Origin: a virus
Reading direction: 5' to 3' (one strand)
Virus record (IMG/VR): IMGVR_UViG_3300043409_001391
Location: 1-46,202 of that record
DNA length: 46,202 bases
In this document: piece after piece, positions 1 to 46,202 of the stretch
How the letters are laid out: each line of letters starts with the position of its first letter
Position numbering within the stretch: position 1 is the stretch's first letter
Translations under genes and position numbers: made by a program
The notes under the pieces: generated by a model
The model's input: the letters and a program-made list of their open reading frames with translations, nothing else
Told to the model about the DNA's origin: nothing
Database searches by the model: none

Positions 1-185
1 CAGCCGGTCCTGTTGGTCCTCCGGTCAGGCGTCCTGTGCGTGGTCAGCGACCAGGAGTACCAGTTATTCCGCCATACGGCGGCATTACGCGGCCCATGAA
101 GAGGCCAGTCAGCGCGGTTGCCAGACCACAGACGGATAGCTACTACAGCTACGGCAGCGCGTTCAAGGGTCGGCCAGGCATCTAA
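1..185 (+). CDS. C-terminal end of a Pro/Arg/Gly-rich late protein (5' truncated)
   Basis: An open frame enters at the left edge (first full codon at base 3) and ends in TAA at 183-185, giving about 60 residues. They are rich in Pro, Arg and Gly, with a Tyr-rich stretch (DSYYSYGSAF) near the end and the C-terminus FKGRPGI. The next gene starts 12 bases later behind a good ribosome-binding site, so this is the end of a co-transcribed late gene, perhaps a small virion protein. The start is outside the window and no function can be assigned. Confidence 0.6.
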   Translation, partial: AGPVGPPVRRPVRGQRPGVPVIPPYGGITRPMKRPVSAVARPQTDSYYSYGSAFKGRPGI

Positions 186-196
186 GGGAGGTCAAT

Positions 197-1234
197 ATGG
201 GCATAACGGTTAAGCATACTCCCTCTGCTGGCGTCATAGGCCAGGCCGCAAACCTTGCTGGCGCCGGAGACCTATCCCGATTCGAGAAGGGCAGAAGCGA
301 TCGGTTCAAGCTTCAGCAAAATGAAATCGTGGCGCGGGAGACCTCGCAGCGGAATCAGATTGCGGCGGCAGAGCGGCAGCAAGCTCAGGGGTATGCGCAG
401 CAAGAGAACATGGCGCGCTTGCAGAACCAACTGCAAGAAGAGCGTGACTTTCGGATGGCCGATATTGCCGAAGACAGTTACGACTACAAGTACACGCAAA
501 AGCAAAATCAGCACATCGAAGAGTTGCAGAACGCCAAGGACTGGGTGAACAACAATTCGGGCCTCTCGGATGACCAGAAGGCCGAACTGCTATGGCAGAT
601 CGAGGCAAAATCAGCGGGGATCACGCCGGGGAAGTTCCCCAAAGATCCGAGTAAGCCCGATTGGCCAGAGGGGCAGGGCATTGGGGATAGTTGGACAAGT
701 GAGTTAGGCAACACCATAAGCCGAGACGAGAAGGGCAATAAATTTGTTCTTGAGGAAAAGAAAGAGGATAAGTCCGCGGAGATTCAGGCGAAAAAACAAG
801 AAGCGCTCGTTAAATCTCAACTGTCTTTAATCGAGAGTGAGTCCGCGATTTACACCCTGGCTGGAAAGACGATTGCAGAACAGATAAAATCCGCAGAGGC
901 GGAAAACACACGACTTGCTAAGGCCGCGGAGAAGGATGGGGTGGAGTTTACTCCTGTACCAATAGACAAACAAACCATTATATCTGATGCTTATGCTCCC
1001 CTTATACCCTTATTAGATAAAATAAAGAGTTTAAGGGAGTCTCTAGAGCAACCTCCGCCAGAAGCACAGCAGTCAATGGCACCGGCACCTCGGCAGAACA
1101 ATATGCAGGTGCCGCAGATATCGAGAGCGCAGGCTGCGCAGTTGCCTGTGGTGAATGGTCCTACGGCCTACAATCGGCTCAAGCCCGGCCAGTCCTTTAT
1201 CGGACCAGACGGGAATGTACGCACTAAACCTTAA
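197..1234 (+). CDS. Gln/Glu/Lys-rich, largely helical protein upstream of the giant protein
   Basis: 345 residues starting at ATG behind GGGAGGT. The N-terminal 30 residues (GVIGQAANLAGAGD) are glycine/alanine-rich. Residues about 40-130 are rich in Gln, Glu and Arg and look like a long helix or coiled coil, residues 185-290 are again charged and helical, and the C-terminus is Pro/Gln-rich. No catalytic motif is visible. The gene ends 10 bases before the 2822-codon gene. In podovirus-like phages this position usually holds internal or ejected virion proteins, so a partner of the giant protein is a reasonable inference, but the family is not recognised. Confidence 0.7.
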   Translation: MGITVKHTPSAGVIGQAANLAGAGDLSRFEKGRSDRFKLQQNEIVARETSQRNQIAAAERQQAQGYAQQENMARLQNQLQEERDFRMADIAEDSYDYKYTQKQNQHIEELQNAKDWVNNNSGLSDDQKAELLWQIEAKSAGITPGKFPKDPSKPDWPEGQGIGDSWTSELGNTISRDEKGNKFVLEEKKEDKSAEIQAKKQEALVKSQLSLIESESAIYTLAGKTIAEQIKSAEAENTRLAKAAEKDGVEFTPVPIDKQTIISDAYAPLIPLLDKIKSLRESLEQPPPEAQQSMAPAPRQNNMQVPQISRAQAAQLPVVNGPTAYNRLKPGQSFIGPDGNVRTKP

Positions 1235-1244
1235 GGGGAATTAA

Positions 1245-4200
1245 ATGGGTAATCCTTGGGATGATGATCCTATCGTTGCAACGGTCGAGGCCGAACCGCC
1301 TCCTCCGTGGTTGTCCGACCCTATCGTCGCGACGGTTGTGGGCGAGGCGGATCGTCCGTCAATCCTACCTCCACAGGCGCCGCCTGAATCTGAGATGGAG
1401 AATGCGATACCGCCTATTCAGGACACTCGCATTCCAGCATTGGACCTCCCTCAGTTTCAGATGCTGCGAAAAAAACAGGAGCAAAAACAGTTTGAGTACA
1501 ACGAGAAAATTAAGGGTGCAACGTCAAGCATCATCACTAATGCCTCGTTTTTGCACGCGCAGGAACCGATTAAACCGGACGAAGGCGAAACGGTAGGACA
1601 TGCGGCAGGCAAGCGGTTTATGAATGAAGTCGTGCCGATGCTACGGAAGGCGATCCCAGGTTACGAAATTAACGAACCGGACTTTAAGCTCTATACTGAG
1701 CAGTATATCGCCTTAGCGAAAAAGCCAGGCCCGATGGCGAGGGTTGAGAAGACCGCCAATCAAATGATCAATAACCCTGGGGAGCTTTACGGTCGCAAGG
1801 GCGAGGACTTCCAGACTACCGTTGGGTCTTTCTCTCAGCACCAAAAAGATCTACTGAATAACCTTATTCAGGCGCAAACAGTGCATAGAGATCGTGGTGT
1901 ACTTGGTTCTATGGCCGAGGGCATAAGGCGCGGTAAAGATGACATGTTAGATAATATCATCCAATCTTGGATGTCATTGACGGGGTCTGAGCAGAAGGAA
2001 GACTTTGCCGCCCTCAGAGGTGCCATGGCTGTGGGGCAAGCGAAAGACACGACGTTTGGTAAAGGCGCTGGTCTGGTCGAGAGAGGCGCGCACTCTGTTG
2101 TGGAAATGGTTCCGGTTCTGGCAGCGGGCATAGCGGCCGGGGTGCTTGAACTCCCTTACTGGGTATCACAGGGAGTGCCACTAGCGGAAGATACGATGCG
2201 CGACATTGGGATTCCTGAAGGTTATTTGCGAACATCTATGGCCCTCGCCGCGGCAGTACCTTATGCCCTCATTGAAAAGCTTCAGCTTACGCAATACGGC
2301 AAGGTAGTGCAGGGGGAGGCACTTGAGGCCGCGAAAAAGGGGAGTGTTGAAGCACTTGCGGCTGGAGTAAAAAAACTAGGCATCCGCGAGGGGTTGAAGT
2401 CGGGATTAAAAGGCGCAGGCCGACTCGGCGTGACGGCTACAACAGAGTTTATAGAAGAACTGCTTCAGGACATCACAATTCGCACGACTAAATACGCGGC
2501 GGCATACATTCATGACAAGAAAATAGATGGATGGAAGGAAGCAGAGGATTGGTCTAAAAACACTATCGAGACAATCGTGCCGGTCTTGATGCTGACCGGG
2601 GGCGCGAAGGGTCTTAATATTGCGTCACAGAAAACCGAACAAGGCATGGCGTGGGCAAAAAAGTGGGCGGGTTCAAACCCCAGTGAGGCTAAACTCCTCG
2701 CTGGGTTGGAGCAACCCTCTCGCAATGACTTTAAGAAGTTGGGCATTTCTGAACAGCTTACGAGCGAAGAGCGCGCTGGTTTAGCGGCAAACGTGCGAGA
2801 GGCTCTTTTGTCCGGTGGCGAGGTGTTTGGCCAGACCTCTCAGGAGATGGTTCGGGGCGGGGAGGTGTTCGGCAGCGACCAGGCACCTGTCATTCAGCAA
2901 GCCCCCATAGAGACTGAAGAAGACGCCTACCAAGCCATGAAGCAGCGGTTCGATCCGGCCCCTGAGATTGAAGAGGGCGCCACCGAGACTCCGCCGTGGA
3001 TTGGGATGGCGTCCAAAGTTACGCCTTTGGGCGACGTTGCTGCCGTAGCAGACCAAGACGCCTACCAAGCAGAGCAGGACGCCTACCAGAAGATGAAGCG
3101 GTCCGGCAAACTCCCGAAGGCCACCCCGCAAGAGCCCGTTAATGCGAATGTCCGATCATTAGGCCAGGTGACGTCAGAGGACGACCGAGCCCAGATCGCC
3201 AAGGGAAAGGAGATTGACGCCCTTCTTAAACCTCTCTACGAGATGGAGGCGTCGCTACCGCCCCAGGTGAAGGACAAGGTTGCCGGCGCGGTAAACAAAC
3301 ACCTGTCCACGGAGGCGATCCAGAATAACGACGTGGAGGGCATTACCGAGGGCGTCAAGGGCCTGAACCGGGAGTTGGGCCTCGAGATTGACGAGGGGGC
3401 AGACCCGAAGCGAGAGAGGAATCGCCTTCTGGCCATAGCCAATAAGTTCGATATTCCGCACACCAAGGGCAAGTCCCTTCTGGGCGTGGCGAAGACGATC
3501 AAGGCTTTCTGGAAGGACAAGGGGTATTTGGTGGCAGGGCCAAAGGCCCAGGCTAAAGCGGAGGCGATGGCGAAGACTGCTGCCGAAACCGAAGCAGTGG
3601 AGACCGCCGAAGCGAAGGCTCTCTACGAGTCGAAGGTCCAGCGGGTGGGGAACCTTCCAGACCGCGCTGGTGGAGTGGACGCCACTGTTCGACCACTGAG
3701 TGAGGTTTCGGCACCTGAGGCACCACCTCCTACTCCTGCGGCGCCGCCGCCGGCACCACTGCCGAAGTCCCCTCCAGCGGTAACGGTAAAGTCCAAGGGC
3801 CTGAAGAGTCCTGGGACGCCCAAAGTCGGCGAGGTGTTTGCCACAGAAACCGTGGGAGATCGTAAATACGAATACGCCATTATTGCCGAAAAACATCCAG
3901 ACACCTCTCACTCCACTTACAAAGTAGGCATGAGATCTGTCGGAAGTACGCAGGATTTCGAGTCCGCGGGCACGGGAGGTGGAGTTGGAACACAGGCCGC
4001 GCTTGAGAGGTTTATCGCGCATAACGTTGCGCGTGGAAAAGAAATTGAGAGTTCAAATGAAAAGGTGAAGGCGTTATTCGCAGAAGAGAAACTCAGGATT
4101 GAAAAGATCGAGGCCGAAAAGACGGAGAAGCAAAGAGCCGAGGAACTGAAGCAGGCGAACGAGAAGGCCGAGCAAAACGCATGGGAAACCCATTTGAAAT

Positions 4201-7200
4201 CCATACCCTTAAAGGGCAAGAAGGGTGAGGTGCGTATAAAGGGTGAAGGATTAGATACCGCCGTGCAAGGCACGATCTACGGGGACTTTGCAATCATAAA
4301 GAACACAGACGCAAAGCCTGTATTCCCGTACAGAATAACCCACATTCCTACCAGATTGAGCGTGATGAAGAACCTATCTCGCGAAAAGGCGCAGAACATT
4401 ATCAAGGCTATTCACGATAGCGGGGTTAATACCAGTTGGAGTAGTCACGATGACGCGCCATCTGGCGCCACTGAAACCATGGCGAATATTGTGCGATCTG
4501 TTGCGGGTAATGCCATTCCGCGATACTTTAAGGACCGGACCGCTGTGAAGTCCGAGGTTCAACCGGCGCCGGTTGAGGCCAAGGGCGAAGCGAAGGCCGC
4601 GCCCAAGCCCACGGCCGCATCCAAGGCCAAGGTTAAGCCAATCGAGATACCTGGGATCAAAGACATACCGGCGCCCAAGGCCGAACCTGTTGTCGATAAG
4701 GAGGATGAATCGCCGAAGGATTTGCACGATAGGAATTTTCACCAAAAGATGGTCGATGAGTACAGGCACATATTCGAGGGAGATTTGCCGGCGAGGGTCA
4801 GGGGTGGTTTGCCTGCAATGTCTATGGGGCACTTGAATATCAAACCAATCAAGGCCACTGTTAGCAGGAATAAATCGAAGGTGGATAGCCTGAGTAATAT
4901 CATGTCGAAAGAGCAGGGGCGTTACGCAATTAATGGCGTGTTCCACGACGCCACGGAAAATAGATTGGTCGCTACTGATGGGAAAAAGATTGTCGTCCTT
5001 GAGGAGAAAATCGAGGGTGAGAGTCGCACCGTAAACCCGAAAACCAACGAAACTCTTGATGGCATCTTTCCAAAGTGGCAAACAGTCATCCCAAAATCGT
5101 ATGACACCTTTCCAATCGATGCAAAAACCCTACATGAGGCGGCAAATGGGGCGCTGAAGGCCGGCAAGCTTCAAAAGGAACCTTCGATCTTCATGCTGAT
5201 AAAAGGGCCAGGGAAAAATGTCCTCGTTAATCCACAGGAGTTAGTACCGGTTTTGCAAGTGCTTCGAGAGCAGGGCGCGGAACAGGTTGGAATCGGGATC
5301 GCCGGAAGCAAGTATACCACAGCGCTAGTATTGACTCACAAAAAAAATATCGCTGTCGTCCTGGGGATTTCGTCAGAAGCCAAAGGTAACGATTATGGTT
5401 CACGAGTTGAATTCGACATAACAAAAGGCGACGTCATTAAGAGAGTCGATGAAGGCCCTCGGGTTGAGGCCAAGGTCGAGGAGAAAGCGCCGGATGACGT
5501 GAAACACAAGATTCACGTTGTGAGGGTAAACGGCGGCGAGATTAAGGACGCGTTCCCCGGGGCGACCGTCGAAAGGGCAGCAGACGGCAAATCTTGGTCG
5601 GTTACCCTACAAGGCGGGGGCAATTTTAGGGTCGAACTGCGCAGTGATATCCCCGTGGATGTCCCCACGATCATGTCCACCTACGACGTCTCTCGAAAAG
5701 AGGCTGAGAAGATGGCCGCAGAGGGTGCGGCCGGGGCCGTCCAGTCCGCTGGGATAGAGATCTCCCTCTCGGACGGCAAAACATACACCCCTGAGAAAAT
5801 AATCGCCCTATTCGATCCAGACAAGGCGGACAGGGGTACTGTGCGGCATGAGGCCCTCCATTTAGCCAAGAAGCTTGGCCTGTTCGACACCCCAGACGGC
5901 AAACGCATCTGGGGCGCCCTATCCCTGGAGTACGGCAGCGAGGAAAAGATCGCCAATGCACGCGAGGCGTGGGAAGGCCAGGATGGCCTCTGGCAGAGGA
6001 TCCGGCAATGGGCCTCTGTCTGGTTGGCCAAGCTCGGGTTCGATTTGGACCCCGATGTCGCCATGGCCGAGACGTTTTCAGAGAGATTTTGGTCGCAAGG
6101 CGGCGGGTTGGGACCCAGTGGGGTCAGATACAGCCTGCGGAAGGAAGTCGCCCTAACGTCCATCAAGAACGACGTGGTCGAGGAACTCAGGCGCCAGCGC
6201 GGTGAGGGGGAGCTCGATGGTGTCGTTCCCGAGGTGGCGCAGCAGTGGTTAGATGATGCGGTTTCCACTCTAGCACTGGACAATAATGCTGGCAATCGTC
6301 TGGTAACAGAACTCGACGGCAACGCCAGGATTCTGAGCCCCCGGGAGACGGCACTGCTTCAGATGTACTACCGAAGTGCCACCAATAACTTCGAACGGGT
6401 GTCTGAGGCCCTGTTTACTGCCGATAGGGGCGGTGATCCGGTCAAGATCGCCCAGGCCCAAATCGATGCAGACCTTCAGATGGCCCTACTAGCCAAGATC
6501 GAGGAAGTGGCTCAGAAGGCAGGCTCTGAATGGGGCCGTGCCGGTGTTGCACGCCAGATTGTCCTGGCCAAAGACTTCTCCATGGGCGCAATGGTCCGCA
6601 AGATGCGCGTGGCGAATGGCGGCAAACAACTCTCGACGGACGATCTGAAGGCGATCTCCAAACAGGCCGAGACGATTAAGCGCTTAGAAGGACGCCTCAA
6701 GGAGATGGAGGCAGCGGCAGCAGCGGCCGAGATGAAGCCTATTGTCGCGCAGCAGATTGCCGAGGACATCAAATCCTCAGAGGCGTCCAAGCCGAAGTCC
6801 AAGGGCGCGAAGGTTAAAACGAAAAAGGCTGAGGCGCTGTTGAAGATCAAGAATCGATGGGAGAAGCTCGGGAACATCTTTACTGAAGTGGCGGAAAAGC
6901 CCGATGTCGCGGCAAGTGGCATGAAGTTTCAGTTGAAAGCGGGCGACACCAGGACGTCTGACGAAAACATTGATCCAGTGCTGTACGAAGCCGCAAAGGA
7001 ACTGGCTGAGGTCTATATCGACGACGGCATGACCAACGCATCGGCATTCTGGAATGTCGCGAAGCAGCACCTGGGAACCAACGCCTCACAGGCTGAATCG
7101 ACATTTCGTAAGGCGTGGTCCGATGCGGCCGCGGCAGAGGGGGTCGAGGCGCCCGAATTGGGGTTCGATGATCCACGCGCCATGACCCGAGAGGCGCGGA

Positions 7201-9713
7201 TGATTCAGCGCCAACTTGTAGACGCAGGGATGACGGATCATAAACAGATTCTAAATGCGGTCCACGAGGCTATGCAAGACTCCATCCCTGAACTTACCCT
7301 CAAAGACACGATGGCCATCCTGAGCGCCTACGGGCAATTTACGCCAGTATCGAAAGATGATGCCGACGTCCTCATCCGAGACATGAATGGGCAGCTACTG
7401 GAATTATCCAAGCTAGAGGCGCTTTCAGAGGGAGAACCTCTACAGAAAACAGGCCAACAGCGCCCTGAACCAACCCAAGACCACCGGCGATTGATCCAAC
7501 AGGTGTACGAAGCGAAAAAACAGGCTGGGTATGGTCTTGTGACGGCTAAAACAGCCATCAACCACAGGATCGAGGACCTGAATTGGGAGATTAAACATGA
7601 ACGGTTAATCGTAAAAAACAGAACCGAGATGGTGGTTGACGCGGAGTTGATGGAGAAACGCAAGGAACGTGACGAGTTACTGAAACTGCGCAGGGAAATC
7701 ATCCCAGCTAAGAAGGCCACCGATGAGCAGAAGATCGCTGCGTTAATTCGTTGGCATGATAAAGCCATTGCTGACCTTACGGCCAAACTCGAAGCCGGCG
7801 ACATCAGCCCCAGGGCGAAGGGCAAGCCCCTGTCCTCGCTGGAACTGGACGCCGCCCGCGCCGACCTAAAAGCATTACGGGCTCAGCGACAGGCTCTCAG
7901 GGACTTGGCGAATCCGAAGAAGACCAAAGAGGAACGGGATCGATCGAATTACGAGGCCAATCTACGTCGGCGAATCGCAGACTACACCCTTCGGAAAAAG
8001 GAGCAGGACTTTGAGAGGAAACCGAAAGAGCCACGCAAGTTGTCCAATGATGAGATGAAGTTGAAGCGGCGCCTTGAGGAGACCAAGCAGGAGTTTTTAA
8101 GGGCAGCGGGGTTGAAGAAGCTCGAAAATATGAGTCCTGCTGAGAGGACTTTGAATTACACGGCGGAAACGATGTATGTGATGCGGGCTATGATGACGTC
8201 CTTCGACGTTTCGGCCGTATATCGGCAGGGCGGGGCAGTTGTTGCCGCGCATCCCCTCCTCGCGAAGAAGGCGTATGCTGAAATGGCAAAGGCTATGGTC
8301 AGCAAGCAGGCCAACTTCAAGTCAGCGGAGGACATTCGTAATGACCCGCTTTACCAGTTTTCTGTGACAGTAGGGCTGAGTATATCGGATGAAAATGGCG
8401 ATATTGTAAGACAAGAGGAGATTAACCAGGGTCGATGGGCGAAGAGGGTCCCTGGGGTCGCAGCCAGCGGCCGGGCCTACGCAACTTTCCTGAATAACAT
8501 CAGATTCGGCTTATTCAAGCTGCTGGTTGCAAACATCGGCAAGAACGGGCAGGTGACGGTGGCTGAAGGGAAGGTTATCGCAAACTACATCAACGTCGCC
8601 ACAGGTCGCGGTGATTTCAAGGCCCTGAATAAGGCCGCAGCAAATCTGAACCACCTCTTCTTCGCCACCCGCTGGGTTGCCTCGCGATTCCAATACATGG
8701 TTATGCCTGCGTATCTGCCCTTCACAAAGACATCTTGGCGCGTAAAAAAAGCTATCGCCAAAGAATACGCCAGGACCTTCACGGGCGCATGGGCGTTCGC
8801 CGGAACGCTGATGGCGCTGGGCTACCTCGCCGCTGGCGATGACGAAGAAGAGAAACCGACGATGTCGTTCGATCCGAGGTCGTCAGACTTTTTAAAGATC
8901 AAAATCGGGGAGACAAGGATAGACCCGTTCTTCGGGTTGCAGCAAGCTTTGGTTGTGTCTGCGAAACTCGCGACCGGCGAGAAGGCAAACTCAGACGGCA
9001 AGGTTGTCAGCCTGACCGAAACGAAAGGGTATAACGCTGATACGCGACTGACTGTTGGTGCAAAATTCTTGCGAACCAAACTGGCTCCAATCCCTGGGGC
9101 CATAGTCACCGCCGCAGACGATATGACCGACGTTGTTGGCCGGAAGCACACACCATTCTCGCTCGGCAGATCATTGGTTACGCCGTTGTCCTTCGGTGAA
9201 GTCGCGAACTCGATCGAAGCCCAGGGAGTTCCAAAGGGAACGGCAATCTCGATACTGACCCTTCACGGCGTAGGAGCCGGTACATACGGCCCCAGGACAC
9301 GATATCTAGCGGGCTCCGAAGAGGAAAAGGCAAAGCAATTCAAAAACGATTTAACGAACGCCGAGTGGAACGACAAACCTCTGGCGTACTCGGACCAGAT
9401 GACCGAGGAAATGCTGAAGAAATACGACGTGGCCAAGCAGAAACACGGCGGGCGAATGCTCTACTACCTCACGCTCGATAAGCCTGATCTGAAGGCATAC
9501 ACAAAGAGGTATAAGGATAAAGACGACGCGAAGGACAGATTTGAAGATGCTTTGAAAGAGTGGGATGGCAAGCAGGCGCGGGCGCTAGAATCGCTGAAGG
9601 GATTCCCAAAGGCAGACGCAAAAGATTACTTGCGCCTATATCGAAAAAGCCTTGGGTATAAGGCAGCAGTCACGAACAGGGACATCAACGCGATTTTTAA
9701 GAAGATCGATTGA
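1245..9713 (+). CDS. Giant polyvalent / DNA-ejection protein with sliding-clamp-like and zincin-like regions
   Basis: 2822 residues, the largest gene here. The N-terminus carries two copies of a DPIVATV motif in a Pro-rich stretch. Hydrophobic segments near residues 282-312 and 330-346 could span a membrane. Residues about 540-900 form a Pro/Glu/Ala-rich linker. Residues about 1196-1390 resemble domains 2-3 of the bacterial beta clamp (ATDG at 1243-1246, DGIFPKWQTVIPK from about 1272). HEALH at 1535-1539 fits a zinc metallopeptidase, followed by Glu-rich helices. Coiled coils lie around 1790-1830 and 2080-2250. The C-terminal 500 residues include an aromatic/basic stretch (from 2472) and a hydrophobic helix near 2510-2527. 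Very large multidomain proteins of this kind occur in phages as polyvalent proteins or as ejected internal virion proteins. Expression with the late genes and membrane segments favour an ejected virion protein. No RNA polymerase motif was seen. Confidence 0.85.
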   Translation: MGNPWDDDPIVATVEAEPPPPWLSDPIVATVVGEADRPSILPPQAPPESEMENAIPPIQDTRIPALDLPQFQMLRKKQEQKQFEYNEKIKGATSSIITNASFLHAQEPIKPDEGETVGHAAGKRFMNEVVPMLRKAIPGYEINEPDFKLYTEQYIALAKKPGPMARVEKTANQMINNPGELYGRKGEDFQTTVGSFSQHQKDLLNNLIQAQTVHRDRGVLGSMAEGIRRGKDDMLDNIIQSWMSLTGSEQKEDFAALRGAMAVGQAKDTTFGKGAGLVERGAHSVVEMVPVLAAGIAAGVLELPYWVSQGVPLAEDTMRDIGIPEGYLRTSMALAAAVPYALIEKLQLTQYGKVVQGEALEAAKKGSVEALAAGVKKLGIREGLKSGLKGAGRLGVTATTEFIEELLQDITIRTTKYAAAYIHDKKIDGWKEAEDWSKNTIETIVPVLMLTGGAKGLNIASQKTEQGMAWAKKWAGSNPSEAKLLAGLEQPSRNDFKKLGISEQLTSEERAGLAANVREALLSGGEVFGQTSQEMVRGGEVFGSDQAPVIQQAPIETEEDAYQAMKQRFDPAPEIEEGATETPPWIGMASKVTPLGDVAAVADQDAYQAEQDAYQKMKRSGKLPKATPQEPVNANVRSLGQVTSEDDRAQIAKGKEIDALLKPLYEMEASLPPQVKDKVAGAVNKHLSTEAIQNNDVEGITEGVKGLNRELGLEIDEGADPKRERNRLLAIANKFDIPHTKGKSLLGVAKTIKAFWKDKGYLVAGPKAQAKAEAMAKTAAETEAVETAEAKALYESKVQRVGNLPDRAGGVDATVRPLSEVSAPEAPPPTPAAPPPAPLPKSPPAVTVKSKGLKSPGTPKVGEVFATETVGDRKYEYAIIAEKHPDTSHSTYKVGMRSVGSTQDFESAGTGGGVGTQAALERFIAHNVARGKEIESSNEKVKALFAEEKLRIEKIEAEKTEKQRAEELKQANEKAEQNAWETHLKSIPLKGKKGEVRIKGEGLDTAVQGTIYGDFAIIKNTDAKPVFPYRITHIPTRLSVMKNLSREKAQNIIKAIHDSGVNTSWSSHDDAPSGATETMANIVRSVAGNAIPRYFKDRTAVKSEVQPAPVEAKGEAKAAPKPTAASKAKVKPIEIPGIKDIPAPKAEPVVDKEDESPKDLHDRNFHQKMVDEYRHIFEGDLPARVRGGLPAMSMGHLNIKPIKATVSRNKSKVDSLSNIMSKEQGRYAINGVFHDATENRLVATDGKKIVVLEEKIEGESRTVNPKTNETLDGIFPKWQTVIPKSYDTFPIDAKTLHEAANGALKAGKLQKEPSIFMLIKGPGKNVLVNPQELVPVLQVLREQGAEQVGIGIAGSKYTTALVLTHKKNIAVVLGISSEAKGNDYGSRVEFDITKGDVIKRVDEGPRVEAKVEEKAPDDVKHKIHVVRVNGGEIKDAFPGATVERAADGKSWSVTLQGGGNFRVELRSDIPVDVPTIMSTYDVSRKEAEKMAAEGAAGAVQSAGIEISLSDGKTYTPEKIIALFDPDKADRGTVRHEALHLAKKLGLFDTPDGKRIWGALSLEYGSEEKIANAREAWEGQDGLWQRIRQWASVWLAKLGFDLDPDVAMAETFSERFWSQGGGLGPSGVRYSLRKEVALTSIKNDVVEELRRQRGEGELDGVVPEVAQQWLDDAVSTLALDNNAGNRLVTELDGNARILSPRETALLQMYYRSATNNFERVSEALFTADRGGDPVKIAQAQIDADLQMALLAKIEEVAQKAGSEWGRAGVARQIVLAKDFSMGAMVRKMRVANGGKQLSTDDLKAISKQAETIKRLEGRLKEMEAAAAAAEMKPIVAQQIAEDIKSSEASKPKSKGAKVKTKKAEALLKIKNRWEKLGNIFTEVAEKPDVAASGMKFQLKAGDTRTSDENIDPVLYEAAKELAEVYIDDGMTNASAFWNVAKQHLGTNASQAESTFRKAWSDAAAAEGVEAPELGFDDPRAMTREARMIQRQLVDAGMTDHKQILNAVHEAMQDSIPELTLKDTMAILSAYGQFTPVSKDDADVLIRDMNGQLLELSKLEALSEGEPLQKTGQQRPEPTQDHRRLIQQVYEAKKQAGYGLVTAKTAINHRIEDLNWEIKHERLIVKNRTEMVVDAELMEKRKERDELLKLRREIIPAKKATDEQKIAALIRWHDKAIADLTAKLEAGDISPRAKGKPLSSLELDAARADLKALRAQRQALRDLANPKKTKEERDRSNYEANLRRRIADYTLRKKEQDFERKPKEPRKLSNDEMKLKRRLEETKQEFLRAAGLKKLENMSPAERTLNYTAETMYVMRAMMTSFDVSAVYRQGGAVVAAHPLLAKKAYAEMAKAMVSKQANFKSAEDIRNDPLYQFSVTVGLSISDENGDIVRQEEINQGRWAKRVPGVAASGRAYATFLNNIRFGLFKLLVANIGKNGQVTVAEGKVIANYINVATGRGDFKALNKAAANLNHLFFATRWVASRFQYMVMPAYLPFTKTSWRVKKAIAKEYARTFTGAWAFAGTLMALGYLAAGDDEEEKPTMSFDPRSSDFLKIKIGETRIDPFFGLQQALVVSAKLATGEKANSDGKVVSLTETKGYNADTRLTVGAKFLRTKLAPIPGAIVTAADDMTDVVGRKHTPFSLGRSLVTPLSFGEVANSIEAQGVPKGTAISILTLHGVGAGTYGPRTRYLAGSEEEKAKQFKNDLTNAEWNDKPLAYSDQMTEEMLKKYDVAKQKHGGRMLYYLTLDKPDLKAYTKRYKDKDDAKDRFEDALKEWDGKQARALESLKGFPKADAKDYLRLYRKSLGYKAAVTNRDINAIFKKID

Positions 9714-9742
9714 GGGGCGAAGCAAGATCTTTTCCAAAAAAA

Positions 9743-9777
9743 AACACCCCTGGAAGCGATGGCTACCCAGAGGTGTT
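9743..9777 (+). terminator. Rho-independent-type terminator after the giant gene
   Basis: An 11-base stem (AACACCCCTGG with CCAGAGGTGTT, one C-A mismatch) encloses a 13-base loop. It is preceded by a run of nine A and followed by CTTT, so it could work on both strands. It lies 30 bases after the stop codon of the giant gene and separates the late transcript from the early operon. Confidence 0.75.
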
Positions 9778-9907
9778 CTTTAGCCAGAGTAACCGGGGAC
9801 CCTAGGAACGGTTCTCCGACAGATACGGAATCTTAACGACGCACGATGACTTTGCAACACAAAAAGCTATTATTTTGAGCCACCTCCAGATTATTTCCAG
9901 ATTTTCG

Positions 9908-9936
9908 TTGACTAACTGTGAACATTGACCGATACT
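9908..9936 (+). promoter_or_regulatory. Sigma70-like promoter of the rightward early operon
   Basis: TTGACT at 9908-9913 and GATACT at 9931-9936 are separated by exactly 17 bases, close to the bacterial sigma70 consensus. The first downstream start codon is at 9959, after an AAAGGA ribosome-binding site. The gap 9714-9958 holds only the terminator and this promoter, and I see no gene in it. Confidence 0.65.
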
Positions 9937-9958
9937 ACTCTCATCGAAAAGGATATTT

Positions 9959-10165
9959 ATGAAAACAGCCTCACAAGTTATTAGGCAGTCTGGGTTTACG
10001 CAGGCCCACATAGCGCGTGAGATCGGAGTATGCAGATCCTACGTCTGCATGGTCGCTAACGGCACGCGCACGCTGGGAGTGCTGCACTCACTGAGACTCG
10101 CGGAGTTATGCGGGCTGCACGTGAGGGTCACGAAGCACGGCATGAGGTTTGCGATATGCCACTGA
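9959..10165 (+). CDS. Small HTH (Cro/XRE-like) DNA-binding protein
   Basis: 68 residues. Residues about 11-38 (SGFTQAHIAREIGVCRSYVC) fit a helix-turn-helix of the lambda-repressor/Cro type. The gene is the first after the 9908 promoter, where phage transcription regulators often sit. It is short for a full repressor, so a Cro-like or auxiliary regulator is more likely than a CI-type repressor. Its last 10 bases overlap the next gene, suggesting coupled translation. Confidence 0.7.
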   Translation: MKTASQVIRQSGFTQAHIAREIGVCRSYVCMVANGTRTLGVLHSLRLAELCGLHVRVTKHGMRFAICH

Positions 10166-10548
10166 CGCCATGCTCCGTCCCCCTGTGCGACAAGGAGAGG
10201 TTCAGCCGGGGGCTGTGCCGGGCGCATTATATGCGGTGGTGGAGGACAGGAGACGCTCTGCGAGGTGTCAAGGACCGCCTCCTGGAAATATACGACACGG
10301 AGGCCGACATGAGCGCCGAGTACATGATGCGGTGCGAACTCCTACTGTGGGAGGATGCCCTTATCTGCACCGCGGGTCTTCGAGTGAGACTCAGGATCAA
10401 GAAAAATATCGTGGAGCTTCAGAAGAGGCTCAACGAGTTCGACGAGAAACCAAAAAGGAGAAATTATGTCAAATCAGTTGCAGGTGTCCCAACCCCAACC
10501 CCAACCCCAACCCCAGTTCCAGGAGATCCGCCCGTACTCTGCGGGTGA
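10156..10548 (+). CDS. Small putative zinc-binding protein, unknown function
   Basis: 130 residues from the ATG at 10156, which overlaps the previous stop. The N-terminus (CSVPLCDKERFSRGLCRAHY) has a C-x4-C ... C-x2-H pattern followed by MRWWRTGDAL, a zinc-binding module that I know from many small phage proteins, some linked to HNH nucleases. No HNH catalytic core follows. The middle is helical and basic. The end reads through a CCAACC repeat as PTPTPTPT and overlaps the next gene by 83 bases in another frame. An earlier in-frame start at 10108 is unlikely because it lies deep inside the HTH gene. Confidence 0.55.
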   Translation: MPLTPCSVPLCDKERFSRGLCRAHYMRWWRTGDALRGVKDRLLEIYDTEADMSAEYMMRCELLLWEDALICTAGLRVRLRIKKNIVELQKRLNEFDEKPKRRNYVKSVAGVPTPTPTPTPVPGDPPVLCG

Positions 10549-11644
10549 GATTGTCTCGCAGGTGCGGACGATTCAGGAGGTCCTGGAAGCGGTCATGACG
10601 TCCGGCACCCACTATGGGACCATCCCTGGTTGCGGAGAAAAGCCCGTTCTATTTAAACCAGGCGCGGAAAAGATTTTAACGACGTTTCGGATTGCTTGCC
10701 GGCCAGAGGTCGAAGACCTTTCCACCTCCGACGAGAGGCGGTATAGGGTCACCTGCCGCGGGATCACCCCCAATGGCCTGGAGGTTGGCGCTGGAGTTGG
10801 AGAAGCATCAACAAACGAGGAAAAATTTAAATGGCGGAAGGCCATCTGCGACGAGGAATGGGACGCCACTCACGAGGACCATAGACGGGAAAAGTGGGGA
10901 AAGTATCAAGGTAAGGCTTTCAGCACGAAGCAGGTGCGAACCAACCCCGCGGATTTAGCCAACACAGTGCTGAAGATTGCCAAGAAACGGTCGATGATCG
11001 ATTTGTGCCTGACGGCAACCGCGGCCAGCGACGTTTTCGACCAGGATCTTGAAGACCTCCCCGCCGAGATTGTCGAGAATTTAGCTGGAAAAAACCAACC
11101 TACAGTTAAACAACCGGCCAGAAAGACACCTCCGGTGAAGGCCGCGCCAAAGCCCACTCCCAAAGCCGCGCCAACTGTCGATCCAATCGCGGAACCATCC
11201 GCGGGATCACCCCCAATGGCCTGGAGGTTGGCGCTGGAGTTGGAGAAGCATCAACAAATGAAGGCCGCGCCAAAGCCCACTCCCAAAGCCGCGCCAACTG
11301 TCGATCCAATCGCGGAACCATATGACGACGAGACCGGCGAGGTCCTCGTAGACCTGAGTGCAGAGGGCGTTGAAATCCCCGAAGACGACCTGGCGGGCAT
11401 GAACATCCCGTCGCCCGAGGATCTGGCGAAGTGGCAGACGGCCCAAGGTGTAATCAAGGCTGTCACCGACAAGCCCGCGAAAACCGGCGGGAAACGGTTT
11501 GGCGTGTTGATAGATGGAACCTGGTACGGATCTTTCAATGAGTCCTTGGGAGCTTATGCCCAGCGCCTGAAGGGGGCCACTGTAATCCTCTGGTATGAGA
11601 GTAGCGGTGAGTTCAAAAACTTCATGTGGCTCAGAGAGGCTTAA
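10466..11644 (+). CDS. Putative phage recombination / ssDNA-annealing-type protein
   Basis: 392 residues, ATG behind AAAAAGGAG. A Gln/Pro repeat N-terminus precedes a globular region at about 20-210 (THYGTIPGCGEKPVLFKPGAEK), a pattern I know from an uncharacterised phage family often encoded beside RecB/Cas4-like nucleases, as here. It may be a single-strand annealing protein, but that is inference. Residues about 212-290 are a Lys/Pro/Ala linker enlarged by a duplicated block (see the repeat entries at 10756-11321). The C-terminal ~70 residues (GKRFGVLIDGTWYGSFNES) look like a small separate beta domain. The nuclease starts 1 base after its stop. Confidence 0.5.
   Translation: MSNQLQVSQPQPQPQPQFQEIRPYSAGEIVSQVRTIQEVLEAVMTSGTHYGTIPGCGEKPVLFKPGAEKILTTFRIACRPEVEDLSTSDERRYRVTCRGITPNGLEVGAGVGEASTNEEKFKWRKAICDEEWDATHEDHRREKWGKYQGKAFSTKQVRTNPADLANTVLKIAKKRSMIDLCLTATAASDVFDQDLEDLPAEIVENLAGKNQPTVKQPARKTPPVKAAPKPTPKAAPTVDPIAEPSAGSPPMAWRLALELEKHQQMKAAPKPTPKAAPTVDPIAEPYDDETGEVLVDLSAEGVEIPEDDLAGMNIPSPEDLAKWQTAQGVIKAVTDKPAKTGGKRFGVLIDGTWYGSFNESLGAYAQRLKGATVILWYESSGEFKNFMWLREA
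10756..10815 (+). repeat. 60-bp block copied exactly to 11199-11258
   Basis: This 60-base stretch codes for part of the globular domain (around GITPNGLEVGAGVGEAST). An identical copy lies at 11199-11258 in a different reading frame of the same gene. Identity covers all 60 bases and stops sharply at both ends. Confidence 0.95.
11136..11198 (+). repeat. 63-bp direct repeat, copy 1, flanking an inserted block
   Basis: The 63 bases here recur exactly at 11259-11321. Both copies encode KAAPKPTPKAAPTVDPIAEP in frame. The period is 123 bases (41 codons), so the duplication keeps the frame. Confidence 0.95.
11199..11258 (+). repeat. Out-of-frame copy of 10756-10815 between two direct repeats
   Basis: An exact 60-base copy of the upstream block sits between the two 63-base repeats. 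It is read here in another frame, giving AGSPPMAWRLALELEKHQQ, which has no relation to the domain encoded by the source block. Confidence 0.95.
11259..11321 (+). repeat. 63-bp direct repeat, copy 2
   Basis: Second exact copy of 11136-11198. After this point the protein continues with an acidic stretch (DDETGEVLVDLSAEG). Confidence 0.95.
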
Positions 11645-11645
11645 C

Positions 11646-12194
11646 ATGCTCGAATTTGTGCCAGAAACACATACGTACTGGTGGGATGGGGAGTGGGTTC
11701 CATCGGTGACGTCAATTATACAGGCGGCGCGACTTGTGGACGACACTCACTTCACCGCGTTTGCGCGGGATAGGGGCACGGCCATTCACGCGGCGATTGA
11801 GTACGACATCGCCGGGGACCTGGACGAGGGCACGGTCGATCAATGGTGCCTGCCGTATGTCGAGCAGTTCCGGCACTTCAGGGCTGACACCAAAATACGT
11901 ATCCTAAGGTCGGAGTGCCGCGTGTACTCCAAAAAATACCGATACGCGGGGACTTTCGACCTGTACGGGGTCGTGAATGGTAAGCGAATCATCATCGACA
12001 TCAAAACGGGGACAGTCCCGAGAACAGTTGGGATGCAGACAGCGGCCTATTTCCAGGCCGCTAAAGAGCAGCGGTTGCGACCACAGGCGCGGTACTACCT
12101 GCACCTCCAACCGGAATGGTACAAACTCCGAGAGTGTAAAGATCCGATGGACCTTGAGAGGTTTTTGGACGCGTTGGCCGCGTTCTATAAATAG
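11646..12194 (+). CDS. RecB/Cas4-like PD-(D/E)XK nuclease
   Basis: 182 residues from the ATG at 11646, directly after the preceding stop. Motifs of the superfamily are in order: GTAIH (44-48), E90 in the SECRVYS strand, AGTFDLYG with D105, IIIDIKTG with D118 and K120, and QTAAYF with Q131 and Y135. Family members are Mg-dependent DNA exonucleases, in phages often paired with a recombinase in the manner of lambda Red. The putative annealing protein immediately upstream supports that pairing. It lacks the four cysteines of the iron-sulfur cluster found in true Cas4. Confidence 0.8.
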   Translation: MLEFVPETHTYWWDGEWVPSVTSIIQAARLVDDTHFTAFARDRGTAIHAAIEYDIAGDLDEGTVDQWCLPYVEQFRHFRADTKIRILRSECRVYSKKYRYAGTFDLYGVVNGKRIIIDIKTGTVPRTVGMQTAAYFQAAKEQRLRPQARYYLHLQPEWYKLRECKDPMDLERFLDALAAFYK

Positions 12195-12207
12195 AGAGGA
12201 GACTCAC

Positions 12208-12690
12208 GTGGAATTGCCTGACACCCATGATGTTGAGGTGCAAAAGAATAATCTAGTCAATGTGATCCTCAATACAGCGATCACGAGCCAGCAATCGTTG
12301 GATGTCGCAGCGGTCATCCTACAGCAGGCGCGCGACATGAAGGACGAGATCGAGGCGACGTTTGGCGAGGTGCGACAGGCGGCGCACGGCACCCACAAGG
12401 CCGTTATGGCGGCACAGAAGAAACACCTGGACCCACTTCTCGATGCCGAGAAAATGCTTCGTGAGAAGATCTGGGCCTTTTTGGACGCGAATCCAGGCGC
12501 CGAGGCTCCTGGCGTCAGTATGATTGATTCCTGGGATTACGAGGTCGTAGACGAGGCGAAGGTGCCGCGCCTCTATATGACGGTTGACACGACAAAGGTC
12601 ATGAAGATCGTGAATAGTTTAGGTAAAGACACGAATATTGCTGGGATCAAGGTGAAACAAAAGGGAACACTGATGGTGAGGAAAGCATGA
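12208..12690 (+). CDS. Conserved-type phage protein with coiled coil, recombination neighbourhood
   Basis: 160 residues starting at GTG (12208) behind GAGGAG. Residues about 40-110 are a long helix or coiled coil (ARDMKDEIEATFGEVRQAAH). The C-terminal part (WDYEVVDEAKVPRLYMTVDT, then GIKVKQKGTLMVRK) matches a pattern I recall from small phage proteins next to recombination genes, whose role is not established. Its TGA overlaps the ATG of the resolvase gene, pointing to coupled translation. Confidence 0.6.
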   Translation: MELPDTHDVEVQKNNLVNVILNTAITSQQSLDVAAVILQQARDMKDEIEATFGEVRQAAHGTHKAVMAAQKKHLDPLLDAEKMLREKIWAFLDANPGAEAPGVSMIDSWDYEVVDEAKVPRLYMTVDTTKVMKIVNSLGKDTNIAGIKVKQKGTLMVRKA

Positions 12691-13061
12691 TGAAATTCAC
12701 CATACCAGGTAATCCGCAAGGGTATTACGCACAGGGCGCACGCAGCAAGTGGAAGATGAGCGCAAAGCAGCGTGAGAGGACCGAGAAGTATCGGGCCTAT
12801 CAGCAACTGGTGAGGATATTCGCCGGGCAACATTTGAAGCTGCCGCTTAAGGCCACGCGAAATTCGCCTGTCTACATCGGAACGGTTAGTTATTTCCGAA
12901 ACGGGGTACACTGCGACCCTGGGAATGTGCAAAAAGGCATCTGCGATGCGCTGTTTTTGGGCGGATCAGGCGATAAATACACGGCGGGCTGGTTCGACTC
13001 CCCGCGCTACGACAAGGACAATCCGAGGGTCGAGGTCGAGGTTCGTTTTGTGGATGTTTGA
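12687..13061 (+). CDS. RusA-like Holliday-junction resolvase
   Basis: 124 residues from ATG-ATG overlapping the previous stop. The start KFTIPGNPQGY and the pattern HCDPGNVQKGICDALF followed by GDKYTAG fit the RusA family, in which aspartates in D-x2-N-x2-K-x3-D and a later Asp bind Mg2+; here these are D77, N80, K83, D87 and D96. RusA proteins are about 120 residues and cut four-way junctions. A role in resolving replication or recombination intermediates fits the nuclease and annealing-type protein upstream. The gene ends one base before the CRISPR-repeat-like element. Confidence 0.75.
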   Translation: MMKFTIPGNPQGYYAQGARSKWKMSAKQRERTEKYRAYQQLVRIFAGQHLKLPLKATRNSPVYIGTVSYFRNGVHCDPGNVQKGICDALFLGGSGDKYTAGWFDSPRYDKDNPRVEVEVRFVDV

Positions 13062-13098
13062 GTTATTCGCCCTCCACACAGAGGGCGGGGATTGAAAC
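13062..13098 (+). CRISPR. Solitary CRISPR-repeat-like unit (37 nt), not an array
   Basis: This 37-base element begins with GTT and ends with GGGATTGAAAC. It contains a perfect 7-base-pair stem (CGCCCTC at 13068-13074, GAGGGCG at 13081-13087) with loop CACACA. The size, central hairpin and ATTGAAAC end match type I and III CRISPR repeats, whose last 8 bases form the 5' handle of the crRNA. No second copy was seen nearby, so there is no array. Phages carry single repeat units of this kind, some of which act as RNA anti-CRISPRs. It fills the gap between the RusA-like gene and the next start codon (13107). A chance hairpin remains possible. Confidence 0.5.
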
Positions 13099-13106
13099 GA
13101 GGAAAC

Positions 13107-13511
13107 ATGAAAGAGCGCGTGCTGTACTTTATACTGGGGACCCTGAGCGGGTGGGCTATCTCTACGATTCTCCCCCCCGGTCGATTCGAGGTAGTCGTAC
13201 CACCTGCCAGGGTCACAGTGGTACGGGTGATCGAGGAGAAATTGGTGGTCTCGGACGTGTACCAGGGTGGCGTAACGATAGTGAACGAGGTCGCCCCGAC
13301 CCCAGTAACTATTTCGAGCCCGGTCGTCAACTTGGGCGCCACGTCCGTCGAAGCGAAGTTTCCGGCGATAAAGATCGTCCTGGCGCCAGATGGTGGCGTT
13401 ATCGAGCGGGATCACGAAGCTGATCGAGTTCGAGAGGGCATGGAGCGGTTCAGGCAGAGCATGGGACTTGATGCGAAGGGCGAGATGCTACCGCCGCCGA
13501 AGGGGGAATGA
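13107..13511 (+). CDS. Small membrane-anchored protein, unknown function
   Basis: 134 residues from the ATG at 13107 behind GAGGAAAC. The N-terminus (VLYFILGTLSGWAISTIL, residues about 5-22) is one membrane anchor. Then follow beta-rich repeats with many Val and Pro (VVVPPARVTVVRVIEEKLVV) and a charged C-terminal helix. The likely topology has the bulk of the protein outside the cytoplasm. It lies between the CRISPR-repeat-like element and the Lar-like gene, so a part in defence evasion or superinfection exclusion is possible but unsupported by motifs. Confidence 0.6.
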   Translation: MKERVLYFILGTLSGWAISTILPPGRFEVVVPPARVTVVRVIEEKLVVSDVYQGGVTIVNEVAPTPVTISSPVVNLGATSVEAKFPAIKIVLAPDGGVIERDHEADRVREGMERFRQSMGLDAKGEMLPPPKGE

Positions 13512-13994
13512 ATGAGCGACCATGAAAAGCCATGCCCGTTTTGCGGGAGTGACGACCTCGGTATTGGGCAGGGAGCCGAATACCCAGAGGGCCAATCTAC
13601 CTACGTGTTCTGCGGAACATGCGGAGCGCAAGGGCCGTGGATATATACCAGGGATACGGGGTCGGATGTGGCGGTGGCATGTGAGGCGACAGGCTGGAAC
13701 AAAAGGCCCGACCCCGATTTGGTCACGAAGCCAACTTCGTTACCAGAAGGCCCTCCCCGCGCAAATGCGGAGGCCGTGGCCATGCTCTGGAGGTTGTCTG
13801 GCCTAATGGGTGAACTGGCGGGGCGGACAGCCGAGGAGGCCAACGAAGCATTCGACAAGGGTGACTACCACGACGAACTGTTTGGCGAGGCTCGGGCGTA
13901 CCGGGCGTGCAAAAAGAGGATCGAGCAGGAGATTAGATGGCTGGAAGGCGCAACCGAAGAAGCAAGCCAGGGTACGCCCGAGACCTGTTTTTAG
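13512..13994 (+). CDS. Lar-family restriction-alleviation protein
   Basis: 160 residues. The N-terminal 65 residues match the Lar pattern: PCPFCGS (C8, C11), a short beta stretch, FCGTCGAQGP (C34, C37) and ending in GWNKRP, a small zinc ribbon. Lar proteins of Rac prophage type modulate host type I restriction and modification and protect incoming DNA. The C-terminal ~90 residues (ELAGRTAEEANEAFDKGDY) are helical and not part of the minimal Lar domain. The ATG lies directly after the previous stop, so it is in the same operon. The family assignment is fairly secure; anti-restriction activity in this host is inferred. Confidence 0.75.
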   Translation: MSDHEKPCPFCGSDDLGIGQGAEYPEGQSTYVFCGTCGAQGPWIYTRDTGSDVAVACEATGWNKRPDPDLVTKPTSLPEGPPRANAEAVAMLWRLSGLMGELAGRTAEEANEAFDKGDYHDELFGEARAYRACKKRIEQEIRWLEGATEEASQGTPETCF

Positions 13995-14003
13995 AAGGGG
14001 GGC

Positions 14004-14270
14004 ATGATGCGCGTCACGACACGATTTATCAGCCAAAAACATTCTGGGACGGACGTTTTCTGGCGAGCAAAAGAGGGCTGGTTTGCGGCAAAGGATAAAG
14101 AAATAGCGAAGAAGATGGATGATGCTTACGTGTACGGCCTTAAGGCCGATATCGAGTGGGAATATCGCGGACACAAACATATCGTAATGTCGATCACGCT
14201 CCATGATGAGAAAATGATCGATAACAACTCAGTCGGCGGAACGATGACGCCGAATTGGACGGGAGATTGA
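14004..14270 (+). CDS. Small hypothetical protein
   Basis: 88 residues (87 if the second of two adjacent ATGs is used) behind AAGGGGGG. Composition is mixed alpha/beta (VFWRAKEGWFAAKDKEIAKK, IEWEYRGHKHIVMSITLHDE). No motif is recognised. It sits two bases before the next gene in the operon with Lar-like and zinc-ribbon proteins. Confidence 0.55.
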   Translation: MMRVTTRFISQKHSGTDVFWRAKEGWFAAKDKEIAKKMDDAYVYGLKADIEWEYRGHKHIVMSITLHDEKMIDNNSVGGTMTPNWTGD

Positions 14271-14272
14271 AT

Positions 14273-14563
14273 ATGGGAACGGATCAGGACTGTAATAACT
14301 GCGCGGACTGCGGAGGCCCGTCAATGGTTATTATGGACACATCTAACGATTGGTTGTGTGTGCCATGCCTGGACAAACGAGTGGGCGCGTATGCCGATCA
14401 GGCGGGCGAGGAGGTGGTTACGCTGCGGGATCGGTTCGCTATCGCGGCAATGCCCCTGTACATTCCAGGCGGTCCGATAGGAATGGCTACTTTGCCGGAA
14501 TATGCACAGAAATGCTACCTACTAGCAGATGCAATGATGAAAGCGAGGAAAGAAAATGGATAA
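14273..14563 (+). CDS. Small zinc-ribbon protein with C-terminal phage-typical helix
   Basis: 96 residues from the ATG at 14273 behind GGGAG. Four cysteines in CADCGG and CVPC form a likely zinc ribbon. The C-terminus (RDRFAIAAMPLYIPGG ... YAQKCYLLADAMMKAR) follows a pattern I have seen in many small phage proteins, where an RD-x-F-A motif is followed by a Y-x-x-A-D-A-M helix; no function is known. It overlaps the next gene by 8 bases. Confidence 0.6.
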   Translation: MGTDQDCNNCADCGGPSMVIMDTSNDWLCVPCLDKRVGAYADQAGEEVVTLRDRFAIAAMPLYIPGGPIGMATLPEYAQKCYLLADAMMKARKENG

Positions 14564-14924
14564 TCAAAATTTTAAGCCCTTAAGCGCCGAGGAATTTATA
14601 ACGTTTGTGGATGCGTGGCAGGACTCCGAAAATAAGGACATCGGCGCGGAGATGGCAGGACGGATATTGCTCACTACCGCAATGCTGGGTACGCGGGCGC
14701 AAAATATCGAGGAACTGCTGATTTGTGCCGTGATGGCTGGCGCACATAGACTGGGCGAATGGGGGGCGATGCTTTCCATACCCAAAACCGTACTGACGAA
14801 TATGCCCGAGGGCACACAACTGGCCATCTCAGAGATATCAATACCGCCCACGATTGAGGTGCGCGTGCATTTGCCCAAGAAGCCAATCGTGATAGCGCAA
14901 GACTTCAGGAGGAACGGAATATGA
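14556..14924 (+). CDS. Hypothetical protein
   Basis: 122 residues from ATG inside the preceding gene's last codons. The first 75 residues look helical (AEEFITFVDAWQDSENKDIG, LLICAVMAGAHRLGEWGAML), and the rest is a beta-rich tail (ISIPPTIEVRVHLPKKPIVI). No recognised domain. The stop overlaps the next ATG by 4 bases (ATGA), typical of coupled translation. Confidence 0.55.
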   Translation: MDNQNFKPLSAEEFITFVDAWQDSENKDIGAEMAGRILLTTAMLGTRAQNIEELLICAVMAGAHRLGEWGAMLSIPKTVLTNMPEGTQLAISEISIPPTIEVRVHLPKKPIVIAQDFRRNGI

Positions 14925-15553
14925 GTATCGAAACCCTGGTCGCGATGATCCCCAAAAAACTGCAATTGTCTGTAGCATTCCACCACAAATGGACGCAATT
15001 CCTGGCGCACCGGGGCGCGCTAAAACACGCCGCGGAATTGGATTGGTCGCCCGAATGGGGGCGGCGCACATTGCGCAGACTATCCACACTCGGCATTCGA
15101 CCGGCCACGGAAATGTTAACCGAAACTATCCAGTCCGGCGCCGCTGAACCTCGCACAACACGTGCAATTCGCCTGGAAGATGATTTCGAGGACGAGGACG
15201 AGGAAATAGACGAGGACGAGGAAATACCTGTTGGAGGCGCAGCGGACGCGGTTTTGCCGCCCGTCCAGGGCGGTGATGGGCCGCTATTGGCCACCGCGAA
15301 GGCCATTTACGCCCTCTACCCACGCCACGAGGGGTATAAACCGGCGATTGTCGCCATCTGTGACGCCCTACAGACCGCTCCGGCTGAGGTTTTGGCCAGC
15401 CTGACGAGGCGATATGCACAAAGCAGACTCGTGCGAGAGGGGCGGACCGAGATACCCCTGCCGGAAAAATGGTTCAAGGACGAGATGTATCTGGACGATC
15501 CCTTAGACTGGGAAGGAATCGAAAACACAACCAAACAAACGGAGGATGAATAA
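14921..15553 (+). CDS. Protein sharing a C-terminal domain with the replication initiator
   Basis: 210 residues. A helical N-terminus (about 1-75) is followed by a strongly acidic linker (FEDEDEEIDEDEE, about 88-102). Residues about 125-195 have the pattern AKAIYALYPRHEGYKPAIVA ... TRRYAQSRLVREG ... PLPEKWFKDE-YLDD, which mirrors the C-terminal part of the replication initiator at 19865-20881 (EIYDAYPKKVGRGAALKAI ... TKAYAKSALVK ... FLPHASTWYNQDRFLDD). It may therefore bind DNA or take part in replication. The family name is not recognised. Confidence 0.6.
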   Translation: MSIETLVAMIPKKLQLSVAFHHKWTQFLAHRGALKHAAELDWSPEWGRRTLRRLSTLGIRPATEMLTETIQSGAAEPRTTRAIRLEDDFEDEDEEIDEDEEIPVGGAADAVLPPVQGGDGPLLATAKAIYALYPRHEGYKPAIVAICDALQTAPAEVLASLTRRYAQSRLVREGRTEIPLPEKWFKDEMYLDDPLDWEGIENTTKQTEDE

Positions 15554-16032
15554 TGCCAGCATACGAAAAATTAACGTGGAAAACGCGAATGGATTACGCC
15601 ATCCAGATAATGGCCGGCATGATGGCAAACGACCGCGTTTTTGGACCCCACGATCAAGATTTACGGACATCACCTATTTTCGACCAGGCGATCATGGCTG
15701 TGGACATGCTTTGGGCGCGTGTTGCCGACGAGCCGGACCGGGAGGTGATCGCAGAGGAAAAGGCCAAACTAGAAAATCTGGAATCCGCCAGGAAACTGCT
15801 CTATGGAATCGGGAAACACAACCCCACGACCCAGCGCGATAAGCTGTTGACCACCGCCGTGCGGGGACTGGTGCGTGAGGCCAGCGATGAGGGCGCCGAT
15901 ATAGATGATGTTTTGCGCGATGCCGAGACACAATCCGGTTTAGAGATGGATGAAATCGAGAGGATTGAGGCGGCTAATGCGAAAATAACGGAGGAAGACG
16001 AAACCCCTGGTGGCGCTCAAGTAGTGTCTTAA
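15553..16032 (+). CDS. Hypothetical protein, last gene of the rightward early operon
   Basis: 159 residues; its ATG overlaps the previous TAA (TAATG). It is mostly helical, with basic N-terminal residues (YEKLTWKTRMDYAIQIMAGM) and an acidic C-terminus (AKITEEDETPGG). No motif is recognised. Its final 59 bases overlap the tail of the serine recombinase on the other strand, a convergent overlap with no space for a terminator between the two operons. Confidence 0.55.
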   Translation: MPAYEKLTWKTRMDYAIQIMAGMMANDRVFGPHDQDLRTSPIFDQAIMAVDMLWARVADEPDREVIAEEKAKLENLESARKLLYGIGKHNPTTQRDKLLTTAVRGLVREASDEGADIDDVLRDAETQSGLEMDEIERIEAANAKITEEDETPGGAQVVS

Positions 16033-16720
16033 TTGTTTTATGGTGCCATGCCCCACCCCGAAAGTCACGCCCGCCCGACGTTAAGGCCCGGCCAATCGCC
16101 CGATACCCAAGGCCACCCCGCCACAACCTCGCAATTTCCTCGATGGTCTCCTCTTCCTCAGGGCACGGCACCACCCTATGCCGGTGCGTGCCGCCCTCGG
16201 GATCCTTCCGGTGCGGCTCAACTGGCGCGTCTGGGTCCTCCATGTAGCCGTATGGCAGCTGCTTGGACATCCGCCGCCCTTCGGCCATATGCCGTTTCAT
16301 CGCCAGAGATGTCCGAATTCCGATCAATTTGCGTTCATATTCCGCAAAAACTTGCAGTATCTGCCGAATCATGACTTGATCGGGCGTGTCCCCGTTGCAA
16401 TCCGATCCGGAATAGATGATTCTCGCCTTACGCTTTGCGACCTCGCGTTTGATGAGCTCGGATAAATAGACGTCACGCGCCAGTCGGTCAGGTTTCATCG
16501 CCAGTAGGACCATACCCGCTTTCAGGGCATCGACACAGGCCCACAGTCCAGGCCGATTCTCGTCCGCCCCCGACCTCTCTTTGTCGGTGAAGACCCCGAC
16601 CACTTCCAGGCCATTCTTTGCCGCATAGTCACGGCAATGCGCTTCTTGCTGTTCGCAAGAGGTGCATTGCTCCGCGTTCGAGCGTGGAGAAAAACGAGTA
16701 TAAATGATGGCATCCATCAT
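15974..16720 (-). CDS. Serine recombinase (resolvase/invertase-type, possible integrase)
   Basis: About 248 residues. The N-terminus has the serine-recombinase signature YTRFSPR with Ser11 as the predicted nucleophile, then EQCTSCEQQEAHCRDYA, VFTDKERSGADENRPGL, LLAMKPDRLARD and the long helix AEYERKLIGIRTSLAMKRHM. After about residue 150 comes KQLPYGYMEDPD and a helical segment (IARLWRGGLGYRAIGRALTS) as in the recombinase domain of larger enzymes. It is longer than resolvases (about 185) and much shorter than large serine integrases (450 or more), with no zinc ribbon. It may integrate, resolve or invert DNA. Starts at GTG 16726 or ATG 16717 are also possible; ATG 16720 overlaps the preceding small gene's stop. 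Confidence 0.8.
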   Translation of the reverse strand: MMDAIIYTRFSPRSNAEQCTSCEQQEAHCRDYAAKNGLEVVGVFTDKERSGADENRPGLWACVDALKAGMVLLAMKPDRLARDVYLSELIKREVAKRKARIIYSGSDCNGDTPDQVMIRQILQVFAEYERKLIGIRTSLAMKRHMAEGRRMSKQLPYGYMEDPDAPVEPHRKDPEGGTHRHRVVPCPEEEETIEEIARLWRGGLGYRAIGRALTSGGRDFRGGAWHHKTIKTLLERHQGFRLPPLFSH

Positions 16721-16821
16721 ATCCACCCCATTGACTTTAAGCCAAGAAGTAGAATGGCTATCGCAAAACAGGCGCCGACGATCATAGCGCTCTGAACCTG
16801 CTTCGGGTCCATATCATCCAT
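16717..16821 (-). CDS. 34-residue single-span membrane protein
   Basis: A short gene that starts at ATG 16821 behind AAAGGG and ends in TGA at 16719-16717, overlapping the recombinase start. The product begins MDDMDPKQVQ, has one hydrophobic helix (AMIVGACFAIAILLLGL, residues about 12-28) and ends KSMGWI. Its good ribosome-binding site, the shared leader hairpin upstream and the tight coupling to the recombinase argue that it is real. Function unknown. Confidence 0.6.
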   Translation of the reverse strand: MDDMDPKQVQSAMIVGACFAIAILLLGLKSMGWI

Positions 16822-16834
16822 GTTTTCCCTTTCT

Positions 16835-16848
16835 GCCGACGTGTCGGC
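16835..16848 (-). promoter_or_regulatory. Leader hairpin before the 34-residue gene (repeat family, copy 3)
   Basis: GCCGAC and GTCGGC form a 6-base-pair stem around a 2-base centre. On the minus strand it is followed by AGAAAGGG and the start codon. The same order (hairpin, GAAAG, purine-rich ribosome-binding site, ATG) precedes the genes starting at 17189 and 17562. Confidence 0.6.
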
Positions 16849-16860
16849 CCTACGTTCCAC

Positions 16861-16960
16861 GGCGCTATCAAGCGCCTCTCAATGCCGCAAGCCCGGCAAA
16901 ACTGCTGCCGGGCGATTTGGGGTCTGGGTGTCGGCGTGGATACCTAGGGTATACACGCCG
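16861..16960. repeat. Cluster of three stem-loops between two leftward genes
   Basis: Three inverted repeats follow one another: GGCGC/GCGCC (16861-16876), GCCCGGCA/TGCCGGGC (16891-16913, perfect 8 bp, 7-base loop) and CGGCGTGGATACC with GGTATACACGCCG (16932-16960, 12 of 13 pairs, 3-base loop). The last overlaps the stop codon of the 16944-17189 gene. They lack a T run, so they are not classic terminators. They could be RNA structures, or sites used by the recombinase encoded next to them. Confidence 0.6.
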
Positions 16961-17189
16961 TATCCATGACGACCAAGAATGGATGGTTCTTGGTCGTCAC
17001 GTAACACGTTCCGCTGTTGCTGAAACAGCAACAGTATACACGGTATAGGCGACCTTCTAACCGGACCTTGTAGTCCGTAGGTATTTTTTTACCATAACCT
17101 GTGACATCCCTACCGCTACCGGGGCGCCCCTCAAAGGCTGACCGGAGGACCTTAGCGTCTGGGTATACTTTGTCTAAGTACGTCACCAT
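16944..17189 (-). CDS. Small conserved-type phage protein, unknown function
   Basis: 81 residues from the ATG at 17189, chosen over an upstream TTG because GCGGGGATAAAC, a ribosome-binding site, lies directly before it. The product contains KKIPTDYKVRLEGRLYRVYC followed by SNSGTCYV, a pattern I recall from small uncharacterised phage proteins. The gene itself contains two perfect inverted repeats on DNA level (GACGACCAAGAA with TTCTTGGTCGTC near 16968-16998, and CTGTTGCTG AAA CAGCAACAG near 17013-17033). Confidence 0.6.
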   Translation of the reverse strand: MVTYLDKVYPDAKVLRSAFEGRPGSGRDVTGYGKKIPTDYKVRLEGRLYRVYCCCFSNSGTCYVTTKNHPFLVVMDTACIP

Positions 17190-17206
17190 GTTTATCCCCG
17201 CTTTCC

Positions 17207-17219
17207 GCCCTCTTAGGGC
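17207..17219 (-). promoter_or_regulatory. Leader hairpin before the 81-residue gene (repeat family, copy 2)
   Basis: GCCCT and AGGGC pair around a 3-base loop. On the minus strand this is followed by GGAAAGCGGGGATAAAC and ATG. It matches the order and spacing seen before the genes at 17562 and 16821. Confidence 0.6.
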
Positions 17220-17250
17220 TATATTAATGTTCAAGTATCGCCGCTAAACG

Positions 17251-17562
17251 TTACGACCAAATTGACTTTAAGAACTGTGCAAGCAGCTCCTCGCAATTGT
17301 CCGCCGTTGCTTCAAGGTCACAGGCCGACATGGCCTTATAGCTGAATTTTACATTACACGGCACATTGCGGTACCCAGTGCATATACATGCACCTGGAAC
17401 TATGTCGCCGACGTCGTACACGTCAAAATTCCAGCCGAGCGTTCCGCTTGAGCAGGCTACCGCGCTACGTTTCTGTAGCATCCCATGCATAGCACAGTAA
17501 TCTACGCCTAGAATTTTCGGGTACCCTCTACGTATTGCCTTTGCTGTCGTTTTATACTTCAT
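17251..17562 (-). CDS. Small conserved-type phage protein, unknown function
   Basis: 103 residues from the ATG at 17562 behind GCGAGGATACG; the longer frame would need a TTG start at 17625 inside the promoter. The sequence has YCAMHGMLQ, then SGTLGWNFDVYDVGD and ACICTGYRNVP. This GWN-DVY ... ICTGYR pattern is one I have seen in uncharacterised phage proteins, with no known role. It is the first gene of the leftward recombinase operon. Confidence 0.6.
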   Translation of the reverse strand: MKYKTTAKAIRRGYPKILGVDYCAMHGMLQKRSAVACSSGTLGWNFDVYDVGDIVPGACICTGYRNVPCNVKFSYKAMSACDLEATADNCEELLAQFLKSIWS

Positions 17563-17578
17563 CGTATCCTCGCTTTCT

Positions 17579-17591
17579 GGCCGTTTAGGCC
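17579..17591 (-). promoter_or_regulatory. Leader hairpin before the 103-residue gene (repeat family, copy 1)
   Basis: GGCC and GGCC (self-complementary) form a short stem around a 5-base loop, followed on the minus strand by AGAAAGCGAGGATACG and ATG. Together with the hairpins at 17207 and 16835 it forms a family of three similar leaders in one operon. Confidence 0.5.
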
Positions 17592-17623
17592 TTGGTTGTC
17601 TTTCAATGTCCTTCCACACCCTC

Positions 17624-17651
17624 AATCTACCTCAACCTGACCCGATGTCAA
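17624..17651 (-). promoter_or_regulatory. Promoter of the leftward recombinase operon with operator-like repeats
   Basis: On the minus strand TTGACA (17651-17646) and TAGATT (17629-17624) are 16 bases apart. The -35 box is part of an imperfect palindrome, GTCAA ... TTGAC, at 17647-17664, and a further GTCAACAA lies about 30 bases away at 17682-17690. Three copies of the same half-site around one promoter suggest a repressor operator. Confidence 0.55.
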
Positions 17652-17885
17652 CAATAATTTTGACAAAATCTAAAAATAAAGAGTCAACAAAGGGCATCTA
17701 GCGTATATATTCCGACACAGACCCTAAAAAAAACCTGCGATCGGGTTAACTCCTTGATGGCATTGGAGATCGAATCAAAGTGCTCGTTTTTTCAACGGGG
17801 TAAGGGGTCGCCCGCCACCGGCGGGAGAGAGAGAAGGAAAAGAAGAAGGGAAGGGGAAGGAGGGCACAATGTGTGGTGTCCGTGT

Positions 17886-17935
17886 GACACTATCTCAATC
17901 GAGCTCGGAGATGGCGCCCGCAGTACGATAGTGTC
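17886..17935. repeat. 9-bp inverted repeat with 32-bp spacer
   Basis: GACACTATC at 17886-17894 and its exact reverse complement GATAGTGTC at 17927-17935 flank 32 bases that contain GAGCTC. It could be an operator pair or a recombination site. It lies in the noncoding region upstream of the recombinase operon. Confidence 0.6.
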
Positions 17936-18260
17936 GTGAAGACAATAAGCAGACTAGGGCAAGCTGGCTGGTCGCGACCAGGCGCGACTTCCCCCGGGCA
18001 ATGGCTTGCCTGGCAAGGGCTTGTGAGGGCTTGCGAGTGGCGCAATGGGGACGCATGGTGCCAAGGTCGGCGCCTGGGCTTGAATCAAGGGCATCGAGAG
18101 GGAGGCGAGAGGGGGCGACCGAGCAAAACTTGAACCACCCCCCCACCCTGGCCCGACCCGGTCCTCGTAGTGTACCCCCCTCTGTCTTGATTCAGTTAGA
18201 TCACCTCAGAGAGATCAAGTTATCAACCATGTGCATAGAGAGTGAGGGTAGGGGGGGTCT

Positions 18261-18430
18261 AAATCTTAGCCAGGGGCTCCGGGGTGGTTGGGGCCGGTTC
18301 TTTCTGGCGTGGGATACTATCAGGGAAGATTGGGGAGGATTGGGGAAGATTGGGGAAGATTGGATGAGGGGAGCAAAATCTTAACCAAGACCCCGGGGTG
18401 GGTGTGGGGGGGTTCTTTTTATGCGGGTGG
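18261..18430 (+). repeat. Two imperfect ~53-bp direct repeats
   Basis: Copy 1 at 18261-18313 and copy 2 at 18376-18430 share AAATCTTA-CCA, then a CCGGGGTGG core, then GGTTCTTT and a GCG-TGGG-like end. A shorter relative (GAGCAAAACTTGAACCA) starts at 18121 and resembles the start of copy 2 (GAGCAAAATCTTAACCA). They bracket the tandem repeat at 18323-18362. Confidence 0.6.
18323..18362 (+). repeat. Four tandem copies of a 10-bp unit
   Basis: The unit GGGAAGATTG is repeated four times without gaps; the second copy has one change (GGGAGGATTG). A period of 10 bases places each copy on nearly the same face of the helix, as in protein-binding iterons. Confidence 0.9.
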
Positions 18431-18461
18431 TTGCGGGTGGTTTCTTAAGGTCCTGGACCGA

Positions 18462-18869
18462 TTATGATAATCCCTGCATTTTCTTACGTAGGTCTGTTAC
18501 GTGTGTTTGGAGCCATTGTCTGGCGGAGAGTTGTCGTTCGGCGCCTAGTGCCTTAAGGAAGGCCATATCAGGGATTGTGAGGTTGATGGTAATGCGTTCT
18601 GATCTGACGAGGGAGCGATCTGCGAATGGTTTTCTTCCGGCGTCGTAGCGGATGCCGCCCCATTCGCGTCTGAGGTGGCGGTAGCGGCCTTTGTGGTCTA
18701 GGCGCCAGCGTTTGGGGTTTCGTCTGGAGATACGTCTGAGGCGATCGACGATGATGATTCTGTCGTAGTCTTCGAGGGTGAAGCCTAGTGGTGAGCCGTC
18801 TAGTGCGAGTCCGCGGAGGGCGCGGCGGCATTGTCTGACGCCCCAGTCTTCGATATCGTTTTCTTCCAT
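18462..18869 (-). CDS. Putative ribbon-helix-helix DNA-binding protein
   Basis: 135 residues from ATG behind AAGGA. The N-terminal 80 residues are very rich in Arg (YDRIIIVDRLRRISRRNPKR). The C-terminal ~45 residues (ERITINLTIPDMAFLKALGA followed by SARQWLQTHV) have one short basic strand and two helices, the layout of an Arc/CopG-type ribbon-helix-helix domain. It has its own strong promoter with a perfect -10 box, so it may be a regulator expressed separately from the replication operon. Function inferred only from the fold pattern. Confidence 0.6.
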   Translation of the reverse strand: MEENDIEDWGVRQCRRALRGLALDGSPLGFTLEDYDRIIIVDRLRRISRRNPKRWRLDHKGRYRHLRREWGGIRYDAGRKPFADRSLVRSERITINLTIPDMAFLKALGAERQLSARQWLQTHVTDLRKKMQGLS

Positions 18870-18928
18870 GCCTAGTCCTTGGTGGTTGAGGGTAGTAGGC
18901 TGAGGCGTTTTGCCACCCTGGGATCGAT

Positions 18929-18957
18929 ATTATAGTAAAGTGGCCTCTGGATACCAA
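18929..18957 (-). promoter_or_regulatory. Strong sigma70-like promoter before the RHH gene
   Basis: On the minus strand TTGGTA (18957-18952) is followed after exactly 17 bases by TATAAT (18934-18929), a perfect -10 box. The start codon at 18869 lies 60 bases downstream. It gives the RHH-like gene its own transcript. Confidence 0.7.
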
Positions 18958-18998
18958 ATTGGAATAAAAACGATTGTAGCGCGGTTTGCACTAGGTGA

Positions 18999-19868
18999 TC
19001 ACCTCTTCCTTGCCTGTTCTAGGTATGCTTCGATGAAGGCGTGCGCTGCTTGGGCAACGATTGAATTGCCGAAACCCCGCAATCGTCCCACGCGGGCGGG
19101 AGCCCCATGAGCCAGCGGGAATGTGCCGGGTTCAACTGGCCTCCACTGTCCATCCCGGCAGAAGAGCCAATCAGCTGCCATCCAGTGGCCGTTAGTCGGG
19201 CCGGGCCTTGCGCCAGCCATGCCGCGTCCGCAGGATTCAGACCGGGATTCATCCCCCGCCGAATCTTCGCTTCTGGGTCTTCGCCCTTCCCATTGTTCGT
19301 GGTATTCGGCGTCGGCCACCCCGCCAGCTTGACCTGCGATCCGAGCCCCGCCGCGTCCTCGTTCGCAGTCGGACTGAGCCACCCAGTATGCCCGGTCACG
19401 GATGTGCGGCGCACCGACCCCCGCAGACGGAAACGGGACACACCCGAAGGCGTAACCCATGGCTTCCAGGTCAGCGTGTACAAGGTCGATCCAAGGCTCT
19501 GTAGCTTTACTCGCAACCTGCTCTCCAAAGATCGCTGCAGGGCGACACTGCTGGATAAGCCATTGCCACGCGGGCCAAAGGTGCCGCTCGTCAGCAAACC
19601 CTGCGCCTTTGCCTGCCGTGCTGAAAGGCTGGCATGGGCAGGATCCGGTCCAGACGGGTTTGTCGTCGGGCCAACCGGCTTGGCGGAGGGCGTAACTCCA
19701 GACGCCGATTCCGGCGAAGAAGTGGCATTGTCTGTATCCCAGAAGGTCATTTGGCGTGACATCTTCAATACTCCTTTCGTCCACATCGCCTGGTGCGATA
19801 TGCCCTTGTTTTACCAACTCCCTGAGCCAAGCGGCTGATCCCCTATCGATTTCGTTATAGTAGTTCAT
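18999..19868 (-). CDS. DNA cytosine-C5 methyltransferase
   Basis: 289 residues. Motifs are in the usual order: FAGIGVWS (I, from residue 51), GSCPCQPFS with catalytic Cys79 (IV), GEQV with Glu116 (VI), RDRAYWVA (VIII) and GFGNSIVAQ near residue 268 (IX/X). The region between about 165 and 250 is the short target-recognition part, so specificity cannot be read. The enzyme would methylate C5 of cytosine in phage DNA and so protect it from host restriction. The ATG overlaps the replication initiator's stop by 4 bases. Most of the gene is also read in another frame by the gene at 19019-19762. Confidence 0.9.
   Translation of the reverse strand: MNYYNEIDRGSAAWLRELVKQGHIAPGDVDERSIEDVTPNDLLGYRQCHFFAGIGVWSYALRQAGWPDDKPVWTGSCPCQPFSTAGKGAGFADERHLWPAWQWLIQQCRPAAIFGEQVASKATEPWIDLVHADLEAMGYAFGCVPFPSAGVGAPHIRDRAYWVAQSDCERGRGGARIAGQAGGVADAEYHEQWEGRRPRSEDSAGDESRSESCGRGMAGARPGPTNGHWMAADWLFCRDGQWRPVEPGTFPLAHGAPARVGRLRGFGNSIVAQAAHAFIEAYLEQARKR
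19019..19762 (-). CDS. Overlapping gene in a second frame of the methyltransferase
   Basis: A 247-residue frame runs inside the methyltransferase gene on the same strand. Its ATG (19762) follows AAAGGAG at the right distance, a stronger ribosome-binding site than chance would give. The product starts MSRQMTFWDTDNATSSPESA and contains SLSARQAKAQGLLTSGTFG, SLESRL, LGSTLYTLTWKPWVTPSG, GWPTPNTT and NPAHSRWLMGLPPAWDDC. I recall this string of motifs from many database proteins found with phage C5 methyltransferases, which suggests that the second frame is conserved; this cannot be checked here. The product is Ser/Thr/Pro/Gly-rich with no known fold or function. Confidence 0.6.
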   Translation of the reverse strand: MSRQMTFWDTDNATSSPESASGVTPSAKPVGPTTNPSGPDPAHASLSARQAKAQGLLTSGTFGPRGNGLSSSVALQRSLESRLRVKLQSLGSTLYTLTWKPWVTPSGVSRFRLRGSVRRTSVTGHTGWLSPTANEDAAGLGSQVKLAGWPTPNTTNNGKGEDPEAKIRRGMNPGLNPADAAWLAQGPARLTATGWQLIGSSAGMDSGGQLNPAHSRWLMGLPPAWDDCGVSAIQSLPKQRTPSSKHT

Positions 19869-20881
19869 TTCTTCCTTGCCGCCTCTTTTGCGAGTCGTGC
19901 CTCATACGCGGCCGCCAAGATTTTGTTTTCTGCCCAAAGGATCTTTTGCTCCTCAAGATAGGCTGCTTCCGTCTCGGGCGTGTCTTTCACCCATTCCTCG
20001 TTGTCGTCGTTGTCGTCGATGTCCAGGATTGAAAGATTTTCGTCCTCGTCGTCGTCGGTGCCGCCGGCGGGTCGGAAGCTGGCGTTGCCGGTGTTTCGTG
20101 CCGTCCAGTTTTTGCGGTCATCGAGGAACCGGTCCTGGTTGTACCAGGTGCTTGCGTGGGGTAGGAACTGAGATTCGGTGGTTTTCACAAGTGCGGACTT
20201 GGCATATGCCTTGGTCGCTTCCAGGACGGATTCTGGGGAGTTCCCGCGGTCGATCGCCTTCTGGATGGCCTTCAGAGCGGCGCCCCTGCCGACTTTCTTC
20301 GGATAGGCGTCGTAGATCTCGAGGGCGATGTCGCTGGCATCGGATTGTCGTTTCTTCTTTTTTGGTGGATCAGGCTTTTCAGGAACCACAACCGCACAAG
20401 ATTCTGTTTCTGTTTCTGTTTCTGTTTCTGTTTCTGCTTCTGCTTCTGCTTCTGCTTCTGTATGTGCTAACACGGTTAACACAGGGCTAACAGGAGTTAA
20501 CACAGGGTTAACAGAAGTCTCTTTTCCTCTTCTTTTCGCCATATATTCTCGCATATATTCGCGTTTCCCATCTTCGTTCTTGAATGATCGATACTTCAGG
20601 TAATTGACGATTAGGTAGCCACGCTCTGCATTAGAAGGCACGACCCGTTTTCCACTATAATCTTTGGAATTTGAATCAGGATCAGGAGATGCGAGGTGAG
20701 ACATTGCATACTTGAATAGGTTCAAGGGAATATTTAGGCGCCGCGCAATGGCAATATCGGTTCCAATAACCGTGCCCTGCTTATCGGCAATGGCGAGGAG
20801 CATCATAAACACATATCTGGTGTTGATGTCTTCCTCCATCAAGGACGATTCGGTAATTCGCTCGAACAATTTTGCATACAT
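19865..20881 (-). CDS. Replication initiator / replisome organiser
   Basis: 338 residues. Residues about 1-115 look like the winged-helix N-terminus of phage replisome organisers (YAKLFERITESSLMEEDINT, then IARRLNIPLNLFKYAMSHL and GYLIVNYLKYRSFKNEDGKR). A low-complexity linker (alternating AE and TE) follows, then a basic KKKKR patch and a C-terminal domain (AYPKKVGRGAALKAIQKAI ... WYNQDRFLDD) shared with the protein at 14921. The acidic tail could contact partners. As in lambda O, repeats that may form the origin lie inside the gene (see 20466-20515). The helicase loader gene lies just upstream. Confidence 0.75.
   Translation of the reverse strand: MYAKLFERITESSLMEEDINTRYVFMMLLAIADKQGTVIGTDIAIARRLNIPLNLFKYAMSHLASPDPDSNSKDYSGKRVVPSNAERGYLIVNYLKYRSFKNEDGKREYMREYMAKRRGKETSVNPVLTPVSPVLTVLAHTEAEAEAEAETETETETETESCAVVVPEKPDPPKKKKRQSDASDIALEIYDAYPKKVGRGAALKAIQKAIDRGNSPESVLEATKAYAKSALVKTTESQFLPHASTWYNQDRFLDDRKNWTARNTGNASFRPAGGTDDDEDENLSILDIDDNDDNEEWVKDTPETEAAYLEEQKILWAENKILAAAYEARLAKEAARKK
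20401..20460. repeat. Hexanucleotide repeat in the initiator gene
   Basis: Runs of TTTCTG and CTTCTG (plus strand) give nine or so tandem hexamers and encode the alternating ETETET / AEAEAE linker. They lie directly next to the TTAACA repeats, so the two together form a repeat-rich, possibly easily melted or slipping segment. Confidence 0.85.
20466..20515. repeat. Candidate origin iterons inside the initiator gene
   Basis: TAACA occurs five times, starting at 20468, 20477, 20488, 20498 and 20509, as part of (G)(T/C)TAACA. Four of the five intervals are 10-11 or close to one helical turn. Lambda-like phages keep origin iterons inside the initiator gene at a similar place between the DNA-binding and C-terminal parts. 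Related GTTAACAA repeats precede the gene. Confidence 0.5.
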
Positions 20882-20918
20882 TATTTCCCCTCCTTGTTAA
20901 GTTAAAAGTGTTAGATCT

Positions 20919-20942
20919 GTTAATAAGTTAACAAGTTAACAA
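20919..20942. promoter_or_regulatory. Three tandem GTTAAYAA repeats upstream of the initiator gene
   Basis: GTTAATAA, GTTAACAA and GTTAACAA follow one another with an 8-base period about 40 bases before the start codon. They share TTAACA with the repeats inside the gene, so the same protein, perhaps the initiator itself, could bind both places and control its own expression. Confidence 0.55.
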
Positions 20943-20957
20943 GTGTTTACGTCTGTG

Positions 20958-21737
20958 TCAATATGGAATATCTTCCTCTGATTCCTTTCCGCTTTGTTCG
21001 CGTCTATCCTTGCCCAGGAACCCGATCCAGGTGAACATCTGGATCCGAGACAGCATGGCTGATCCGTATTTACGTTTCAAATGTAGTCCATCGTCCATCG
21101 ACGAAATTAGGAGCGGGCCTTGGGAGTTGAGCCTTGCATCCACGATCCTGAGGATTAATTCTGACCAACCGGGGCTTGTCGTGGGCGCCGTGATGTCGTC
21201 GATTACGAGGTGGGGCGCGCTGATCAGCGTTTTGAAATAGGCTTCGCGCTGTTCGAGGGGCAGTCCGGACCACGTTTGTTTGAGGTCGATGGCGTTGTGG
21301 ATTTTGACTCGATACCCTTGCTTCGCCAACGAGCGGGCGATGGCGCAGATTGCGTGCGATTTTCCCCGCCCCGGTTTCCCTTTCAAGCCAACGAGCGGCG
21401 TTTTGAACGGCCAGCCCTCAAGCTGCTTCCGAATCACACTCGGAAAATCGGTCAGCGATGCCATAGCGTACTGCGCTGGCACCTCTGCTTCAACGGGACC
21501 TTCCTGTTTCGCAACGTATCGTCCATCGACGATTTGCGTGTAGCACAGATGGCAGACGTGGCGATCCTGTAGATCAGAGGCACCGCTCTCGACGTGACTG
21601 TCCTTCCACGTGCCGCAACTGTAGCATTTGTACCAATGTCCGCGCCAAACCATGCCGTTAGGTTCGGTCCGTTCGGTCAGCGTGCCCGCGCTGGGTGCGC
21701 CGTGGATGTCGTTAAGTATTGCCGCGATTCGGTCCAT
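20958..21737 (-). CDS. DnaC-like helicase loader (AAA+ ATPase)
   Basis: 259 residues. An N-terminal zinc ribbon (C38, C41, C62, C65) is followed by the AAA+ core: Walker A GKPGRGKS at 120-127, Walker B HLVIDDI with D180 and D181, and a sensor-like SSMDDGL segment. DnaC-type proteins load the replicative helicase at an origin marked by the initiator. The initiator gene follows 76 bases downstream on the same strand. No phage helicase gene was found, so it likely loads the host DnaB. The ATG lies behind GGAG, one base after the preceding gene's stop codon. Confidence 0.85.
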   Translation of the reverse strand: MDRIAAILNDIHGAPSAGTLTERTEPNGMVWRGHWYKCYSCGTWKDSHVESGASDLQDRHVCHLCYTQIVDGRYVAKQEGPVEAEVPAQYAMASLTDFPSVIRKQLEGWPFKTPLVGLKGKPGRGKSHAICAIARSLAKQGYRVKIHNAIDLKQTWSGLPLEQREAYFKTLISAPHLVIDDITAPTTSPGWSELILRIVDARLNSQGPLLISSMDDGLHLKRKYGSAMLSRIQMFTWIGFLGKDRREQSGKESEEDIPY

Positions 21738-21738
21738 T

Positions 21739-22062
21739 TTATACTCCGTGCGGTTGATCTGACGAGAACCGGTCTATTACGCTTGAGAACCAATCTACAG
21801 GGAAGGTTTTTCTCGACAAAGATCGGTCTGGCAAGGTGGAGGTATCGGCGCCGGGTATCGCACTATTCGGCCAGACCTGCGTTTCGGTGCGCTCAATGAT
21901 CCGATGCTCGTAAGTCATCGTATGGCCGTGACACTCGTAATTGTCTCTGTCCATCCAATGTTTGGCACGGACGTAGTCGTGCATGTAGTTGTCGGGCTGG
22001 TCTGGATCGTCTAGCCACGGGCCGCCCTTGTACCGCTCTTGAACGATGAAAAGTCTGTTCAT
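21739..22062 (-). CDS. Hypothetical protein
   Basis: 107 residues, beginning MNRLFIVQERYKGGPWLDDP, with several Trp, Tyr and His residues and a less ordered C-terminus. No motif recognised. Its ATG overlaps the previous gene's stop (ATGA) and it ends just before the helicase loader, so it is a member of the replication operon. Confidence 0.6.
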   Translation of the reverse strand: MNRLFIVQERYKGGPWLDDPDQPDNYMHDYVRAKHWMDRDNYECHGHTMTYEHRIIERTETQVWPNSAIPGADTSTLPDRSLSRKTFPVDWFSSVIDRFSSDQPHGV

Positions 22063-22451
22063 TCCTTCACCTCCTCGGTCGGCGCCTTAGGACAGAACCG
22101 CGACACCATCGTCACGACCAGTTCCGGCCCCGCCATCAACTCCGAAGACAGTTCCGCGACCTCGTGAAGGATGGTTCTTTCTACGATCTTTGCCTTTTTA
22201 ATTTCCTCTCTCAACAAACCCTGCCGCCTCACGGCCTCTCTCTTCACGAAAGCGGTGAGGTTGTTGCACAGCGCTGAAGCCTCTTCCATAGTCAATTGGA
22301 TATGGCCCTCTTCCTGCAACTGCTCTCCGATGCTGTTACACACAGTCAAGGGTCCGGACGCGGTAATTTGCAAGCACATCCCGCGTTGGTCTCCGCCCCA
22401 AAAAATTACGACCGTATGGTCTTTCATATTGGTTTTGAGCTCTGTACCCAT
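22059..22451 (-). CDS. Hypothetical protein
   Basis: 130 residues from the ATG at 22451, chosen because AAAGGAG lies 9 bases upstream; the longer frame would use TTG. The first half is beta-rich (MKDHTVVIFWGGDQRGMCLQ), the middle a long helix (FVKREAVRRQGLLREEIKKA). The stop overlaps the next ATG. No function can be assigned. Confidence 0.6.
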   Translation of the reverse strand: MGTELKTNMKDHTVVIFWGGDQRGMCLQITASGPLTVCNSIGEQLQEEGHIQLTMEEASALCNNLTAFVKREAVRRQGLLREEIKKAKIVERTILHEVAELSSELMAGPELVVTMVSRFCPKAPTEEVKE

Positions 22452-22468
22452 CGTCGTTCTCTCCTTTG

Positions 22469-22516
22469 TCAAGTCAGCGCTTCTCGGGTTGCTTTCGGCA
22501 GCGATTCATTCGCCAT
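22469..22516 (-). CDS. 15-residue mini-gene or gene remnant
   Basis: MANESLPKATREALT, with ATG behind AGGAGGTGGAGC and a TGA just before the AAAGGAG of the next gene. The start MANE is the same as that of the 72-residue protein at 22878-23096, and the upstream junction sequence is the same too, so this may be what remains of a deleted gene, or a leader peptide. Confidence 0.4.
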   Translation of the reverse strand: MANESLPKATREALT

Positions 22517-22543
22517 GCTCCACCTCCTCGTTGTTGACGGTTA

Positions 22544-22888
22544 TCATGCCGGCCTCTTGGTGGTCGAGTACGTCACCGCCACGTTCCGCGCAACGTCGTA
22601 TTCGCGTCCGCAGTCCTCGCACTCCCTAGAACCCTCGCTCATCTCCCAACTGTTGCTACACTCGTAGCCGCACCACGGGCACGTCACCTCGTCCGTGTAG
22701 TCGGTATCGCAGTCGACCTCGGCTATCCGCTTTTCCACGCGCTTTTTGTGGCAATCGTCGCAACGCACGCCTCTTGTGCGGGTGCAAAGTCCCTCTCGCG
22801 TTCCGCAGTCGTCGCAGTGGTAGTGCTCTTCGCACCGCCAGACGTATTTCGGGGCTGGTCCCCCGCAAACCTCGCATTTAAATGGCAT
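22544..22888 (-). CDS. Multi-zinc-ribbon protein, paralogue of the 23966 gene
   Basis: 114 residues with about a dozen cysteines in CxxC pairs (CEVCGG, CDDCGT, CDDC, CPWCG, CEDCG) and several His, suggesting three small zinc modules. It is about 74% identical by eye to the protein at 23966-24322, with close similarity at DNA level as well. Such proteins bind nucleic acids or proteins, but nothing shows the target. ATG behind GGGAGGAAGCG. Confidence 0.7.
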   Translation of the reverse strand: MPFKCEVCGGPAPKYVWRCEEHYHCDDCGTREGLCTRTRGVRCDDCHKKRVEKRIAEVDCDTDYTDEVTCPWCGYECSNSWEMSEGSRECEDCGREYDVARNVAVTYSTTKRPA

Positions 22889-23096
22889 TCGCTTCCTCCC
22901 GGTTGACTGTGTGTTCCTTCAATCGCCGCAGTTTGTTCGCCAGTCGAATTGCTTCGGTCGCATGCCCTATGGCCCTGCCCGTTTGGGTCTCGACGCGGTG
23001 CTGGGGGTCGGTGATACGGCGCAGATGGTTGCGAAATCCCTCTATTTGCCTTTCGATTTTTGCCTCCAGCACTCTCACCGATTCCTCATTCGCCAT
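22878..23096 (-). CDS. Small helical protein
   Basis: 72 residues, almost all helical and charged (VRVLEAKIERQIEGFRNHLR, HATEAIRLANKLRRLKEH), likely a coiled-coil dimer. Its ATG (in ATGGCGAATGAG) overlaps the end of the preceding gene and its own end overlaps the next start. Function unknown. Confidence 0.6.
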   Translation of the reverse strand: MANEESVRVLEAKIERQIEGFRNHLRRITDPQHRVETQTGRAIGHATEAIRLANKLRRLKEHTVNREEANAI

Positions 23097-23316
23097 TTGT
23101 CACCTCCTCGTTGTTGGCGGGTATCATGCTGTTGGGCACCACATGCAGTATGCCCCAGTCACCCTTTGCCATGGTCCGTTTGATGCCTTCTCCGCGATGC
23201 CCGCATATCTCGCAGAAGTCTGTTCTCGCCGGGTTGTCTGGAGTCTGGTCAAAGCCAGCATGACAGCGGTAGCAGACATGCCCAACAATCGCCACCAAAT
23301 GCGGGCTAATCTCCAT
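23086..23316 (-). CDS. Small zinc-ribbon protein
   Basis: 76 residues with CYRC and CEIC pairs and His residues between them. The C-terminus MIPANNEEVTNGE is encoded by the shared junction sequence that also provides the next gene's ribosome-binding site. Unknown role. Confidence 0.6.
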   Translation of the reverse strand: MEISPHLVAIVGHVCYRCHAGFDQTPDNPARTDFCEICGHRGEGIKRTMAKGDWGILHVVPNSMIPANNEEVTNGE

Positions 23317-23518
23317 GTTTCACCTCCTCCTCGTTGGCCGCAAATAACGCGGCGGCTCGGTAGGCATCCCGCTTTTTTCTGAACTCCGCGACGCACCGCC
23401 GGCACTTACCTTTTTTTTGGATGCAAAGGTCCCATCCCGAGCCGTCTGGATATGCGGGCCCGGTAACCATCCACCGACCCGCGACACGTGTTGATTTCGT
23501 CAGCGCTTCATTGCCCAT
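23306..23518 (-). CDS. Small basic protein with a CxxxxxCxxC motif
   Basis: 70 residues: GRWMVTGPAYPDGSGWDLCI, KKGKCRRCVAEFRKK and a C-terminal EEEVKHGD from the junction sequence. The cysteines suggest a zinc site. No function known. Overlaps the next gene by 11 bases. Confidence 0.55.
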   Translation of the reverse strand: MGNEALTKSTRVAGRWMVTGPAYPDGSGWDLCIQKKGKCRRCVAEFRKKRDAYRAAALFAANEEEVKHGD

Positions 23519-23521
23519 GTT

Positions 23522-23746
23522 TCACCTCCTCCCGTTGACGGATATCATGCTGTTGGATTTATTCAGGAACCCGCCGAACACGGCGAGCACCGTTGCAAAT
23601 ACAACCTTGCCCCACGACGCTTCGTAAGTCGTGCTTGGAAACATGGTCGCAAGGTTCAGGGCAGCAACGAAGCCACCCATCACCGTGAGGAAAAATCCAA
23701 CAATGGGTCGGAGCGTATTGTCAACCCGGCGAGCGTTGATCTTCAT
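23522..23746 (-). CDS. Small membrane protein with two hydrophobic helices
   Basis: 74 residues, ATG behind AAGGAGG and overlapping the previous stop. Hydrophobic segments at about 14-36 (IVGFFLTVMGGFVAALNLA) and 46-61 (VVFATVLAVFGGFL) suggest two membrane spans with a basic N-terminus in the cytoplasm. It lies in the early replication operon, so it is unlikely to be the lysis holin; superinfection control is possible. Confidence 0.6.
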   Translation of the reverse strand: MKINARRVDNTLRPIVGFFLTVMGGFVAALNLATMFPSTTYEASWGKVVFATVLAVFGGFLNKSNSMISVNGRR

Positions 23747-23973
23747 TTCGAGCCTCCTTCTCGGGTTGGCAAACGCTCAACCCTGTCGTTGGGCGTACAG
23801 TCCTCTGGATGCGTCTTGCACCCATCATCCCAGGCTTTGCGTCTTTCCAGCGCGGTGATCACTGTTTTGATTCCATGCTGGAATGCGCGGTACTTTCCAT
23901 CGTCCGCGTCCCTGGCGTACCCACCGCAGTAATCGAGACAGCTTTTTGCGACCTTGATCGCTTCCTCATCCAT
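23743..23973 (-). CDS. Small hypothetical protein
   Basis: 76 residues from the ATG at 23973 behind GAGGTGG (an ATG at 23985 is also in frame). It has YCGGYARDADDGKYRAFQHG and a helix with a charged end. No motif known. Overlaps both neighbours by a few bases. Confidence 0.55.
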   Translation of the reverse strand: MDEEAIKVAKSCLDYCGGYARDADDGKYRAFQHGIKTVITALERRKAWDDGCKTHPEDCTPNDRVERLPTREGGSK

Positions 23974-24322
23974 TCGCCACCTCATCCTTCTTCCTCGTCG
24001 AGTACGTCACCTCCACGTTGCGCTGCACCTCGTATTCGCGTCCGCAGTCGTCGCACTGCATAGCACCCTCGCTGATCTCCCAACTGTCCCCGCACTCGTT
24101 ACCGCACCACGGGCACTTCACCTCGCTCGTGTAGTCGGTATCGCCGTCGAACTCGGCTATCCGCTTTGTCACGCGCTTTTTGTGGCAAGGATCGCACAAC
24201 ACGCCTTCTGTGCGGATGCAAAGTCCCTCTCGCGTTCCGCAGTCGTCGCAGTGGTAGTGCGTGTCGCACCGCCAGATGTGTTTAGGGGCCGCCTCACCGC
24301 AAACATTGCATTTAAATATCAT
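23966..24322 (-). CDS. Multi-zinc-ribbon protein, paralogue of the 22544 gene
   Basis: 118 residues with the same cysteine layout as its paralogue (CNVCGE, CDDCGT, CDPC, CPWCG, CDDCG). The C-terminus differs (KKDEVANG) because it runs into the next gene's ribosome-binding site. The pair, 1.1 kb apart in the same orientation, indicates a recent segment duplication. Confidence 0.7.
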   Translation of the reverse strand: MIFKCNVCGEAAPKHIWRCDTHYHCDDCGTREGLCIRTEGVLCDPCHKKRVTKRIAEFDGDTDYTSEVKCPWCGNECGDSWEISEGAMQCDDCGREYEVQRNVEVTYSTRKKDEVANG

Positions 24323-24362
24323 GCTTCACCTCCCGTTGACGGATATCGCGCTGTTCGCAGGA

Positions 24363-24620
24363 TCAAATATCACCGATCGCCTCTTGGAGATCAGTCACGC
24401 ACCAATCCCCGCGAATCACGCGACGGATCAAGCCCTTGAGTCGTTCGATCTCGCACTCTCGGCACGGTTTGCCCTTTACCTTGTCGCGATGGTCGGGGCA
24501 GAACGGTAACGCCTGCATGTACGACCGCCGCAACTCCAACTCACGCTCCTGCCGTCGTTCTTCCTTCGAGGGTACAAGCCCCGCGAACCCCATCCCGTCT
24601 TCAATGTCTGTGTGTGCCAT
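24363..24620 (-). CDS. Small hypothetical protein with a possible zinc site
   Basis: 85 residues from the ATG at 24620, which lies inside the end of the preceding gene; the longer frame to 24731 is less likely as it overlaps further. It contains FCPDHRDKVKGKPCRECE (C-x2-H, C-x2-C) and a helix ending WCVTDLQEAIGDI. Ribosome-binding site is weak (AGGT), so the start is less certain. Confidence 0.5.
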   Translation of the reverse strand: MAHTDIEDGMGFAGLVPSKEERRQERELELRRSYMQALPFCPDHRDKVKGKPCRECEIERLKGLIRRVIRGDWCVTDLQEAIGDI

Positions 24621-24894
24621 CGGATGACCTGCGAACAATTGGATGCAATCGAGCGGCCCTCGGCATCGGTTTTGAAGTGAAGTCAATCGGGGCCGCCGAT
24701 TGATCCAAAGCGTTCGCCTCATCCACGGCACGCCGTACGCGGTCGGCGTTGTCGCAGAGTTGCCATTCCTCGGTCATCTCACCGCACGCCATGTTTACGA
24801 CGCACATCGCAGGGGGCTTTGCCGACACCCCCACGACCTTGCTCGACTCGATCCACAGCAACTTCCCGTCGTATCCTCCAACCTCGATCAGCAT
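24601..24894 (-). CDS. Hypothetical protein
   Basis: 97 residues with ATG behind AAAGGAGG. Beta-rich N-terminus (LIEVGGYDGKLLWIESSKVV), a middle helix, and a less ordered basic C-terminus. No recognisable family. Confidence 0.55.
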   Translation of the reverse strand: MLIEVGGYDGKLLWIESSKVVGVSAKPPAMCVVNMACGEMTEEWQLCDNADRVRRAVDEANALDQSAAPIDFTSKPMPRAARLHPIVRRSSDGTHRH

Positions 24895-24943
24895 TTCATC
24901 CTCCTTTCAGAAAAGGCCAACAAGCCACCGGACCTTATCGCGG

Positions 24944-25204
24944 CTAGCGCCGCGAAAGGTCACTGGCGGTGTTCGGCTTCAATGACTCCAACACCGACCA
25001 TGGTACGTCAACCGGATCGGCGAACTTGTGCCCGCTGCAATGCTTGTTTGCGTCCTCCTCGGTGGCATGGCATGAACAGGCTGTTGCGCCCATTCCCCGG
25101 TCTTCTTCCACGACCACCCAAAGCCGAACAAGGCAGTGGAGGCTATTGCCATTCGCTGCGCTCATTCGGAAACCCTCATGCTGTTGTTCTGTTTCATTCT
25201 CCAT
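24944..25204 (-). CDS. Hypothetical protein
   Basis: 86 residues; ATG overlaps the end of the first gene in the operon. It has LHCLVRLWVVVEEDRGMGA and CSCHATEEDANKHCSGHKF, with Cys/His pairs that may bind zinc. Function unknown. Confidence 0.5.
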   Translation of the reverse strand: MENETEQQHEGFRMSAANGNSLHCLVRLWVVVEEDRGMGATACSCHATEEDANKHCSGHKFADPVDVPWSVLESLKPNTASDLSRR

Positions 25205-25688
25205 GTGTCACCTCCGTATCTATCGGCGGCAGACGCAGCGAAGTTACGTATTCCTCTACCGTCCCCTCGACGACGCGGAATTTGATCACTAGCCCGTACT
25301 TCTCAACGAGGTCATCCTCCAGTAACAAATCCCAGTTTCCGCCGATCGCAGTTAGCATTTTTTGCCAGGATCGCTCTCGCAGCACCAAGCCTGGTTCGGT
25401 CGGGTGCGGATCAACCTCCCACCACTTGATTCTCGTTTCCAGCGTTTCGCCGTCTGGCACCGGATTCCCCTGCCAATCCGTGTGCTCTCTGCGGGGAACG
25501 GCCTTCGCTTCCTCCAGCGCTTTTCGTTGATTATTTGCCCAAGCGATTACATCCGCCGGCGTGTAGCGGAGGCTTCGCTTTGAGATCCTGATACAGGGCA
25601 GGTCTTTTTCCCTGAGCCAGGTCTTGACGGTGGACACCGACACATTCAACAATGTTGCTACGCCTTTTATATCCAATAGCTGTTCCAT
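25194..25688 (-). CDS. Excisionase/MerR-like helix-turn-helix protein, first gene of the leftward operon
   Basis: 164 residues. The N-terminal 55 residues (DIKGVATLLNVSVSTVKTWL ... CIRISKRSLRYTPADVIAWA) match the winged helix of the HTH_17/AlpA type used in excisionases and regulators. The rest (about 60-164) is unusual for simple excisionases and unrecognised. As the first gene after the 25722 promoter it may regulate this divergent region or act as a directionality factor for the serine recombinase; both are inferred. Its C-terminus ends with the common EV-HGE junction. Confidence 0.65.
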   Translation of the reverse strand: MEQLLDIKGVATLLNVSVSTVKTWLREKDLPCIRISKRSLRYTPADVIAWANNQRKALEEAKAVPRREHTDWQGNPVPDGETLETRIKWWEVDPHPTEPGLVLRERSWQKMLTAIGGNWDLLLEDDLVEKYGLVIKFRVVEGTVEEYVTSLRLPPIDTEVTHGE

Positions 25689-25721
25689 CTCTTTGCCCTC
25701 AGGTTTAGTTAAGTTGCTGAC

Positions 25722-25750
25722 ATATTACGGCATTAAAGGTCAGGTTGCAA
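25722..25750 (-). promoter_or_regulatory. Promoter of the leftward replication operon
   Basis: On the minus strand TTGCAA (25750-25745) and TAATAT (25727-25722) are separated by 17 bases. It points to the HTH gene at 25688. It lies in the 165-base gap between the divergent early and late operons. Confidence 0.55.
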
Positions 25751-25790
25751 GAGGAAAAGAGCAAGTCTGGTTAATGTTTGTGGTTTTTTA

Positions 25791-25836
25791 TTGTGCATTG
25801 TCGTAAAAAGTGTGTATATGTACTTAGGTACCTAAG
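25791..25836 (+). promoter_or_regulatory. Late promoter candidate with a 14-bp palindromic operator
   Basis: TTGTGC (25791-25796) and TATATG (25815-25820) are 18 bases apart, a weak promoter match. Directly after it, CTTAGGTACCTAAG at 25823-25836 is a perfect 14-base palindrome near the expected transcription start. A dimeric repressor or activator binding here could switch the late genes. Confidence 0.5.
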
Positions 25837-25853
25837 ATGGAGACCATTCTTAC

Positions 25854-26453
25854 ATGGGTAGCCGCCGCCAGAGCTTAACGGAAGAAGAGTTTAAGGAGTT
25901 GAGCGAGAAGTACCTCCGCGAGGGGTGCTTAGAGGCGTATTTGCTCCGCGTGGAACATTGGATTGCCACTAGTAAGAAGGATCGGGCGCAGGCCAGGTAT
26001 CAGGCTTGGCGAGATATTGAGAGGCGTGGGCATAAGAAAATCGTGCGGAATAAGCGCACTACCATTGAACTGGCTGAATTAGGTCTGGAATGTGACCTGG
26101 CGAATGGGACGACTGACGAAAACCTGCCTGTTGACGTGGTGGTCAATGGCGCCCATGACAAATCAAAAACAGCCGGCCACCTCGAAGTCGTGGGTTGGGT
26201 ATTCGAGAATATGTTCAACGCCGATGTGACTCTTGAGACGGCACCTTCACCAGGCGCCTACGGCCTATGGCGGATGTGTCAGGACTCCGAAAAGATTCGC
26301 GCTGATTTTTACACCCAGATTTGGATGAAGCTGGCCCCGAGTAGACACGAACTAGACGATCAGCATCGATTCCAGGATGACGGCCGCGAGGTACTGCCGA
26401 TCATCGGAGCGTGTAAGTTGGCGCAAGAGATGGCTGAGAGAGAGGCCGGATGA
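25854..26453 (+). CDS. Terminase small subunit (by position)
   Basis: 199 residues. It precedes the large terminase gene and overlaps it by 4 bases. The N-terminus is helical (LTEEEFKELSEKYLREGCLE) and basic in the middle (RGHKKIVRNKRTT), fitting a DNA-binding small subunit that recognises the packaging site, but no family signature was seen. The first gene of the late operon. The ribosome-binding GGAG lies a little far from the ATG. Confidence 0.5.
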   Translation: MGSRRQSLTEEEFKELSEKYLREGCLEAYLLRVEHWIATSKKDRAQARYQAWRDIERRGHKKIVRNKRTTIELAELGLECDLANGTTDENLPVDVVVNGAHDKSKTAGHLEVVGWVFENMFNADVTLETAPSPGAYGLWRMCQDSEKIRADFYTQIWMKLAPSRHELDDQHRFQDDGREVLPIIGACKLAQEMAEREAG

Positions 26454-28210
26454 TCCTCAAACTCGTAAAAAAGCGTTCGCCTTACTACGGCATGGTGCCG
26501 AAGGATTTCGACGCGAATTTGCGATTTCGTGAGGAAATGATTCGCGAGGCCGCGAAGAGCAAGCGCAATCGCGAAGACCTTTGGATTATGTGTAGCCGGG
26601 ACCTACTGTTCTATCTGAATACATTCAGTTGGACGTATAACCCAAAAAAGAAGTGGGCGAAGGTGCTGCCCATGATCACATGGAAGTTTCAGGACGACGG
26701 GCTGCTTGCCATTGACGATGCGATTGGCTCTCACGACTGCTTAATCGAGAAATCTCGGGACATGGGCGTCACGTGGATGTCCCTTCTGGTTATGGAGTGG
26801 CGGTGGCACTTCAGGGAAATGGAGAGTTTCCTGATGGTCTCGCGCAAAGAGGACCTGGTCGATAAGAAGGGAGATCCGAAAAGCATCTTCTGGAAAATCG
26901 ACTTCGCATTGAAACACCAGCCAAAATGGCTGAAACCCAGGATGGATCGAAAGAAACTCCACCTGGAGAACTTGGACAATGGTTCAACGATCGATGGCGA
27001 GAGTACGACCGGAGACGTGGCCCGCGGTGACCGGCGAACAGCAGTTTTCCTCGATGAGTTCGCAAGTGTTGAGAATGGCGAGGCCGTAGAGAGCGCCACA
27101 CGCGATGCCACTGACTGCCGCGTCTTTAATTCGACCCCGAAGGGGGTTGGAAACGCCTTCTATACCAGGCGTGAACAGATGATGAAAGAGAACCTCACAG
27201 TACTGAGGTTCCATTGGTCTGACCATCCCGAGAAGAGTGCCGGCCTTTATTTCGACGAGGAGGGTAAGCCGCGGAGCCCCTGGTACGACCTTCAGTGCAA
27301 GCGCGCCGTCCACAAGATGGAAATCGCGCAAGAACTGGACATCGACTATCTAGGTTCTGACTACCAGTTCTTCGATGCGGCCATTTTGGATAAGCACGAG
27401 AGAGAGTTTTGCCGCATTCCGTTTTTAAAAGGCGACTTGAGGTTTGAGCCGGACACCTGCATCCCGAAGGACCTTATGCAGAGTGAAAAGGGGTGCTTGA
27501 AGCTCTGGATCTACCCTGACGCCAACGACAATATGCCGACTGATCGCAGTTACGTAGTTGGCGTGGACATCGCCACGGGCACCGGCGCCAGTAACTCTGT
27601 TATCTCCGTTGTGGATCAGAAGACCGGCGAGAAAGTGGCTGAATACGCCTCTTCTATCGTGTCGCCTGAAACCCTGGCATCACAGGCCCTGGCGATATGC
27701 AAATGGTTCGAGGGGATCGAGGGAGATGGCGCGTTTCTGATTTGGGAGGCAAACGGACCAGGCCGAATATTCGGGGAGAGGATAATCGATCTTGGATATC
27801 GAAACATATACTACCGTAGGAACGAACAGACTCTCAGTCACGATCCTACCGACATACCCGGGTGGTTTTCCTCTGCAAACACGAAGCTTCAACTTCTTGG
27901 AGACTACAGACGCGCCCTTTCTGAGGGTAGCCTTATCAACCGACACAAACTCGCAATCAATGAGTGTCGGGAATGGATTTATACCCAAAACGGTACTGTG
28001 GAGCATGTGAAGGCCGTAAACAGCTTTGATCCGTCTGGCGCCAAAGACAATCACGGCGACCGCGTAATCGCTGATGCACTTTGCTGGCGGGCCATGCGAA
28101 GTGTGCTGGAACTGCCCGAGGCAGAGGAAGAGGTTGTTGTACCCGTGGGCAGTTTTATGTGGCGCCGAAATCTGCGTCTTGAAGAAGCTAAAACAGAGGA
28201 ATTTTGGTAA
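26450..28210 (+). CDS. Terminase large subunit (packaging ATPase and nuclease)
   Basis: 586 residues. The ATPase part has EKSRDMGVTW at 100-109 as a deviant Walker A, in which the lysine comes early (K101) as in lambda-type terminases, and Walker B TAVFLDEF with D202 and E203. The C-terminal RNase H-like nuclease has GVDIATG with D373, and DNHGDRVIADAL with D537 and D542 as likely metal ligands. The protein translocates phage DNA into the prohead and cuts it. It overlaps the small subunit gene by 4 bases and its stop overlaps the portal start. Confidence 0.9.
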   Translation: MILKLVKKRSPYYGMVPKDFDANLRFREEMIREAAKSKRNREDLWIMCSRDLLFYLNTFSWTYNPKKKWAKVLPMITWKFQDDGLLAIDDAIGSHDCLIEKSRDMGVTWMSLLVMEWRWHFREMESFLMVSRKEDLVDKKGDPKSIFWKIDFALKHQPKWLKPRMDRKKLHLENLDNGSTIDGESTTGDVARGDRRTAVFLDEFASVENGEAVESATRDATDCRVFNSTPKGVGNAFYTRREQMMKENLTVLRFHWSDHPEKSAGLYFDEEGKPRSPWYDLQCKRAVHKMEIAQELDIDYLGSDYQFFDAAILDKHEREFCRIPFLKGDLRFEPDTCIPKDLMQSEKGCLKLWIYPDANDNMPTDRSYVVGVDIATGTGASNSVISVVDQKTGEKVAEYASSIVSPETLASQALAICKWFEGIEGDGAFLIWEANGPGRIFGERIIDLGYRNIYYRRNEQTLSHDPTDIPGWFSSANTKLQLLGDYRRALSEGSLINRHKLAINECREWIYTQNGTVEHVKAVNSFDPSGAKDNHGDRVIADALCWRAMRSVLELPEAEEEVVVPVGSFMWRRNLRLEEAKTEEFW

Positions 28211-30018
28211 TGGCTTACGATCCAGAAAACCCAGCAAGTTTCAAGAAGCTGAAGGGAGCGGCTGAGAACTCCTATAAGCAATTGTCACCATTCCGAACGG
28301 TGAGGATGCGGGTGTTGAGGGAATATGTCGGTCAAAACTATTCCGAAAATGGCGCGCCAGATAAGGTGCCCATTAATATGATTAAGACCGCAACTAACGT
28401 CTACGCCCGTATCCTTTCACCGAAGTCTCCCAAGGCCATGGTCCTTACTGATCACCAGCGCCTGAAGCCCATCGCTACCCTGATGGAGTTGAACCTGAAT
28501 CACGTCATCAAGGAAATTGACCTCCATAAGACGCTTAAGATCTGGTTGCTTGAGAGTCTAATGAGCTTCGGGTGCGTGAAGATTGGCCTTGTGGATAAGG
28601 GCATGGACGAGATCGAGGGCGTCCTGCATGACGCCGGGCAACCGTACTGTGACCCGGTCTATTTGGATGATTGGGTCCAGGATATGTCGGCCCTGTCTTT
28701 TGAGACCATGGGCTTCATGGGCAATCGCTGGCGGGCGCCGATTGATTGGGCGCAGGAGAACCCCCTATTCAACAAAAAATATCGCCAGAAGCTCAAAGTG
28801 GCCTCCACCTCAGGTGGCGAGATGTCCGATGATGAGGCCGCATATGAAATAGGCGCCGAAGAGACTTCCAGAAGCGACGAATACAAGGATTACGTCGAGC
28901 TTTGGGATATGTATCTGCCCCAGGAGCGCCTGTTAATCACCTATGCCGATGGCCAGGATGAGACCGATAAGGGAGTGCCCTTGCGCGTGGTCGAGTGGGA
29001 AGGACCAGAGAGGGGGCCGTACAGGGTCCTATCGCACTATAAAGTGCCGTCCAACACGATGCCATTGCCGCCCGCGGCTGATTACCTGGACCTGCATGAC
29101 CTCGTTAATCGCCTGATGCGCAAGCTGGCCAGGCAGGCAGAGAGACAGAAGACGTTCACCGGGGTCCAGGGCAACGCGAATGCAGATGGCCGGCGCGTGG
29201 TCGATGTAAACGACGGCGAAACGATCAAGATCGATAACCCGAAAAACTGGTCCGAATTTAGTGCCGGTGGCATCAATCAGCAGAATATGGCGTTTATGAT
29301 CTTTGCCAGGGACTTGCTGAAAGAACAGGCGGGCAACATCGATGCCTTGGGTGGCCTTGGGGCCATGTCCGACACAGTAGGCCAGGACAACATGATCAAG
29401 CAGGCCGCGAACGCCATGGTCGAGGAAATGCAGGATACGGTCGTAACCGAGGTGGGTGGCATCCTAGAGGACCTCGCCCACTACGAATGGACCGATCCAA
29501 ATCTAAGCAGGACGCTGCATATCGTCGTGCCAGGCTTAGAGGACGACATTCGGTTACCGGTTCGATTCAGCCAGGACACCCTTGAGGGCGACTTCCAGGA
29601 CTACAATTTCAACATCCACCCGTATTCGATGAAACACGAAAGCCCCAGCACCAAGTTGCAGAACATCTTCACCATCTTGGAGCGGATCGTTTACCCGCTA
29701 ATGCCGATGATGGAACAGCAAGGCGTCCAGGTGAACGTCGAGGGTCTGATGCGAAATATCGCCAAATTGACGAACATGGACGAACTGGATGACCTGTTCA
29801 TCTTTACCTCTCCACAGATGGAAAGCGGAATGGGCGTTGTTGGATCTCCTGGAGGCAGTCGCGGCCCAGGTAAAGCGCCCTTTTCAACGCGCAGGTACGA
29901 ACGGGTAAGCAAGAGCGCCAGTTCCCAGGCATCGCCCTCCCAGCAGATGATGGAGAAGATGATGGCCGGTGGTGATGTGGCTGGTAATTCAAACTCAATC
30001 GGTCGAGGAGTCGCCTGA
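28210..30018 (+). CDS. Portal protein
   Basis: 602 residues from ATG in TAATG. Features: PINMIKTATNVYARILSPKS, a helix-rich N-terminal part, LHDLVNRLMRKLARQAERQK and the long helical C-terminal region with GGLGAMSDTVGQDNMIKQAA, typical of podovirus-like portals, plus a Ser/Pro-rich tail. It forms the twelve-subunit channel for DNA packaging and ejection. It is next to the terminase in the usual order. Family assignment rests on position and overall pattern. Confidence 0.8.
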   Translation: MAYDPENPASFKKLKGAAENSYKQLSPFRTVRMRVLREYVGQNYSENGAPDKVPINMIKTATNVYARILSPKSPKAMVLTDHQRLKPIATLMELNLNHVIKEIDLHKTLKIWLLESLMSFGCVKIGLVDKGMDEIEGVLHDAGQPYCDPVYLDDWVQDMSALSFETMGFMGNRWRAPIDWAQENPLFNKKYRQKLKVASTSGGEMSDDEAAYEIGAEETSRSDEYKDYVELWDMYLPQERLLITYADGQDETDKGVPLRVVEWEGPERGPYRVLSHYKVPSNTMPLPPAADYLDLHDLVNRLMRKLARQAERQKTFTGVQGNANADGRRVVDVNDGETIKIDNPKNWSEFSAGGINQQNMAFMIFARDLLKEQAGNIDALGGLGAMSDTVGQDNMIKQAANAMVEEMQDTVVTEVGGILEDLAHYEWTDPNLSRTLHIVVPGLEDDIRLPVRFSQDTLEGDFQDYNFNIHPYSMKHESPSTKLQNIFTILERIVYPLMPMMEQQGVQVNVEGLMRNIAKLTNMDELDDLFIFTSPQMESGMGVVGSPGGSRGPGKAPFSTRRYERVSKSASSQASPSQQMMEKMMAGGDVAGNSNSIGRGVA

Positions 30019-30431
30019 TGCCGGTCTATATTTGGAGTTGCGATAAGTGCTCCAAGGTCGTTGAGGACTTCCTCACGGTCGGTCAGATGTTGAAGAAACG
30101 GAAGCAAACGGTCAGTTGTGAATGTGGTGGCGTTGCCACCAGGGATATCGTCGCGGAACAGTCTGGCGGCAGGGTTGTGAATAAGGCCGAAACGTGGCGG
30201 AACAAGGCCCTGGAGAGCATGGCGGTACACCCAGATCAAATAAAGGAAGCAATGGCGCACGACGCCAGTAAGGGCGTGCCCACGAAGTACGACAAGCTTG
30301 GTCGCCCACTGATGACATCCAGGGGGCACATGAAACAGTTTTGCGAATTGCACGGCGTCTATGATCGAAATGGCGGGTATGGGGATGCGCAGCGCAACCA
30401 CCGCTACAAAGACATCCCAGACGACCGATAA
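30018..30431 (+). CDS. Zinc-ribbon protein between portal and scaffold
   Basis: 137 residues, ATG in TGATG with the portal. The N-terminus (MPVYIWSCDKCSKVVED ... SCECGG) is a FmdB-like zinc ribbon. The C-terminal part has MTSRGHMKQFCELHGVYDRN, a pattern I recall from phage proteins at this place, often called hypothetical. It could be a head-assembly or regulatory protein. Confidence 0.6.
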   Translation: MPVYIWSCDKCSKVVEDFLTVGQMLKKRKQTVSCECGGVATRDIVAEQSGGRVVNKAETWRNKALESMAVHPDQIKEAMAHDASKGVPTKYDKLGRPLMTSRGHMKQFCELHGVYDRNGGYGDAQRNHRYKDIPDDR

Positions 30432-30448
30432 CTTTTGGAGGATTACCT

Positions 30449-31426
30449 GTGGCCAAAGATGAGAATGCGAGTTTCGAGGACGTCCACGCTGGGATGGCGC
30501 CGGCTGAGAATGTCCTGCCAGGCGGTAAGCCCGCGAAGAAAGATTTAGAGTCTGATCTGGCTGACTTTGATGAGGCGCAAGCGCCCGAAGACGATAGTTC
30601 GATAGAGGAAGACAGTCCGCCTGAGAAGGGCAAGAAAGACGAGGCATTTGATGACCTTCAGGACCCATCCGTCGATGATGATTCCGACGAGGAGGAACCT
30701 GTACAGAAAGCGAAGGAGCGCAAGGGTAAGGATGACGCCGATGACGATTCCGGCTTTTCCCCCGAGATTCTTTCGCGTGCCGCTGACCTCGGCTTGAGCG
30801 ACGAGGACGCGAAGGGCTTTAGTTCCGCCAAGGAGTTGGATCGAGCATTAGTCCTTTTGGAAAAGAGGGCAGGGTCCGCTCAGAGGCAAGAACCAGAAGC
30901 TGCGGAAGTGAAAGAAGAAGAGTTCGAGTTGAATGAAGAGGATTTTGATCCAGCCCTGGTAAGTGCATTTAAGGGCATGAAGGCGGAGATCAAAAATCTT
31001 CGTAATGAGGCCGCGGTAAGGAAGTATCAGGAAAAAACTGACCGATTTGACGATTGGATCAAGGGTCGGGGCGAGGAGATGGAGGAGGTTTACGGTAAAG
31101 GGAACGCCCAGGAGGTGCGAAGAGGCACGAAGGCATTCCAAAACAGAAGCGACGTTTACGATATGGCGGAAACGCTGCGGGAACGGTACAGAGCAATTGG
31201 AAGGAACGTGCCGGAAAGCACGATTTTAGAGCGTGCGGAACGGGCAATCCTTGGAGACCAACTGGACGCGATTAAGACCGAGAGTCGCAATAAACAGGTC
31301 CGAACAAGGCGAAATCAGTTCTCAAGTCGGCCCACGGCTCGAAAGGCTACTGGGATGAAGTCAGGAACTGCAAAAGCCGAGGCGACGGTTGGTCGATTGA
31401 TGAAAGAAATGGGCGGAGAATATTAA
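30449..31426 (+). CDS. Scaffolding protein (acidic, helical)
   Basis: 325 residues starting at GTG behind GGAGG. The first 110 residues are very acidic (Asp, Glu, Lys, with PEDDSSIEEDS), followed by long helices (FKGMKAEIKNLRNEAAVRKY) and a basic C-terminus (SRNKQVRTRRNQFSSRPTAR). This composition and the place between portal and capsid gene fit an internal scaffold that is lost on maturation. No protease gene is seen nearby. Confidence 0.7.
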   Translation: MAKDENASFEDVHAGMAPAENVLPGGKPAKKDLESDLADFDEAQAPEDDSSIEEDSPPEKGKKDEAFDDLQDPSVDDDSDEEEPVQKAKERKGKDDADDDSGFSPEILSRAADLGLSDEDAKGFSSAKELDRALVLLEKRAGSAQRQEPEAAEVKEEEFELNEEDFDPALVSAFKGMKAEIKNLRNEAAVRKYQEKTDRFDDWIKGRGEEMEEVYGKGNAQEVRRGTKAFQNRSDVYDMAETLRERYRAIGRNVPESTILERAERAILGDQLDAIKTESRNKQVRTRRNQFSSRPTARKATGMKSGTAKAEATVGRLMKEMGGEY

Positions 31427-31452
31427 CGCCCCTAATTTAAGGAATCACAACC

Positions 31453-32523
31453 ATGGCATTACAAGCTGCTAATATTGCGGATCTTGTAACCGCGACCCTG
31501 AGGGATCTTGGTCGGATGCAGTGGGTGGATCTCACGTCAGACTTGCAGGAATTCATTGCCCTGCCCAGTCTGATGAAGAAACATCGCTCTTCATTTTCAA
31601 GCGGTTACGAAATTCAATGGAACGTTATGAAGGGCACCTCTGGTGCTGCTCGAAACGTAGGACTTTACGCTACGGATGATTACAACGTGGATGATCAGTT
31701 GACCACGGCCAGCATTCCGTGGCGGCACTCCAACACCAATTACTCGATCGATCGACGGGAGTTGCGGTTCAACTCGGGTCCCGCCCAGATCGTGGAACTG
31801 GTCAAGAGTCGGCGGGCCGATGCTTTGATCGACCTTGCGACCCTGATGGAGACTAACTTCTGGGGCTATGCCACCAACGCCAGCACCAAGGCGCCTTTCG
31901 GCATCTCCAACTACCTGGTGTACAACGCCTCTGAAGGTTTTAACGGCGGAAACCAGACTGGATGGTCTGCAACGGCCGGAATCGACCGATCGGCAAGCAC
32001 CAGCTTGGCGTCACGGTGGAAGAACTACACCGCGCAGTATACGACCATCAATAAGACCGATTTGGTCCGAAAATGGCGTAGAGCGGCTGTTTTCACCAAC
32101 TTCATGGCTCCGATCTCTGTTCCTGATTACCACCGAGAGAGTCGATTCGGGTACTACACGAACTACGACGTTCTCGGCACTCTGGAAGAAATTTTGGAAG
32201 ACCAGAACGAAAACCTCGGCAATGACGTTGCGTCGAAAGACGGGCAGGTCATGTTCCGCCGAAACCCAGTAATTTGGGTCCCACACCTGGACAACAACGC
32301 CACTCACGCTGCTGCCGATCCGATCTTTGGCATCAACTGGGGTACTGCTGGATTTGTGTTCCTGAAGGGGGAGTACCTGCGGGAAGCGCCCGCCAGACAA
32401 GCTCCCAACAACCACACGGTAAGCGTGGTTGACGTTGACTTGAGTTACAATTTCAAGATCACCAATCCGCGCCGAAACTTCCTCTTGGCGAAGAGCGATC
32501 CTGCGGTTGCTAACGCTGGTTAA
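31453..32523 (+). CDS. Major capsid protein
   Basis: 356 residues. Context (after scaffold), length and composition fit an HK97-fold coat protein: ATLRDLGRMQWVDLTSDLQE at the N-terminus, IPWRHSNTNYSIDRRELRFN and NLGNDVASKDGQVMFRRNPV. The gene is well supplied with a ribosome-binding site (AAGGA). No cross-link residue was identified. It is the most likely most-expressed structural gene. Confidence 0.8.
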   Translation: MALQAANIADLVTATLRDLGRMQWVDLTSDLQEFIALPSLMKKHRSSFSSGYEIQWNVMKGTSGAARNVGLYATDDYNVDDQLTTASIPWRHSNTNYSIDRRELRFNSGPAQIVELVKSRRADALIDLATLMETNFWGYATNASTKAPFGISNYLVYNASEGFNGGNQTGWSATAGIDRSASTSLASRWKNYTAQYTTINKTDLVRKWRRAAVFTNFMAPISVPDYHRESRFGYYTNYDVLGTLEEILEDQNENLGNDVASKDGQVMFRRNPVIWVPHLDNNATHAAADPIFGINWGTAGFVFLKGEYLREAPARQAPNNHTVSVVDVDLSYNFKITNPRRNFLLAKSDPAVANAG

Positions 32524-32551
32524 TTAGGCCCTTAAACTAAGGAGAAAGAAA

Positions 32552-33355
32552 ATGAGTCATGGAATAGTAGAATATAAGGGCGCGTCTGCTGAAGGTGTTG
32601 GTGGTCCCTCACCTCGCATTTGGGCAGACTGTCCCTGGGCACAGGCCCAAATTGATCCCGGCATCGGGTTCGGGTTCTGGGATGACTTCCTGACAGGGCA
32701 ACTCACGCCGACGATCACCACGATCATTGACGTGAACAATTACCTGATGTTTGGCTCGTCAGGCGCGACGGTAACTTATGACGGCGCTGTCGGTGGTGGC
32801 ATTATTCTGACGGAAGCAACCGACAATGAGGCCGTGAGTATCACGACCCAGCAACTGCCTTATCAGTTGACGAGTGCTGGCGGTGATTTCTGGTTTGAGG
32901 CCAAGATCAAGACCAATACCATTGTCACCAATAAACAGGCTTGGTGTGTTGGTTTGATGGATTCCACGGCCCAAACGGCCACCATCCCTCTTACCGCTAC
33001 CGGAGCGATTGGCGACATCAACTTCGTTGGGTTCCATCACCCCGAAGCCAATACCACGTTGTTTGACGCAAGTTATAAGGCAAACACGGTGACGCTGGTT
33101 GAGGTCAACGCCGACGCTGGAACCCTTGCGGCGGACACTTACATCAAGTTGGGGATGAAGGTTAAGGCTGGCGTTTTGAGCTTCTACGTTGACGGAGTGC
33201 AGTTGGGCTCAACGAAGACCCTCCCGAATGCCACCGGAATTGACTTCCCGGCTGATGTAACGCTTGCTCCTGTCTTGGCGCAGGTGTTGGGTGCTTCGGC
33301 GTCATATACCCTCACTATGGACTGGTGGAGGGTGTTTCAGAGGCGTGTAGCTTAA
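32552..33355 (+). CDS. Lectin-like capsid decoration or head protein
   Basis: 267 residues, ATG behind AAGGAG. From about residue 40 it looks like a concanavalin-type beta sandwich (FWDDFLTGQL, WFEAKIKTN, YIKLGMKVKAGVLSFYVDGV, WWRVFQRR). A similar module is inserted in the protein at 38070. Coming directly after the capsid gene, it may decorate the head and bind sugars. No exact family name can be given. Confidence 0.6.
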   Translation: MSHGIVEYKGASAEGVGGPSPRIWADCPWAQAQIDPGIGFGFWDDFLTGQLTPTITTIIDVNNYLMFGSSGATVTYDGAVGGGIILTEATDNEAVSITTQQLPYQLTSAGGDFWFEAKIKTNTIVTNKQAWCVGLMDSTAQTATIPLTATGAIGDINFVGFHHPEANTTLFDASYKANTVTLVEVNADAGTLAADTYIKLGMKVKAGVLSFYVDGVQLGSTKTLPNATGIDFPADVTLAPVLAQVLGASASYTLTMDWWRVFQRRVA

Positions 33356-33365
33356 TGATGTTCTT

Positions 33366-33389
33366 TGGGGGAGGGGAAACCCTCCCCCA
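33366..33389 (+). terminator. Strong hairpin after the decoration gene
   Basis: TGGGGGAGGG and CCCTCCCCCA form a perfect 10-base-pair stem with a GAAA loop. A weak T stretch (TTGGTCTTT) follows. It may cut back transcription past the capsid genes or stabilise the upstream mRNA. Confidence 0.6.
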
Positions 33390-33409
33390 TTGGTCTTTGG
33401 AGGTGCTGC

Positions 33410-34408
33410 ATGGCCGAAAGTACACTTACGCTTGGTTGGTCAGACCTTATTGCTGAAGTGGGCGACTTCCTGGGCTACGGTCGCACATCTGGTAATTGGG
33501 CCACTGCTCAGACCACCCACGTTGAGAGCATGGTTCATTCAGGGTATCGATTGTTCCTTTATCATCCCGTAGTGCCGAAATATCCGGCCCATGAATGGTC
33601 TTTCCTTTACCCTGTAACGACATTGACTGTGAATGCCGAATATAACACCGGCACGATCGCATACGACCACACTGGCGGCGCCAATGAACTTCAGGTGACG
33701 CTGACGACCGGAACCTGGCCATCCTGGGCTGCAAGCGGCAAGATTAAGATTTCTGGTTTGAAATACGACGTAAATACGCGGGTAAGCGATTCAATCATCA
33801 CGCTGACGTCTTCGTCCAATCCTGGCGCGGACGTTGCTGCTTCCACGGCTTACACGCTGACGCAGGAGGACTACACCCTCCCAGACGCTTTCGGTTCAAT
33901 AATGGGCGATTTCACCTATGACCCTAATGATGGCTATGCGTCCATTAAAGAGATTGGGGAAGGCGCCATTCGATCCAAACGTCAAAACGATACCGGTTCG
34001 ACCAGGCCACAGTATTTCGCGATTCGCGCCATGTCCTCGGACCAGACGGCTGGCCAGAAGTTCGAGGCTATGTTTTGGCCGGCTCCGAATGCGGCCTACG
34101 TCCTGAGTTATCGATACAGAGCCTACCCCGATAAACTCTCTACCTCCGCGGCCTACCACCTGGGAGGTTCAGATCACAGTGAGTGCATTCTTGAGGCGTG
34201 CCTTGCCAAGTGCGAAATAGCCCTGGATGACGGTTTTGGGCATCACTTCAAGCAGTTTATGATGTTGCTTGAAGCTGCGGTTGAAAGAGACGGAAACCGG
34301 GGACCCGAGAACTTCGGCTACAACGGTGATGCTTCAGATGGGCATGGGAGGGCGTCCAGGGGGGCGCAGGAAGCCCGTTATGTCAGGTATAACGATACGA
34401 TTTATTGA
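33410..34408 (+). CDS. Head-to-tail connector-type protein
   Basis: 332 residues from the ATG at 33410 behind GGAGGTG. The N-terminus (SDLIAEVGDFLGYGRTSGNW) and HVESMVHSGYRLFLYHPVVP match a pattern I recall from phage head-completion or adaptor proteins, followed by a beta-rich middle and ILEACLAKCEIALDDGFGHH helix. It fits the adaptor that sits under the portal. The family assignment is tentative. Confidence 0.55.
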   Translation: MAESTLTLGWSDLIAEVGDFLGYGRTSGNWATAQTTHVESMVHSGYRLFLYHPVVPKYPAHEWSFLYPVTTLTVNAEYNTGTIAYDHTGGANELQVTLTTGTWPSWAASGKIKISGLKYDVNTRVSDSIITLTSSSNPGADVAASTAYTLTQEDYTLPDAFGSIMGDFTYDPNDGYASIKEIGEGAIRSKRQNDTGSTRPQYFAIRAMSSDQTAGQKFEAMFWPAPNAAYVLSYRYRAYPDKLSTSAAYHLGGSDHSECILEACLAKCEIALDDGFGHHFKQFMMLLEAAVERDGNRGPENFGYNGDASDGHGRASRGAQEARYVRYNDTIY

Positions 34409-34419
34409 GGAGGTACGAG

Positions 34420-34773
34420 ATGAGTGACGTAGCCGTTCGAGACGCAAATGTAGCGGGAGTATCAGACTCCCCGATTAAGTTTGCCGTAATTAGTGGCGCG
34501 ACCAGCGGGGATAACACCCTGGTTGCCGCCGTTACGGGGAAAAAGATCCGAGTGATTTCCCTGGTGGCCATTCCAACGGCTACGGTGGCATTCCGGCTTG
34601 AAAGTGGTGCTGGCGGCACTGCTCTTACCGGGGTGGCCCAGTTGACCACAGTGGGCATTGTTTTGCCGCATAATCCTTCGGGATGGCTTGAAACTGCCGC
34701 CGCTACTCTATTGAACATGGAGTTGGGCGCGGGTACTCAAGTTAGTGGTTGTCTGACATACCAGGAAGTCTGA
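34420..34773 (+). CDS. Small beta-rich structural-type protein
   Basis: 117 residues from ATG behind GGAGGT. Mostly beta and Gly/Thr/Ala-rich (AAVTGKKIRVISLVAIPTAT, FRLESGAGGTALTGVAQL). Typical of small virion proteins but not identified. Its stop overlaps the next ATG. Confidence 0.55.
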   Translation: MSDVAVRDANVAGVSDSPIKFAVISGATSGDNTLVAAVTGKKIRVISLVAIPTATVAFRLESGAGGTALTGVAQLTTVGIVLPHNPSGWLETAAATLLNMELGAGTQVSGCLTYQEV

Positions 34774-35105
34774 TGGAGAGAGGGATCTTCGACATGGTAT
34801 CTGACGCCCTACTTGAGGCAGAAGGGATGGTGGATGGAATGAGTGAGAGCGAAATTAAAGCCACCTTGGTACACATTAGGGATACTCTTGACCGTCTTGA
34901 GCAGAAGCTGAACAAAGTCGCCCGTCACGCGGAGGACCTGCGGATATGGCGCGCAGAGGTAGATGCGCGACTAAGAGTAGGTTCTCAAGAGTTTAGTGAG
35001 TTAAAGGCCGAGCTTGAAACGAAGATAAACAAAACAACGGTTTTGGCGTATTTAGCGGGCGCCGCTGGAAGTGGTGCCGCTTTGATGAAACTTTTTGGAG
35101 GATAA
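34773..35105 (+). CDS. Coiled-coil protein with C-terminal membrane helix (XhlA/holin-associated-like)
   Basis: 110 residues from ATG in TGATG. Central coiled coil (HIRDTLDRLEQKLNKVARHA, FSELKAELETKINK) and a C-terminal hydrophobic helix (TVLAYLAGAAGSGAALMKLF). This layout is like XhlA-type hemolysin/holin accessory proteins. It precedes the holin-like gene, supporting a lysis role. Confidence 0.55.
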   Translation: MERGIFDMVSDALLEAEGMVDGMSESEIKATLVHIRDTLDRLEQKLNKVARHAEDLRIWRAEVDARLRVGSQEFSELKAELETKINKTTVLAYLAGAAGSGAALMKLFGG

Positions 35106-35108
35106 GCC

Positions 35109-35399
35109 ATGTCTGAGCATTTGAAAGAAGGATTGTTGACGAGCGAGTTTGAGAGGGCAAAAAGCGCCGGTGTGTGGGGAATCGTGGCCATCATCTTGGG
35201 TGCTGTGACCACCATCGGGAGCGTCGTTATCCCGACCCTCGATCACAATTCAACTGCTGGCATCATCGCTGGCGCGGTACTGTCCATTGTGGGTGTTATC
35301 GGGAAGACTCTCGCGGACTTGGGGTACGTGAAGAGTCGCACAGAGGTCAAGGTTGCCGCGGCCTTAGCTTCTGCTGAAAATAAACCTGCGGCCGAATAG
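35109..35399 (+). CDS. Holin-like two-helix membrane protein
   Basis: 96 residues. Two hydrophobic spans (VWGIVAIILGAVTTIGSVVI at about 22-41 and AGIIAGAVLSIVGVIGKTLA at about 49-68) and a charged C-terminus. Holins of this type form holes that release the lysin. Its neighbours (coiled-coil membrane protein before, lipoprotein after) fit a lysis cassette. No endolysin was found next to it. Confidence 0.6.
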   Translation: MSEHLKEGLLTSEFERAKSAGVWGIVAIILGAVTTIGSVVIPTLDHNSTAGIIAGAVLSIVGVIGKTLADLGYVKSRTEVKVAAALASAENKPAAE

Positions 35400-35411
35400 G
35401 AGGTGATTGAG

Positions 35412-35561
35412 ATGGGTAAGACGTACACTGGTGGGGGCAAAGGCAGCGCGAAGAAAAGCTCCCACAAGAGCGGTGGAAAGTGCGGCAATAGCGCCGGACA
35501 GTCCATGGACGTGTGGGGCAAAGACAAACAGAGTATGAAGGGGTCGGGCAAGAAAAAATAG
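35412..35561 (+). CDS. Small basic Gly/Lys/Ser-rich protein
   Basis: 49 residues, MGKTYTGGGKGSAKKSSHKS and ending KGSGKKK, with ATG behind AGGAGGTG. It is too short and biased to classify. Highly basic small proteins may bind DNA or be virion components. Good ribosome-binding site and fit between neighbours support it as a gene. Confidence 0.55.
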   Translation: MGKTYTGGGKGSAKKSSHKSGGKCGNSAGQSMDVWGKDKQSMKGSGKKK

Positions 35562-35570
35562 GGGGTTGCT

Positions 35571-35852
35571 ATGGGTGTTGGGGCAATCATTGCGCTGGTC
35601 GTGGAGATCTTGAAGTGGCTCTTCACGCCCACACCCATTAAGGAGGTGACGAGTGTTACGGACAAGGTGGTTGGCGCTCCTGCTGCTTCTGCTTACGTGC
35701 GGTTGCGTCTCGAACGAGAAAAGAGTGGTGGAGCGGCACTTCACCGTGTCTCGGTTGGGAACACCGCACCGGGTCGTGAGCAAGGCGGACGAGAAGCAGG
35801 TGGTACGGGTGCAGGCGATGGCGAACCAAGAATTGGTTACAGGCACGGTTGA
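35571..35852 (+). CDS. Small membrane protein overlapping the lipoprotein gene
   Basis: 93 residues. The N-terminus (MGVGAIIALVVEILKWLF) is one membrane helix. From about residue 28 the frame overlaps the lipoprotein gene, and there it is Arg/Gly-rich and looks like a byproduct of that overlap. The arrangement resembles the Rz/Rz1 spanin pair, where one gene lies inside another, but the usual periplasmic coiled coil of an inner spanin is missing. Confidence 0.45.
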   Translation: MGVGAIIALVVEILKWLFTPTPIKEVTSVTDKVVGAPAASAYVRLRLEREKSGGAALHRVSVGNTAPGREQGGREAGGTGAGDGEPRIGYRHG

Positions 35853-35931
35853 CGCTACGGGGATGGTTCTTCTCGACGAACCAACCTACGAGCTTTACAA
35901 ACAGGCTTACGAAGAGAGCCAAAAAAAATAG
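35653..35931 (+). CDS. Small lipoprotein, possible outer spanin
   Basis: 92 residues starting at GTG behind AAGGAGGTGACGA. The signal (MLRTRWLALLLLLLTCGC) ends in a lipobox-like site at Cys16 or Cys18. The mature part is charged (NEKRVVERHFTVSRLGT). In a lysis cassette with a membrane protein in the overlapping frame it may be the outer spanin, which implies a Gram-negative host. Longer than classical Rz1 and not proline-rich. Confidence 0.55.
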   Translation: MLRTRWLALLLLLLTCGCVSNEKRVVERHFTVSRLGTPHRVVSKADEKQVVRVQAMANQELVTGTVDATGMVLLDEPTYELYKQAYEESQKK

Positions 35932-35994
35932 GCATTCTCGCGGGGACCGCGCCTACGGGTCAGTTCTTCGACATCCCGCGCAGAGGAGGCAATT

Positions 35995-36729
35995 ATGAGT
36001 GCAGGTAACGTTCTGCGTCGTTTAATCGGCGCGTTTCTGGGTGGCGAGGTAGTCAACGGGACTCCGGTGAGCGTTGTTCCAGCGATCGATGATCAGGTGT
36101 TGATTCTTGGCAACGGGACGAAGAATTTCGATGTAAAGACATTCGGCAACACAACCAGCGATTACCAGGAGTGGGATGCCTCGGCCAACAAGCATTCGTT
36201 TGTTGGTGCCGCGATTCTCGATGTGCCGGCGGGTCAGTTACAACTCGGTTCTGTTGCTGTTGGCGCCACGGCTGCGGAGTTGAACGCGGCTGCGGATGTG
36301 TCGGCCCGCATCGTCAACACAACTGCCACCACATTAGCCGTGACGGCCACAGAGCACGCCGGAAGGATTGTTAAAATTAGTTCTGCTGCTGCTATTGCGG
36401 TGACGATGCCCGCGTCCACGGGTAGTGGTAACGTGTATGCGTTCGTGCTCAATGTTGCGGCAACGGCTACTGCACACACGATTAAGGTTGCCGCGAGTAG
36501 CACCGATATTGTGGCTGGCTGCACGATCATCGCACAGACGGATACTGCGCAGGTCAACGGATTCCTGACCACTGCGACAGACGACACTATCACGCTGAAC
36601 GGAACGACTCAGGGTGGGGCTAAGGGTTGCAGAGTCGAGTTGATCGACATCGCGACCAACACTTGGAATTGTCTCATCACTAGTGGGGCAAGTGGTACAG
36701 TGGCGACTCCGTTCTCCGCGACTGTCTAA
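35995..36729 (+). CDS. Beta-rich virion protein (head fibre / decoration type)
   Basis: 244 residues, ATG behind GAGGAGG. The segment VLILGNGTKNFDVKTFGNTT and YQEWDASANK is one I recall from phage structural proteins encoded among late genes. The rest is a Thr/Ala-rich beta-structure (AATAELNAAADVSARIV). Probably a surface or fibre-like protein; not further identified. Confidence 0.55.
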   Translation: MSAGNVLRRLIGAFLGGEVVNGTPVSVVPAIDDQVLILGNGTKNFDVKTFGNTTSDYQEWDASANKHSFVGAAILDVPAGQLQLGSVAVGATAAELNAAADVSARIVNTTATTLAVTATEHAGRIVKISSAAAIAVTMPASTGSGNVYAFVLNVAATATAHTIKVAASSTDIVAGCTIIAQTDTAQVNGFLTTATDDTITLNGTTQGGAKGCRVELIDIATNTWNCLITSGASGTVATPFSATV

Positions 36730-36730
36730 C

Positions 36731-36790
36731 GATAGTGGTGCTTGACCGCGTGCTCTTACGCGGCTATCACCCAGGCGGCGGCTACCTGGG
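36731..36790 (+). other. Structured intergenic segment with two stems
   Basis: GATAG/CTATC (36731-36735, 36764-36768) encloses CCGCGT/ACGCGG (36746-36751, 36758-36763), and CCCAGG/CCTGGG (36770-36775, 36785-36790) follows. All three stems are perfect. It lies in the gap between the beta-rich protein and the methyltransferase gene and may act as a processing or attenuation site. Confidence 0.5.
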
Positions 36791-36831
36791 CAAGCAGAAC
36801 CCGCCAATATTTTCTCTGATAGGAGAATAGC

Positions 36832-37362
36832 ATGAGCGAGGCAAAGAGTTTGCTTCTGGCGTGCGGAAACGCCAGGGAGAAATACGTCCATTTAGATGGA
36901 CAGCCGGATTGGACTGGCAAGTTAGTGACCTGCGATATGAATCCGCATTGCGGGGCTGATGTTGTATGGGATCTTGAGAATCATCCATTGCCGTTCAAGG
37001 ATGAGGAGTTTGACGAGATTGGCTGCTACAATGCCATGGAGCATTGGGGTCGCCAAGGAGACTGGCGGGGCTGGTTCAATGAGATGGCAGAATATCATCG
37101 TCTGCTGAAATGGGGTGGCCTGTTTAGTTGTTTGGTTCCCGTTGGAAGTGACGCCTTGGCCGATCCTGGGCATACGAGGTTTTTTCACCCTAACTATTTC
37201 GGCTTTCTAAGCCAGAACTTCTATGTAAACAATCTCGCTAAGGGCGCCTGCGTCACTGATTACCGTTGGTTCTGGAAACTGAATTTCAACGTCCTCTACA
37301 TGGCGACACAGGGAAACCACCACCTGGGCGTTATTCTTAGAAAGGAGAAGTATGATTCCTGA
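36832..37362 (+). CDS. SAM-dependent methyltransferase (class I type)
   Basis: 176 residues, ATG behind TAGGAG. Pattern of a Rossmann-type methyltransferase: LLLACGNAREKYVHLDG as the start, LVTCDMNPHCGADVVWDLEN, then FDEIGCYNAMEHWG and LLKWGGLFSCLVPVGSDALA. The usual glycine loop GxGxG is degenerate (CGNAREK). Targets may be small molecules, sugars or virion proteins. It overlaps the glycosyltransferase gene by 11 bases, so both may act on one surface glycan. Confidence 0.65.
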   Translation: MSEAKSLLLACGNAREKYVHLDGQPDWTGKLVTCDMNPHCGADVVWDLENHPLPFKDEEFDEIGCYNAMEHWGRQGDWRGWFNEMAEYHRLLKWGGLFSCLVPVGSDALADPGHTRFFHPNYFGFLSQNFYVNNLAKGACVTDYRWFWKLNFNVLYMATQGNHHLGVILRKEKYDS

Positions 37363-38068
37363 AATTCCTTCTCCTTTCGACCATGCTTCGTGCCTTTTCG
37401 ATGTCTCTGGTTTGCGGGTGATGATCGCCATTCCATGTGGTCCGACTCTGCCGTGGCAGACAGTGCAGTCGTTGGTCGAAACCGTTATTGTGTTAAAAGA
37501 GAAATCAATTCCATTTGAGATTACTATGGTGGCGGGGTCATCGATTGTCGAATCGGCTCGAAGTAAGGTGACGCATCAATTTCTTAAAAGTGAGTGTAAT
37601 CGGTTGTTTATGATAGATTCGGATGTCACATGGTCGGCGCAGTTTGCTGTGCGGTTGCTGGCGTTGTCATCTAAATTGCCTATTGTTTGCGGCGCCTATC
37701 CAGCCAAGGTGGATCCGGTGACTTTCTTAATGGGGCACAACGTTAATGCAAATATGGTTATGAATGAATACGGATGCTTACCGATCAGCGGCATGGGATT
37801 GGGGTTCTGTATCGTCCAGCGGGAAGTGATTGAAAAGTTGGCTGAAAGGGCGCCCAAACTGACGTTCCATGACGAAGCCGAGAAGGTGGCCCATATATTC
37901 CGGTGCGACCAGATTGATGGAGCGTTCCGTGGTGAGGATATGGCGTTCTTTTCTGATGTGCGTGACCTTGGCTATGAGGTCAATCTAGATCCGACGATAA
38001 CCTTGGGTCATGTGGGTGTGAAATGTTATCGCGGTTCAATCATGGACGCGATTAAGCAGAAGGTGTGA
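37352..38068 (+). CDS. Family GT-A glycosyltransferase-like protein
   Basis: 238 residues. VMIAIPCGPTLPWQTVQSL, then ARSKVTHQFLKSECNRLFMI leading to DSD (a DxD metal site), and a pattern GAYPAKVDPVTFL with GMGLGFCIVQREVIEK, then GEDMAFFSDVRDLGYEV, match GT-A glycosyltransferases of phages. Acts on nucleotide sugars. Its place in the late operon, next to a methyltransferase and before the nozzle/fibre genes, suggests modification of virion proteins or DNA rather than host receptors; not proven. Confidence 0.7.
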   Translation: MIPEIPSPFDHASCLFDVSGLRVMIAIPCGPTLPWQTVQSLVETVIVLKEKSIPFEITMVAGSSIVESARSKVTHQFLKSECNRLFMIDSDVTWSAQFAVRLLALSSKLPIVCGAYPAKVDPVTFLMGHNVNANMVMNEYGCLPISGMGLGFCIVQREVIEKLAERAPKLTFHDEAEKVAHIFRCDQIDGAFRGEDMAFFSDVRDLGYEVNLDPTITLGHVGVKCYRGSIMDAIKQKV

Positions 38069-38069
38069 T

Positions 38070-40454
38070 ATGTCTAAGAAGATCTTCGATATCCAGTGGC
38101 CCATGGCGGGTTACGACACTTCCAGGGCGTATAAGGCCCAAGCGCCTTTCACCACGGTGGATGCTCTTAATGTGCGACCTGATGGTCCTCTTGAGGGCAG
38201 AAGCCGTGGCGGGAGCAGACCTGGCCTAGGGAAGCGGTATTTCGAGCAACTGGGCAGCGGCAACCCGGTGCGAATGCTGGAGCAATGCACGGTCTTTCGA
38301 ACGGATGGTCGGGAGGTCTGGACCGATAATTTTCTTGGGTCCACGCTGGGCTCTGTCTGGGCTACCGCCTCGTGGATGTCGAATCCGCCTGGCGTCTCGG
38401 GCGATCTGGCGTCTGTTTCCGCTGCGACGGGGGCAACGGGTGCCGTTAGGACCGCTCTCAGTAACTTCGACGCGACGGCTGATTACCAACTGGAAATGTA
38501 CATCGTACCATTCCAGGCAGATCATCATGGCAAATACCAGTTTTTCTTACGCATGGACGATACCACGCCAGCCGCTACCACGAACGGAGTGGTTGTTGAG
38601 TTGGTTTTGGAGAGCGCCGTAGGGGCGCTATCTGGCACGGTGAAGTCCTACAACTCCTCTGCCCTCGTGGATAGCTTCACCTTCAGCGATCCAGGTACGG
38701 ATACCGCGGCGCTAGGGGGATGGTTCAAGGTCCTGATCTCAACAAACACAATTACGGTCTACTGGCGTGGCTATACGGTCCTTGCCGCGAATACCCTGAC
38801 CGAGGTTGCGGCTGGAAAGCGCTTTGGGTTTGGGATTAACTGTACCCAGGCGGGCGGCACCTGCTTGGTGGATACTTTCCGCATACAGTACAAGGACTCA
38901 TCCACCGGCAGCAGAATCCAGCACACCTATCTGTTGGCATCCAGCAATGGCTCGGTCTACAAGGATAACCTTCTGGGGCAGATGGTCGCGATATCGTCGT
39001 CCCTGGCGCTGAATACCGATCGATTGCTGCATGGCTGCGAACGGGGCGGCAAACTCTATGTTGCCGACACCGGATCGGTGCTGGCCAGCGGGACTGACGG
39101 GGTTCGTGGTACTGGCAACACTAAGTTCGATTCGGCGACCTACGCCGATTGGACAACCCTTGGTTTGGACACAAACAACCTGTTTCTTGAGATTACGAGC
39201 GCGACCTCAAACCTGATCAATGGCGTCTATCAGATTTCGACCGTTGCGGCAGGAGAGTTGACCCTTTCATCGGCTTGTGCGTCCGCCTCTGGCGGAACGG
39301 GGACCTTCCGCATAATCCGCGGCGTGAAGGTCGTAGACCCAGCAGCCAGCACAATCGTGCTACATGTTGCTGAATCGACGGCCTACGGAACGCCATTGGG
39401 ACATCCGCTGATTGCGCTGTGGCGAGACCGCCTTGTCCATGCTGGGGACCCTGATAATCCTGGTCTTTGGATCATGTCCGCGCAGGGTAATATTGATAAT
39501 TACGATACGAGTGCGACCGGGGCACAGAGGGCGATTGCGGGTTCCAATGCTGACGCCGGCAGGGTGGGAGAACCTATCCTGGCGATGGCTCCGCATAGCG
39601 ACGACTACCTGATTTTCGGATGCACCAACTCGATTTGGGTGATGGCTGGTGACCCTGCCGTTGGCGGTACATTAGACGCAAGGTCACGAACTATCGGCGT
39701 TGCTTCATCCGCTGCTTGGTGTTTCGGGCCATCTGGCGAGTTTGTTTTCTGGTCACGTGACGGCATGTATGTCATGGCCGCTGGCGCCGGTGGCACTCCA
39801 ACGAGCGTTTCCCGCGAAAAAATGCCTCAAGAGTTGCTGAACCTGGATCCCACTAAACACACGGTACAGCTTGAATACGACGTAGCGGATCGTGGCGTGC
39901 ATATCATGGTTACGCCCAATGATGCAGGCACAACGCAAAGGCACTTCTGGTTTGATTGGGAGACACGTGGTTTCTGGCCTCTGACACTGACCTCCACCTC
40001 AGAACCTACAGCAATGACTCGGTTCGTGTCAGAGGTCGCCCATGAGACCGGCGTGATCCTTGGCGGGCGAGATGGCTACTTGCGTTCGTTCTCGGATCTT
40101 TGGGAGAGCGACGACGGGACCGCCTTTTCATCCAACTGCTTCATCGGACCCATCAACATGGGTGGCGGCGACTACTACGAGGGTATTTTGTCTGAGGTAT
40201 ACATGACGACAGATACGTCTTCGGGTGACGTGGACATTGCGGTTCACGTTGGGAATAGTGCCGAAGCGGCCAAGGATTCGACGGCATTTGCGACGTATGA
40301 GTTCAATACCGCTGGGCTGAACCACAAGCACCGGCCACGGGCTCGGGGCCAAGCTCTTTACCTCAACGTGAAGAACGGAGAGAGTAGGCGGAACTGGGCG
40401 GTTGAATCCATTGGTGGCGTGATTGTTCGGAAGGGGAAGAGGAGGCTGGTGTAA
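38070..40454 (+). CDS. Tail-nozzle / stabilisation-type protein with an inserted lectin-like domain
   Basis: 794 residues, ATG right after the glycosyltransferase. The N-terminus (FDIQWPMAGYDTSRAYKAQA, then ALNVRPDGPLEGRSRGG) and the C-terminal beta-propeller-like part (SIWVMAGDPAVGGTLDARSR, WCFGPSGEFVFWSRDGMYVM, YDVADRGVHIMVTP) match the tubular/DNA-stabilisation proteins of podovirus-like tails. Residues about 85-275 (DNFLGSTLGSVWATASWM, then FGFGINCTQAGGTCLVDTF) look like an inserted beta-sandwich carbohydrate-binding domain. The key piece of evidence for a short-tailed virion. Confidence 0.65.
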   Translation: MSKKIFDIQWPMAGYDTSRAYKAQAPFTTVDALNVRPDGPLEGRSRGGSRPGLGKRYFEQLGSGNPVRMLEQCTVFRTDGREVWTDNFLGSTLGSVWATASWMSNPPGVSGDLASVSAATGATGAVRTALSNFDATADYQLEMYIVPFQADHHGKYQFFLRMDDTTPAATTNGVVVELVLESAVGALSGTVKSYNSSALVDSFTFSDPGTDTAALGGWFKVLISTNTITVYWRGYTVLAANTLTEVAAGKRFGFGINCTQAGGTCLVDTFRIQYKDSSTGSRIQHTYLLASSNGSVYKDNLLGQMVAISSSLALNTDRLLHGCERGGKLYVADTGSVLASGTDGVRGTGNTKFDSATYADWTTLGLDTNNLFLEITSATSNLINGVYQISTVAAGELTLSSACASASGGTGTFRIIRGVKVVDPAASTIVLHVAESTAYGTPLGHPLIALWRDRLVHAGDPDNPGLWIMSAQGNIDNYDTSATGAQRAIAGSNADAGRVGEPILAMAPHSDDYLIFGCTNSIWVMAGDPAVGGTLDARSRTIGVASSAAWCFGPSGEFVFWSRDGMYVMAAGAGGTPTSVSREKMPQELLNLDPTKHTVQLEYDVADRGVHIMVTPNDAGTTQRHFWFDWETRGFWPLTLTSTSEPTAMTRFVSEVAHETGVILGGRDGYLRSFSDLWESDDGTAFSSNCFIGPINMGGGDYYEGILSEVYMTTDTSSGDVDIAVHVGNSAEAAKDSTAFATYEFNTAGLNHKHRPRARGQALYLNVKNGESRRNWAVESIGGVIVRKGKRRLV

Positions 40455-41897
40455 ATGACTGACTTCCGTCTCAATTCACAGAGCCAACTTGAAACGCGCC
40501 GCGCACTTCAGCAGATTGCAAACGAGAGCATGTTGTCTGCCGCATCTGCCGCAAACTGGACAGACCTGACCGATGGTGGCATAACGACCCTGCATGAACA
40601 CAATGCAGATGATATTAATATGCCTAAAGTCGGGACGCCAACGCTCAATACGCTGGCGGAAGATTTTACGACTCGCGGCTCTGCTGGAGTGGCGGACGGG
40701 ACACTTACGTACCTCTCGGTGGGATCAACCGCAGTCAAGGTTAGCGTTGCAGCAGGCGAGGGGTATCTCCGAACAAGCGCAGACCCACAGGCAGAATTGG
40801 TGTTTTGCAAATGGTCCGCATCTGCTGACCTGTACACGTTCTCTGCCCCGGCGGCGGAAACGGAAACGGAAATGTTCTTTGGTATCTCATACAACGCGGG
40901 GACACCGATTGCAATCAATTCGGCTACGTTCAGTGACTTCAACGGCTACGACAAGATATCTCTGGGGAGTGCGTTCTATGACGGCACGAACATGGAGATA
41001 CTAAACGCATACCATCACGCGGAAGATACTGCCAAATTTACGAGGCAATACTTGCGTGAAGTGTTCCCGTTCATGCGCGAGGAAGCACCGGAGGGAACAG
41101 GTGGACTGGAGTTATCGACCAGCGGCACGAACCAGATGAGTATGACGGCTGGTCATATCTGGCATGGCTTCAACCAGTACATGATTAACGCCATTGCAGC
41201 GGGAGCACAATTCGCCACGCACTACAAGACGGCGGCGGGGTTTGTTACAGGTACGGCAACAGCGTGGAACGCAACGGATTACAGTACTGGGGCGGCACTG
41301 GCGGCGATGACCGTAAACCGCTACGGGGTGCGCTGGATTTACATAGACGTTGGGAAGAATAGCGTTGTCGGGTCGGCATATAACGCGCAGCTTGACATGG
41401 TATATGGTACGAGCAACGCGGTCAGCGTTGCGGCTGCGCAACAGGAACTGGCACCGAGCGTCCCAACTCACCTGGGGTATCAAGGACGGCTAATAGGCAG
41501 GATCATCTTCCAGAAATCAGCAACGAGTGCTACGCTGGTTGAGTCGGCGTGGACAAATATGTTCGCCGCGTCTGCCGTTGGCGATCACTCGCTGCTCTCG
41601 AACCTGCAAGGCGGGGCGGCATCTGATTATTACCACCTGACCTCCGCGCAGGTTACCAAGTTGGATGGCATCGAGACCGCCGCCGATGTGACCGATGCTG
41701 CAAACGTGGACGCAGCTGGTGCCGTGATGAACTCAGACACGAGTACCGCAGCCATGAGCTTCGTGATTGACGAGGACACCATGGTCAGCAACTCCGCCAC
41801 GAAGGTGCCGACGCAGCAATCGGTGAAGGCGTATGTTGACGCTGCTTCGGGTGGCGGGTTTAAGGAAGCACTTTTGGCAAGGAGCATGATTGTCTAA
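40455..41897 (+). CDS. Tail fibre protein
   Basis: 480 residues, starting one base after the nozzle gene's stop. The N-terminus (LNSQSQLETRRALQQIANES) is helical, followed by beta-rich parts. The C-terminal third has DHSLLSNLQGGAASDYYHLT, KLDGIETAADVTDAANV and KVPTQQSVKAYVD, patterns common in phage tail fibres. Probably trimeric. No catalytic (depolymerase) motif was seen. Confidence 0.7.
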   Translation: MTDFRLNSQSQLETRRALQQIANESMLSAASAANWTDLTDGGITTLHEHNADDINMPKVGTPTLNTLAEDFTTRGSAGVADGTLTYLSVGSTAVKVSVAAGEGYLRTSADPQAELVFCKWSASADLYTFSAPAAETETEMFFGISYNAGTPIAINSATFSDFNGYDKISLGSAFYDGTNMEILNAYHHAEDTAKFTRQYLREVFPFMREEAPEGTGGLELSTSGTNQMSMTAGHIWHGFNQYMINAIAAGAQFATHYKTAAGFVTGTATAWNATDYSTGAALAAMTVNRYGVRWIYIDVGKNSVVGSAYNAQLDMVYGTSNAVSVAAAQQELAPSVPTHLGYQGRLIGRIIFQKSATSATLVESAWTNMFAASAVGDHSLLSNLQGGAASDYYHLTSAQVTKLDGIETAADVTDAANVDAAGAVMNSDTSTAAMSFVIDEDTMVSNSATKVPTQQSVKAYVDAASGGGFKEALLARSMIV

Positions 41898-43270
41898 TGG
41901 CTATCGTACTTGCAAATACGGATGAAACGCTGGAGATCTATCAGGCGGAAAGTCCGACTACCGATCCGAGTTTCATTTGCACCTATACGGACTACACCGC
42001 TACGGCGGCCACGCCTGGGCGTGAAATTGGAACGCTGGCAGATGGTGGTGATAAGACCATTGTTTCCGCTCCTGGCGCAAGCACACAGCGGGTCATCGAG
42101 ACGGTTTGCATTAACAACCTTGATGCTGCCGCAATTACCTTAACGCCAATGTTTGACGAGGCCGGAACAGAGTACGCCTTTGGAACATTCACGGTCAACC
42201 CTGGCGAACAGTTGATATACGCGCAGGGGTCTTGGCGAGTTCTTGCCGCAGGATCTGATGCCTCGTTTAGCAAATCGTATGAAAATCTGCTTATTAACGG
42301 GGGGTTCGATTTTGCCCAGCGAACGACGCCTGGAACGCTGACGACTGTTGCTACCGATGCTTATGGCCCTGACCGGTGGCGAATGGCCAGGGAGACGGCC
42401 TCCTTTCAGTTCAAGCGGTTTGATGCAACCGGCGAGTCGGGCCTGACCTGCAAAAACTACGGGCAGTTCTACAGCACCGCTGGGGGTAAGATCCACATTT
42501 GCCAGATCATCGAAGGCGTCAACTCCGTACCGCTGCGCAGCAAGGCGGTGACATTCCAGGCAAAACTGAAGGCCGACACGGCACGCACCTACAGGATGGC
42601 TGTCATTGAGCTTCAAAACGCCGGGACCATCGACACGATTCCAGCCACGTTTTGTACGGATCTGACGACGGGCACCGGGACGGATCCAACTCTGGGGACC
42701 AACCTCGCGGTTATCACTGCGGCGCAAAGCAAAAGTGTTACAACGTCCTGGACGCAGTTCTCTGTTACGGTCACCGTGCCGAGCAATTCCAAGAACCTGA
42801 TATGCGCCATCTGGTCCGACGCGACAGATATTGGCGTGGGCGGGCATCTCAACGTAGCCGAGGCGGGGCTCTATGCGTCATCCGCTGTTCAGCCATGGGT
42901 TCCAAGACCCATAGGAGAAGAACTTGCACTGTGCCAACGGTATTACGAGAAAACATATGCGCTGGATACCCCACCGGCATCGGTTACCTCGACCGGGTTG
43001 GTAGACTTTGCTGCTTCTAGTCAGAGTGGGGAGAATGTCCTCTATGCCGGCATGCTTGCCGTAGCCAAACGTGCAGCGCCGACTATAAGTTCTTGGCACG
43101 CCGATGGTACCTCTGGGACCTGGGCCTATGCAAGGAATGGTGCCTCTGGAACTGCCTCCGTTTCTGTAGACCTAATATCAGAGCACGGTTTCCGGTTGTA
43201 CCTGGCTATCGGGGCCGCATGGGTGGTAGGCAACGTTCAGGGGCATTGGGCTGCGGTATCTGAGCTATAA
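41897..43270 (+). CDS. Tail fibre / carbohydrate-binding virion protein
   Basis: 457 residues; ATG overlaps the fibre gene's stop (TAATG). A ~130-residue N-terminal beta domain (ETVCINNLDAAAITLTPMFD) is followed by NLLINGGFDFAQRTTPGTLT and YGPDRWRM, the start of a carbohydrate-binding module widespread in phage fibres, and by PWVPRPIGEELALCQRYYEK, another common fibre motif. The last 100 residues form a further beta domain. Likely receptor-binding. Confidence 0.7.
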   Translation: MAIVLANTDETLEIYQAESPTTDPSFICTYTDYTATAATPGREIGTLADGGDKTIVSAPGASTQRVIETVCINNLDAAAITLTPMFDEAGTEYAFGTFTVNPGEQLIYAQGSWRVLAAGSDASFSKSYENLLINGGFDFAQRTTPGTLTTVATDAYGPDRWRMARETASFQFKRFDATGESGLTCKNYGQFYSTAGGKIHICQIIEGVNSVPLRSKAVTFQAKLKADTARTYRMAVIELQNAGTIDTIPATFCTDLTTGTGTDPTLGTNLAVITAAQSKSVTTSWTQFSVTVTVPSNSKNLICAIWSDATDIGVGGHLNVAEAGLYASSAVQPWVPRPIGEELALCQRYYEKTYALDTPPASVTSTGLVDFAASSQSGENVLYAGMLAVAKRAAPTISSWHADGTSGTWAYARNGASGTASVSVDLISEHGFRLYLAIGAAWVVGNVQGHWAAVSEL

Positions 43271-43279
43271 GGGGGCACA

Positions 43280-43564
43280 ATGTATCTAATAACAAAAGAT
43301 GGCGTGGTGCGAAGGATTGTGGAGGGCGCATGTATCCCGCACGACCTTCGCAATACAGACTATCGCACATACCTGGAATGGATCGCGGACGGCAACGTCG
43401 CCCCAGTTGAACCCACGCCACCCCCTACGCCGGAGCAGGTCGAGATGACGTCCCTTCGCCGGCAACTCCGAGACGAGACCGAGGATCAATGGCTGGCCCG
43501 AACCGAAGTGCAGCGGCAGAAGTTCATTTTGCGAGCATTGAAGGCAATCGAGAAACGAATATGA
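43280..43564 (+). CDS. Small fibre-associated or assembly protein
   Basis: 94 residues, ATG behind GGGGGC. A short beta N-terminus (MYLITKDGVVRRIVEGACIP), a Pro-rich hinge (VEPTPPPTPEQ) and a charged C-terminal helix. Similar small proteins follow fibre genes and may be chaperones. Not identified. Confidence 0.5.
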   Translation: MYLITKDGVVRRIVEGACIPHDLRNTDYRTYLEWIADGNVAPVEPTPPPTPEQVEMTSLRRQLRDETEDQWLARTEVQRQKFILRALKAIEKRI

Positions 43565-44052
43565 GAAGCCTAGCCGAGCGTAAAAAGATTTTGGTCAGTC
43601 CTGCAGGGGCAACGCCGACGAACTGGCCTACGGGCTGGCAATTCCCGGCGCCACCATGGCCCCCAGGGTTCCCGATGGCGTGGAAGAACGATGAGGTGGT
43701 GCGTCTTTCGCTGGGCGTGCTGCCATTCTACGAAGACGGCAAGTTCCTAATTTCGTGCGTCTGTATTGACGCCTACGCGGAGGACACAGACATCCTGAAT
43801 GGCCTCTTTACCGAAGTGCGGGTGATCGGTACAGACGGCGAGTTGATCCGAATGCGGAAGGCGCCGGAAGACCCATGGAGCCGTATCGGGTTGTTCCAGA
43901 TACGCCTTTACAACTGGCTTAACTTCGGCATCCACGAAATTCTCTACCTGGATGCGGAGCGGGCTACGCCAGAGGCGATGGTCACGATAGACCTTTATGG
44001 GGTTTTGCGCGGACCTCAGGCCGCTTTCAGTGGGCTGAAAGTGAGGGTGTGA
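43561..44052 (+). CDS. Hypothetical virion-associated protein
   Basis: 163 residues from the ATG at 43561, which overlaps the preceding stop by 4 bases (ATGA); the longer frame to 43489 lies inside the previous gene and is not needed. Pro/Trp-rich N-terminus (NWPTGWQFPAPPWPPGFP), then beta-rich. Unknown function. It ends one base before the next start. Confidence 0.5.
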   Translation: MRSLAERKKILVSPAGATPTNWPTGWQFPAPPWPPGFPMAWKNDEVVRLSLGVLPFYEDGKFLISCVCIDAYAEDTDILNGLFTEVRVIGTDGELIRMRKAPEDPWSRIGLFQIRLYNWLNFGIHEILYLDAERATPEAMVTIDLYGVLRGPQAAFSGLKVRV

Positions 44053-44053
44053 T

Positions 44054-45166
44054 GTGTCCTGGGCGTACTCCTCACTTGCCGCTGATCCCGTCGATGACCC
44101 TCGTCCTCCTGATTGGCCTCCCGAGTGGCCACCTCCGGTTGATCCAGACGATCCTACCACTCCTCCTGGTGGAGACGATCCTGATGATCCTCCGACATGG
44201 CCACCAGGTTGGCCAATCGATGGTTTCCTTGATCATACCTGCACGGTTACTGCGCCGGATGAAATTCAGGAGGGCGTTGCATTTACGATTGAGGCCGAGG
44301 TGGAAGATGGAGCGGGCGATCCAGAGAGCGCTCTTGATGACCATGTGATGAAGGTGTCGGCCACGATGAATGGCAGCACGCTTCAGATCAAAGTGAGTGG
44401 AGGCAACTTTGCGAATCAGCTTTACTACTCGATTTCAAACTATACGGGGTCGAAGTACGGTATTAGCGAATCGATCTTTGCGGATGTCGATGTTGACACG
44501 GATTTGGACGAGGTGGTTACATTCACGTGTTCGGTCATATCGGTTACGCCGAACATAACAGGAACAGATACGTCAGTAGTCGTCTTGGAGGAAGATCTCT
44601 TGTGGGCTGAAGTGGCAACTACGGGGAACATTACCCTTTCGGGCGAACAGACTCTCGATGGCATCCTCACGGCGGCGTCGAAGGTGCTGGTCTGGAAGCA
44701 GACGACGGCAGCGGACAATGGGCTGTACACTTCAGCCGCTGGGGCCTGGACGCGAGACAACGCATTCACCGCTGCGGACAAGATCTACAATCCTATTGTC
44801 GTGGCGCGAGGACAGGGATACGGCCAGAAGATGTTTGTCTGTACCGCTGCAAATACCGTCAAGCTTGCCGAGAAGTCGTGCAACGTCAGGGTGGCAACAA
44901 CGGCGAACCATGGCCTAAGCGGTACGTCGAATGTGGACGGGCAGGCAATTTCCGCGGGCGACATCGTTCTTGTCTGGATCCAGAGCACGGCATCACAGAA
45001 CGGCCTTTACACGGTCCAGTCGTCAACATGGACGAAGATCATGGACTTCGATTCTGACTCGCTGCACAAGGTTGTAGCGGTCACCTTGGGTACTCTCTAC
45101 GGGAAGCTTTCGTTTAAAGTAACGGCCACGAACACGGCGGCGGCAATGGGAGCGGTGTATCTATAA
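44054..45166 (+). CDS. Fibre-type protein with Pro/Asp repeat stalk and two tandem domains
   Basis: 370 residues, GTG start at 44054. A Pro/Asp/Trp-rich N-terminal stretch (PPDWPPEWPPPVDPDDPTTP) may be an extended stalk. Residues about 60-175 are beta-rich. Two related domains follow, starting at about 180 (VATTGNITLSGEQTLDGILT ... WKQTTAADNGLYTSAAGAWT) and 278 (VATTANHGLSGTSNVDGQAI ... WIQSTASQNGLYTVQSSTWT), a known repeated module of phage tail fibres. Confidence 0.65.
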   Translation: MSWAYSSLAADPVDDPRPPDWPPEWPPPVDPDDPTTPPGGDDPDDPPTWPPGWPIDGFLDHTCTVTAPDEIQEGVAFTIEAEVEDGAGDPESALDDHVMKVSATMNGSTLQIKVSGGNFANQLYYSISNYTGSKYGISESIFADVDVDTDLDEVVTFTCSVISVTPNITGTDTSVVVLEEDLLWAEVATTGNITLSGEQTLDGILTAASKVLVWKQTTAADNGLYTSAAGAWTRDNAFTAADKIYNPIVVARGQGYGQKMFVCTAANTVKLAEKSCNVRVATTANHGLSGTSNVDGQAISAGDIVLVWIQSTASQNGLYTVQSSTWTKIMDFDSDSLHKVVAVTLGTLYGKLSFKVTATNTAAAMGAVYL

Positions 45167-46152
45167 TGCCAGCGGGAACTGATCTGATTACTTGGAATCC
45201 GAGGGTCGGCGCGACCAGCGACGATCGGTATGATATTGCCGCAGATACGCCAATTAAAAATGGCACGTACGCTTACTCAGACCCGCCCACTATTGACGAA
45301 GTAAACAGCGGAACTGGTATTAATCAGATTATTGCGGAGATCAATAGGCGGGCAGGGGAAAACGAAGTGTTGATTGAAGATAATTATTATTCGCAATCGT
45401 ATGTAGGAAATGGCGCTAAGATTGCAGTGCAAAATTTTACTACCCTTATCGATGCTGCGAGGGTAAACGCGGAACAGTCTGCGTACTCATGGCCAACAAC
45501 TCCGGTTGCCGGCAACGTCGTTGATCAAAATTGGTTTTTTCATATGCGAAAAGCCTTGGCCATAGATCACATTCCGGTTTACCTAAACCTATCTGACCAC
45601 ACTGTTATTTCCGGCTTTCAAGAAAAACTTGCGTTTTACATTGACGCACAAAACAATTTTTATCCTCCCACGACTAGGACGGTAGCGGCCAATAATTTAT
45701 ACATAAAAGTTGGGCAGGATTTTGCGTCACCCCGTTATTACGAATGGCGAGGGTATTTGTTTTTTAGAATACCATCGAGCATACCGACATTGGGAGACGC
45801 AAAGCTTTCTGTTGTGTGGCTTGAGGATCAGAGTGATACTAATTTTACGCTGGATTTTTATCGGTCCAATTCTCACCTACCGCCTTTCACGACTGCGGAT
45901 TGGGGGAATCTAGATAACCTTGAGGGATCTATAGCAGCTTCAGGAATAAGCGTGGGAAGTCGAAGTGAGATCGACGTGGATCACACCGCTATTTCTGGCG
46001 GTTCTGGAACCACTTATATCATCGTCTCTGATAGGGAAGTTGCTGATACAACCCCAGCGGGGGAGGAATGGATCACGATTCAAACACATAACGATTCTCC
46101 TCCATTAACCGACCCCCAGAGTGTCCCAATTTTAAAACTCTACACAGCATAG
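45166..46152 (+). CDS. Virion-associated beta-sandwich protein
   Basis: 328 residues, ATG in TAATG overlap. The N-terminal part resembles a phage fibre/base-plate N-domain (TIDEVNSGTGINQIIAEINR). The C-terminal ~190 residues (TRTVAANNLYIKVGQDFASP ... WRGYLFFRIPSSIPTLGDAK ... WITIQTHND) look like a surface-type beta sandwich. Function inferred only from neighbours. Confidence 0.55.
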   Translation: MPAGTDLITWNPRVGATSDDRYDIAADTPIKNGTYAYSDPPTIDEVNSGTGINQIIAEINRRAGENEVLIEDNYYSQSYVGNGAKIAVQNFTTLIDAARVNAEQSAYSWPTTPVAGNVVDQNWFFHMRKALAIDHIPVYLNLSDHTVISGFQEKLAFYIDAQNNFYPPTTRTVAANNLYIKVGQDFASPRYYEWRGYLFFRIPSSIPTLGDAKLSVVWLEDQSDTNFTLDFYRSNSHLPPFTTADWGNLDNLEGSIAASGISVGSRSEIDVDHTAISGGSGTTYIIVSDREVADTTPAGEEWITIQTHNDSPPLTDPQSVPILKLYTA

Positions 46153-46164
46153 GAGGAAACAATT

Positions 46165-46202
46165 ATGTTATTCGCATCACCAGGGGGCGGGAGCGACAGA
46201 CA
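46165..46202 (+). CDS. Start of a late gene (3' truncated)
   Basis: ATG at 46165 behind AGGAGGAAAC, then MLFASPGGGSDR until the edge. Glycine-rich start. It could belong to the same small protein whose end is at bases 1-185, but the direct join of the two edges is not in frame. Confidence 0.6.
   Translation, partial: MLFASPGGGSDR

Follow-up and report, generated by a model that had tools for sequence, protein, structure and literature searches.

A solitary type I-C CRISPR repeat unit in the early operon of a phage as a candidate RNA anti-CRISPR

Genomic setting of the repeat unit

The sequence analysed here, referred to as the window, is the whole 46,202-nucleotide stretch of an IMG/VR virus record (IMGVR_UViG_3300043409_001391). 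It encodes a serine integrase-like recombinase, a DnaC-like helicase loader, a terminase and a major head protein, and probably represents a temperate tailed phage. The genes around the unit described below form a tight, co-directional operon of 5.6 kb (10466-16032) which, with gene starts chosen by hand, contains 54 non-coding bases in all, 45 of them in a single gap. The features of this locus are as follows:

12687-13061, plus strand: RusA-like endonuclease gene, complete (PF05866, 24.3 bits with a cut-off of 22.8, profile matched to 124/124)
13055-13099, plus strand: extended imperfect hairpin, prediction only, in which 13055-13064 pairs with 13090-13099 in the handle
13062-13106, plus strand: 45-nt gap holding the unit (gene starts chosen by hand)
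13066-13098, plus strand: solitary type I-C CRISPR repeat unit of 33 nt, a candidate RNA anti-CRISPR (Racr), located with covariance model R1
13068-13087, plus strand: hairpin with stem 13068-13074 / 13081-13087 and loop CACACA (13075-13080)
13088-13098, plus strand: equivalent of the crRNA 5' handle, 11 nt, GGGATTGAAAC, from alignment to I-C repeats
13099-13106, plus strand: GAGG Shine-Dalgarno-like sequence directly 3' of the unit, serving the ATG at 13107, read from the sequence
13107-13511, plus strand: gene for a 134-aa protein with a hydrophobic N-terminus (possible membrane anchor), no family match
13512-13994, plus strand: Lar-like restriction-alleviation gene with a CPFCG zinc ribbon (PF14354, 33.1 bits with a cut-off of 28.6; phrog_599, E 1.7e-9)

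The initial annotation had described a 37-base element at 13062-13098 that begins with GTT, contains a perfect 7-bp stem and ends in GGGATTGAAAC, and the sequence confirmed these bases exactly as written. The stem is formed by CGCCCTC (13068-13074) and GAGGGCG (13081-13087), with possible outer U-G wobble pairs between 13066-13067 and 13088-13089. The interpretation of the element as a CRISPR repeat unit holds and its 5' border does not, since the part supported as a repeat starts at 13066, and GTTA (13062-13065) is without support as a repeat end. The repeat sequence of the unit, given as a reference for comparison with host I-C repeats, is TTCGCCCTCCACACAGAGGGCGGGGATTGAAAC. As RNA, the 37-mer is predicted to fold into a single hairpin (-14.6 kcal/mol, z = -3.0), the 33-mer has a fold z of -4.0, and in a 126-nt context the fold of the unit is unexceptional (z = -1.1).

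The neat fit of the element between two operon genes was also borne out, as the unit lies between the RusA-like gene and the ribosome-binding site of the next gene and takes up 33 bases of the 45-nt gap, the only sizeable one in the operon. The RusA-like gene stops 4 bases 5' of the unit and is not truncated by it, since its product reaches the end of the Pfam profile. No promoter-like site was found in the 250 bases upstream of the unit, so that its expression would be by operon read-through, as shown for the repeat RacrIC1 with acrIC5 (PMC10651486).

The 134-aa protein has no match in the families searched, and no known acr gene was identified near the unit with general family profiles and PADLOC; for type I-C Racrs, an acr gene within 1 kb is an enriched feature but not a required one. 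A PADLOC scan of 15 window proteins (five from the operon and ten others) revealed no cas genes beyond a weak Cas4-like match (E 2.5e-4), which is the phage exonuclease encoded at 11595-12194, a protein of related nuclease fold. The adjacent Lar gene predicted in the initial annotation is real, with PF14354 above its cut-off. Lar is an anti-restriction and not an anti-CRISPR protein.

Comparison with seven records whose terminase or head genes are related to those of the window (33-56% identity) showed that mainly the virion module and a few other genes are in common. No homologues of the RusA-like, 134-aa and Lar proteins were detectable in these seven relatives, the operon is not common to them, and R1 gave nothing below E = 0.1 in relatives with related terminase or head genes. 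Searches for relatives via RusA yielded one 30% match and via the 134-aa protein none, while a search for a prophage relative via the major head protein in 695 genomes of two phyla gave no strong match, only weak partial ones of 28-31%. The phage that carries the unit is probably temperate and has no close relatives in the databases, and the unit is embedded in an operon and not placed after a promoter.

Some other features of the window were observed. A single open frame at 1245-9713 encodes 2822 aa, which is very large for a 46-kb phage, and part of it, close to the end, matches one relative (G011) at 29%. The product of 14255-14563 is a small zinc-ribbon-like protein with a weak match to the PADLOC candidate PDC-S64 (E 4.8e-5). 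A DNA methyltransferase gene on the minus strand (18999-19868) is in parts about 80% identical at the DNA level to its counterparts in Salmonella phage epsilon15 and Klebsiella phages; for a phage that otherwise lacks close relatives, this likeness would reflect either recent exchange or strong conservation.

Assignment of the repeat to type I-C

When 84,980 genomes of bacteria and archaea were scanned with the pattern CCCTCN{3,8}GAGGGCGNGGATTGAAAC, 36 stretches were found, compared with about 0.2 expected by chance according to our own estimate. Many of them form regular arrays in which 2 to 40 units follow one another; GTCGCCCTCCGTGCGAGGGCGTGGATTGAAAC is an example of their repeats. The comparison with CRISPR repeats proposed in the initial annotation thus returned matching repeats in CRISPR loci, the closest array repeat (L018) differing from the unit at 4 of 33 positions. 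The genes next to this repeat constitute a more distant I-C/I-G-like set with Cas7 below its cut-off, and therefore the nearest repeat alone is no proof of subtype. At another locus (L009) three genes adjoining the match are Cas5c, Cas8c and Cas7 of type I-C, all above cut-offs, and Cas5c (TIGR01876) exceeded its cut-off in 12 of 20 genomes with the matching stem and handle versus 1 of 14 control genomes.

Repeats were also collected without the window, in order to avoid circularity. Cas5c was present in 29 of 349 Pseudomonadota genomes, and arrays were read from the Cas5c neighbourhoods; 13 aligned repeats from such arrays made up the covariance model R1, from which the window was excluded as input. 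With all filters off, R1 matched the window at 13066-13098 over the full model, with 27.4 bits and an E-value of about 1e-5, which is rough because calibration was short, as the tool itself warns; the next-best match in the window had an E-value of 0.27. Relative to R1, the stem of the unit contains one compensated change, from C-G to U-A. By its sequence the unit is assignable to subtype I-C, which retains the earlier idea of a CRISPR repeat with its handle and replaces the general 'type I/III' form by I-C specifically. Repeats of 37 nt are present in two I-C loci (L111 and L117).

In sequence and structure the unit agrees with a known CRISPR repeat, and it lies in an intergenic position in a virus, between the RusA-like gene and the next gene of an IMG/VR virus record, as expected of a solitary repeat unit (SRU). 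A search of the window for a second repeat, whole or degenerate, found none, and GGATTGAAAC occurs there exactly once; the unit is solitary, whereas a viral CRISPR mini-array has at least two repeats flanking a spacer. The unit had no Rfam match at the gathering threshold, and the exact 37-mer had no match in IMG/VR, its own record left out. In BLAST searches of the 37-mer, phage matches covered just 54-59% and no plasmid matched, and a 44-base query comprising the unit and flank had no match in E. coli genomes. Spacers of I-C arrays (215 from the arrays of the stem/handle scan and 463 from Cas5c neighbourhoods) gave short or weak matches to the window that are consistent with chance.

Among the cellular genomes, copies of GGATTGAAAC at two loci (L061 and L059) were rejected as repeat units, being without a comparable hairpin. 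Single copies at five others (L015, L020, L025, L030 and L035) were rejected as phage units, as their neighbours are either ordinary genes of the chromosome or orphan repeats. One of these, a lone I-C repeat-like unit in a Dehalococcoidia genome (L025:3756-3783), is located between ilvH-like and ilvC-like genes, directly 5' of an AGGAGG motif. Orphan repeats of I-C form also stand singly in bacterial chromosomes.

Solitary type I-C units in viral contigs

Scanning IMG/VR with the pattern CGCCCN{7,13}GGGCGNGGATTGAAAC yielded 96 stretches, and 80 of these were fetched. Units standing alone among the fetched stretches numbered 72 (66 distinct), with the window counted, and some of their contigs may be fragments or hold host DNA. 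Far enough from contig ends to be testable were 57 units, and 36 of these lie outside ORFs of at least 100 aa, versus 10.5 expected for positions drawn at random from those contigs. For the two base pairs that fall within the searched segment of the stem, pairing is found in 92% and 79% of units, versus 49% and 57% after shuffling; since the pairs are kept above the shuffled level, the hairpin, and not the sequence alone, is conserved in viral units. Solitary units of I-C form are a class in viral contigs, located between genes more often than by chance.

Several other viral units lie directly 5' of a start codon. An identical solitary I-C unit is found in two viral contigs (L154:1926-1953 and L176:6320-6347), in both of which its end coincides with the ATG of a 724-codon frame. 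Another solitary unit, weaker but still I-C-like (L039:2970-3006; 17 bits, E 0.0018 for that record), is located behind the transaldolase-like gene of a 5.6-kb viral contig that also carries a terminase-like gene.

A Lar motif was found at a distance of at most 2.5 kb from one of the 66 distinct units, that of the window, and a Lar neighbour is therefore no general feature. The initial annotation had proposed that 13062-13994 could be a counter-defence cassette; as the motif is absent near the other 65 units, a linked cassette with Lar is not supported, and the protein encoded between the unit and Lar matches no family searched.

A candidate RNA anti-CRISPR

The first tests of RNA anti-CRISPRs date from 2023 (Camara-Wilpert et al. 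2023, PMC10651486). RacrIC1 is a solitary I-C repeat in a Bifidobacterium pseudocatenulatum prophage, located next to acrIC5; it shares a transcript with this gene and inhibits a type I-C system. The mechanism of a dead-end complex is shown there for RacrIF1; for RacrIC1 inhibition is shown, and no description of its complex was found in the sections consulted. In type I-C systems, the crRNAs are products of cutting by Cas5c (Cas5d) and bear an 11-nt 5' handle (PMC5965380), which Cas5c and Cas7 clamp, and a stable Cas5c-Cas7-crRNA complex forms without Cas8c (PMC7684278), so that a repeat in early mRNA should draw Cas5c and Cas7 into a dead-end complex.

The best explanation of the unit, and in our judgement the probable one, is that it is a phage-borne solitary type I-C repeat acting as an RNA anti-CRISPR (Racr). 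The repeat identity, solitude, operon place and I-C type of the unit are observed, and from these we infer transcription, Cas5c binding, cutting and inhibition. The unit would be transcribed within the early-operon mRNA, and in a type I-C host Cas5c would mistake its hairpin for a pre-crRNA repeat and bind it. Cas5c would probably cut at the base of the stem, at a site predicted to lie before 13088, and would then, with Cas7 along the attached phage RNA, be stuck in an unproductive complex. The trapped Cas5c would be missing from Cascade complexes carrying real crRNAs.

In favour of this explanation, R1 selects the site of the unit out of 46 kb, genomes with matching stem and handle often encode Cas5c (12 of 20), the window has no second copy, the unit takes up most of the operon's one sizeable gap, units of this form are a class in viral contigs, and RacrIC1 provides a published precedent. 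The initial annotation's suggestion of a single repeat unit in a phage operon, in the form of known RNA anti-CRISPRs, is supported by R1, by the arrays and by PMC10651486. Against the explanation are the first handle base, which is G, and the predicted pairing of the handle, the lack of a promoter-like site in the 250 bases upstream, the failure to identify a known acr gene nearby, and the lack of a phage match among the I-C spacers examined.

Like RacrIC1, the unit is a solitary I-C repeat located between genes of a phage and transcribed with a protein gene, the last being shown for RacrIC1 and presumed for the window. It differs in having no identified acrIC5 or other acr neighbour and in its handle, which starts with G and is predicted to pair with the 5' flank; its activity is putative. 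The likeness to RacrIF1 of type I-F is that of a single repeat mimic, RacrIF1 trapping Cas proteins in an aberrant complex; this element differs in subtype, in processing by Cas6f rather than Cas5c and in having its own strong promoter (PMC10651486). Viral CRISPR mini-arrays likewise place a repeat of host type in a virus, but their repeats enclose one or two spacers, which mostly target related viruses (PMC11656645), whereas the window has one repeat and no spacer.

The candidate is thus a further example of a published kind and not a new kind. To our knowledge, only one RNA anti-CRISPR of the I-C kind has been tested. The unit may already figure in the candidate list of PMC10651486. It offers a direct way to test if Cas5c can be titrated by a repeat that forms part of a coding mRNA.

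Alternative explanations

A captured repeat could have been retained because it affects the mRNA of the phage itself, with Cas5c cutting the message between rusA and the downstream genes in I-C hosts, or with the long hairpin protecting or insulating the message, and CRISPR inhibition being secondary. This would agree with the position of the unit, immediately preceded by a stop codon and immediately followed by a ribosome-binding site, with a predicted hairpin that spans the rusA stop codon up to the edge of GAGG, and with the viral units lying right 5' of start codons. However, it leaves the precise I-C handle GGATTGAAAC unexplained, and the tested I-C unit does inhibit CRISPR (PMC10651486). 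We consider this explanation unlikely, although it survives best among the alternatives.

Next in rank, and also unlikely, is a functionless relic, either left over as the final repeat from a phage mini-array that has decayed or acquired from a host array by recombination. Single orphan copies away from arrays in bacterial chromosomes (L015, L025) indicate that functionless capture may occur, but the stem and the 10-base handle are intact, no degenerate second repeat flanks the unit, the operon has hardly any other non-coding bases, and paired stem changes are kept across the viral units as a class.

If Cas5c cut the unit and the downstream RNA served as a spacer, the unit could be a functional one-repeat guide, since that RNA would carry an I-C-like handle. 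Such a guide would consist of the phage's own gene start and match its own locus beside the repeat, where a PAM is not expected, and no second repeat bounds the spacer, which makes this possibility very improbable. Least credible of all is a chance hairpin or ordinary mRNA structure resembling a CRISPR repeat, which would suit the unexceptional fold in the 126-nt context but not the E-value of 1e-5 obtained with a model trained elsewhere.

Predicted pairing of the handle

With flanks included, folding predictions place the handle in pairs with 13055-13064, and its mean unpaired probability is 0.17-0.24 over nine flank lengths, compared with means of 0.51-0.66 over the solitary units. This value is the lowest of the 66 solitary units in all settings but one and is below those of all 88 array repeats, and the effect vanishes without flanks. 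Because the pairing was noticed first and tested afterwards, it is given small weight. A G as first handle base is shared by 3 of the 66 solitary units, the window's included, whereas no array repeat listed from the stem/handle scan or the Cas5c neighbourhoods has it.

Either the G or the predicted pairing of the handle could weaken cutting by Cas5c. A more speculative form of the RNA anti-CRISPR explanation, to which we give little credence, is a decoy that is bound but poorly cut, in which the handle would be folded onto the 5' flank (13055-13064 with 13090-13099) and G would occupy the expected cut site. The change of the cut-site base to G would let wobble pairs extend the stem across this site, and Cas5c might be trapped on the early mRNA with the handle not released. 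The predicted pairing of the handle gives the unit a single testable deviation from every array repeat examined.
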